From: an uncultured Thermosynechococcus sp.
GTDB lineage: Bacteria > Cyanobacteriota > Cyanobacteriia > Thermosynechococcales > Thermosynechococcaceae
Direction of reading: 5' to 3'
Assembly (NCBI RefSeq): GCF_938074695.1
Contig: NZ_CALJEM010000032.1
Coordinates: 1-43,921 of the forward strand
Length of the DNA stretch: 43,921 nucleotides
Shown: piece by piece, positions 1 to 43,921 of the stretch
Position numbering within the stretch: the stretch's first letter is position 1
Layout of the letters: each line of letters begins with the position of its first letter
Notes under the pieces: generated by a model
The model's database searches: none
What the model was told of the DNA's origin: nothing
The model's input: only the letters and a program-made list of their open reading frames with translations
Position numbers and translations under genes: made by a program

Positions 1-128
1 GCCAAATTATTACCAATTTGGGGGGGCAAATTTGGGCTGAATCGGCGGGGCGCGATCGCGGCAGTGAGTTCCACTTTACGATTCCCATTGCTGAGCCTTT
101 TCTGGATAGGGGCCATCAAGCTCCCTAA
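1..128 (+). CDS. Histidine kinase C-terminal end (partial, 5' end outside window)
   Basis: Reading from base 3, the frame stays open for 41 codons to the TAA at 126-128. The peptide contains the stretch LGGQIWAESAGRDRGSEFHF followed by TIP. This is the G2-box end of a HATPase_c domain: sensor kinases typically finish with GG-I-W-ES-G-GS-F-F-LP. A short tail of about 13 residues follows. The gene would therefore be a sensor histidine kinase or hybrid kinase whose sensory and dimerisation domains lie left of the window. The input signal cannot be inferred. The stop at 128 also argues that the downstream scpA starts at 157 and not at the overlapping GTG at 64. Confidence 0.8.
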   Translation, partial: QIITNLGGQIWAESAGRDRGSEFHFTIPIAEPFLDRGHQAP

Positions 129-156
129 GATAGACAACAACAGGGGGCAGCTAGCC

Positions 157-882
157 ATGAGCCAATCCTTTGCCGATGCCGCCATTGACATTTTGATTGA
201 CTTGGCCGAGCGGGGGGAAATTGATCCTTGGGATATTCAAGTAATTGAGGTCTTTGATCGCTGCTTGGCAGAGTTGGCGCGGCGGGGGGAGCCTAATCTC
301 AGTGAATCAGGGCAAGCCTTTTTGTATGCTGCAATGCTGGTACTCCTAAAGAGCGATCGCCTAGTGGCGGTTGTTGAACCTAGGCCAGCCGAAGAAGAAT
401 TCAGGGAGCCGTCAGAGATCGGCGAAAACCAGTCCGTTAGAGTCTTACCCCCTGCCCTAGAGCAGCATTTGCATCGCCGCCCCGTAGCTCCCCCCCAACA
501 ACGGCGCCGCGTCACCCTTGAGGAGTTGATTGCCCACCTGAAAACGATGGCGGTTCAAAGCGATCGCGCCAAGGTACTGCAAGCTCATCAACCTCGCCGT
601 CGTCGCCGTCCCACGCCCCTTAAGACAATTACCCAACTGGCTCACCAAGAAAACCTCACGGAGATAGCCGGCGAAGTGGAAAGTCTCCTTGGAGAAATGG
701 CTCCCGCAGGCACTTGGTTAGACTTCCAAGCCCTGCTGCAACTCAAACCCGATCCCGTCGGTGTCTTTTGGGCACTGCTGTTCCTTGCCGCCCAGTCCAA
801 GGTGGAGCTTCAGCAAGCAGACTTCTATCAAACCCTCCAGGTGCGGACTTGTGTCGCTGAGCCGATACCCCTAGAGGCCTAG
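157..882 (+). CDS. scpA: Segregation and condensation protein A (ScpA)
   Basis: ScpA is the kleisin subunit that bridges the SMC dimer heads, with ScpB, in chromosome condensation. The N-terminus shows the family signature: residues 8-25 include DILIDLAERGEIDPWDIQV, followed by a helical segment. A charged linker rich in Arg, Pro and Gln (about residues 95-155) and a C-terminal winged-helix part (PVGVFWALLFLAAQSKVEL) follow. The product is about 241 aa from the ATG at 157. The longer frame opening at the GTG at 64 would overlap the end of the kinase gene and adds a non-conserved 31-residue leader. No scpB is seen nearby. The stop overlaps the stop of the convergent phosphatase gene within a CTAG palindrome. 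Confidence 0.85.
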   Translation: MSQSFADAAIDILIDLAERGEIDPWDIQVIEVFDRCLAELARRGEPNLSESGQAFLYAAMLVLLKSDRLVAVVEPRPAEEEFREPSEIGENQSVRVLPPALEQHLHRRPVAPPQQRRRVTLEELIAHLKTMAVQSDRAKVLQAHQPRRRRRPTPLKTITQLAHQENLTEIAGEVESLLGEMAPAGTWLDFQALLQLKPDPVGVFWALLFLAAQSKVELQQADFYQTLQVRTCVAEPIPLEA

Positions 883-1730
883 GTTAGCTCTGGTAGAAAC
901 GAAAACCCCAGGGGTTTCACCCGTAGGAGTGCCTCACTTAGGGCAGCATGGAGATACCCATTCGTCGCTAAAATCCGCCCGGAGGTCAGTTGAAAAGGAG
1001 ATTGATCGTAGGCAGTCACCACACCTCCAGCTTCGCGAACCAGAACCACACCCGCCGCCAAGTCCCAAGGGGAAAGACCCCGTTCCCAATAGCCATCTAG
1101 ACGGCCACAGGCAATGTAGGCCAAGTCAATGGCCGCTGCACCTCCCCGCCGTACCCCTTGGCTGAGATGGGTCAGGTAGCAAAATTCGGCGTAATTATTG
1201 TCCTCGGTTTCGCGGCGATCGTAGGCAAAACCAGTAACCAAAAGGCTGTGACTTAGTTCTACAGTCCTAGAAACGCGAATCGGCTGGCGATCGCGAGTTG
1301 CCCCGAGGCCGGTGGCCGCCCGAAAGAGTTCGCGGTGAAAGGGATCATAGACTACCCCAACATGGGGTTCCCCCTCCACCAGCAAAGCCACCGACACGGC
1401 ACTAAAGGGGTATTGATGGGCGTAGTTCGTTGTCCCATCCAGAGGATCGATCGCCCACAGAAATGGATTGTCCTTGAGGCCCGAAAGGCCGGATTCCTCC
1501 GCCAGTACCGCATGGTCAGGACAATGGCGACGAATCACATCCAACACCGCCACTTCCGACTGGCGATCGGCCACTGTGACAAGGTCACCGGAGCGCCCCT
1601 TCTCTTCAATCTCACTTAATTTGCCCCAGTAGTATTGAAGGACAGCGCCCCCCGCCAAGGCTGCCTCGGTGGCAATTTCCAAATAGCGCTGCCGCTCACT
1701 TTCCGGCAGTGGACAATTCACGGCTGACAT
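879..1730 (-). CDS. Inositol monophosphatase family phosphatase (SuhB/IMPase-like)
   Basis: This is a Mg2+-dependent sugar or inositol phosphatase of the IMPase superfamily, 283 aa. Visible motifs are LAEESG (metal-binding Glu), WAIDPLDGTTNYAH (the Asp-x-Asp-Gly core) and a C-terminal SPWDLAAGVVLVREAGG (second Asp motif), spaced as in the family. The exact substrate (inositol-1-phosphate, histidinol phosphate or another sugar phosphate) cannot be told from sequence. It lies 6 bases after the ferredoxin gene on the same strand, so the two are probably co-transcribed. A second, more divergent superfamily member sits at 22485-23366. Confidence 0.85.
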   Translation of the reverse strand: MSAVNCPLPESERQRYLEIATEAALAGGAVLQYYWGKLSEIEEKGRSGDLVTVADRQSEVAVLDVIRRHCPDHAVLAEESGLSGLKDNPFLWAIDPLDGTTNYAHQYPFSAVSVALLVEGEPHVGVVYDPFHRELFRAATGLGATRDRQPIRVSRTVELSHSLLVTGFAYDRRETEDNNYAEFCYLTHLSQGVRRGGAAAIDLAYIACGRLDGYWERGLSPWDLAAGVVLVREAGGVVTAYDQSPFQLTSGRILATNGYLHAALSEALLRVKPLGFSFLPELT

Positions 1731-1736
1731 AAAGAC

Positions 1737-2129
1737 TTAATCCTCATCGAGGGGTAGACCCAGTTGTACCCGCCCCTTGCCAAAGTAGCGACCAAATTGC
1801 AGCTCATAGACCTCGTCCTCATCTTGGGTTTCCACCTCAAGATCAGAGCGGGCGTAGCTGACACACAGGAGGGCATAACCTTTGGCTTGCAGGGCAGGGG
1901 AAAGACCCATGGCTTCGGGTTGATACACTTGGCCAGAGAGGATGCGCACTGCACAGGTGGTACAGGCGCCATTGCGACAGGAAAAGGGCAGCTCAAGGCC
2001 TTGGCTTTCAGCGAATTGCAGAATGTAGCGATCGCTGGGAACAGTAATTGTGTACGTCCGTGTGGGGGGGTCTCCCGGCTTTAGGGGACGCACGTGAATG
2101 GTCACCGTGTAGGTTTGTGGCGTACTCAT
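1737..2129 (-). CDS. 2Fe-2S plant-type ferredoxin with C-terminal extension
   Basis: A soluble electron carrier of 130 aa. The cluster ligands are Cys51, Cys56, Cys59 and Cys89 (CRNGACTTC, then CX29C), the canonical plant-type pattern. It differs from photosynthetic PetF by a somewhat longer N-terminus and an acidic C-terminal extension (VETQDEDEVYELQFGRYFG and more). That tail suggests a specialised ferredoxin with its own partners, of the low-abundance Fed2-like kind found across cyanobacteria. This last assignment is inference. It is the first gene of a probable two-gene unit with the phosphatase downstream. Confidence 0.85.
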   Translation of the reverse strand: MSTPQTYTVTIHVRPLKPGDPPTRTYTITVPSDRYILQFAESQGLELPFSCRNGACTTCAVRILSGQVYQPEAMGLSPALQAKGYALLCVSYARSDLEVETQDEDEVYELQFGRYFGKGRVQLGLPLDED

Positions 2130-2293
2130 GGTCTTGTTATCCTACAGCGAAAAAGGTCGTAACTACCGTCTGAAAGCATTGGTGCAAGGTCTAGCATTGC
2201 CCCTTAGTTACCATACCGCAGTCGCAACCCGCTAATGATAATGCTAGGGTAGGGACGGTTCTATCACCCACATTTGAGGGAGACCTAAAGTTA

Positions 2294-2714
2294 TGAGTAC
2301 CTTGATCTGGAGGATGCTGCCCTTGTTGTACGTACCAAAGAGGGCAAGGTTAAAATCAACCAAACCCAAGATCTAACCCTCCAGGGAGCTTTTGGGGGTT
2401 GTTAATCGGTCTATTGTTCTTCAATCCTCTCTTGGGCTGGGCTGCGGGTCTAGTGGCGGGGGCAATTTCCGGCAAATTTACCGACGTTGGCATTGATGAC
2501 AACTTCATCAAAGAATTGGGACAAACTATCTCCCGCTAGCTCGGCTATTTTTACATTGGTGCGTCAAGCCACACCCGACAAAGTAATCGAGGAAATTGCT
2601 GCCTTTGGCGGCAAAGTCCTGCGCACGTCTTTGTCAAAAGAGGATGAGGCAAAGTTGCAGGAAGCTCTCAATCGAGGCAATGCCTATCCCCAGCGAAGTG
2701 ACAACCTCTGGTGA
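2294..2714 (+). pseudogene. Decayed DUF1269-family membrane protein gene
   Basis: Three frames together spell a DUF1269 (COG4803-like) protein. The ATG at 2294 gives MSTL, as intact members start. The frame at 2298 then gives YLDLEDAALVVRTKEGKVK and runs into TAA after LQGAFGGC. Losing one T in the run near 2389-2397 explains this, and shifting frame recovers LLIGLLFFNPLLGWAAGLVA and on through DNFIKELGQTIS. A second shift near 2529-2536 leads to the last frame (SSAIFTLVRQATPDKVIEEI). Roughly 30 codons between MSTL and DLEDA are missing compared with intact homologues as I remember them. Two frameshifts plus an internal deletion make this a dead gene. Confidence 0.8.
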
Positions 2715-2802
2715 ACCAACGAACAGTTAGTTTGTTTTTGCTCTAGCTCTCACTCGAAATTGACTAGGATAATCTTGAGAGGCTCGGCCATTCCCTAGAT
2801 AC

Positions 2803-2891
2803 AGCCCTTTTCCCAAGGAACTTGCGCAACACTGCGAAAGCAAGTGTCGGACAACAGTCCAGTTCCTTAACCCCTATTTCAGAAAAGGGCT
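2803..2891 (+). ncRNA. Candidate structured RNA / 5' leader element (unidentified)
   Basis: The 89 bases can fold into nested perfect stems. The outer arm agcccttttc (2803-2812) pairs with gaaaagggct (2882-2891). The next arm aaggaact (2815-2822) pairs with agttcctt (2861-2868). Inside are two hairpins: acactgc-GAAA-gc-a-agtgt (2829-2847), with a GNRA tetraloop and one bulged A, and ggac-aaca-gtcc (2849-2860), stacked directly on the closing helix. This makes a three-way junction. It ends about 60 bases before the start of the next + strand gene. No T-run follows on either strand, so it is not a simple terminator. I do not recognise it as a known riboswitch, ribozyme, SRP or 6S RNA. Orientation is assumed from the downstream gene. 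Confidence 0.5.
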
Positions 2892-2951
2892 ATCGCTGGG
2901 CATGGTGCTCACAGTTAGGGATGCCAATAGGGAGTGTTGGGGAGTGAGAAC

Positions 2952-4727
2952 ATGGTGCAGGATCAAACCAAACTAGCCACAGTGATCGGGATATTGAAAC
3001 GCTTTGGCGGGCGATCGCGCCAACTCAATCGTCTAGTCCCCCTTGGGCAAAAGCAGTGGCATGCTTGTTTACCTTGGTTGCAACACTGGCAAGGGGTGGC
3101 CGGCCTCTCCCTCTTAACCTCTGTGAGTATTGCGGGGCTATCCCTATGGCTGTTGCTACGGCAACCGACAACTCCCGGCAATTGCGATTTTGTCCTTTGG
3201 CCTTTGGCATCGGCCTCCTTTCGCCTCTACTGCGCCCAACAGGCGGCGGAGCGACACACCCTTGAGGATTTGCTCCATGCCATTGATCTCATTGACGACT
3301 TGCCCCGCGATCATCCCCTTGCCCCTGAAATCAATCGTCGCTTAGAAGCGTGGTCAGATCAGGTTTTGGCCTTGGCAGAGGTAGCCTTTCATGAAGGGCA
3401 ATTGAATCGGGCGATCGCCTTTGCACGACGCATTCCCCGTCAGGTTCAAGCCTATGCCAAGGTGGAAGAGCGCATTCAGCGCTGGCAAGAAATTTGGCAA
3501 GAAGGGGAGGCCATTTATCGGCGCGCCGAAGCCGCCTTAAAAAACCTTGCATGGCGAGAAGCCTTTCAAATTTCCCTCCAATTGCAATTTGTGGACTGTC
3601 GTTATTGGGCACAGGAGCAGTTTGGTGCCTTTAATGAGCGGATTATCCGTGCCCAACGGGAAGACCGGCAGTTGGATGAAGCCCGCGCCCTTATGGCACA
3701 GGGGGGAGCCGATCGCTTGGCCGCTGCTATTGAAATTGTGCGGCGAATTCCCCCTACCAGTGATATTTATCCCGGCGCGCGGCGATTGCTCAATGAGTTG
3801 GGTGAACGGCTGCTTGCATTAGCAGTGGCGGCTTTCAATCGCTATGACCCCCAAGAAGCGCGGCGGATTGCCCGTTTGATTCCCGCTGATGTCAGGAGTG
3901 CCCGCAGCGCTGAGGATTTGCTGAAGTTGGCAACAGCAGAAGAATTTGCCCAAGCGGGGATGGGAGAGGATATTGATCGGGCGATCGCCCAAGCACGAAC
4001 AATTACCGCAGAACGCCCCCTCTACTTTGAAGCTCAACAGGCGATTCGCCGCTGGCAAGCGGATCTAAAAGTCCTGCATACCCTTGCAGAAGCGCAGGCC
4101 ATTGCCCGTGGCGGCACCCTTAATCACCTTCACCTTGCCCTCAACAGGCTCAACATTCCTTTCGTGGACGCCAGTCCCTACCGCCAAGAACAAATCCGCG
4201 ATCAGCGACGGCTGTGGCAACGCCAAATTGAGATTGCCGAGGATCAACCGCTCATTGATCAAGCCAATGCCCTTGCCCGTCAAGGCACTCCCGAAGCCCT
4301 GCTGGAAGCTCGCCAACTCCTTGAGCAAATTCGCCCCCGGCGTGCCCTCTATCAAACGGCTCAAAATCGCCTCAAAGAACTCTTTCCCCCCCTTGTAACT
4401 CAAGCGGTCGGCTGGCAGCCTGATGCGGATACAGTCCGTCTCAATGAAGCCCAGCGCCGTGCTCGGGGAGGGCGCGATCGCGACTTTGCCGCTGCCATTG
4501 CCATTGCCCAAGAAATTTCCCCAAACTCCAGTGTCTATGCCGCCGCCCACCAGTTAATTGTGCAGTGGGGCAACAACATCCTAGAACAAGCGCGCTATTG
4601 GGTGGGGCGGAACAACCGGCAGGCGATCGCCACCGCTGAACTCATCCCCCCCACGCATCCCCTCTACCCAGAGGCAAGGGAATTGATCCGCGTTTGGCAA
4701 GAGGCGGAACCAGAGAAGCCTTTTTAG
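2952..4727 (+). CDS. Conserved cyanobacterial repeat protein with one membrane segment
   Basis: About 591 aa. After a short basic cytoplasmic stretch there is one hydrophobic segment (residues about 45-66, ending SLWLLLRQP). The remainder is helical and built from degenerate repeats of about 55-65 residues. Each repeat carries a pattern like AI-x-AR-x-IP...Y-x-A...I-x-W (for example AIAFARRIPRQVQAYAKVEE, AIEIVRRIPPTSDIYPGARR, AIATAELIPPTHPLYPEARE). These resemble TPR-type solenoids. A periplasmic or membrane-anchored scaffold is likely, but no function is known to me. The ATG at 2952 is preferred because GGGGAG lies 7 bases upstream; a GTG at 2934 would add six residues. It meets the desaturase gene tail to tail. 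Confidence 0.7.
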   Translation: MVQDQTKLATVIGILKRFGGRSRQLNRLVPLGQKQWHACLPWLQHWQGVAGLSLLTSVSIAGLSLWLLLRQPTTPGNCDFVLWPLASASFRLYCAQQAAERHTLEDLLHAIDLIDDLPRDHPLAPEINRRLEAWSDQVLALAEVAFHEGQLNRAIAFARRIPRQVQAYAKVEERIQRWQEIWQEGEAIYRRAEAALKNLAWREAFQISLQLQFVDCRYWAQEQFGAFNERIIRAQREDRQLDEARALMAQGGADRLAAAIEIVRRIPPTSDIYPGARRLLNELGERLLALAVAAFNRYDPQEARRIARLIPADVRSARSAEDLLKLATAEEFAQAGMGEDIDRAIAQARTITAERPLYFEAQQAIRRWQADLKVLHTLAEAQAIARGGTLNHLHLALNRLNIPFVDASPYRQEQIRDQRRLWQRQIEIAEDQPLIDQANALARQGTPEALLEARQLLEQIRPRRALYQTAQNRLKELFPPLVTQAVGWQPDADTVRLNEAQRRARGGRDRDFAAAIAIAQEISPNSSVYAAAHQLIVQWGNNILEQARYWVGRNNRQAIATAELIPPTHPLYPEARELIRVWQEAEPEKPF

Positions 4728-4733
4728 CAGCTT

Positions 4734-5567
4734 TTATTGGTTCGCGGGAGCTTCCACAAGCCGCACCCTTTTGGCAAGACCGATCGCTTGCAGTGCCCGA
4801 ATCGTGATCCACGTAATATCAAATTCCCACCATTGCAGACCGTGACGTGCCGAATGGGGATAGGTGTGGTGATTATTGTGCCAGCCTTCACCAAACGTAA
4901 GCAGGGCAACCCACCAGCAATTTGTGGAGCGATCGCCCGACTCAAACGTGCGATAGCCAAACCTATGGGTGGCACTATTGACAAACCAAGTGAGGTGATA
5001 CACCAGGACAAGGCGGACAAAGATGCCCCAGACCACAAAAGGCAGCCCACCCCACAGATACAGCAAAACCCCTAAAACCACTTGAAGGGGCAGGAAATAC
5101 CGATTCAAAAACCGATAGACAGGATCAGTGTTAATGTCCTTGGTGAGGCGCTCTACCTCTGCCTTAGCGGGCACTTCTTGGAGCATCCAGCCCATATGTG
5201 ACCACCAAAACCCCTTTTGGGAATTGTGCTGATCCAGTTCTTGGTCAGAGTGGAGGTGATGATTGCGGTGGAGGCCAACCCATTCAATGACACCCCCTTC
5301 ACAGGCCAAGGTACCGCAAAAGGCAAAGAAATATTCCAGCCATTTTGGACACTGAAAACTGCGATGGGTGATAAGGCGATGCCATCCTAAGGTAATCCCC
5401 AGACCCCCGGACACCCAATAAAGGACAAAACAAAGAAGCACTGCCGACCATGAAAACAGTTCGGGCACAAATGCCAGCAATGCTCCCAAATGGACAATGC
5501 CCATAAAAAAAATCACCCCCCACTCGGGACGCTGGGGGCGTGAAGGCAACGAAGAAACAGATGTCAT
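4734..5567 (-). CDS. desC: Acyl-lipid / acyl-CoA type fatty acid desaturase (DesC-like delta-9)
   Basis: A membrane di-iron desaturase that introduces the first double bond into lipid-bound fatty acids. All three histidine boxes are present: HRLITH, HRNHH and HNNHH. They sit between hydrophobic segments in the order expected for delta-9 desaturases, and the length (about 277 aa) fits. The ATG at 5567 gives MTSVSSLPSRPQRPEWG, the usual short N-terminus. The frame stays open to an ATG at 5693, which would add 42 non-conserved residues. The gene is convergent with the repeat protein, only 6 bases away, and divergent from a collapsed hydrolase gene. Confidence 0.85.
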   Translation of the reverse strand: MTSVSSLPSRPQRPEWGVIFFMGIVHLGALLAFVPELFSWSAVLLCFVLYWVSGGLGITLGWHRLITHRSFQCPKWLEYFFAFCGTLACEGGVIEWVGLHRNHHLHSDQELDQHNSQKGFWWSHMGWMLQEVPAKAEVERLTKDINTDPVYRFLNRYFLPLQVVLGVLLYLWGGLPFVVWGIFVRLVLVYHLTWFVNSATHRFGYRTFESGDRSTNCWWVALLTFGEGWHNNHHTYPHSARHGLQWWEFDITWITIRALQAIGLAKRVRLVEAPANQ

Positions 5568-5733
5568 AGAACTCTCAAACGCATTGACAAGCCCCGCCGG
5601 ACTTACAGCCAGCCCGATTGAGGCATCAGGTTGTGAATGCCTTTGCAGCTCGGCCTCAAGAGAAACCTGTAGCTTAATTGGCAAATCAGCCAACCCTTAA
5701 TTTTATTTTTGCCGAGATTAGAGAGCACGTCAA

Positions 5734-6297
5734 GTGAAATTTGGATCGGTTATCCACCAACATCTAAGCCCCCTGACACCTGATCAAAATCCCAAGCTGG
5801 AACGACTCAAACAAGTACAGAGCCAGACCAACCCTTAGAAATTTTAGGATCCCTACTTGTGCGAACGGCAGTGGGGCACTGTGCGGGAAGATTATTCCGC
5901 CGACGGCAACGCTTGAGAATATGTTTCCCATGTTCAGGCGCGATCTCAAGCCTACTGGGGGGATGAAGATGGCCTCGGCGGCATTTGTGATGCCCGACAG
6001 CAGCTCTGTTTTGCCCTTGCCCTCCGATACCGCAATACTTGGAAGTGGACACCGGCGAAGGTTCTCGCCAAACCCAAACTCAAGCAAATGAACGCAACAC
6101 TGTTCTACGAATACTTTCACGGGGATAGTGGTGTAGGACTAGGTGCGAGTCACCAAACGGCCTGGATGGGGCTGATCGCACAAATTATCATGGCGCTGAA
6201 TGTTTTCGATGCCGAGGAGGTCCTGGAAATAAGGATACTTAGCCGTGGTCTGGAAACAACTCGCGGCGTTGATCAGCGCCAGCTCGCACCTGCTTAA
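5734..6297 (+). pseudogene. Collapsed GH63-like (MGH1-type) glycoside hydrolase gene
   Basis: One reading frame, interrupted by TAG (5836, 5845) and TGA (5914), carries both ends of a much larger enzyme. The N-terminal part reads PYLCERQWGTVREDYSADG, then continues with the TGA in place of a Trp codon, [18 protein letters not shown] and LCFALALR. At about 6020-6088 it jumps directly to the family's C-terminal motif [19 protein letters not shown] followed by GLIAQIIM. Intact homologues, as I remember them, have several hundred residues between these blocks. A large internal deletion plus nonsense mutations are the simplest explanation. The family includes glucosidases and glucosylglycerate hydrolases; the original substrate is unknown. 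Confidence 0.75.
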
Positions 6298-6636
6298 CAA
6301 TCGCCCCTTTTTTTGATTTCTTGATACCGAAATTGAACAACGGCTGCAAAAACCCTAAACCTCGGTAACCCTAGCTGATTTTGGATATATTAAAGTATGC
6401 CAATATACTAGTAAATTTCCGTAAAATTACTGAGCAGTTGACACGCACTGTCCTCTACATTGGTAAAACAAAGGGAGGGATGTGGCTAGATTCAAATTGC
6501 TACTGCTTTCAACATTCATTGATTGAATAAACAGAGCATTTATATTTTGCAACGAAAGCAGGAGACATGTTAAACTGGTTTACAAAAGTTCATATTCCCC
6601 TCCTGTTCCACTTTGGCTGCGTTTGAGGTTTAGATT
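6298..6636. other. Intergenic stretch without a gene
   Basis: AT-rich spacer between the hydrolase remnant and the next gene. It starts with a run of eight T (after cgcccc). It also contains a small inverted repeat, agtat-gccaat-atact (6394-6409). A loose promoter-like pair precedes the following gene: ttgcaa and ttaaac, 17 bases apart, near 6547-6575. No reading frame in it resembles a protein and I see no tRNA. The promoter suggestion is weak. Confidence 0.35.
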
Positions 6637-7296
6637 ATGTCGCTCACACCCATGACTCGTTACTACATTCGCCGTCTGCTTGCAGAGCGAGCTGAATCCC
6701 TTGGGTTAACCGTGAGTAGCACCGAAGATCACAGTCAAGCCTTTGCCGATCAACTGGCGCGTCTAGAGTCCTTAGCAGCAACCAAGTTGGCAGAGATTGA
6801 TTTAATTGTTCGGATGCACCAAACCCTCAGCCGCAATGGCCAAACCTACAACCGCTACCTTGCCAATTTAGAACAAAAGCTCTTTGCCATCATGGGTCTA
6901 GGGGGGCAAGTCTGCGAAGAATTGACAGAGATCACCCTGCCTCAGCTCGAAGAGACCAAGGGTACCGCAGCAAAAGTCCTCACCTTGGCTGAAGTGCTAG
7001 AACACTTTAATAAAGTTGGTGATATTGCCCAGAAATACCTTGGCAAAATGATTGTGGCCAACTATTGGCGGGGTACTCGTCCCCACAGCAGTTGGTTTGC
7101 TGACTTTACAGTAACCAATGAAGCTCGTGTGGTTTGTCAATCGTACCAGTCCACCCGCGATGTATTCCTCAGTGAGGAGCAACTCAAGCATTTGCAAGGT
7201 TGGCTAGAAGCATTTATTCGCCAGTGCCAGCGAGTGCTGCCCCAATTCACGAAACAACTGCAAAAAGCAGGGGTACGGGAAACGGTTCTAGCTTAG
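6637..7296 (+). CDS. Conserved hypothetical protein, soluble, helical
   Basis: 219 aa, no signal peptide and no membrane segment. It is predominantly helical, with a Leu/Glu-rich central part (about residues 60-130) and a Trp-containing motif (VANYWRGTRPHSSWFADFTV) near residue 140-160. I do not recognise the family or any catalytic motif. GAGG lies 8 bases before the ATG. The next gene (a membrane protein) starts 12 bases after the stop, so the two are probably translated from one mRNA. Codon use and GC resemble neighbouring core genes, which argues for a real gene. Confidence 0.65.
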   Translation: MSLTPMTRYYIRRLLAERAESLGLTVSSTEDHSQAFADQLARLESLAATKLAEIDLIVRMHQTLSRNGQTYNRYLANLEQKLFAIMGLGGQVCEELTEITLPQLEETKGTAAKVLTLAEVLEHFNKVGDIAQKYLGKMIVANYWRGTRPHSSWFADFTVTNEARVVCQSYQSTRDVFLSEEQLKHLQGWLEAFIRQCQRVLPQFTKQLQKAGVRETVLA

Positions 7297-7307
7297 AAAA
7301 GGGCGGT

Positions 7308-7952
7308 ATGCGAATTGTCTTTGCGGTTCTCTGGCTGGGATTGATTGTCTATAGCTTTGGTTTTGCACCCCCAGATCACCCGCAGACACTGGTGCTGATT
7401 CAACGACTAGCTACAGGAGACTGGCAGGGCATTAACCCCCTAATTGTCAGTCTTTTTAATCTTATGGGCGTGTGGCCACTGATTTATACTGCATTACTGG
7501 TCGTGGATGGCCAAGAACAGCGATTTCCAGCGTGGCCATTTGCTGTCTTGAGTTTTGCCGTGGGTGTGTTTGCCCTATTACCCTATTTCATCCTGCGCCG
7601 GCCGGCACCGATCTTTACAGGAGAAATCAATAGAGGTGTACGCCTTGGGGAATCACGAATTACGGCCACTGGCATTGGTCTATTGGCTGTGGGCTGCCTT
7701 GGTTATGGTTTGATCGCAGGCAATTGGGCAGACTTTTGGCAGCAGTGGCAAACCAGCCGCTTTGTCCATGTGATGACCCTTGATTTTTGTCTGCTATCGC
7801 TATTGTTTCCATTCCTTCTCGTTGATGATTGGCAGCGGCGGGGTATAGAGAATTCGCCGTGGCGGTGGTGGAGTGTTGTGCCCTTACTGGGAGCATTGGG
7901 GTACTTACTTTTGCGTCCACCTTTAATTCTCTCGAAAAAAAGTGTGGCATGA
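7308..7952 (+). CDS. Conserved hypothetical integral membrane protein
   Basis: About 214 aa from the ATG at 7308, preceded by GGGCGG. Six hydrophobic segments can be seen, roughly at residues 2-18, 43-64, 74-97, 120-140, 160-177 and 190-206. There is a loop ending RRPAPIFTGE after the third. The profile is that of a small polytopic inner or thylakoid membrane protein of unknown role. An open frame extends back to 7200 but would lie inside the preceding gene, so it is rejected as the start. The tail-to-head arrangement with the 6637 gene suggests a two-gene operon ending 170 bases before ntcA. Confidence 0.6.
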   Translation: MRIVFAVLWLGLIVYSFGFAPPDHPQTLVLIQRLATGDWQGINPLIVSLFNLMGVWPLIYTALLVVDGQEQRFPAWPFAVLSFAVGVFALLPYFILRRPAPIFTGEINRGVRLGESRITATGIGLLAVGCLGYGLIAGNWADFWQQWQTSRFVHVMTLDFCLLSLLFPFLLVDDWQRRGIENSPWRWWSVVPLLGALGYLLLRPPLILSKKSVA

Positions 7953-8125
7953 TACAAAAAAATGCCCCTGAATTGGTTTTACTCATCTGTCAATGCTGAA
8001 CTCTACACCCAGAGCGAGATTCACCGGCGTTGAGAGAGTTGTGTTGTTGGGGGGATAGGAATGCCAACAGCACCTCTGCGATCGCTACGCCATCCATTGA
8101 ACCACCATGGATTAACACACGACTC

Positions 8126-8791
8126 ATGAACAAAGATCAACCCTTGGCACCCGTCTTTCGCCACATGGCCAGTGGCTTGTTTCCATCCACAACTGAAACC
8201 TACGAACGTGGGAAAACCATTTTCTTTCCAGGGGACCCAGCAGAAAAGGTTTATTTTCTCTTCAAGGGCGCAGTGAAGCTCTCCCGAGTGTATGAAGCAG
8301 GTGAAGAAATTACGGTGGCACTGCTGCGGGAAAATACGGTGTTTGGCGTGTTGTCCTTGATTACGGGCACCCGCTCCGATCGGTTTTACCATGCGGTGGC
8401 ATTTACAAATGTGGAACTATTGGCGGTTCCCATCGAACAGGTGGAAAAGGCAATGCACGAGGATGCAGAGTTGCTGATGTTTATGATTCAGGGGTTGTCA
8501 TCGCGCATCTTACAAACGGAGATGATGATTGAAACCCTTGCCCACCGCGATATGGGATCTCGCTTGGTCAGCTTTTTGCTGATTCTTTGCCGTGATTTTG
8601 GCATTCCCACCAGTGCTGGCATAACCGTGGATTTAAGGCTTTCCCATCAGGAAATTGCCGAGGCCATTGGTTCGACGCGGGTAACTGTGACGCGTCTATT
8701 GGGAGAACTGCGAGATCAAAAATTGATCTCAATCCACAAAAAGAAAATCACAGTCCACAATCCCCTCATGCTGAGCCAGCAGTTTACCTAA
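8126..8791 (+). CDS. ntcA: Global nitrogen regulator NtcA (CRP family)
   Basis: 221 aa. NtcA activates nitrogen-assimilation genes in cyanobacteria, sensing 2-oxoglutarate and binding GTA-N8-TAC. The N-terminal cyclic-nucleotide-like fold ([20 protein letters not shown], then GEEITVALL) is followed by the dimerisation helix and a C-terminal helix-turn-helix, [20 protein letters not shown]. These are very strongly conserved NtcA sequences, which separates it from CRP homologues. The ATG at 8126 gives [11 protein letters not shown]; an open leader back to 8030 is not conserved. A target site is visible in this window upstream of glnA. Its stop overlaps the stop of the convergent ABC gene by three bases (CTAA). 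Confidence 0.95.
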
Positions 8792-10416
8792 GGGTTGGTG
8801 GTTGTCACCAGTTGACCATAGTCCAGTTTAATCAGGCGATCGGCGACATCAAAGTAGCGATCGTCATGGCTAATCACAAACACCGTTTTGCCCTGGGCTT
8901 TTAGCTCTGGCAGAAGTTGGCGGTAAAAAATCTCCCGAAAGAGGGGGTCTTGATCCGCTGCCCATTCATCAAAGAGATAGGCGGGGCGATCGTCCAGATA
9001 GGCCATCAACAAGCCCAAACGCTTGCGCTCCCCTTGGGAAAGAGAGGTTGTGGAAAAGCGGTTACCTTCCAGGCGGACTTTGTGGCTCAAGCGCAATTTC
9101 TCAAGATAAGCGGGAACTGCTGCCAAGCGTTCGGGGGATTCAATGCCCAAGAGTGAGTCAAAAAGATAAAAGTCACTAAAAACTGTGGCAAAGTGTTGGC
9201 GATACCATTCATAGTCTTCAGGCTGCAAACAGTGATCATCCACCCAAATTTCCCCCTGATCGGGAATGTAGAGTCCCGTAATAATTTTGGCGAGGGTAGA
9301 TTTGCCACTGCCATTGCCACCCACAATAAACAGGAGTTCGCCAGCTTGGACGGTCAAACTTAAAGGCCCTAGGGTAAACGTTGCCGGTTCGTCCTCACGG
9401 TTGCCGTGGTATTGATGGCGAATCTGTCGCAGTGAGAGGGTTTTCCAGCCCAAGGGGGGGAGTTCCCCACGACCCTCAATGTCTTGGCGGGGATCTCCAA
9501 GGTTCAGGTGCAGGGATTCCACTTTTTTTAAGGCAACGCTGGCACGATTAAAGATAGGAATAGCATCAATTACCTGTTGCATCGGCAGCATTAGATAAAT
9601 AATCGTCAGAACATAGCCTGAGAGAACCGTTGGTGTGGCTTGGAGCAAATGGGGCAGCGTAAAGAGAAAGAAGCCAATCGTCACAAACAACAGCAACTGT
9701 CCCCAACTGGCAGCAATGGCAAAGACCATGTACCCTAGTTCGTTTTGCTGCCGTGTTTTCTGAGCAGTGGGTTCTAGCTCCCCATAAAAGAAAGCCAAGC
9801 GCCGTTGTCGGTTGAGCTTGAGTTCTTTGTTGCCTTCAGTCAGTGTCCGAAAGTGTTGAAAGAGGTGATCCTGTTGCTGCCGCGCCTGCTCTAGGAATTT
9901 TCGTGCTCTGCCCGCTAGAAACAAGTAGCTGCCAGTACCGATGGCAATCAAGGCAACAAGAGCAAAAAAGAGGGGCGGCGACAACCAGCCCATGTAAATC
10001 AGACAGCCAATGACAATGGCAATGGCATTAAAAAGATTGGGCAGGACGGAAAAGGAACGGGAGACGGCGTCCACGTCTTCTGTCAGCGTCGCAAGGAGTT
10101 GAGGATGACCAATGGCTTCTAAGTGGCGTAGGGGTGAGGCGAGAATCTGACGACTGAGGAGGAGACGCATTTCATAGACCGCCTGTTGGGCAGCCCGCAC
10201 CAGCAGAACTTGGGAGCTAAAGTGAGTGACTAGTAGAAGTGTGCCGAGGAGAATAAATCCCCAAGGCAAGAGCTGTTGTAGGACAGGGGTTTTCTGGAGA
10301 GCCGCATTAATCAGGGCAATGAGGGCAGCCGTGCTGCCACCGTTGAGAAGCCCAGCGATCGCTGCTGCAACAATCGTCGGCCAAGCCGCCTGTAATAGAA
10401 TCCGAAAGAGCTTCAC
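8788..10416 (-). CDS. Cyclic peptide export ABC transporter (SyrD/PvdE type)
   Basis: A 542-aa half-transporter: six-helix membrane domain (about residues 10-290) fused to an ATPase domain. Walker [10 protein letters not shown] is at 366-374, the signature LSQGE at 459-463, and Walker [12 protein letters not shown] at 481-491. The 'DEWAADQDP' form of Walker B is characteristic of the PvdE/SyrD exporter family, which moves siderophore precursors or lipopeptides to the periplasm. No peptide synthetase gene is nearby, so the cargo is unknown. The start codon is GTG, overlapping the stop of the upstream small gene as GTGA, which suggests translational coupling. Confidence 0.85.
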
Positions 10417-10640
10417 GACTCTGTGGTCTCATCAGGGGCGGGGGTGGACTCGGACTCTTCGAGATTTAACTTGGGAATAAAACTGGGGCGATCGGCATTT
10501 TCCCACCCGAGGGGACGTTTCGAGTTGTACCAGGCAACAAGGCCAATACTCACCGCAGCCACAAGACCCAGCAGCAACACCCCATAAAAGGGGACAAAGT
10601 TACCAGTCCCCACGGTAAAGCTAATCCCCAACAACCCCAT
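10413..10640 (-). CDS. Small single-pass membrane protein, coupled to the ABC exporter
   Basis: 75 aa from the ATG at 10640, chosen because GAGGG lies 7 bases upstream. In-frame ATGs at 10658 and 10742 are also possible. One membrane segment (about residues 15-37, YGVLLLGLVAAVSIGLVAWY) is followed by a short basic stretch and an acidic, Glu/Ser/Pro-rich tail. The stop overlaps the GTG of the exporter (GTGA), so the two proteins are made from one message and may act together. That would make it an accessory subunit of the transporter, which is inference. I do not recognise the family. Confidence 0.65.
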   Translation of the reverse strand: MGLLGISFTVGTGNFVPFYGVLLLGLVAAVSIGLVAWYNSKRPLGWENADRPSFIPKLNLEESESTPAPDETTES

Positions 10641-10760
10641 GATTTCCCTCGTTAACATATAGAACACCACTATATCAATGCAGCGACTGCTTTGAGAATC
10701 CTTGGCGTTGGAAGCGGCTGTGTTTGCTAAGGTACAGTACAAGATAAGGAAGTTTTACTG

Positions 10761-10819
10761 ACCCGGTGCGCGGCAAGCCCCGCCGTACCGCTGCGCGGGC
10801 GCAAGCCAACAGGCCGGGT
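10761..10819. other. GC-rich inverted-repeat element between divergent genes
   Basis: acccgg (10761-10766) pairs with ccgggt (10814-10819). The enclosed 47 bases contain a perfect hairpin, cggc-aagcccc-gccg (10771-10785), and further GCGC-rich self-complementary segments. It lies in the shared upstream region of the small membrane gene (minus) and the DUF512 gene (plus). It may be a structured leader of the DUF512 gene or a repeat-derived hairpin. It does not match a tRNA or a riboswitch I know. Confidence 0.35.
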
Positions 10820-10856
10820 AGGATGTCAATGTAGTCCCTCTTTTCATCAATTAACC

Positions 10857-12191
10857 ATGAGCGATCGCGCCCTTCGACCGGCTGTTGTGGCTGCTGTGGA
10901 GCCTGGTTCTATTGCCGCTGAGTTGGGATTTGAACCCGGAGACGCTTTGGTGGCCATTAATGGCGATCGCCCCCGCGACTTGATTGACTATCGGTTTCTC
11001 TGTGCCGAGGAATACCTCACCCTCGAAGTGCTGGGCAAAGACGGCCAAACCTACGTCCTCGAAATTGAAAAAGACATTGATGAAGACTTAGGACTGGAGT
11101 TTACCACGGCCCTTTTTGATGGATTGATGCAGTGTAACAATCGCTGTCCCTTTTGCTTTATTGATCAGCAACCCCCCGGTAAACGGGAGAGCCTCTACGT
11201 CAAGGATGATGACTACCGCCTTAGCTTTCTCTATGGCAGTTACATTACCCTGACAAATCTGCTGCCCTCGGAGTGGCAACGCATTGCCCAACTGCGTCTT
11301 TCTCCCCTGTATGTCTCTGTCCATGCCACAGTGCCCAGCGTTCGCCAGCGCTTGCTGAAAAATCCACGCGCCGGGGAAATTCTCCAACAAATTCGCTGGT
11401 TTCAAGAGCAACGGCTGCAACTTCATGCCCAAGTGGTTGTCTGTCCGGGCATCAATGACGGGGAATGCCTTGAGCAAACACTGCGGGATTTAGCGCAGTT
11501 CTATGATCCGGAGGAACCAACCGTGCTTTCAGTGGCAGTGGTGCCCGTGGGTCTTACCCGCTTTCGCCCTCCTGAGGATGAACTGATTCCTGTCACCCCT
11601 GACCATGCCCAAGCGGTCATTCAGCAGGTACAAAGGCTCCAACAGCACTTTGAGCAGCAGTGGCAAACCCCCTTTGCCTGGTTGGCGGATGAATGGTTTT
11701 TGATTGCTGGCTGCCCCTTACCCCCTGCCGCCCACTATCAGGAGTATCCTCAACTCAGTAATGGCGTGGGCACAATTCGCCTGTTTTTAGAAGAGTTTGA
11801 CCTTCACGCCCAACAGCTTCCCCAACGCCTACCGCAGCCACGCCATCTCAGTTGGGTGGTGGGCAATGCGGTAGAACAAGCCTTTGCACCCCTAGTGGCT
11901 CGCCTTAATCAGATTGAGAACCTGCGCCTTGATCTGTATGCCCTTGCCAGTGACTATTGGGGACAGCAGATGTCGGTCACGGGTCTGTTGACCGGCCATG
12001 ATTTGATCTATCACCTAAAGGGCAAGCCCTTGGGCGATCGCCTACTGCTGCCCAGTCTCATGCTCAAGCACGATGAAGCAGTCTTTCTTGATGATGTGCC
12101 CTTAGCCACGGTGGAGGAGGCGCTAGAGGTACCAATTCAAGTGGTCTCCGGTGGCGCGGCAGGGATTATTGCCGCCTGTACCCATCCCTAA
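10857..12191 (+). CDS. DUF512 family radical-SAM-like protein with PDZ domain
   Basis: 444 aa. An N-terminal PDZ-like domain (about residues 5-70, VEPGSIAAELGFEPGDALVA) precedes a CX3CX2C cluster motif at Cys93, Cys97 and Cys100 (CNNRCPFC). The sequence continues FIDQQPPGKRESLYVKDDDY and a long C-terminal DUF512 region. This architecture is universal in oxygenic phototrophs and also found in Firmicutes, and its biochemical role is not established. The ATG is followed at once by a HIP1 site. The gene stands alone, with hemC starting 73 bases downstream on the same strand. Confidence 0.85.
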   Translation: MSDRALRPAVVAAVEPGSIAAELGFEPGDALVAINGDRPRDLIDYRFLCAEEYLTLEVLGKDGQTYVLEIEKDIDEDLGLEFTTALFDGLMQCNNRCPFCFIDQQPPGKRESLYVKDDDYRLSFLYGSYITLTNLLPSEWQRIAQLRLSPLYVSVHATVPSVRQRLLKNPRAGEILQQIRWFQEQRLQLHAQVVVCPGINDGECLEQTLRDLAQFYDPEEPTVLSVAVVPVGLTRFRPPEDELIPVTPDHAQAVIQQVQRLQQHFEQQWQTPFAWLADEWFLIAGCPLPPAAHYQEYPQLSNGVGTIRLFLEEFDLHAQQLPQRLPQPRHLSWVVGNAVEQAFAPLVARLNQIENLRLDLYALASDYWGQQMSVTGLLTGHDLIYHLKGKPLGDRLLLPSLMLKHDEAVFLDDVPLATVEEALEVPIQVVSGGAAGIIAACTHP

Positions 12192-12264
12192 AATGGCCGA
12201 TCTTGCCCCTTGGGATCCCCGCGACCTATAATGACTGGATGCTGTTCGCTGCACACCCAACACT

Positions 12265-13227
12265 ATGGTTGCCACCTCGTCCCGTCCGATTCGCATTGGT
12301 TCCCGCAAAAGTCAACTGGCTCTTGTGCAAACGGAATGGGTACAGGCGCAACTCCAAGCTCGCCATCGCGATCGCGCCTTTGAGGTGGTAACCATGACTA
12401 CCCAAGGGGACAATATCCTTGATGTCGCTCTTGCAAAAATTGGCGATAAAGGACTCTTTACCAAAGAGCTAGAACTTTCAATGCTGCGGGGCGAAACTGA
12501 TTTAGCCGTCCACTCTCTCAAAGATTTACCCACCAAGTTGCCGGAGGGCCTAGTTTTGGGCGCGATTACCCAGCGGGAAGACCCAGCGGATGCCCTTGTC
12601 TTGGGGGCGAAATGGACCGGATATACGATTGAGACCCTCCCCCCAGGCACGGTGATTGGTACTTCCTCCCTGCGCCGCTTGGCCCAACTGCGCCACTCCT
12701 ATCCCCATCTGACGTTCAAGGATGTGCGGGGGAACCTGAATACCCGCCTTGCCAAGTTGGATGCCGGGGAATACGATGCCTTGATTTTGGCGGTAGCCGG
12801 TCTACGGCGTTTGGGATTTGGCGATCGCATTAGCCAAGTCTTACCCGCAACGGTTTCTCTGTACGCCGTGGGTCAGGGCGCCTTGGGCATTGAATGCCGC
12901 GCCGAAGATGCCGACATCTTGGCCTTGGTCAAGACCCTCGAACATCCAGAAACAGCAGCTCGTTGCTTAGCGGAGCGAGCCTTCCTAAGGCAATTGGAAG
13001 GGGGCTGTCAAGTGCCCATTGGGGTACATACGGTGATTGAAAATGGCCAACTCACCCTCACAGGCTTAGTGGCGAGTCTCGATGGCCAACGCCTTGTCAA
13101 AGACAGTCTCACAGGGGAGCCTGCCAAGGCCGAAGAACTGGGGATGCGCCTTGCCCTAAAGCTGCGCGAACAGGGAGCCGCAGAGATTTTGGAAGAAATT
13201 TTTGCCACCGCACGTCCTGAACGGTAA
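12265..13227 (+). CDS. hemC: Porphobilinogen deaminase (hydroxymethylbilane synthase)
   Basis: 320 aa. It condenses four porphobilinogens into hydroxymethylbilane, the first linear tetrapyrrole on the way to haem, chlorophyll and phycobilins; it is cytosolic. Family motifs are [14 protein letters not shown] at the N-terminus, VHSLKDLPT (catalytic Asp87), [11 protein letters not shown] and [12 protein letters not shown] (substrate arginines). [10 protein letters not shown] contains Cys248, the attachment site of the dipyrromethane cofactor. Nothing is missing. It converges with the CHAT gene with only four bases between the stops. gun4, another tetrapyrrole gene, is 20 kb away and not linked. 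Confidence 0.95.
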
Positions 13228-13231
13228 TTAG

Positions 13232-14803
13232 TTACCACGGACTGCCAACTATCGTAAAGGCAGCCCAGAAGTAAGGATGGCTCAAGGAGCGATCGCCCAC
13301 CGCAAGTGCTGGGGGTAAGGGAATTGCGCCACGAATCGTTCGTAGTTCATTCCCCTTGACTGTAATATCTCCTCGCAACATGGCCAATTGAGCTTGGCGT
13401 AGTGCTTCCGCCTTGATGGGGGCTGTATTCAACTGATTGTAAAAGCCTGTCATCAAAGCCAGTGTCCCCTCATCACTGACATACCACAGACTGGCCACTA
13501 CCGACTTTACTCCTAACTGCACCGACAACCCGGCAAATCCCAGTTCTGCATCCAAGTCACCTACTGCTGTGCGACAGGCACTCAGGGTCAGTAATTCCGT
13601 TTCCGGACGATACAGGCGTAAATTCCGCAACTGCAATAAATTCAACCGCCCATCAGTAAAGACAATATAGGAGTTTTCAGGAGACCCTGGCTGAAACTGA
13701 GCATGGGTTGCCAGGTGGATGATTTGATAAATTCCCTGCCGATGCTGCCGCTGCAAGTTGGGAATCGTAAAGTCAGCATTGAGGAACTCCGTACCCCCCC
13801 CTAAATCCTTAGTAATTTGGTCTAGTTCTATGGGTACAGCGGGTAAGGGAGATTGGTCTTTGAACTCCGATGCCCCCATCGCCAGAATTTTCGCCCGTTG
13901 AATGTTGCGATAGCGCCTATCCGTTAAGCTCATGCTGGGCACGAGTGCCAGATTAAAACGTTCAATCAAAAAGCGTTGACCATCATGGAGCGCCGATAGA
14001 GGGACAGTCCGCAGGCCACTGTCAAGGACAAAAACCAAGGTTTCAATGCCTTGGGCATCCAATTGAGGTCGCAAAGGAGCGATCAACCATTGATAAAGTT
14101 GCTGGGATGCAGGTAGGTAGGCACGAGTATTGACCAAGCGTGGGTCACGAATACTATTGGTAAACTGGTTCGCCGTTTTTAGAAGCTGCTCCTGCCCAAC
14201 TGCCCGCACAGGTGCATAAATCGTCTCTCCCTCAGGCGTCACCATCATCAAATCCAGTTGGGTAGGGCGTGCCAGTGTATAGATGACGGCTGGCTTCTTA
14301 CCTGTTTGCTTGGCAATTTCATTTAGAGCAGCTTGCAAATCCTTGATCGATAGCTCTGGCTGGTTACAAAGCTGACCCAAGTAACTTGTTATCTCTTGGC
14401 AACCTCGTTGGTCTAGAAGAGGGATAGCACGGCTTGGATTGTTCCTTGCTAAAGCAATTTCAATCTCTTTTGTTGAGAGAATAGGAACCGGGAAGCCTGT
14501 GACTTCAATCGAGGGGAGGGTAACTGAGGGCGGAGGTTGCAGCAAATTATTGTAAGAAGGACTAGGTTCAGAAGGGTAAGAAGGACGAGGTTCAGAAGGG
14601 TAAGAAGGACTACGTTCAGAAGGGTAAGAAGGACGAGGTTCAGAAGGGTAAGAAGGAGGAGGGTAAGAAGGAGGAGGGTAAGAAGTCCGGGAAACACCAG
14701 CCAAAATCCATTTACTCGATACTAAAACTAAATTAATCCAGCAGGCTCCCGTAATACTGCCCAGAGCGTATGCAAGCAGAGATTGGAAGCGACGAGTTAA
14801 CAT
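13232..14803 (-). CDS. CHAT-domain (caspase-like) protein with Pro-rich repeat linker
   Basis: 523 aa. The N-terminus (residues 10-36) is hydrophobic and may be a signal anchor. Residues 41-85 are a low-complexity linker of PSYPSEPR-type repeats. The C-terminal half is a CHAT domain with the presumed catalytic pair His367 (HLATHAQF) and Cys410 (LSACRTA), followed by GFAGLSVQLGVKSVVASLW. CHAT proteins are predicted cysteine proteases, often fused to TPRs; here no TPR is seen. Substrate unknown. A membrane-anchored or secreted protease is plausible. It is divergent from nothing close: the PP2C gene lies 31 bases upstream on the same strand. Confidence 0.85.
   Translation of the reverse strand: MLTRRFQSLLAYALGSITGACWINLVLVSSKWILAGVSRTSYPPPSYPPPSYPSEPRPSYPSERSPSYPSEPRPSYPSEPSPSYNNLLQPPPSVTLPSIEVTGFPVPILSTKEIEIALARNNPSRAIPLLDQRGCQEITSYLGQLCNQPELSIKDLQAALNEIAKQTGKKPAVIYTLARPTQLDLMMVTPEGETIYAPVRAVGQEQLLKTANQFTNSIRDPRLVNTRAYLPASQQLYQWLIAPLRPQLDAQGIETLVFVLDSGLRTVPLSALHDGQRFLIERFNLALVPSMSLTDRRYRNIQRAKILAMGASEFKDQSPLPAVPIELDQITKDLGGGTEFLNADFTIPNLQRQHRQGIYQIIHLATHAQFQPGSPENSYIVFTDGRLNLLQLRNLRLYRPETELLTLSACRTAVGDLDAELGFAGLSVQLGVKSVVASLWYVSDEGTLALMTGFYNQLNTAPIKAEALRQAQLAMLRGDITVKGNELRTIRGAIPLPPALAVGDRSLSHPYFWAAFTIVGSPW
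14552..14695. repeat. Tandem repeats encoding the Pro-Ser-Tyr linker
   Basis: About four copies of a 24-base unit (consensus ggttcagaagggtaagaagg plus four bases, varying between acga and acta) are followed by two copies of a 15-base unit, gggtaagaaggagga. In the minus-strand protein these encode PSYPSE-P/R-R/S blocks and PPPSY blocks. Unit lengths are multiples of three, so copy-number change keeps the frame. Confidence 0.85.
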
Positions 14804-14834
14804 ACGGAGTTTACCTTACTAGAGGATTTAAGAA

Positions 14835-16685
14835 CTAGAATAAGCTATTCAATACAGATCGCAACTTAAACCGGAGGGCGATCGCCGTCAGGTTATCATG
14901 GCCATTGACTTGATTTCCTAGGTCAATCAATTTATGGAGCGACTGACTGAGGGGGATACTAAAGTCGAGCATCGGGACTAGGTGGCTAATAATATGGGTC
15001 TCGAGGCAGCGATTATCGGAGAGGCCATCGGAGCAAAGTAAAACCAGCGTATCTTCTTCGATGTCTAAGTCAATCACTTCCGGGTGGATGGCCTCATTGT
15101 GGCGAGGGCCGAGGGCTTGGGTGAGTTGGTAGGCATCGGGGCGGCCATAGGCAATTTCTGGTTCGACCCCCTGCTGGATCAGACGTTGACCCACTTCGTG
15201 ATCTGTAGTCAGTTGTTGCAGCCCTTGGCGTTTAGTAAAGCGGTAAATGCGACTGTCTCCGACATGACCTAGGCGAAGATGGTAGTTTTGGACTAACGCC
15301 ATCACTAGCGTTGTGCCCATGCGGCCACTACCTGTTTTTGCTTTTTGATCATTGGCGGCAAAAATGACCTCGTTAGCACGGTAAATCGCGTTGCGAACCT
15401 CCTCAGCACTGGGAAGTTCTCCCTGCCATGGCCAAGTCTGCTCGAAGTAGTCATGAACGGTTTTCGTGGCCAAGGAACTGGCAACTTCTCCTTCAGCGTG
15501 CCCCCCCATGCCGTCACAGAGAACATAGACCCCCTGAACTTCTAGTTGTTGACCGTTGGGAGTCATGCGCACCTGCTGCCGATGATTGATGAGATAGAAA
15601 TCCTCGTTGTGGTGGCGATCGCGCCCGGTGTCGGTGTGGGCAGCAACATCTACTTGAACCAGTTGTCGCGGTAAGAGGGCAGTTGGTGCATCCTCAATGG
15701 CAGTGTGATCTTCCTCCACTGAGAGGGGGATGTCTGGCAGTTCATCAATCAAATCACCCCTACTTCCGCCTATCCCCTCCTCACAGTTTGGCAAAGGTTC
15801 ACCAGGCAGGGTGGAAGCAAAGGAGTCGAGTAACATCTGAATTTCTGAAATTTTCTCTAAAGGCGCTGTACTCAAGGAAACTAAGAGGGGCAGGAAAACG
15901 GCTTGGCGGCGATTAGAGGCATGGGCAAACAACTCCTGCCAAACACCAACGAGACTGAGGGGTGGCGTGGGTCGTTCAAAGGTTTCCACTAAAGGCAAGG
16001 TGAAGTCGAGCTGATGCAGCCACAATTGATTGTCAGGGTTGACGGCTAAGTTCTTCACGGTGAGCAAGGAATAATGGCAGTGCCACGGTTCTAAGATTTT
16101 CCAGAGGTCGATCATGTCCTCTAGGTACTGAAAAATTTGCTTATCGGAAATGTTGTCGTCTTGCCAAACATCCTGTAGAGGGCGAGCAGTGGGATTGTAG
16201 TCGAGAATAATGCCGTGGCAATAGTTGGCCGGCAGGTTGCCGGTGGAAACGGTATCTAGCCAAGCATCGTGGATAGGGGGAATCGTTTCGGGATAGACAA
16301 GGTGCAAGGCAAGGTAGGCGATCGCCACCGCACTGAGGTTGGGGTATTGCGATTGCAGATGGGGAATAACCACACTGGGATCGAGAATACTTAGCCCCTG
16401 TGCCCAGTCCTGAGCCGTTGCCCGCAGGGTTTCTAGCAGTGTTGGTTCCTCAGGCTGTAGATCCTGTACCAATTGGGGTAAATCACAGGCGTAACGGTGA
16501 TCCCAGCGTTGATAGCGGTGTTGTGGGTCAAAAAAGGCGGCGGCATTGGGAGGATTGGTGTCCTGCTCAAACACCGTTTCCTCAGAGTTGCGGTTGGGAA
16601 GAGCCAAAATGGGGTGATTAGGATAGGCAGGATAGAGAACACCCCACCAAAGTTTGAGGTTTTGATCCGTTTGAGCGGTAGGCAT
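14835..16685 (-). CDS. PP2C-type protein phosphatase with N-terminal kinase-like domain
   Basis: 616 aa. The C-terminal part (about 346-610) is a PP2C (PPM) Ser/Thr phosphatase. It has the metal-binding motifs GRDRHHNEDFYL, LCDGMGGHAEGE and GHVGDSRIYR, then LLCSDGLSDN and GHDNLTAIAL. The N-terminal 300 residues resemble the C-lobe of a protein kinase fold, with segments such as YLEDMIDLWKILEPWH and NLAVNPDNQLWLHQLDF. I see no glycine-rich loop or canonical HRD/DFG, so it is probably a pseudokinase or unrelated helical regulator (inference). An acidic linker (about 300-335) joins them. Cytosolic. Same strand as the CHAT gene, 31 bases upstream of it. Confidence 0.85.
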   Translation of the reverse strand: MPTAQTDQNLKLWWGVLYPAYPNHPILALPNRNSEETVFEQDTNPPNAAAFFDPQHRYQRWDHRYACDLPQLVQDLQPEEPTLLETLRATAQDWAQGLSILDPSVVIPHLQSQYPNLSAVAIAYLALHLVYPETIPPIHDAWLDTVSTGNLPANYCHGIILDYNPTARPLQDVWQDDNISDKQIFQYLEDMIDLWKILEPWHCHYSLLTVKNLAVNPDNQLWLHQLDFTLPLVETFERPTPPLSLVGVWQELFAHASNRRQAVFLPLLVSLSTAPLEKISEIQMLLDSFASTLPGEPLPNCEEGIGGSRGDLIDELPDIPLSVEEDHTAIEDAPTALLPRQLVQVDVAAHTDTGRDRHHNEDFYLINHRQQVRMTPNGQQLEVQGVYVLCDGMGGHAEGEVASSLATKTVHDYFEQTWPWQGELPSAEEVRNAIYRANEVIFAANDQKAKTGSGRMGTTLVMALVQNYHLRLGHVGDSRIYRFTKRQGLQQLTTDHEVGQRLIQQGVEPEIAYGRPDAYQLTQALGPRHNEAIHPEVIDLDIEEDTLVLLCSDGLSDNRCLETHIISHLVPMLDFSIPLSQSLHKLIDLGNQVNGHDNLTAIALRFKLRSVLNSLF

Positions 16686-16813
16686 TAGAGCAGGTGAGTC
16701 AGCAAAAAACGCACAGCGACGACCACACCTTGCGGTATGGGAGGGGTATCCCCTATTGTATAGCGATCGCCCCAGGACGGCCCTTCTCTATGTCCTGTTC
16801 CTGCTTTTTATCA

Positions 16814-17737
16814 CTATTCTTCAACCATTGCCATCAAGGGAAATGATTTTGGCAACAGTGTTGAGGACACTTGACTTGCCACAGGCTGATGCAAACGGAT
16901 TAACTGTGCCAAGGTTGACTTCAGTTGGGTGCGCGGCACAATCACATCCACAAAACCACATTTTTGAACAAATTCGGCAGTTTGGAAGTCATCGGGCAGT
17001 TTCTCCCGCAGCGTTTGCTCAATAACCCGCCGCCCCGCAAAGGCGATCGTTGCTTTTGGCTCGGCAATAATAATATCTCCCAACATGGCAAAGCTAGCGG
17101 TCACACCTCCAGCGGTTGGGTGTGTCAAAACAGGGATATAGAGCAGGCCGGCACTGCGATGACGCTCAAGGGCAGCAGCAGTTTTAGCCATTTGCACCAA
17201 GCTGAGCATCCCTTCCTGCATGCGGGCACCCCCAGAGGCACAGACAATCACAAGGGGAATATGCTCCCAGGTCGCGCGCTCAATCAGGCGGGTGATTTTT
17301 TCACCCACCACGCTGCCCATACTGCCACCCATGAAGGCAAAGTCCATCACCCCTAGGGCAATCGGTAACCCCTCCAGTTGGCCAAGGCCCGTTTGTACGG
17401 CATCCTTAAGACCGGTTTTCTCTTGATACTCCCGCAGGCGATCGCTATAGGGCTTGCGATCCTTGAATTGCAAGGGGTCACAGCTCACCAGATTTTCGTC
17501 TAAAGGACGCCACGTGTGCGGGTCAATGAGCTGTTGGATGCGCTCACTGCTGCTGACGCGGTGGTGATGGCCACACTCTGGGCACACCAGTTGATGGCTA
17601 TGCAGATCCTTGCTGTAGATCATCACGCCACAGGCTTCGCATTTGGTCCAGAGACCATCGGCTATTTCTCGCTCTGGCTGCATGGGCGTGAGGGGGGCAT
17701 CTTTGCGGCGATTTGCAAACCAATCAAATAAAGACAT
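16814..17737 (-). CDS. accD: Acetyl-CoA carboxylase carboxyltransferase subunit beta
   Basis: 307 aa. With AccA it forms the carboxyltransferase of acetyl-CoA carboxylase, making malonyl-CoA for fatty acid synthesis. The N-terminal zinc ribbon has four cysteines ([20 protein letters not shown], then PEC). The crotonase-like core follows with [19 protein letters not shown] and [19 protein letters not shown], then [12 protein letters not shown]. Length and motifs are standard. Divergent from rseP, with a 237-base shared upstream region in which I find no clear operator. Confidence 0.95.
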
Positions 17738-17974
17738 TGTAGAAAATTCCCTTTAACGTTCAGTTCTCAAATAGCGCGTTTGTATGGGTCTCCCCAAGGA
17801 GTGTCCACTAAGAATAATTACTTATCATCCCACTTTGTTGCATTTTTGCAATATATCGCACAAGCTTGAGAAAGTATGCAAGAGCCTGTAGGTGGATCAC
17901 CGACCCAAGGGGGAAGTTCGGTGTCACAATAGGAAAGAAGTTGACAGTTTGCAGCGTAGCACTGGGTTAAATTT

Positions 17975-19081
17975 ATGTCCATGGTTGCAGTTGTGGTGGC
18001 GATCGCTATCCTAGGAGTTCTGATTTTTGTTCATGAATGGGGGCACTTCATCGCTGCCCGCAGCCAAGGCATTCATGTCAACCGCTTTTCCATCGGCTTT
18101 GGTCCTATTCTTTGGAAGTTTCAGAGCAAGGACACCGAGTACGCCCTGCGCCTGATTCCCCTAGGGGGCTATGTGGGCTTTCCAGACGACGATCCCAATA
18201 GTGACGTTCCTGCCACCGATCCCAATCTCTTGAGCAACCGTCCGATCTTAGACCGCGCCATTGTCATCAGCGCGGGGGTGATTGCCAATCTGGTTTTTGC
18301 CTATTTGCTACTGCTAGTGCAAGTGGGCGTCATGGGAATTAGTCAGGCCACCTACCATGAGGGGGTGCTGATTCCGGCGCTTGTCCCCGAAAGTAGCCTT
18401 GTGGCCACCAAAGCAGGCATTCAGCCGGGGGATTTGGTTTTAGCCGTAGATGGCCAACCCTTGGGGGCCGATGCCAATAGCCTACCCAACCTGATGCGAG
18501 CCATTCAGCAACATCCGCAGCAACCCCTGACCCTGACGATTCAACGCCAAGGGCAGATCAAAGAGATCACCGTGACGCCAGAGGTGAGTGAGGACGGCAA
18601 AGCCCGAATTGGGGTTCAACTAGCGCCCCATGCGGACATCCATCGTGAGCATACCCTAAACCCGATTAAGCTAGTTACCGCCGCAGCAGCGGAGTTTCAG
18701 CGGGTCATTGTACTCACCCTAGAGGGGTTTCGGGAAATTTTCCAGCACTTTGATCAAGCGGCTCAACAGGTCTCTGGACCGGTGGCGATCGTGGCGATGG
18801 GGGCAGACATTGCCCGCTCCAATGCTGAACAGCTCTTTACGTTTACGGCTTTGATCAGCATTAACCTTGCTATCATCAACATTCTGCCCTTTCCGGCTCT
18901 TGATGGCGGTCAGCTACTCTTTTTATTGGTGGAAGCGCTGCGGGGTCGTCCCTTGCCCAATCGCATTCAAGAGGGTGTGATGCAAACGGGGCTAGTTTTG
19001 CTCCTCGGACTTGGGATGTTCCTCATTGTTCGCGATACCGTGAACCTCACGGGCTTGGACTGGGTGCAGCAACTCTTTTAA
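17975..19081 (+). CDS. rseP: RIP metalloprotease RseP (site-2 protease)
   Basis: 368 aa intramembrane zinc protease. HEWGH at residues 21-25, in the first membrane helix, gives the zinc ligands and catalytic Glu. NILPFPALDGGQ near residue 308 supplies the third ligand (Asp). One PDZ domain (about 125-205) lies between, instead of the two in Escherichia coli RseP, as is usual in cyanobacteria. Such enzymes cleave anti-sigma factors and other membrane proteins. nth starts 3 bases after the stop, so the two are likely co-transcribed. Confidence 0.93.
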   Translation: MSMVAVVVAIAILGVLIFVHEWGHFIAARSQGIHVNRFSIGFGPILWKFQSKDTEYALRLIPLGGYVGFPDDDPNSDVPATDPNLLSNRPILDRAIVISAGVIANLVFAYLLLLVQVGVMGISQATYHEGVLIPALVPESSLVATKAGIQPGDLVLAVDGQPLGADANSLPNLMRAIQQHPQQPLTLTIQRQGQIKEITVTPEVSEDGKARIGVQLAPHADIHREHTLNPIKLVTAAAAEFQRVIVLTLEGFREIFQHFDQAAQQVSGPVAIVAMGADIARSNAEQLFTFTALISINLAIINILPFPALDGGQLLFLLVEALRGRPLPNRIQEGVMQTGLVLLLGLGMFLIVRDTVNLTGLDWVQQLF

Positions 19082-19084
19082 GTC

Positions 19085-19753
19085 ATGGCTATTACTCGTC
19101 GCCTCTGTGCCAGGAAACAACGGGCACTGGAAATTCTCACCCGTCTTAAGCGCCTCTATCCCAATGCCACCTGTAGCCTCAATTTTGCCAATCCGTTGCA
19201 ACTCCTGGTGGCTACGATTTTGTCTGCCCAGTGTACCGATGAACGGGTGAATCAAGTCACACCGGCGCTGTTTGCTCGTTATCGCGATGCCGAGGACTTT
19301 GCAACGGCGGATTTGGCCGAGCTAGAACAGTACATCAAGTCCACTGGTTTTTATCGCAACAAAGCCCGCCATATTCAAGGCGCCTGTCGCCGCATTGTCG
19401 AAGTCTATGGGGGGCAAGTGCCCAAGGTGATGGAGGATCTGCTGTCGCTGCCGGGGGTAGCCCGGAAAACTGCCAATGTGGTTCTTGCCCACGGCTACGG
19501 CATTTTGGGGGGAGTTACTGTGGATACCCATGTCAAGCGGCTGAGTCGGCGCCTCGGTTTGACTCAAGAAACGGATCCCGTGAAAATTGAGCGAGACTTA
19601 ATGCGCCTGATCCCCCAACCCGATTGGGAAAACTGGTCAATTCGCTTGATTTACCACGGCCGCGCGGTTTGTCAAGCCCGTCAACCCCAGTGTGAAGCCT
19701 GTGAACTCATTGATTTGTGTGCCACGGGCAAGAAGCTCATACCCAAGTCATAG
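19085..19753 (+). CDS. nth: Endonuclease III (DNA glycosylase/AP lyase)
   Basis: 222 aa. It removes oxidised pyrimidines and cleaves the abasic site in base-excision repair. The helix-hairpin-helix LPGVARKTANVVL contains the catalytic Lys, and the catalytic Asp lies in GGVTVDTHVKRLSRRLG. The 4Fe-4S cluster cysteines at the C-terminus follow the family pattern CX6CX2CX5C (CQARQPQCEACELIDLC). Complete and unremarkable. It is followed by the remnant of a Uma2-type gene. Confidence 0.95.
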   Translation: MAITRRLCARKQRALEILTRLKRLYPNATCSLNFANPLQLLVATILSAQCTDERVNQVTPALFARYRDAEDFATADLAELEQYIKSTGFYRNKARHIQGACRRIVEVYGGQVPKVMEDLLSLPGVARKTANVVLAHGYGILGGVTVDTHVKRLSRRLGLTQETDPVKIERDLMRLIPQPDWENWSIRLIYHGRAVCQARQPQCEACELIDLCATGKKLIPKS

Positions 19754-19763
19754 GGGATTGTAG

Positions 19764-19935
19764 ATGACAACCTAACCGCAACTACTGGCCAGCAGCGTGT
19801 CGCTCTCTATGGCCTCACTTGGCAGCAGTAGGAAGAGATTCTCAATGCTTTGCCGCAAATCCGTGCTGCTCATTTGATTTGATTGCGGCACGCTTGAGAT
19901 TACAATGCCCCTGAGGATCCACTTTGCAACGGTAC
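19764..19935 (+). pseudogene. N-terminal remnant of a Uma2/DUF820-type nuclease-fold gene
   Basis: The frame at 19781 gives GQQRVALYGLTWQQ, TAG (19829) in place of the expected Tyr, then EEILNALPQIRAAHLI. After a two-base loss at about 19880 it continues in another frame as [13 protein letters not shown]. The ATG at 19764 (MTT) is also out of frame with the rest. This is the start of the cyanobacterial Uma2 (DUF820, PD-(D/E)XK fold) family, where intact copies read LTWQQYEEIL...[12 protein letters not shown]. The C-terminal two thirds are missing, replaced by the gloB upstream region. A broken, truncated copy of a family known to be mobile and abundant in cyanobacteria. Confidence 0.7.
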
Positions 19936-19942
19936 TGCCACG

Positions 19943-20701
19943 ATGATGATTTATCGCCTCAATGCCCTGACGGATAACTACATTTTTCTGCTCCACGATC
20001 CGCAAACGGGGACAGCGGCAGTGGTGGATCCGGCAGAGCCGGAGCCTGTTCTTGCCAAGTTAGCGGAATTGGGAGCAACGCTGACGGCCATTTTTAATAC
20101 CCATCACCACTGGGATCATGTGGGTGCCAATCGTGCCCTGCGATCGCGCTTTCCCAATATCGAGGTCTATGGCAGCTGTGAGGATCAAGGGCGCATTCCA
20201 GAACAGACCGTCTTTCTCAAGGCGGGCGATCGCGTTCCCTTTGGCAACACTGATTTTGAGGTGCTGTTTGTTCCCGGCCATACCCGCGGCCACCTTGCCT
20301 ACTATGCCCCGGAAACGGGTGACCTATTCTGCGGCGATACGCTCTTTGGCGGTGGCTGTGGACGTCTCTTTGAGGGCACACCGGCGCAAATGCTGGAGTC
20401 TTTGAACCAACTGCGGCAATTGCCGGAGAGTACGCGGGTTTGGTGCGCCCACGAATATACCCAAAAGAACCTCAGCTTTGCCCTCACCGTGGAAGCCGAC
20501 AATCCTGTTCTGCAGGAGCGCTACGCCCAAGTTTGTCGCGATCGCGCCCAAGGGAAAAGCACGATTCCCAGTACGATTGGCCTTGAGAAGGCGACCAATC
20601 CCTTTTTGCGCTGTGAAGTGAGTGCCATTCAAGCAGCCGTGGGGGCCACCACACCCCTCCAGACCTTTACACGCTTGCGGGGTAAACGGGATCAGTACTA
20701 G
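19943..20701 (+). CDS. gloB: Hydroxyacylglutathione hydrolase (glyoxalase II)
   Basis: 252 aa metallo-beta-lactamase-fold enzyme that hydrolyses S-D-lactoylglutathione in methylglyoxal detoxification. The binuclear metal motif THHHWDHVG is at about residues 52-60. Further ligands are in [11 protein letters not shown] and [16 protein letters not shown], and the C-terminal substrate domain ([17 protein letters not shown]) is intact. The two ATGs at 19943 and 19946 are equally possible starts. It is transcribed in the same direction as nth, but the dead Uma2 gene lies between. Confidence 0.93.
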
Positions 20702-20763
20702 CAATCTCGCTGATGCCAAGAGAACGGTAATCTAGTTCTATACCCCTTACCTAGAAAGTTGCC

Positions 20764-22083
20764 ATGGCAGTTTCCTATCAGAGTCGCTTTTTTAACTTCT
20801 GGCGACGGCAATGGCAGTATTGGCAGCAGCAGTGGCAACGCCAAAAATGGCAGGTTGAAAGTACCCTTAGTGGCACGCTTCAGGTCATTGGCGCGATTCT
20901 AGCCCAGTTTTGGCAGCGGGGACTTCCCCAACTCATGGGGACGGTCTCTCAAGTACGTCAACGCCTCCTACCGAAACCCACGGCAGCTCCTCCTGCCGAT
21001 GAAGCCCTGTTAAGGGTGATGTCCGCTCTCTCCCTCACAGGAGGAGAAGATGAAGCTTTGGCCGTGGCGATCGCCCCCCTTGCCCGCCCCCTGCCTTGGT
21101 GGCAGCGCTGGATCGCGCCTTTGCACCGCTGGTTTCACCCCCCGTCTAAGACGTTACTGCCACAGGACACCCCCTTGGCACAGCGGCAACCCTTTTACCT
21201 CGCCTGCGATCGCATCGCCAAATCCCTGTTGATAGTGGATGAGGCTGCCCGTCCCTTGAAAGTCTTCACCGCTGCAGAACAGCAGCACATCGAACAACGG
21301 ATTACCTATGCCCTGGCAGTGTACTATCAGCGCCTTCGGCAGTGGTATCGGCGGCGGCATCACTGGCTCTGGGGCCGGCGGGAGAGATCGCTCAAAGCAG
21401 GCTCTACCCCCCAGTTCTGTTTGGTGGGAACCTTTCTCGCGCAACTTCAGCTCACAGGAACAGGGGAAGGGGATTTAGCCTTGCCCCCCCTATCTCCCCT
21501 AGGGGCAGCTATCCAATGGGTGCGATCCCACCTCCCCTTGAGACGCAAGAACCCGCTATCTCTAAGGCGAGTCCAGGGAATTGCTACGCTCCTGGGAACC
21601 CAACAAATGGTGCTCATTGGCAGCGATAATGAAATCCTTTACACCCTTAGCCCTGCCCAACAGGCGCAAGTTCTAGCCTGGATTGAACGCCATCTCCACC
21701 CCTTCAAACTGCCCTTCCGAAATTGGCTGAGTCAACTCTCCTACTGGCTAGGGGGAGTCCAGCCGCCGCTGGGGGCAGCCGTGAATTCGCCACTATTGGC
21801 AGCTACGGATCCTTTACCTGTTTTTTCGCCAGGGGAGACGCTGCTCAGGCTAGGGAGCACATCCACAGCTCATTTGTTACAAGCAGAAACTGCGGCCACC
21901 GGTGTCCATCTGAATCCAGAGCAGCTGATTCTCGATGTGGATGCCGCTCTCATTGGCTACGAACTCCACTGGTTTGAACGACTGCTGCTGTGGTGCGATC
22001 GCCTGTTTTTGTGGATTGAAGAACACCTGATTGGCTGGGGTCGTTGGCTCTTACAACAGTGGCAGCGCCGGCGGCACCCCTAG
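20764..22083 (+). CDS. Hypothetical Trp/Gln/Arg-rich protein
   Basis: 439 aa, very rich in Trp, Gln, Leu and Arg. The N-terminus is amphipathic (RRQWQYWQQQWQRQKWQ), and similar WF-x-RLL-x-W motifs recur at the C-terminus (HWFERLLLWCDRLFLWIEEH). The middle (about 270-300) contains a more globular-looking stretch, QGIATLLGTQQMVLIGSDNE. No signal peptide or clear membrane helix, but the amphipathic ends suggest peripheral membrane association (inference). I do not recognise the family; similar proteins exist in cyanobacteria as far as I recall. The gene is 62 bases after gloB and in the same direction. Confidence 0.6.
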   Translation: MAVSYQSRFFNFWRRQWQYWQQQWQRQKWQVESTLSGTLQVIGAILAQFWQRGLPQLMGTVSQVRQRLLPKPTAAPPADEALLRVMSALSLTGGEDEALAVAIAPLARPLPWWQRWIAPLHRWFHPPSKTLLPQDTPLAQRQPFYLACDRIAKSLLIVDEAARPLKVFTAAEQQHIEQRITYALAVYYQRLRQWYRRRHHWLWGRRERSLKAGSTPQFCLVGTFLAQLQLTGTGEGDLALPPLSPLGAAIQWVRSHLPLRRKNPLSLRRVQGIATLLGTQQMVLIGSDNEILYTLSPAQQAQVLAWIERHLHPFKLPFRNWLSQLSYWLGGVQPPLGAAVNSPLLAATDPLPVFSPGETLLRLGSTSTAHLLQAETAATGVHLNPEQLILDVDAALIGYELHWFERLLLWCDRLFLWIEEHLIGWGRWLLQQWQRRRHP

Positions 22084-22183
22084 CGCTCCTCAATCTGACG
22101 AATCGAATCGCATCCATCATTTCCTTAGAGGACTGCATATTCCCCTGTGGGCGGGAGAGTTTCGATAGGCTAGCTTTGGGATT

Positions 22184-22414
22184 CTATTCAACAAGATATG
22201 TTGATATGTTAAACACAGGGATACGGCGGCAAAAATTTCCACTGAGAAAGAGCGCCACGGACTGAATCATTTGCAGATCGCTCCTGTTGGGACTCAGAGC
22301 AGGGGGGCGATCGCGATCCGCAACGGCATTATCAAAATTGCCGAGGAGCAAGTTAGATACATAGGCTTCAGTGTACTGGGGATTGAGGGCGATCGCCATT
22401 CCCAGGAATGACAA
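22184..22414 (-). pseudogene. Possible TPR-protein remnant
   Basis: The 401-base space between the hypothetical gene and the CysQ-like gene holds a 76-codon minus-strand frame. Its start resembles one and a half tetratricopeptide repeats: MAIALNPQYTEAYVSNLLLG, then NFDNAVADRDR and ALSPN. Intact TPRs read AIALNP-x-AEAY...G-x-x-x-AI-DYDRAI-LNP. The rest of the frame has no similarity I can see. Because only a fragment is present and its flanks are not coding, I read it as debris of a TPR gene. A functional short protein cannot be excluded. The remainder of 22084-22484 contains a gccggc...gccggc palindrome (about 22431-22446) and nothing else I can name. Confidence 0.35.
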
Positions 22415-22484
22415 CTATGCCGGCGCCCCATCGGGATGCCTGCCGGCAGACGCTAGACCCACGATAGCCGATTAATCGGGGATT

Positions 22485-23366
22485 CTAAGCAGAGCCAAAG
22501 GACAGTTGAACCGTCGTAATTGCCTCCACCAAGGGCGATCGCAAGGCAGCCACGTACTCCGGCCAGCCAATGAGAATGGGTTGCTGGTGGGCAAGGGTCT
22601 CTCCCTGCAAACCGCTGGCATCAAAGCGCAGTGGATTCCCTTGCAAGTCAGTGCAAACCAAACCTGCCGCCGTGGCTAAAGCCAAGGGAGCTGTGGTGTC
22701 CCAAAGCTTGACCCGCTGATTTAAGTAAAGATAGAGTCCTGCTCGCCCCAAAATCACTTCGATTACCTTGAGGCCAAAACTGCCTAGAAAGCGAAATTGG
22801 ACTTGAGGCAATACCCGATGAATCGCCTCCCCGTAGGTGCGGTAGTCGCGATAGCCAATCATGATCGGGCAATGGTTTTCACTGGGGGAGGGCGGGCAAA
22901 CGGGTAACAGCGGGACAGGCGGCCCGCCACTGCTCATCTGAAAGAGTCCCCAGTCTTTACCACCGTAGTAAAGATGATCCAGATTGGGAGCATAGATCCA
23001 ACCCGCCACTGGGCTGTAGTACTCCAGTAATCCCACCATGAGGGCATACCCTTGGCGATGGTGAATCAGATCGTCGGTGCCATCGAGGGGATCAATCAGC
23101 CAGTAGCGATTTTTCTGTTCTCGAAACACCGCTTGGGAGGCGGCATTTTCTTCGCTGATGATGCCATCTTCGGGAAACCAAGCGCGAAATTTCTGACTCA
23201 GCAGCCGATCCAAAAAGCGATCAATACTAGTGGCAAAATCTTGGCGTCCCTTTTCAATGACCTCAAAGGGTTGCTGTGCCAGTTGCCGTGCCCGCTGTCC
23301 TGCTTGGCGCAGGAGTTGATTGATCCGCCAGATTTGGCTAGCAGTCAGGGGAGGAGAAGTTGTCAT
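22485..23366 (-). CDS. CysQ-like 3'(2'),5'-bisphosphate nucleotidase / IMPase superfamily
   Basis: 293 aa. It belongs to the lithium-sensitive phosphatase superfamily: EDGIISEEN carries the metal-binding Glu, and WLIDPLDGTDDLIHHRQGYA the Asp-Pro-Leu-Asp-Gly core. KLWDTTAPLALATAAGLVCTD provides the third metal Asp. The 'GTDDL' variant and the LYY-type middle fit bisphosphate nucleotidases (PAP phosphatase, sulfur assimilation) better than inositol monophosphatase, though this is a judgement by eye. Its ATG overlaps the TGA of a small upstream frame (ATGA), suggesting translational coupling. Confidence 0.75.
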   Translation of the reverse strand: MTTSPPLTASQIWRINQLLRQAGQRARQLAQQPFEVIEKGRQDFATSIDRFLDRLLSQKFRAWFPEDGIISEENAASQAVFREQKNRYWLIDPLDGTDDLIHHRQGYALMVGLLEYYSPVAGWIYAPNLDHLYYGGKDWGLFQMSSGGPPVPLLPVCPPSPSENHCPIMIGYRDYRTYGEAIHRVLPQVQFRFLGSFGLKVIEVILGRAGLYLYLNQRVKLWDTTAPLALATAAGLVCTDLQGNPLRFDASGLQGETLAHQQPILIGWPEYVAALRSPLVEAITTVQLSFGSA

Positions 23367-23539
23367 TTGAGGTCTAGCCGTCCACTTTCTTTTAGTTTGG
23401 CGCTAAAGACCAGCGGCTCCTGTGGCGATCGCTGGCGTAACTGTTCGAGAATAGCAGCTTTACCCCCCAAAAACCCTGACCAACGCTGTCGCCACCGAAG
23501 TAGGAATCTGCTCAGGGTAGAATGGAAGTCTTGATCCAA
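23363..23539 (-). CDS. Probable small protein translationally coupled to the CysQ-like gene
   Basis: A 58-codon frame on the minus strand. It can only start at the TTG at 23539, because a TGA stop precedes it directly in frame. It ends with TGA at 23363-23365, sharing ATGA with the CysQ-like start. The product is basic. Its middle reads RWRQRWSGFLGGKAAILEQL and it ends FSAKLKESGRLDLK. Base composition and the HIP1 site look like real coding sequence here. The other two frames on this strand have stops in the same stretch. I do not recognise a family. The TTG start and lack of a strong ribosome site keep confidence moderate. Confidence 0.45.
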   Translation of the reverse strand: MDQDFHSTLSRFLLRWRQRWSGFLGGKAAILEQLRQRSPQEPLVFSAKLKESGRLDLK

Positions 23540-23581
23540 TCACCACTGTTCTAGCCTAGCGGGAACCAAGGATATTTGAGG

Positions 23582-24856
23582 ATGTTTTGGACAACTCGGC
23601 GATGGCAACGCCGCTGGTCTGCTTGGTTTTATCCATGGCGGGGGATGGATTGGGTTCTCCTCATTGCCGTCTGGCTAGTTACGCTGCTGGGGGCAGTGGC
23701 CATTCACAGTGCCGAACTGCACATTGGCGAAAAGGATGGCTTCCAACATCTGGCGATCGCTGGTATTGGGACAATTTTGCTTTTTCTGCTAGCCCGCGTT
23801 CCAACCTCGGTCTTTCTCTCAGTGCACTGGTGGGTTTACGGCATTAGTTGCGCCCTCCTACTGGCTGTGAACCTATTTGGCGTTGAAGCCAATGGCGCCC
23901 GCAGCTGGCTGCCTATTGCTGGCTTTAATTTGCAGCCTTCAGAACTGACCAAAATCTCCATCATTCTCACCCAAGCTGCCCTCCTGCAGCGAGTGCCTGC
24001 CGATGGCCTCAGTGGCATTCTACGGGTGTTTGCGGCAACGGTTTTGCCCCTGGGGTTGATTTTAGCTGAGCCTGATCTGGGGACTTCGCTGGTCTTTGGG
24101 GCGATTACTTTGGGGATGCTCTACTGGGCAAATGCCCGTTTGGGCTGGATTGTGCTCATGCTTTCCCCGTTGGTGGCGGCCATTCTCTTTGCCCTGCCCC
24201 TGCCCTATGGACTCAACCTATGGCTTTGGTTTCTGTGGACATTGGCCATGGGAGTTGTGGCTTGGCAGAATCTTCCCTTGGGTTGGATTGGGGCGATCGG
24301 CGGCATTGTCCTCAATCTTTCGGGGGCAGGTCTGGGCCAGTTGCTGTGGAGTGTTCTCAAAGACTACCAAAAGGATCGCCTCTTGATGTTCCTAGACCCC
24401 GATAAAGATCCCTTGGGGGCGGGCTATCACCTCATCCAATCCCGCATTGCCATTGGGGCGGGTGGCCTCTGGGGGCGGGGGCTGTTTCACGGTACGCAGA
24501 CGCAATTGGGGTTTATTCCTGAGCAGCACACGGACTTTATTTTTTCGGCCATTGGGGAGGAATTGGGCTTTGTGGGAGGTTTGCTGGTTTTAGGGCTGTT
24601 TTGGTTGATTGGCCTGCGGCTGCTGCAAATTGCCAATAGTGCCCGCGATGATTTTGGCTCCCTGTTGGCGATCGGCCTTTTCGCCATGTTGATGTTCCAA
24701 GCAGTGGTCAATATCGGCATGACAGTTAATTTGCTTCCTGTGACAGGTATTCCCCTCCCCTTCCTCAGCTATGGCCGTTCTGCGCTGCTGGCAACCTATA
24801 TTGGTTTGGGGCTGGTGCAATCGGTGGCCAATCACCGCCCGCGATCGCGCTACTAG
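23582..24856 (+). CDS. rodA: Rod-shape-determining SEDS protein RodA
   Basis: 424 aa polytopic membrane protein of the FtsW/RodA/SpoVE family, the peptidoglycan glycosyltransferase of the elongation machinery. About ten hydrophobic helices are visible. Conserved stretches are GARSWLPIAGFNLQPSEL (with ILAEPDLGTSLVFGAI after it), GAGYHLIQSRIAIGAGGLWG, FIPEQHTDFIFSAIGEELGF and the C-terminal PVTGIPLPFLSYGRSALLAT. The ATG at 23582 has AAGGA nine bases upstream; a TTG two codons earlier is less likely. RodA is preferred over FtsW by the compact length and the motif set. Confidence 0.9.
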   Translation: MFWTTRRWQRRWSAWFYPWRGMDWVLLIAVWLVTLLGAVAIHSAELHIGEKDGFQHLAIAGIGTILLFLLARVPTSVFLSVHWWVYGISCALLLAVNLFGVEANGARSWLPIAGFNLQPSELTKISIILTQAALLQRVPADGLSGILRVFAATVLPLGLILAEPDLGTSLVFGAITLGMLYWANARLGWIVLMLSPLVAAILFALPLPYGLNLWLWFLWTLAMGVVAWQNLPLGWIGAIGGIVLNLSGAGLGQLLWSVLKDYQKDRLLMFLDPDKDPLGAGYHLIQSRIAIGAGGLWGRGLFHGTQTQLGFIPEQHTDFIFSAIGEELGFVGGLLVLGLFWLIGLRLLQIANSARDDFGSLLAIGLFAMLMFQAVVNIGMTVNLLPVTGIPLPFLSYGRSALLATYIGLGLVQSVANHRPRSRY

Positions 24857-24915
24857 GTCGAATCACTCTTTGTTAAAATCTGTTAAAACTAATGTAGCCG
24901 AATCCCGACAGTTCC

Positions 24916-25083
24916 ATGAGCGAGTCCCCAGAATCCACATCTTCCCCTACCGAGCAGCCCAGTTACGTCAAATTGGCGATGCGAAACATGGTGCGCAAGG
25001 GGGGTAAATCCTTGACCCATTTCGCCCTCACCAGTATTGGTCTGTTGGCGTTGCTGGTGGGCTTGTCCTACCTCACCCGTTAG
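24916..25083 (+). CDS. Small membrane protein, DUF3285-type
   Basis: 55 aa. A polar Ser/Pro/Glu N-terminus (MSESPESTSSPTEQPSYV) leads to a basic segment, MRNMVRKGGKSLTHF. One membrane helix follows (residues about 37-52, ALTSIGLLALLVGLSYL). This organisation matches the cyanobacterial DUF3285 family, as I remember it: short, single-pass and of unknown role. Twenty-one bases separate it from ybeY on the same strand, so they probably share a message. A direct repeat, tgttaaaa-tc-tgttaaaa, lies just upstream (24872-24890) and may be part of the promoter region. Confidence 0.75.
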   Translation: MSESPESTSSPTEQPSYVKLAMRNMVRKGGKSLTHFALTSIGLLALLVGLSYLTR

Positions 25084-25104
25084 TTAAGAACCAAGAAAAA
25101 ACGA

Positions 25105-25584
25105 ATGACGGTTACCGTCTATCTGGAACTCCACGTCCCTTCTCTACCCTCTGAGGTGGCAGCACTGCCTTGGAACCTGTGGTTTGCAACTTGGATCGGG
25201 ATGGTTGAACCAAAGGCCGGTAAAGCGTATGAGCTGACGCTGCGCTTGACAACCGACGCCGAACTTCGAGTTCTCAATCGTCAATATCGCGATCGCGACA
25301 CCCCGACGGATGTCTTGGCCTTTGCCACGCGGGATCAGGCTCTGCCCTTCCCGTCGGAGGAACCAGAATACCTTGGTGACATTGTCATTTCTGCTGAGAC
25401 CGCCCAACGGCAAGCCACCGCGGCAAACCATCCCTTCTTAACGGAAGTGAGTTGGCTTGCTTGCCATGGCCTGCTGCATCTATTGGGCTGGGATCATCCC
25501 GACGAGGTGCACTTGAGCCGAATGCTGGCGCAGCAAGCGCGCTGCCTAGAAACGGTGGGACTGACTCCCCCTCTCCTTTGTTAA
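25105..25584 (+). CDS. ybeY: Endoribonuclease YbeY (rRNA maturation factor)
   Basis: 159 aa zinc-dependent RNase involved in 16S rRNA 3'-end maturation and ribosome quality control. The diagnostic motif [11 protein letters not shown] (three histidines that bind zinc, residues about 121-131) is intact. It is preceded by [17 protein letters not shown] and [11 protein letters not shown], both conserved in the family. Length is normal. It follows the small membrane gene by 21 bases; dgkA comes 172 bases later, as in many bacteria, where ybeY and dgkA are neighbours. Confidence 0.93.
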
Positions 25585-25756
25585 CTGGAACTCTTTTCTT
25601 TCCTGCAAGATGTGCTTCAATGGGAGGCGTTTAGGGGTTGAGTGCTACGGTGTTTTTCCCCCTCTACCCCAGGAGGGGTCAAAACTAGATAAATCGCTCA
25701 GCAACTGAGTAATGATTTTCGCTGTGATGGGTAAACTAGGGAGTAACTGAAGTGGT

Positions 25757-26209
25757 ATGACGCAGCAAGCAATGACTGCCTGTGCCGAAAAGGTGGCAAA
25801 AACAGCACTAAGGCGACAGCACTCCCACCGCGTAGCCTTTTCTTTATTGAGTAGTTTTCGCTATGCTTGGAATGGTGTGGCCTATGCCTTTCAAACGCAG
25901 CGCAATTTCCGCATTCACACCGCAGTTGGCCTAAGCGCGATCGCCCTCAGTGGTTTGCTAAAACTTCCCCCCGTTGAAGTGGCAGTGATTTTCCTCACAA
26001 TTGCTGTGGTGATGGGATTAGAGCTGCTGAATACGGCGCTGGAAGCGGTGGTGGATCTCACCGTTGGCAAGGAATACCATGATCTTGCCCGTATTGCGAA
26101 AGATTGTGCCGCCGGTGCGGTTCTCCTCAGTGCCATTGCCGCAGTGGGGGTGGCGATGACCTTAATTGTCCCCCCCTTGGTTTACCCGATGGTGGGAATG
26201 CTACTATAG
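25757..26209 (+). CDS. dgkA: Diacylglycerol/undecaprenol kinase family membrane protein
   Basis: 150 aa. Small integral-membrane lipid kinase that phosphorylates diacylglycerol or undecaprenol. After a polar leader, the family block SFRYAWNGVAYAFQTQRNFR is followed by three membrane helices. The catalytic motif GLELLNTALEAVVDLTVGKE contains the Glu and Asn residues, and HDLARIAKDCAAGAVLL follows. Gram-positive-type members use undecaprenol; the substrate here is not decided. A GC-rich inverted repeat (cccctc...gaggggt, about 25662-25680) lies upstream but lacks a T-run. Confidence 0.9.
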   Translation: MTQQAMTACAEKVAKTALRRQHSHRVAFSLLSSFRYAWNGVAYAFQTQRNFRIHTAVGLSAIALSGLLKLPPVEVAVIFLTIAVVMGLELLNTALEAVVDLTVGKEYHDLARIAKDCAAGAVLLSAIAAVGVAMTLIVPPLVYPMVGMLL

Positions 26210-26234
26210 GTTGCGATTAAATCAGGAGGAATGG

Positions 26235-27326
26235 CTAAACATTAAAGCGGAAGAGCATCACATCCCCCTCCTGCACAACATAGTCTTTACCTTCACTGCG
26301 CACCAAGCCTTTTTCCCTGGCAACAGTCATGGATTGACAGGCCACTAGATCCTCATAGCTCACCGTTTCAGCTCGAATAAAGCCCCGTTCAAAATCACTG
26401 TGAATGACCCCTGCCGCTTGGGGCGCTTTGGCACCAGCGGGAATCGTCCAGGCACGGGTTTCCTTGGGACCTGTGGTAAAGAAGGTTTGCAGACCCAAGA
26501 GCTTATAGGTGGAGCGAATGAGCGATCGCAAGCCCCCTTCCCTGACGCCAAGACTGGCGAGATACTCCGCGCGATCGCCCTCGGGTAAATCCACAAGTTC
26601 AGCCTCCACTTGCGCAGAGACAATCACCATCTCTGCCCCCTCCTGCCGGGCAATTTCCTGAACCGCCGCCGTCCATTCATTGCCGGTGGCCAGATCCTGC
26701 TCAGCAACATTGGCGGCATAGATCACAGGCTTACGGGTGAGCAGCCCCAGCGAACGGATTGCGGCTTCCTCCTCCTCCGTGAGTTGACAGAGACGGGCAG
26801 GCTGCCCTTGATTGAGCACCTCCAGCAGCTTTTCCAAGGCAGTCAGTTCAATCTGGGCATCTTTTTGCGATCGCGCCGCCTTGCGGGTGCGCTCTATGCG
26901 TTTTTCAATTTGCGCCAAATCTGCCAGCGCCAACTCCAAGTTAATGACTGCAATATCCTCCACAGGATTCACCCGTCCTGCCACGTGGACAATATCTTCA
27001 TCCTCAAAGCAGCGCACCACGTGCACAATCGCATCCACCTCGCGAATATTGGCAAGAAACTGGTTGCCCAATCCTTCCCCTTTGCTGGCTCCCTTGACCA
27101 AACCAGCGATATCCACAAACTCTACCCGTGTCGGCACGATCTGCGCTGATTGGGAAATTTTTGCCAGTACCTCCAGCCGTTCATCGGGGACTGCCACCAC
27201 ACCCACATTGGGTTCAATCGTGCAGAAAGGAAAATTGGCTGCCTCCGCCTTGGCATTGGCCACAAGGGCATTAAACAGCGTTGATTTGCCCACATTCGGT
27301 AGGCCGACAATTCCCGCACGTAGCAT
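26235..27326 (-). CDS. ychF: Redox-regulated ATPase YchF (OLA1 family)
   Basis: 363 aa P-loop protein of the Obg-related family that prefers ATP and binds ribosomes. G1 is GLPNVGKSTLFNALV near the start, and FVDIAGLVKGASKGEGLGNQ covers G3. A coiled-coil insert (about 125-200) follows, and a C-terminal TGS domain contains TIPAGAKAPQAAGVIHSDFE and GFIRAETVSYEDLVA. Complete. It lies downstream of glnA on the same strand, with a strong terminator and a second hairpin between them, so it is probably expressed separately. Convergent with dgkA. Confidence 0.93.
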   Translation of the reverse strand: MLRAGIVGLPNVGKSTLFNALVANAKAEAANFPFCTIEPNVGVVAVPDERLEVLAKISQSAQIVPTRVEFVDIAGLVKGASKGEGLGNQFLANIREVDAIVHVVRCFEDEDIVHVAGRVNPVEDIAVINLELALADLAQIEKRIERTRKAARSQKDAQIELTALEKLLEVLNQGQPARLCQLTEEEEAAIRSLGLLTRKPVIYAANVAEQDLATGNEWTAAVQEIARQEGAEMVIVSAQVEAELVDLPEGDRAEYLASLGVREGGLRSLIRSTYKLLGLQTFFTTGPKETRAWTIPAGAKAPQAAGVIHSDFERGFIRAETVSYEDLVACQSMTVAREKGLVRSEGKDYVVQEGDVMLFRFNV

Positions 27327-27350
27327 CAGACCCTACAACCTCATTCTTGG

Positions 27351-27391
27351 GAAAAACATTCCTGAAAAATAGCATTTAAGCATAGGAATGT
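27351..27391 (-). terminator. Second hairpin with T-run downstream of glnA (candidate)
   Basis: acattcct (27356-27363) and aggaatgt (27384-27391) are perfect inverted arms. Read on the minus strand, the stem is followed by five T. It may be a back-up terminator for glnA or lie in the ychF leader, whose ATG is 25 bases further on. Confidence 0.4.
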
Positions 27392-27488
27392 TAATTTTTA
27401 GCAACATCCCAAATTATCAGAAATTCTAGCCCTAGGCAACTGCCAGCACCCCCATAATCCTCAGCCCCCTCTCGGCATGGAATCCGCA

Positions 27489-27525
27489 GAAAAAATAAAA
27501 GAGGCAACCCTCGCCGAGTGCCTCT
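27489..27525 (-). terminator. Rho-independent terminator of glnA
   Basis: On the minus strand agaggca (27525-27519) pairs with tgcctct (27506-27500), with a 12-base loop that is itself GC-rich. It is followed at once by TTTTATTTTTT (27499-27489). It starts 44 bases after the glnA stop, the expected position. Confidence 0.85.
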
Positions 27526-27568
27526 GATGGTGATCTTTCTGGAGGTAACGATCTAGCGGTTTATGTCC

Positions 27569-28984
27569 CTAGGCATCAAAGTAAAGGGTGAATTCATAGG
27601 GGTGAGGACGCAGCGACAGGGGAATCACTTCCGTATCCAGCTTGTACTGAATCCAGTTGAGGATAAAGTCTTCGCTAAACACCCCCGTTGCCGTCAGGAA
27701 GCTGTGATCCTTTTGCAGGTTTTCCAAAGCCGCCATCAGTGAACCGGGGGTCGAGGGAATCTTAGCCAGTTCTTCAGGGCTGAGATCGTAGATATCAACA
27801 TCGAGGGGGCTACCCGGATCAATTTGATTCTTAATGCCATCAATGCCGGCACACAGCATTGCCGCAAAAGCAAGGTAGGGATTACTGGTTGCATCGGGGC
27901 AACGGAACTCTAGGCGCTTGGCTTTGGGATTGGGACCCGTGAGGGGGATTCGCACGGAGGCAGAGCGGTTGCCCTGGGAATAGGCAAGGTTCACGGGAGC
28001 TTCAAAGCCGGGAACCAGTCGTTTGTAGGAGTTCGTTGTCGGGTTGGTAAAGGCCAGCAGCGCTGGAGCATGCTTGAGGATACCGCCAATGTACCAGAGA
28101 GCAATTTGACTCAAATTGGCGTAGCCATCTCCCCAGAACAGCGGTTGGCCATCTTTCCAAATGGATTGGTGGGTGTGCATCCCCGAACCGTTATCGTTGA
28201 AGAGGGGCTTGGGCATAAAGGTGGCCACTTTGCCGTGCTTGCGTGCTACGTTCTTGACGCAGTATTTATAGGTCATCAGCCAGTCGGCCGCCTGAACAAG
28301 GGTGCCAAAGCGAAAGCCCAATTCACACTGACCGGCGGTGGCCACTTCGTGGTGATGCTTTTCAATCGGCACACCGCACTTGGCCATTGTCAACAGCATT
28401 TCTGTGCGCAGGTCTTGGAGGGTGTCGGTGGGAGCGACGGGGAAGTAGCCCTCTTTACCACGGACTTTGTAGCCTAGGTTGCCCCCTTCCTCTTCGCGAC
28501 CCGTGTTCCAAATTCCTTCAATGCTGTCAATGTAGTAGTAGCCCGATTGCTGATTTTGATCGTAGCGAACGTCATCAAAGATAAAGAATTCAGCTTCAGG
28601 ACCAAAGTAAGCTGTATCGGCAATGCCTGTTGCTTTCAGATACTCAACGGCACGGATAGCAATGGAGCGCGGACAGCGATCATAGGGTTGGCCGGTGCGC
28701 GGATCTTTGATGGTGCAAATCATGCTCAGGGTGGGTTCTTTCATGAAGGGATCTTCCCACGCCGTATTTGGATCCGGCACCATCACCATATCAGACTCGT
28801 TGATGGCTTTCCAACCACGAATACTAGAGCCATCAAAAGGGATACCCTCGGTAAATGAATCCTCGTCAATTTGGCTTTTGTGGACTGTCAGGTGTTGCCA
28901 CGTACCGGGCATGTCGGTAAATTTCAAGTCGATTAGCTCGTACTTACTGTTGATTAAATCCAAGATTTCTTGGGGCGTTGCCAT
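27569..28984 (-). CDS. glnA: Glutamine synthetase type I
   Basis: 471 aa. It makes glutamine from glutamate and ammonium, the entry point of the GS-GOGAT cycle; a cytosolic dodecamer. Conserved segments: [10 protein letters not shown] near the N-terminus, [43 protein letters not shown] (ATP/metal site), [20 protein letters not shown] and the adenylylation-site loop IYDLSPEE. Cyanobacterial GlnA is controlled by inactivating factors and not by adenylylation (general knowledge). Transcription is very probably NtcA-activated, from the site at 29060-29073. AAGGAG lies 10 bases before the ATG. Confidence 0.97.
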
Positions 28985-29030
28985 GTATAGATTACTCCTT
29001 ACTGTATTGGGCGCACCGCAGCGACAATCT

Positions 29031-29073
29031 ATGGTAGAAAGTTGCCTTAATTAGTTTTTGTATCGGAGACTAC
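29031..29073 (-). promoter_or_regulatory. NtcA-activated promoter of glnA
   Basis: Read on the minus strand, GTA-gtctccga-TAC (29073-29060) is a perfect GTA-N8-TAC NtcA site. It is followed after 23 bases by TACCAT (29036-29031), a -10 box of the TAN3T form. That spacing is the class II NtcA-activator layout, placing the transcription start near 29024 and a leader of about 40 bases. The regulator gene itself is at 8126-8791. Confidence 0.85.
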
Positions 29074-29094
29074 CAAAATTCGGTTGTTTGCGCC

Positions 29095-29592
29095 CTAACG
29101 GGAGGTGACAAGGCGCTGTTTGGGATACAGCAGGGGCATGATTAATAATCCCAAGCCCAATCCAGCGATCGCGCCAAAGGGAAAAACCACCCAATTGGAG
29201 TAGCCCCAAACACCGTAGTGTTGCAATGCCCACTCTAGGGGATAAAACAGCATCAACAGCGTCGCCACTAAAAAGCCCCCTAGACCATACTGCGGCAGCC
29301 AATACCATTCACAGCCGGTGGGGGAACGCTGAATCCACCAACGGGTCAAGAGAACCCCGCAAAGGGTGCCGTAGCAGCGCATGCACACCGCCATTTTCCA
29401 AGGGGGAGCGAGCATCAGGCCCATGTCTGGCTGTGGACACACATGATTGCCCATGGTGTAGATAATGTGGGCAATTTGCGGCAAGAAAAGAAAATTGCTG
29501 GCAGCCAAGAAGGGGGCAAAGAGGGGACCTAAAACGAGAGCTGCCAGAACCACGTCAGGCCAGAGGGGAGAAAGCGATCGCCACCGCACCAT
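29095..29592 (-). CDS. DUF2085 family membrane protein
   Basis: 165 aa with about four membrane helices. The family hallmark is two cysteine motifs: HVCPQPD (about residue 51-57) and MAVCMRCYGTLCGVLL (about 67-82). These suggest a metal- or redox-binding site at the membrane. No function is established to my knowledge. It lies upstream of glnA on the same strand, and the NtcA site of glnA falls in the 110-base gap, so the two are separately controlled. Confidence 0.75.
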   Translation of the reverse strand: MVRWRSLSPLWPDVVLAALVLGPLFAPFLAASNFLFLPQIAHIIYTMGNHVCPQPDMGLMLAPPWKMAVCMRCYGTLCGVLLTRWWIQRSPTGCEWYWLPQYGLGGFLVATLLMLFYPLEWALQHYGVWGYSNWVVFPFGAIAGLGLGLLIMPLLYPKQRLVTSR

Positions 29593-29673
29593 CGGATGTT
29601 AGAAATGATACAAAACGATAAATAACCTCCTAGAATCTAACAAATTGTTCACAGCAAGGGCAATCAGGGGTTG

Positions 29674-29743
29674 GGCAGAGCGGAGACAGACGTGATCCGC
29701 CCACGCGGGAATGCTACTTGATCTTGTCTTGAGCCACTCTGCC
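29674..29743. other. Inverted repeat downstream of the glycosyltransferase genes
   Basis: ggcagag (29674-29680) and ctctgcc (29737-29743) are complementary. Inside, gcgga (29680-29684) pairs with tccgc (29696-29700). It lies 15 bases after the last glycosyltransferase codon on the minus strand, so it may act as a terminator or processing structure. A T-run is lacking. Confidence 0.35.
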
Positions 29744-29758
29744 ACGTCATTAAGATGC

Positions 29759-31117
29759 TTAGGAGGCTAAGGCCGCTTTGGTCACAGTCGTCAGTGAGGC
29801 TGTGTTTTTGACGGTATCTAGGCGGGGTGAATTCCCCATGAGGGAGGCAGCAAAGAGTTGACGATAGAGCTGTCCCATCTGTAGGGCGATCGCCTCCCAG
29901 TTAAAGAGGGCTTGCACGCGCGCACGGCCATTCTCTCCAAGGGTACGTGCCCAGGCGGGATCGGCCAAGAGGCGTTGAATGGCATTGGCCAAGGCGCTGG
30001 CGTCCTGCGGCGGCACCAGTAATCCTGTTTCCTCCGGCACCACTGTGAATTGCAGACCCCCCACCGCGGAGGCAATGACCGGCGTGCCACAGGCCATGGC
30101 TTCAATGGCCACTAGGCCAAAGGGTTCATAGTAACTGGGCACCACGCACACATTGGCGGCACTGTAGTAAACCGCTAGGCGCTCATGGTCAATTTGGCCC
30201 ACAAACGTCACGCGATCGCCTAAGTGGTACTCCTGCACCAATCCTTCAATGCGCCGCCGTTCGGCACCATCACTGCGCTGGGGATTACTGCCCCCCACCA
30301 GCAGGAGCCGCCCTTCGGGAACTTGAGCCATCGCTGCCACCAGCGTCTCAATCCCTTTGCGGCGATCGAAGCGCCCCACATAGAGAACAATGGGTTCCTC
30401 GGCAGACAGCTTCAGTTGCTCGCGGGCATTGGCCACGGGATAGAAGAGATTCAAATTCGTCCCACAGGGAATCAGACGTGTTTGCCCCGCCTTTGAGACC
30501 CAGCGTCGCAGGTAGGCTTCTTCTTGGGGACTGGTGACGATGACACAATCGGCATTTTCAAGGATTATCTTTTCCGCCATCAGGCGAGTTTCATCCCGTT
30601 GAGCTTGCTCAGAAGCCACCTGATATTTCACTACCCCCAAGGAGTGATACGTGTGCAGCCATTGGAAATTTAAGTCCTGCCGCAACTGCCACCCCACCCA
30701 ACCGGAAAGCCAGTAATTGGTGTGGATCAGGGGATACCCATATTTGGCATGGTAGGCCTTAAAGGCTTTAACAAACTTCGGCAAGGTCTCAAAGAGCTTT
30801 TCCCGCGGAATATAGGTCACCGGACCTGCCTCAAGGCGGATAGTGCGACAGTGGGGGCTGTGCTCAATGATATCGGGGTCATTGGGGTCAATTTTGCGAG
30901 TAAACATATCCACCTGCCACCCAGCGGCTGCTAAGGCTTCCCCCAGTTGCCGCACGTAGATATTTTGACCCCCCGCCGATTCATGGCCGACCTCGGCAGC
31001 GGGATCGCCGTGGACAGAAATCAGGGCAATAGGTTGCCGAGCAGGAATTTGTGGTTGGGATGTAGCAAAGGCTCGCGGTAGTGTACTTTTTGCTGTACGG
31101 GTTGATAATGTTTGCAT
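29759..31117 (-). CDS. GT4 glycosyltransferase (sucrose-phosphate-synthase/MshA-like)
   Basis: About 452 aa, GT-B fold. The N-terminal donor-side motif SVHGDPAAEVGHESAGGQNI, then YVRQLGEAL, resembles sucrose synthases and sucrose-phosphate synthases. HTNYWLSGWVGWQL follows, and the C-terminal domain has VLYVGRFDRRKGIETLV and the EX7E nucleotide-sugar motif EPFGLVAIEAMACGTPVIAS. It may make sucrose phosphate or another glycoside; the sequence alone does not decide. The ATG at 31117 has AAAAGGTG just upstream and is preferred over an in-frame start 33 bases earlier. Second gene of a two-gene unit, 58 bases after its GT4 neighbour. Confidence 0.75.
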   Translation of the reverse strand: MQTLSTRTAKSTLPRAFATSQPQIPARQPIALISVHGDPAAEVGHESAGGQNIYVRQLGEALAAAGWQVDMFTRKIDPNDPDIIEHSPHCRTIRLEAGPVTYIPREKLFETLPKFVKAFKAYHAKYGYPLIHTNYWLSGWVGWQLRQDLNFQWLHTYHSLGVVKYQVASEQAQRDETRLMAEKIILENADCVIVTSPQEEAYLRRWVSKAGQTRLIPCGTNLNLFYPVANAREQLKLSAEEPIVLYVGRFDRRKGIETLVAAMAQVPEGRLLLVGGSNPQRSDGAERRRIEGLVQEYHLGDRVTFVGQIDHERLAVYYSAANVCVVPSYYEPFGLVAIEAMACGTPVIASAVGGLQFTVVPEETGLLVPPQDASALANAIQRLLADPAWARTLGENGRARVQALFNWEAIALQMGQLYRQLFAASLMGNSPRLDTVKNTASLTTVTKAALAS

Positions 31118-31175
31118 AAATACACCTTTTGAATAACGACCAAGGAACAACCGTTGTAAGAAAATACCGGGCAGT

Positions 31176-32252
31176 CTAGCTCGCTACTAGTTCTAAACTA
31201 CCCTTGCGATGTCCGTTACTTACCAAGGCACCTGCGAGTACTGCTGCGTAAACGGCTTCATACTCGGTTACCATGCGCTCCACGCTAAAGCGCTTCCAAA
31301 CAGCATCACGACAGGTTTGGCGATCCAGTTTTGACACTTCTGCAACAGCGGCAACACACTCTTCAACAGAGTGGCATAGGAAACCCGTTTTGCCATGTTC
31401 AATCACCTCAGGGGCAGCTCCTTTGGCGATCGCCACCACGGGTGTTCCTGCTGCCATGGATTCAATCATCACAAGGCCAAAGGGTTCTTGCCACGTAATG
31501 GGAAAGAGCATGGCGATCGCCCCCCCAAGGAGGGCATTTTTCGTAGGATGATCGGCTTCGCCAATGAACTGGATAAATTCACCATCAATGTGGGGTTCAA
31601 TTAATTCCTTGAAGTAGTCGCGATCCACCCGATCCACCTTGCCTGCCATCTTCAGAGGAATGCCCACCCGTTTGGCAATCTCAATGGCAAGGTGCGGGCC
31701 TTTTTCAGGGGAAAGCCGTCCTAGGAAAGCCAGATAGGGAGGATCACTGGGCTGGGGATAAAAGCGATGGGTTTCCACGGCAATGGCGTTATAAACCGTG
31801 GCAACGTAGTTGAGATCGCCAAGTTGCCGCTGCGAATGGGAGATACTGACGTAGTTTTGATGGCGATATTGGGTGAAAATGCGTTCATTATCCGTTGTAA
31901 AGCGACCATGGAGCGTGTGAACAACGGGTGTTTTCACCAGGCTGGCATAGGGTAAAGCGGCGTAGCCCACATGGGAATGAATGACATCGAATTCATTGGC
32001 GCGACTAAAGACCTCTCCTAATTGAAGGGCTTCATAGACGGCATATTCCTGCACAGTGGGATCAAGGCGAATGGCTTTGGGATAGGTAGAAACCAGTTTG
32101 GCTTGGGTCATCGAATCGCCGCTGGCAAAGAGCGTGACCTCATGCCCTCGCTTGACTAGCTCTTCCGTCAGCAGACTCACCACCAACTCCACACCCCCAT
32201 AGGCCGGCGGCGGTACCCGTTCCCACAGGGGAGCGATTTGAGCAATGCGCAT
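31176..32252 (-). CDS. GT4 family glycosyltransferase
   Basis: 358 aa GT-B enzyme. The N-terminus MRIAQIAPLWERVPPPAYGG, then VELVVSLLTEELVKRGHEV, is typical of a large bacterial GT4 subgroup. DVIHSHVGYAALPYA and VHTLHG lie in the acceptor domain; YLAFLGRLSPEKGPHLAIE and EPFGLVMIESMAAGTPVVA (EX7E) in the donor domain. Acceptor and donor are unknown. The ATG at 32252 is preceded by a strong GAGGAGG six bases upstream; an in-frame codon at 32270 is unlikely. First gene of the unit, preceded by a structured leader. Confidence 0.75.
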   Translation of the reverse strand: MRIAQIAPLWERVPPPAYGGVELVVSLLTEELVKRGHEVTLFASGDSMTQAKLVSTYPKAIRLDPTVQEYAVYEALQLGEVFSRANEFDVIHSHVGYAALPYASLVKTPVVHTLHGRFTTDNERIFTQYRHQNYVSISHSQRQLGDLNYVATVYNAIAVETHRFYPQPSDPPYLAFLGRLSPEKGPHLAIEIAKRVGIPLKMAGKVDRVDRDYFKELIEPHIDGEFIQFIGEADHPTKNALLGGAIAMLFPITWQEPFGLVMIESMAAGTPVVAIAKGAAPEVIEHGKTGFLCHSVEECVAAVAEVSKLDRQTCRDAVWKRFSVERMVTEYEAVYAAVLAGALVSNGHRKGSLELVAS

Positions 32253-32281
32253 ACAGGCCTCCTCAAACAATACGGTTGGTC

Positions 32282-32402
32282 ACCGCTGCCTTGATGCTAA
32301 TCGCGCGATTGACTCAAGCAGCATGGCTGCCTCAACGGTACGCAATCTCGCCGCAAAAGACCAAGGGGGTAAATCCCTACCTGAAACTTCGGGAATCCGT
32401 AC
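32282..32402 (-). promoter_or_regulatory. Structured leader of the glycosyltransferase genes (candidate cis-RNA)
   Basis: In the 344-base gap before the GT4 gene, several helices are possible. gtacg (32338-32342) pairs with cgtac (32398-32402). accg (32282-32285) pairs with cggt (32336-32339). The 12-base palindrome aatcgcgcgatt (32299-32310) sits inside a longer stem, gctgc-c-ttga (32285-32294) with tcaagcagc (32314-32322). gcagc (32318-32322) can instead pair with gctgc (32326-32330) across a three-base loop. Mutually exclusive helices are typical of regulatory leaders. No known class is recognised. On the other strand, tatgat (32442-32447) may be a -10 box for the permease gene. Confidence 0.4.
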
Positions 32403-32596
32403 TTTTATTTGTTATTGTCGCTACATTTTGTCAACTTAGGGTATGATAGGATTTCGTATTTGTCTTTGCGATTTCTGAGGCAACGGCAATTTTCCTAGCT
32501 AGAGAAAAAGTATCGTGAAAATATTCCTCTAATCGCTATTCTATGAACAGGCGTTGCCCGTTTCACACCTTACTAAAATTTTAGGCGCAATGGTTC

Positions 32597-33449
32597 ATGG
32601 ATATTCAACTGATTCAAGTTTTCGTTAATGGCTTGGCAGTGGGCAGTATTATTGCTCTTGCCGCCGTCGGTTTAACACTCACGTTTGGGATTTTGCGTCT
32701 GCCTAACTTTGCCCATGGGGATTTTATGACCGTGGGAGCCTACCTCACATTGGCTGCCAATAGGACAGGACTGGATATTTGGCTCTCAATGGTAGTGGGG
32801 GGACTAGGAACGGCCGGGTTGATGCTGGTGAGTGAGAAGCTTCTGTGGCAGCCAATGCGCGATCGCCGCGCCACTTCAACGACGCTGATTATTATTTCTA
32901 TTGGTCTTTCATTTCTGCTGCGCAATGGCGTGATTCTTATTTGGGGGAGCGAGAACCAAACCTACCGTTTGCCAGTGATGCCTGCCCTTGATTTTTGGGG
33001 TGTGAGAATTATCTACTCGAAGGTGATTGTGATGATTTTGGCGGTGATGGCAATTGCCACTGTGCATTTCATCCTGCAACGCACGAAAGTGGGTAAGGCG
33101 ATGCGAGCGGTGGCCGATGATCTCGACCTGGCGCGGGTTTCGGGAATTGATGTCGAGTGGGTGGTGCTGTGCACTTGGCTCCTAACAGGGGTGCTCACAG
33201 GTGTGTCCGGGGGTCTCTACGGCCTAATGACAGCAGTACGACCAAATATGGGTTGGTTCTTGATCTTGCCCCTTTTTGCCAGTGTGATTCTTGGCGGCAT
33301 TGGCAATCCCTACGGGGCGATCGCCGGCGCCCTGATTATCGGCGTTGCCCAAGAGATGAGTACACTTCTCATTCCCTCTGAATACAAGCTAGCCGTTGCC
33401 TTGGGGATCATGATGGCCGTGCTCTTGGTGCGCCCCCAAGGGCTATTTC

Positions 33450-33466
<17 letters not shown>
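32597..33466 (+). CDS. natD: Branched-chain/neutral amino acid ABC transporter permease (LivH/NatD-like)
   Basis: 289 aa inner-membrane permease with about eight hydrophobic segments. The LivH hallmark GLTLTFGILRLPNFAHGDFM lies at residues 25-45. VGKAMRAVADDLDLARVSGI is the cytoplasmic EAA-type loop that contacts the ATPase. In cyanobacteria this family is the NatD subunit of the N-I neutral amino acid transporter; LivH would be the generic name. The partner subunits (binding protein, second permease, ATPases) are not in the window, which is usual for the scattered cyanobacterial nat genes. The last 17 bases overlap the next gene if that gene starts at the GTG. Confidence 0.8.
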
Positions 33467-34684
<1,218 letters not shown>

Positions 34685-34721
34685 AATAGGGATAGCAATC
34701 GTAGCAGGGGTGAATGCAGGG

Positions 34722-35117
34722 ATGCAGAAGAAGATTCCGCAATTGATGATCGCGATCGCCCTTGGGATAAGCCTCAGCACTGCAGCCATTCCCCTCCAGG
34801 TGATGGCTCAAACCAGTGGTGGCCTCTTGACCGCCGAGCAAATGAAAAAACTTAATCTCAGTGTTGAGCAAAAACAGGCGGTACTGCGGCTCACACTGCG
34901 CACCAACGATCGCATCCTCAAAATCTTGGATCGCGATCAACAGCGCATCTTTCGCAATGCCATCAAAGAGGGGAAATCCACAAGTGAAGCCATGAACGCG
35001 GTTGCCCTGCGGCCGGAGCAAAAAGCCCAGCTCTCGAAGGTGACAGAGGAGGCCCGTGTCGAAATGCTAACCATTCTCACCCCCGAGCAGGTGAAGCAAC
35101 TGCAAGGATCGCGCTAG
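34722..35117 (+). CDS. Small secreted Spy/CpxP-like helical protein
   Basis: 131 aa from the ATG at 34722 (a GTG at 34710 is possible). The N-terminus is a signal peptide: MQKKIPQLMIAIALGISLST, with a cleavage site after about VMAQ. The mature part is helical, with two LT/RPEQ-K-like turns: LTAEQMKKLNLSVEQKQAVL, and LRPEQKAQLSKVTEE...LTPEQVKQLQ. This resembles periplasmic Spy/CpxP-type LTxxQ proteins, a resemblance by motif only. Located in the periplasm or thylakoid lumen. Starts 37 bases after gun4. Confidence 0.65.
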   Translation: MQKKIPQLMIAIALGISLSTAAIPLQVMAQTSGGLLTAEQMKKLNLSVEQKQAVLRLTLRTNDRILKILDRDQQRIFRNAIKEGKSTSEAMNAVALRPEQKAQLSKVTEEARVEMLTILTPEQVKQLQGSR

Positions 35118-35118
35118 C

Positions 35119-35415
35119 GTGATGAACGTTTTTGTCCCCTGTACTGGTCGCTGTGGTTCAGTCACGTTTGCCAAGGCTTGCAGCTTCATCACCAATTTCA
35201 GGAGTGCCTATGAGTCACGGACATTCCTGCGGGGTGAGGCTCGCTTGGCCTACCCCAGTCGCTCTATTGGAGTGGACAATCGCCTTTCTCAGTTTTTGGG
35301 GTGACTCGATCAAACCTAGGGCGATCGCGCTTACTCCGTTCACCTACGGCGGGATGACTTCAGGGTTGCCCACGGCTACTGCCAGCGGTACGGCATCGGG
35401 ATGCTGAAAGCATAG
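35119..35415 (+). pseudogene. Truncated, nonsense-interrupted sulfotransferase-like gene
   Basis: A single frame from the GTG at 35119 (ATG at 35122) reads CTGRCGSVTFAKACSFITNF and EARLAYPSRSIGVDNRLSQF, then LG, TGA (35302), LDQT, TAG (35317), GDRAYSVHLRRDD...YCQRYG, and ends at TAG (35413). Removing the two stops gives one continuous, sensible protein, so these are inactivating mutations. The C-terminal half of the gene is missing. The TGRCGSVTF motif near the start resembles the P-loop-like PAPS site of sulfotransferases. I am less sure of the family than of the decay. Confidence 0.6.
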
Positions 35416-35453
35416 CGCGAGGGGATTTTGCTCAAGCACCGATGCAAACCACT

Positions 35454-35756
35454 TCAAAGTAAGAAATCCTCGGGTGGCTGACGAGGTGTGAGAATTGGTA
35501 GGACATGTTCCAGGTTGCCATCGGGACGGGCAATAATCTGATGGGAAATAATGGCTTGCCCCTTGAGCGATCGCGCCGCCCGAACCGCTGCATTTACGTC
35601 CGCCACCTCTCCTCGAATCACCACCGTCCAATAGCCCGCACCAATTCCTTCACAACTCACAAGGGTAACCTGAGCGGCTTTCACCAATGTATCGGCCACA
35701 GCAAGGGCTGCCGGGTACCCCAAAACTTGCACCATGCCCACCGCCTCTGCGGCCAT
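35454..35756 (-). CDS. Single-domain BMC shell protein (CcmK-like)
   Basis: About 100 aa from the ATG at 35756, chosen because AAAGGGG lies seven bases upstream and CcmK proteins start similarly. The BMC fold is recognisable: AVGMVQVLGYPAALAVADTL, VKAAQVTLV, then TVVIRGEVADVNAAVRAA and HQIIARPDGNLEHVLP. These domains form hexameric tiles of the carboxysome shell. The pore loop is EGIGAGYW, whereas major CcmK proteins have EKIGSG, so the charged pore Lys is replaced. That suggests a minor shell component. An in-frame ATG at 35783 would add nine residues. It stands alone, away from any ccm cluster. Confidence 0.75.
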   Translation of the reverse strand: MAAEAVGMVQVLGYPAALAVADTLVKAAQVTLVSCEGIGAGYWTVVIRGEVADVNAAVRAARSLKGQAIISHQIIARPDGNLEHVLPILTPRQPPEDFLL

Positions 35757-35875
35757 CACCATTCCCCTTTCCACGTCTCCCATATTTTATGATGAGAAAA
35801 GGATGGTATCCTACTTTAGCTTGCTACAAGCAGAACTAACAGAATTATCTAGCAAAAACTGTCAATTAGAGAAAT

Positions 35876-36670
35876 TTACAAATTTACTACATCGAAAAGT
35901 GTAATCTCATTCAGGAGTCTCTGCTTTGCCAGTTCTGCATATCGAGGATCTATTTCAACACCGACGCCTTTTCGTTTATTAGCAAAGGCTTCTACCAGTG
36001 TTGTACCACTGCCACAAAAGGGATCGAAGACAGTATCCCTCGGAAAACTGAAGAGTTTGATACATCTTCTCGGTAGCTCTCTTGGAAAGGGGGCAGGATG
36101 ACCAATCTTTTTTTTACTCTCACCACTAAATGTCCATAGGCCATTTGTCCATTCCATGAACTCTTCTCGCGTGATGTCAGGGTTTTGATTGGATTTGCGC
36201 CGCCATTCCTCCTTATACAGCACGACAATTAACTCTACTGGAGCAATCACATAGGGCGCTGAAGGCGACATCCAAGACCCCCAAGCGGTGCGGCGTGAAA
36301 TATTCCCTTCATTCCAGACAATGGTGGATTGATATTTCCAACCAACCTCTTGGGCTAAAACGGTCAAATCGGCGCCTACACTGCGCTGCCCCCCTTTGTT
36401 CTTATCCAGTGGAATATTGAGACACAATCGCCCGCCTATTTTTGTCCAATTCAAACAGTTTGACATCCAAACTCTACTAAACTCTAGATAATCACTGTAG
36501 GGGACATCATCTTTCACCGAGTGATATTCAAGACCGACATTATAGGGCGGAGAAGTCACAATTAAGTCAATAAAAGGCTCAGTAAATAAGTCCGAATTAA
36601 GGCTATTGTCAAGGAATAGCCATATATCTTTCATTTGGAAAAATGCTTGTTTTTTAGAGATTATTTCCAT
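35876..36670 (-). CDS. Type II DNA methyltransferase (beta-class, TSPPY)
   Basis: 264 aa. An S-adenosylmethionine-dependent DNA amino-methyltransferase. The catalytic motif IV TSPPYN lies near residue 39, before the AdoMet-binding motif I DPFCGSGTTLVEAFANKRKG (about 219-238). This order is beta-class. The Ser-Pro-Pro-Tyr form is common in N4-cytosine methylases but not exclusive. It should protect the host from the endonuclease encoded just upstream; its ATG overlaps the end of that gene by ten bases. AT-rich and HIP1-free, unlike its surroundings, hence probably acquired by transfer. Confidence 0.85.
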   Translation of the reverse strand: MEIISKKQAFFQMKDIWLFLDNSLNSDLFTEPFIDLIVTSPPYNVGLEYHSVKDDVPYSDYLEFSRVWMSNCLNWTKIGGRLCLNIPLDKNKGGQRSVGADLTVLAQEVGWKYQSTIVWNEGNISRRTAWGSWMSPSAPYVIAPVELIVVLYKEEWRRKSNQNPDITREEFMEWTNGLWTFSGESKKKIGHPAPFPRELPRRCIKLFSFPRDTVFDPFCGSGTTLVEAFANKRKGVGVEIDPRYAELAKQRLLNEITLFDVVNL

Positions 36671-37335
36671 TGATCTTCTCGTACTAGTTTTTTAAGATCT
36701 GGTATTAAGTCTTTCATGGATTTTACTTTGTCAGCTCTATCAAAGTCCTGTTTTGCGATATAAACACCGTCGAGATCATATTCTAGTACAATGCGTGCCT
36801 TTCTGGGATTGGCTTTTGAAGATAGCTCATTGTCTTTATCAGGTGTGACCATTAGCACTTTTATGTGCTTAGTGGTATTAAAACTAGCTAGCTTCAGTTT
36901 CCAGTAAGGAGTTTCAGTGTATCTCTCACGAAAAGAATTTTTAACAGAAATAATCACTATTACTTGGTAGTTATTTTTGGAATAGATAACAATATCACTA
37001 TCTGGTAGTACTGAGTATTCACCAAAGAAAACTTCTATATTCCTTCTGACTGTTTCTAATTCGGGAGTTTTGGGATTGATTAACTCGCGATCAGAGGTTA
37101 TTCCTAATCCATGGTTATAACAAAAATCTTGCAAAAGTCTTTTGGTAATGTCTTCTAATACCCGACCAATAGTTGAAACCCATGCTTGCCTTGCCATTTT
37201 ATCATTTTCATAGGAGTGATTTGAATAAAATTGACTTTGCTGTTGATCTAGAAACTCATTTAATTTTTCAAGTGCTGCATCCCCGTGCTCTTTCAGAAAG
37301 GCTTCAAAGCTCTTAAGAATTTCTTCCTTATCCAT
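36661..37335 (-). CDS. Type II restriction endonuclease, BsaWI/CCGG-family-like
   Basis: 224 aa. The centre has a PD-(D/E)XK-type core: PDSDIVI supplies the Asp, and IISVKNSFRERYTE supplies a Lys. The latter also contains the R-E-R triplet that contacts CCGG in the CCGG-family enzymes (BsaWI, NgoMIV, Ecl18kI). It is followed by PYWKLKLAS. The N-terminal 60 residues are helical, as in BsaWI. I infer a target containing CCGG, most likely of BsaWI type (WCCGGW); this is not proven. The stop overlaps the methylase start. Strong AT bias compared with the flanks supports horizontal transfer. Confidence 0.65.
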   Translation of the reverse strand: MDKEEILKSFEAFLKEHGDAALEKLNEFLDQQQSQFYSNHSYENDKMARQAWVSTIGRVLEDITKRLLQDFCYNHGLGITSDRELINPKTPELETVRRNIEVFFGEYSVLPDSDIVIYSKNNYQVIVIISVKNSFRERYTETPYWKLKLASFNTTKHIKVLMVTPDKDNELSSKANPRKARIVLEYDLDGVYIAKQDFDRADKVKSMKDLIPDLKKLVREDQWK

Positions 37336-37810
37336 TTACTCTACTCCAACTCTACTTCAGAAGTGTTGATCGTCAGTTTGAAAAGCGAGAAAGTAAGGAA
37401 AGAGGTATCGCATCCTTGCCTCAAAAGATCAAAACATTGTTCGACTTATTATTTCATCTTTTGTAGTTATTGTCAAGTCTGTTCTGAAGTGCCTCGGTTC
37501 TTGTGGCTATCCAGTTCTAAATTCGCAACCGGTCTTGAAGATCTAGCTAACATCTGTTTTCACAATATGGGAGACTTGTTTTATTAGCTTAATTAGCTTA
37601 ACTATTCAGAATTTGGTTGGTAGAAAAATAAAACAATACACAGAAAATTTTCAAGCCAAGAGTTTCTAGATGATTTATGTGAAGTGAACAGAAGGTGGTT
37701 GTGTGCGTTAAAAATGCTATGTCAGAAGAGGGTGAAGGGGATCGTGAACTAGAGATACGATATAGGCTAGAGAAAAAATGCCCTAATTTCCTTGAGGAGG
37801 AGTGAATTCC
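37336..37810. other. AT-rich intergenic region of the restriction-modification island
   Basis: 475 bases without a convincing gene. The left part is upstream of the endonuclease gene and must hold its promoter. A perfect direct repeat, attagctta-attagctta (37583-37600), is present. GAGGAGGAG at about 37794-37802 is the ribosome site of cofH. The composition is AT-rich up to about 37790, then changes abruptly at cofH, marking the right edge of the foreign segment. No tRNA or insertion sequence ends seen. Confidence 0.5.
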
Positions 37811-39016
37811 ATGCAGACTACCGGGGCGATCGCGCGGCATGAGGCTCAGGCATTCGCGGAGCTAGAGGAGGTTCTGGCTAACAACGGCATTTCTGCTCCA
37901 CAGGCTTTGCATCTTTTGACAACCGCCCTTCCTGTGGCCGCCGTCAGTGACCCTCAAGACCCCTTGCCCCCCCTCCTCAGGGCGCTGCAAACCGCCAGCG
38001 ATCGCCTGCGCCAACAACAGGTGGGAGATACCGTCACCTATGTGGTTAACCGCAACATCAACTTCACGAATATCTGCGAACAACACTGCGGCTTCTGTGC
38101 CTTTCGCCGCGATGCCACCGCTGCCGATGCCTACTGGCTCGATATTGACAGGATTCTTGGCAAAGTGGCTGATGCAGTTGCCCAAGGCGCAACGGAAATC
38201 TGTATGCAGGGGGGACTCAATCCAGCCGCCAAGGAAGGCAGCTCTACGTTGCGCTATTACCAATCCCTCGTGCGGGAAATTAAAACCGCCTTTCCTGGCG
38301 TCCATCTCCACGCCTTTTCGCCCCAAGAGATTCAATTTATTGCCCGTGAAGATGGCCTTTCCTATGCCCAAGTGATTGACGTTCTGCATCAGAGTGGGGT
38401 GGACTCCATGCCCGGTACGGCTGCGGAGGTGCTCGTGGATCGCGTGCGCTCAAGAATTTGTCCTGAGAAAATTAACACCGCCACTTGGCTGGAGATTGTG
38501 GAAACAGCCCATCGCTTGGGGGTATGGACAACCAGTACAATGCTCTGCGGCCACATTGAAACCCCCGCGGATCAAGTGGCTCACCTACAACACCTACAGC
38601 GACTTCAGCAAAAAGCCCTGGAGCGCGACTATCCCGCCCGCATTACGGAGTTTATCCTGCTGCCTTACGTCGGGGAACTTGCGCCCAAGGCAATGCGACA
38701 ATGGGTAGGACACCTCCAGCCACAGCTATTACCGACATTGGTACTGACGGCGGTGGCGCGGTTATTTTTGGGACAGTGGATTGTCAACCACCAGCCCAGT
38801 TGGGTCAAACTCGGCCTAGGGGGGGCAACCATGGCACTGGATTGGGGCTGTAATGATTTGGGGGGAACGCTGATGGAAGAACATATCACTTCAGCGGCCG
38901 GAGCACAGGGAGGAACAGGAGTTAGCCCAGCCAATCTCGTGGCAGCAATTCGCTCCTTGGGGCGAACCCCGCGTCAGCGCACCACACTGTACGCACTTGT
39001 TGGAGAGCCTCGATGA
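37811..39016 (+). CDS. cofH: FO synthase subunit 2 (CofH)
   Basis: 401 aa radical-SAM enzyme that joins 4-hydroxyphenyl-derived tyrosine to the ribityl-diaminouracil in making the 5-deazaflavin FO, a light-harvesting cofactor of some cyanobacterial photolyases. The cluster motif CEQHCGFC has Cys89, Cys93 and Cys96. It is followed by [34 protein letters not shown] and [10 protein letters not shown], all conserved. C-terminal [20 protein letters not shown] is also characteristic. The ATG at 37811 has GAGGAGGAG eight bases upstream. The stop overlaps the DUF3352 start (ATGA). Confidence 0.9.
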
Positions 39017-40614
39017 CCCTTAAATCTCAGCCCTCAGTTCAGTCTGCCCGTCGGTTCCAGCCCTGGTTTGTGGGTGGTGCAGCAGTTGTCATTGTCGGCG
39101 CAGCCGCTGCAGCCGGGGTCTTTCTATGGCAACGCTTCAGTCAACGTCCGATCGCCCCAGGGATGGCGATCGCTCCCCCAACGGCCTTGCTGACCCTCAC
39201 CCTGCCCACCGATCCCCAGCCTTGGGAAGCCCTTGCCAAAAGTGGCTTATTGCAAACACAACCCTGGTTAAATCCCACCTATGCGCCTTTGTCGCCGGCG
39301 GGAGTCAATCTTGAGCAGCTAGATTACCTCAAGGATGTGCGTCCTTTCATCGGTGACCAGGCCACCCTAGTACTCTTGCCCATGACGCCGGAATCGCTTA
39401 GGGAATCGCCACTGCCCCCCTATGCTTGGATTGTGCCGACGCTAAATCTCCCCATGGGAGAGCAACTCCTGCAAAGTGTTATCGGCGAACCCATCACAGA
39501 AATCAATGGCGTCAAAATCTTCAAGGCCAAGGGAATTCTCCCCGACCCCGATGGTGGCGCGATCGCCCTCCTCAAGCACGCAGACAAAGCCTACCTTGTC
39601 TGGAGTCAGCACCAGAGCGCTTTGCAACAGGTCATTGCCACCGCCCAAGCCAACAACGGCATTGCCCGCCAGCCCAACTATCAACAGGCAGTCAAGGGGT
39701 TATCGGATCATCGCCCTTTGGCGGAACTCTATTTGAACTTGCCTGCCTTTTTAGCCAGTCAGATGGCTGCCCCTGAGGGACGTCTGCCTGAACCCCCTCG
39801 CGAGCTACAGGGGATGGTGCTCACCGCCGACCTGACCCCTGAGCAGATTGAGCTAGAGGCCGTGACGTGGCGTTCCGAACAGAATCAAGCCTTGGTCAGT
39901 GAAGGCCAAAGCCGTGAACTCAGTCGTCTCGTGCCTGAAACAACTCTGGCGTTTTACAGTACAGGCTCCTTTAGGAGTTCATGGCAGAATGCACCTGCCT
40001 CCATTAAAGAGACAATCGCCAACACCGTTAAAGATCTCACTGGCCTCGATTGGCAGCAGGCTTTTGTGCCTTGGATGGATGGTGAGTTTGCCGCTGCTTT
40101 TGTGCCCATTGCTTCGCTGGGGAATGCTCCTAGCTTGCTCTTTTTAACGCAGACCAGCAGTCGCCCCCAAGCTAGCCAAGCCCTCAGTCAACTGGATAGC
40201 CAAATTCGCGATCGCCTGCGCTGGCAAGTGCAGCAAACGGCAACAGAACCCCAACCCATCACCACCTGGCGCATTCCCCCCGGCCTGCCGGTGGGACAGC
40301 ATGGCTGGCTCAATGACAATACCTTTTTTTTGACGTTGGGGCCTCTGACGGATGTGAGTCGCCGTCCTGAGCGCTCCCTAGCGGACTCTCCCCTCTACCG
40401 GGCTGTGCTTCCCAATCCGAAAGGCACACAGTTCTACCTGAATTTGAGTGATCTAGGGCCATTGCAAAACAACTTGCTCGTGCCACAACTGGCTCCCGAA
40501 GTGGCGCGATCGCTCCAGCCCTTTGCTGCTCTAGGCATCACTAGTGATGTGCGGGATAATCAGTTTACCCACTACATTGCCCGAATTCGCCTAAAACCAA
40601 TCTCATCACGGTAG
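39013..40614 (+). CDS. DUF3352 family membrane-anchored protein
   Basis: 533 aa. One N-terminal membrane segment (residues about 17-40, [20 protein letters not shown]) places the large C-terminal part outside the cytoplasm. That part has the cyanobacterial DUF3352 layout: [34 protein letters not shown], a central repeat-like beta/alpha region, and [14 protein letters not shown] near the end. Function unknown. It overlaps cofH by the ATGA, so the two are co-translated, though no link between a deazaflavin pathway and this family is known to me. Confidence 0.8.
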
Positions 40615-40685
40615 ATTCGGTCAAGGTCGAGGGCACTCTCAAATATAGACTCGGATTTGCGATCTAAGGAAGTGACTCAATTACT

Positions 40686-41615
40686 GTGGAACCGGATGTT
40701 TTGCTGAAACGATATAACCTTGGCGATCGCAATTTCGCAGGGATACATTTGCGCCATGCTAACCTGAGTCGGTATGTTTTGGCGGGCATTGACCTTTCCC
40801 GTGCCGACCTCACGGATGCTGCTTTACAAAGTACTAACCTGCAAGGGGCTGATTTGCGGGGAGCAATCCTAACTGCCGTCAATCTCAGTCAAGCAGATCT
40901 GCGGGGGGCCGATCTGCGGGGGGTGATTTTAATCAGTGCCGATCTGCGCTGGGCGTCTCTGCGCAAGGCTAACTTAACGGGAGCAGATTTGACCCGTGCC
41001 AACCTTGCCAATGCCGATCTTAGTGAGGCCAACCTCACCGGTGCCCAACTTAGTGAAGCAATTTTACGGGATGCCAATCTCACGCTCACGGATCTCACCC
41101 TTGCCGAGCTAGAGCGGGCCAACCTGAGCCGTGCCAACTTAACTGAAGCGTACCTGCGGGGTGCCGATCTCGCGGATGCGGTTTTGCGGGAAAGTCAACT
41201 TGTACAGGCCAATTTACGCGGTGCCAATCTCAGCGCCACGAATTTGCAACAGGCCAACCTAGAGCGGGCGATTCTCATCGGGGCGAATCTGCGCCGTGCC
41301 CGCCTTGAAGAAGCCAATCTGCGGGAGGTGGCTTTCAAGGAAGCCAATTTACGCCATGCCTGTTTGGACAAAGCCAACCTTGTGGGTGCCGATTTACGGG
41401 GGGTGAGCCTTGCTCAAGCCCTATTGCGGGGAGCAGATCTGAGTTCAGCGATTCTCATTGGTGCCAATTTAATGGGGGCAAATCTCAGTGGTGCCGACTT
41501 GCGGGGAGCCAATCTCATTGAAGCAATTCTCACAGGCGCCAGTCTCAATGGCGTGGATCTCAGTGCCGTGGAGATGAGTGAGGCGATACTGCCGGATGGC
41601 TATCTCTCGGAATAG
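40686..41615 (+). CDS. Pentapeptide repeat protein
   Basis: 309 aa. From about residue 20 to the end, almost the whole protein consists of A(D/N)LXX repeats (for example GADLRGAILTAVNLSQADLR), giving a long right-handed quadrilateral beta-helix. No other domain, signal peptide or membrane helix. The start is a GTG at 40686, since no in-frame ATG precedes the repeats. Such proteins are numerous in cyanobacteria and mostly of unknown role; a few inhibit gyrase by mimicking DNA. Stands alone between the DUF3352 gene and leuB. Confidence 0.9.
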   Translation: MEPDVLLKRYNLGDRNFAGIHLRHANLSRYVLAGIDLSRADLTDAALQSTNLQGADLRGAILTAVNLSQADLRGADLRGVILISADLRWASLRKANLTGADLTRANLANADLSEANLTGAQLSEAILRDANLTLTDLTLAELERANLSRANLTEAYLRGADLADAVLRESQLVQANLRGANLSATNLQQANLERAILIGANLRRARLEEANLREVAFKEANLRHACLDKANLVGADLRGVSLAQALLRGADLSSAILIGANLMGANLSGADLRGANLIEAILTGASLNGVDLSAVEMSEAILPDGYLSE

Positions 41616-41672
41616 TCTCAGGGAGAGACCGCTGCTGGTGTAGAGTAAAAGATCAGTGATTTTGAGAGAGGC

Positions 41673-42758
41673 ATGGCAACCCCATATCGGATTGCGGTTT
41701 TGGCCGGGGATGGCATTGGTCCAGAAATTACCGCTGTAGCGCTGGAGGTGTTGCGGGCGATCGCCCCTCGCTTTAACCTCGAATTTGAGTTTGTGCCTGC
41801 GTTAGTGGGGGGAGCGGCCATTGACGCGGTGGGAGAACCCCTGCCAGCCGCAACCCTCAAAACCTGTCGCCAGAGTGATGCCGTCCTTCTAGCTGCCATT
41901 GGCGGCACGCAGTGGGACAATTTGCCCCGCCATCTGCGCCCGGAAACCGGCCTCCTTGCCCTCCGCGCCGGTCTGGGGTTATTTGCCAACTTACGCCCCG
42001 CCAAAATCTTTCCCCAACTGATCCATGCCTCTTCCTTGAAGCCAGAGGTGATTGCGGGTGTGGATCTGATGGTGGTGCGCGAACTCACGGGTGGCATTTA
42101 CTTTGGTCAACCGCGGGGAATCTTCACCACTGAAACGGGGGAGCAGCGGGGGGTTAATACCATGGCCTACACTGCAGGCGAGATTGATCGCATTGGGCGA
42201 GTGGCCTTTGAGATCGCCCGCAAACGGCAGGGCAAGCTCTGCTCGGTAGATAAGGCCAATGTTCTCGAGGTCTCTCAACTGTGGCGCGATCGCCTGAGTG
42301 CCCTGAGTATAGAGTATCCCGATGTGGCGCTAACCCATCTTTACGTGGACAATGCCGCCATGCAGCTAGTGCGCGCCCCAAAACAATTTGACACAATTGT
42401 TACCGCTAACCTATTTGGGGATATTCTCTCTGACATTGCGGCAATGCTCACGGGGAGTATTGGAATGCTGCCCTCGGCAAGTCTGGGGGAATCTGGTCCC
42501 GGTCTGTTTGAACCGGTGCACGGCTCTGCCCCAGATATTGCCGGTCAAGATAAGGCCAATCCTTTGGCAATGGTGCTGAGTGCAGCAATGATGCTGCGTT
42601 ACGGTCTGAACCAGCCAGCGGCAGCGCAAGCAATTGAGGAGGCAATTACTGCCGTTTTAGATCGCGGGTATCGCACCGCCGATCTCATGGCGGAGGGCTG
42701 TACCCTTGTGGGCTGTCGGGAGATGGGTGACCTGTTGATTAAGGAATTGTCCCCCTAG
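41673..42758 (+). CDS. leuB: 3-isopropylmalate dehydrogenase
   Basis: 361 aa. NAD-dependent oxidative decarboxylation of 3-isopropylmalate in leucine synthesis; cytosolic dimer. Motifs: [20 protein letters not shown] at the N-terminus, [50 protein letters not shown] and [34 protein letters not shown] holds the conserved Asp residues that bind the divalent cation. [20 protein letters not shown] is the cofactor loop and indicates NAD preference. Complete. GAGAGAG lies just before the ATG. Confidence 0.95.
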
Positions 42759-42784
42759 ACCCCCAGCCACCGCTCCTCCTGCCT

Positions 42785-43921
42785 TTAGACACCGATTAAC
42801 TTGTCGCGGTCTAGGGTTGCAACGAGGTCAAGAGACGGAAGGCGGGAAAACTCTTGACTCAGGCGATGGGCTAAGTGCAGTACCCAGGGCAGGCGAGCAT
42901 GGCTGAAAGCACTCCCCGGATGTAACTGGGTCAAGTGGTAGGTTTGGATGGCCAGTTGCTCTAGGGAAGTTTTCCCATACTCGTGAACCACCCGCAGAGG
43001 TCGAGCACTGCCGAGTTCCTTGCCCCTACTTTTGATGGGTTGGCTGCTAATGAGAATAAATGAGCGCTCTTGTTCCTCAAAAACCACGGTTCCCTTCGGG
43101 GCAGCGGCATATTGATCATTTTCTATTTTTTGAGGATCATTTTCTATTTTTTGAGGATCATTTTCTATTTTTTGAGCGAGCCGCCCTGCACCCGTTTTAC
43201 GCACACTCAGAAGATCTACCGCAATGTTCATTTTTCCGAGTTCATCAATTGTGCGTTGGAACTCGTCTTGCCGCGCTAAGCCATCCCGCAGCAGAAGAAC
43301 CTTCTTAGGATAGCGCTTTTCGGAGTGGTACTGCTTAAACTTACCCACGAGCTTGCAGACGGTCTGCCAGAGTGCCTCGCCACTGATTTTCTCCCCCCGT
43401 TGTACTGACGGCAGTTCCCACCCCAAGGATTGACCATTGGCAAGGATGGCAAAGGCAGGAGTGCCAAAGTATAGAGAACGATTGGTACCTGCATCGAAAC
43501 CAATGATCAGTTCCGCCCACTCAGAATGTGGCTGTAGATGGATGGGCTGCCACTTGGCTTTGCAAAGCAGACCCAAGACAATGTTGAAGGCTTTGTATTG
43601 ATTGAGATCTTTTGGTGTAAAAAACTGGGTGGCAATGCCTGCCCTCAGTGCCCCACTACGAACGCGCTGCTTTTCTGGAGAGTAAGGCATCATCACAAGG
43701 ATTGTTCTAACTCCTTCCCTAGCCCACTGCTGCCAAAATTCCTGCTGTTGGAGATCGCCTTCGCCCATATCAGATCGCGTGCGAAATGACTGAATTTCCA
43801 AGGATTTGCCGTGGATGCGCCCCAACTCCTTCAGGCACTTAGTAATTTCCTTGGGACAGATGTGCTCGTCTGTGCACAAGTTCAGCAGGCCGAATTTCTC
43901 TTCGCCGACGCGAGCACAGCC
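42785..43921 (-). CDS. Prokaryotic Argonaute, MID-PIWI part (partial; 5' end outside window)
   Basis: The frame runs open to the right edge (14 codons beyond the TTG at 43879), so the gene is truncated by the window. Counting from that TTG, residues about 15-115 are a MID domain (ILVMMPYSPEKQRVRSGALR, AGIATQFF, LLGLLCKAKW). The rest is PIWI: Asp129 (IIGFDAGTN), Glu163 (QRGEKI), Asp199 (LLLRDGL) and His337 (LHLAHRL), a DEDH tetrad. The last strand and tail (DRDKLIGV) resemble Thermus thermophilus Ago closely. It should be a guide-directed nuclease in host defence or chromosome decatenation. Three heptad copies (KIENDPQ) interrupt PIWI at residues 237-255. Confidence 0.88.
   Translation of the reverse strand, partial: GCARVGEEKFGLLNLCTDEHICPKEITKCLKELGRIHGKSLEIQSFRTRSDMGEGDLQQQEFWQQWAREGVRTILVMMPYSPEKQRVRSGALRAGIATQFFTPKDLNQYKAFNIVLGLLCKAKWQPIHLQPHSEWAELIIGFDAGTNRSLYFGTPAFAILANGQSLGWELPSVQRGEKISGEALWQTVCKLVGKFKQYHSEKRYPKKVLLLRDGLARQDEFQRTIDELGKMNIAVDLLSVRKTGAGRLAQKIENDPQKIENDPQKIENDQYAAAPKGTVVFEEQERSFILISSQPIKSRGKELGSARPLRVVHEYGKTSLEQLAIQTYHLTQLHPGSAFSHARLPWVLHLAHRLSQEFSRLPSLDLVATLDRDKLIGV
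43114..43176. repeat. Three perfect 21-bp tandem repeats inside the Argonaute gene
   Basis: Three identical copies of gatcattttctattttttga plus g (43114-43134, 43135-43155, 43156-43176). On the coding minus strand each encodes a seven-residue unit equivalent to KIENDPQ. The unit is a multiple of three, so copy-number change would preserve the frame. It is markedly AT-rich within a GC-balanced gene. Confidence 0.95.

What the first reader, a model, noticed from the sequence alone, without database searches (positions are those of the whole stretch)
42785..43921. TtAgo-like Argonaute with DEDH tetrad in a cyanobacterium
The sequence shows a MID-PIWI half with D129/E163/D199/H337 in the correct order. 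From memory, its last 150 residues follow Thermus thermophilus Ago closely (RDG motif, SVRK-G-GR, LHLA[D/H]RL, DR[D/E]KL). The fourth tetrad residue is His instead of the Asp of TtAgo, as in many active eukaryotic enzymes, so activity is expected. A thermophilic cyanobacterial Ago could be a DNA-guided nuclease with a role in replication-terminus processing or plasmid defence (inference).
Basis: partly seen in the sequence, partly recalled or inferred. Interest (0 to 1): 0.75.

Follow-up and report, generated by a model that had tools for sequence, protein, structure and literature searches.

The report
Heat-loving cyanobacterium's TtAgo-like Argonaute, cut short
The end of this contig carries the catalytic half of a bacterial Argonaute, a probable DNA-guided DNA-cutting defence enzyme of a kind already known from its genus, with one active-site acid swapped for histidine as in three relatives.

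Summary
Window 42785-43921 (-) encodes the C-terminal 378 residues (MID and PIWI) of a long-A prokaryotic Argonaute whose closest solved relative is Thermus thermophilus Ago (E 1.7e-44; fold match). The tetrad is D143/E177/D213/H352; H352 aligns with TtAgo D660. The gene is cut by the contig end; the N-terminal half was not found elsewhere in the 90.8% complete assembly. The three relatives with the same tetrad are unbroken, 721-743 aa, with a PAZ domain. Histidine is a clade trait: 4 rows of 46 have it (4 same-genus genomes), 39 have Asp, 3 are cut off there, and the four form one clade at 100/100. All 11 same-genus genomes searched carry a TtAgo-like gene, at several chromosomal sites and more diverged than LeuB. 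Predicted active DEDX long-A pAgos in Thermosynechococcus are already in print, with X defined as D, H or K (PMC10653904). So: a new member of a known kind with a small lineage-specific active-site variant. DNA-guided interference with incoming DNA is the best guess; activity and role are untested.

The parts
42785..43921 (-). 3' part of an argonaute (pAgo) gene, 378 codons plus stop; MID (about residues 1-130) and PIWI (about 131-378); 5' part lost at the contig end
43493..43495 (-). codon of catalytic D143 (TtAgo D478)
43391..43393 (-). codon of catalytic E177 (TtAgo E512, the glutamate finger)
43283..43285 (-). codon of catalytic D213 (TtAgo D546)
42866..42868 (-). codon of catalytic H352 (TtAgo D660)
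43114..43176 (-). three perfect 21-bp tandem copies inside the gene, coding a 7-residue repeat (QKIENDP) in a low-confidence PIWI loop; not in the 20 other rows aligned
41673..42758 (+). leuB-type gene (Pfam Iso_dh; the name leuB is recalled), convergent neighbour; the same pairing is seen in G009

Best explanation
This is the MID-PIWI half of a stand-alone, probably catalytically competent long-A prokaryotic Argonaute of the TtAgo / cyanobacterial active group. Most likely it binds short 5'-phosphorylated DNA guides in the MID pocket and cuts complementary DNA opposite guide positions 10-11 with a two-metal RNase H-type site, in which H352 replaces the fourth carboxylate. Its most likely role is to limit incoming DNA such as plasmids, phage and DNA taken up by transformation. 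Shown here: gene, family, tetrad and pocket alignment, fold match, one-clade origin of the His, and presence in every genome of the genus searched. Inferred: guide and target type, cleavage, and role.
For: phmmer to TtAgo 1.7e-44; PADLOC pAgo 1.4e-143; Foldseek ranks 1-31 of the window model (mean pLDDT 84.4) are TtAgo structures, best E 1.9e-27, TMq 0.75-0.81. Tetrad D143/E177/D213/H352 and K84/R88/Q99/K121 with C-terminal V378 line up with TtAgo D478/E512/D546/D660, R418/K422/Q433/K457 and V685 (that the latter line the guide 5' pocket is recalled). The three other DEDH proteins are unbroken with PAZ_3 (4e-19, 1.1e-24, 5.3e-25). A TtAgo-like gene is in 11 of 11 same-genus genomes, while between these genomes LeuB is 86-98% and the Ago C half 54-95% identical. 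One genome's two ago copies lie beside a Cmr2_N (type III CRISPR) gene and a ResIII gene (G008). SeAgo, which PMC10653904 places in the same active cyanobacterial group, lowers transformation and prevents maintenance of RSF1010 replicons (start of abstract; section 5).
Against: I found no activity data for this protein, and the paper listings show no biochemical study of a Thermosynechococcus pAgo. Half the protein is missing, so an inactivating change upstream cannot be excluded. No defence partner is shared by the 16 fetched neighbourhoods; the leuB, recO and ccm neighbours are housekeeping genes. Pfam Piwi is weak: it is not reported at E <= 1 for two of the three DEDH relatives nor for the DEDD copy L020, and a PF02171 search of the own genome missed the gene (0 of 1). 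Side-chain geometry of H352 was not measured.
Confidence: 0.78

Rival explanations
1. The protein mainly serves replication: loaded with terminus-derived guides, it helps separate daughter chromosomes, as reported for TtAgo and for SeAgo/LrAgo in E. coli.
For: Present in 11 of 11 same-genus genomes at different sites, as a housekeeping-like role would predict; terminus guides and ciprofloxacin protection by SeAgo and LrAgo in E. coli (PMC10269773, passages).
Against: High divergence relative to LeuB, near-identical copies in genomes of different families (L005 and L020, 98% in the C half) and extra copies in G003 and G008 look more like defence. [quoted passage not shown]
Confidence: 0.12
2. 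A decaying or already broken gene: the 5' half is missing because it is a pseudogene, and D-to-H plus the repeat insert mark relaxed selection.
For: N half not found in the assembly; three perfect 21-bp repeats in the frame.
Against: The frame is open to the last base of the contig; the terminal 142 bases were matched once only in the assembly, which is 90.76% complete, so missing sequence is expected (recO, found in the other 10 genus genomes, is not found either). His is shared by three unbroken relatives; the repeat is in frame and lies in a loop whose length varies among relatives.
Confidence: 0.07
3. The D-to-H change alters chemistry: the DEDH clade prefers other metals or RNA targets, so it is functionally distinct from the DEDD paralogues (compatible with the best explanation, but a different activity).
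For: The fourth residue contacts metal site A in AtAGO10, where it is His (H935, PMC10772731 passage); the change is confined to one clade, and one genome (G003) holds a DEDH and a DEDD copy.
Against: DEDX with X = D, H or K is treated as one active class in print (PMC6299218 passage; PMC10653904); no biochemical data here.
Confidence: 0.15

Closest known systems
Thermus thermophilus Argonaute (TtAgo)
   Same: Fold, MID pocket positions, first three catalytic residues, C-terminal Val; 36% identity over the half
   Different: Fourth catalytic residue His not Asp; beside leuB here, on plasmid pTT27 in HB27; loop insert with a tandem repeat
DEDD TtAgo-like pAgos of the same genus at the ccm locus (G001, G002, G004-G007)
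   Same: Same family, 54-57% identical in the C half
   Different: Asp at position 4; located between a TonB_C gene and the ccmK-type BMC gene instead of beside leuB
SeAgo of Synechococcus elongatus (active cyanobacterial long-A pAgo)
   Same: [quoted passage not shown] thermophilus, which also holds Thermosynechococcus (PMC10653904 section 5)
   Different: Not compared here: its sequence was not fetched

Membership tests
long-A catalytically active pAgo | PIWI domain with DEDX tetrad, X = D, H or K | tested here: met
   D143/E177/D213/H352 aligned with TtAgo; definition from PMC6299218 passage
long-A catalytically active pAgo | MID domain with 5'-phosphate guide pocket | tested here: met
   K84/R88/Q99/K121 aligned with TtAgo R418/K422/Q433/K457, two of them basic-for-basic exchanges; pocket role of the TtAgo residues recalled
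long-A catalytically active pAgo | N and PAZ domains | tested here: inconclusive
   Absent from the window because the contig ends; PAZ_3 present in all three DEDH relatives
TtAgo-like active cyanobacterial clade | Groups with Thermus and active cyanobacterial pAgos, apart from other pAgos | tested here: met
   40-row tree: fork of 34 rows holding the Thermus and cyanobacterial TtAgo-like rows, 99/99 (root at midpoint, and the tool warned of long branches, the 6 rows outside this fork being distant)
DNA-guided nuclease | Guide-dependent cleavage | not testable with these tools
   Needs purified protein
TtAgo-type DEDD site | Asp as fourth catalytic residue | tested here: not met
   His in the window and three relatives

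The most novel reading that the evidence does not exclude
Thermosynechococcus keeps an obligatory but fast-changing Argonaute, present in every genome searched yet at several chromosomal sites, and one branch swapped the fourth metal ligand from Asp to His, giving an enzyme with different metal or target preference from its DEDD paralogue in the same cell (G003). That would be a natural experiment on what the fourth tetrad residue does.
Probability: 0.15. Interest if true: 0.5.

Novelty: new member of a known kind. Interest (0 to 1): 0.27.

Why it matters
Thermostable DNA-guided nucleases are used as tools, and a DEDH/DEDD pair inside one thermophilic genus, even inside one genome, would let the role of the fourth catalytic residue be tested in related enzymes. 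The gene itself belongs to a published group.

Tried and rejected
Looked for the missing 5' half in the window's own assembly with the N half of the G003 protein: nothing. N halves inside the DEDH clade are only 38-54% identical and the call itself warns that an empty answer without a control shows nothing, so this is a weak negative. PF02171 against the own genome gave 0 of 1 although hmmscan of the protein passes the cut-off: a miss of that tool, not evidence against the gene.

First scan of genome contigs with the single protein found no relative; the alignment query gave 24 loci. Pseudogene and chance-match readings were judged unlikely. A partner gene shared by the 16 fetched neighbourhoods was looked for and not found.

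Sequencing error for the His was rejected: four separate genomes share it. That DEDH came into this genome alone by recent transfer was not supported: a tree of CcmM, CcmL and LeuB pairs G000 with G009 (95/98) and G003 with G010 (100/100), the same pairs that share an ago site. DEDH in the genus ancestor followed by DEDD replacement fits as well as two separate entries; not resolved. The weak PADLOC defence hits of window ORF 8788-10416 are explained by its being an ABC transporter.

Full report
Observation. The minus-strand frame 43921-42785 is open to the last base of the window and ends in a stop at 42785. The window is the whole of contig G000:C32 (43,921 bp) in an assembly of 83 contigs, 2.13 Mb, 90.76% complete, so the gene is cut by the contig end, not by a stop in what can be seen. 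The 378 residues match TtAgo (phmmer 1.7e-44), Clostridium perfringens Ago (1.1e-14) and the 6qzk Argonaute (3.9e-07; C. butyricum by its title) among solved chains, PADLOC pAgo at 1.4e-143 and Pfam Piwi at 5.6e-9, 36.1 bits against a cut-off of 28.9. This is far beyond chance.

Active site. In a 46-row alignment with TtAgo, D143, E177, D213 and H352 fall on TtAgo D478, E512, D546 and D660; K84, R88, Q99, K121 and the terminal V378 fall on R418, K422, Q433, K457 and V685. That these TtAgo residues line the guide 5' pocket is recalled. The model of the window protein (mean pLDDT 84.4, pTM 0.84, 21-row alignment) finds TtAgo complexes first in the PDB (best E 1.9e-27, TMq 0.77). I had no coordinates, so side-chain geometry of H352 was not measured.

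How widespread is the His. Of 21 rows, 4 have His (window, G010, first copy of G003, G009) and 17 have Asp. Of 46 rows, 4 have His (window, G010, G003, and L039, whose contig has the length of G009's), 39 have Asp and 3 have no residue there because the frame is cut (L056, L058, L060); several rows are the same gene fetched twice, and in five distant rows (L067-L071) the Glu position is not aligned. The four His rows form one side of a branch with support 100/100, both in a 40-row tree (of the 46, 10 left out as broken, as second copies of the same gene or, once, as a distant double, and 4 others added) and in a C-half tree of 34 rows with the tetrad column masked (12 of the 46 left out). So it is most simply a single change confined to one lineage, not an error.

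Missing half. Searching the own genome with the N half of the G003 DEDH protein gave nothing, a weak negative; recO too was not found in this assembly, while the 10 other same-genus genomes have it. The three DEDH relatives are 732, 721 and 743 aa, unbroken, with PAZ_3; Pfam Piwi is reported for only one of them. The model of the G009-type relative L039 (743 aa, mean pLDDT 82.4) matches full-length TtAgo (E 1.2e-52). The window's gene was therefore most likely a four-domain protein too (inference).

Genus and context. Two same-genus genomes have contigs of the same lengths as named records: Thermosynechococcus sp. M46_R2017_013 (9,545 bp, G009) and M98_K2018_005 (120,228 bp, G008). All 11 genomes of the genus searched carry a TtAgo-like gene, against 2 of 18 other genomes of the family (19 of 58 searched had any match). 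In an even draw of 386 genomes of the phylum, 15 had any match: 4 of the genus, 4 others with a strong match (E below 1e-140) and 7 with weaker matches. The Fisher values mix two searches and treat related genomes as independent, so I do not lean on them.

Sites. In six genomes the DEDD gene lies between a TonB_C gene and a BMC (ccmK-type) gene followed by ccmL- and ccmM-type genes (the ccm names beyond the Pfam domains are recalled). G008 has that site without ago (TonB_C gene and ccmK2 about 0.7 kb apart, at a contig start), and the stretches fetched around ccmK2 of G000, G009, G003 and G010 gave no hit to the DEDD ago of G006 used as query. The DEDH gene is convergent with leuB in the window and in G009, and just upstream of recO in G010 and G003 (RecO domains). 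Sequence beyond ago in G009 matches sequence downstream of leuB in 4 of 9 other genomes (G005, G008, G001, G007; 76-79% identical), so there ago sits within an otherwise shared stretch; the other 5 gave only chance matches. A tree of CcmM, CcmL and LeuB pairs G000 with G009 and G003 with G010, so each pair can have inherited its gene vertically; how the two sites arose is open. G003 has a second, DEDD copy 98% (C half) and 96% (N half) identical to one in G044, a genome of another family, best explained by recent transfer. G008 has two near-identical copies 13.7 kb apart, beside Cmr2_N and ResIII genes.

Rate. Between genomes of the genus LeuB is 86-98% identical while Ago C halves are 54-95%, and N halves mostly diverge more. 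This fits a defence gene but could also reflect repeated replacement.

Repeat. Three perfect 21-bp copies (43114-43176; 0 matches in 100 shuffles) encode a 7-residue repeat in the loop after SVRKTGAGR. The loop varies in length among relatives and is of low confidence in the model (residues 251-270, block means 59 and 51). The repeat is absent from the other 20 rows; copy number in an assembly may be unreliable.

What it does. The best reading is a DNA-guided DNA nuclease acting on incoming DNA, by homology to TtAgo and to the active cyanobacterial group; SeAgo of that group limits transformation and RSF1010 upkeep (PMC10653904: start of abstract, passages, section 5). A role at replication termination is reported for TtAgo and, in E. 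coli, for SeAgo and LrAgo (PMC10269773: passages). The fourth residue binds metal at site A in AtAGO10, where it is His (PMC10772731: passages), so His here is compatible with catalysis. ChAgo of Chroococcidiopsis is DEDD and cuts DNA (PMC11817465: passages).

Novelty. [quoted passage not shown] thermophilus; X is defined as D, H or K there and in PMC6299218 (passages). The listings show, by title and start of abstract, no biochemical study of a Thermosynechococcus pAgo and no mention of a DEDH subclade in that genus; they cover open PMC papers only. I file it as a new member of a known kind.

Noticed in passing
window 35876-37335 (-): Type II restriction-modification pair: N6/N4 DNA methylase (35876-36670) and BsaWI-like endonuclease (36661-37335), about 5.5 kb from ago; no match in the syntenic G009 contig, where only the cofH-type neighbour matched.
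   Followed up: partly
L020 (G003) and L005 (G044): Ago genes 98% (C half) and 96% (N half) identical in genomes of different families, best explained by recent transfer; G003 also has the DEDH copy.
   Followed up: partly
L028 (G008:C10:15000-34900): Two near-identical ago copies 13.7 kb apart (100% C half, 99% N half); a Cmr2_N gene lies at L028 2471-3202 next to one copy and a ResIII gene at 11383-13566 between the copies.
   Followed up: partly
window 14552-14671: 24-bp tandem repeat, five copies, inside the CHAT-domain ORF 13232-14803 (-).
   Followed up: no
window 35490-35744 (-): A further BMC shell-type gene (52% identical to ccmK2 of the genus) about 7 kb from ago.
   Followed up: no
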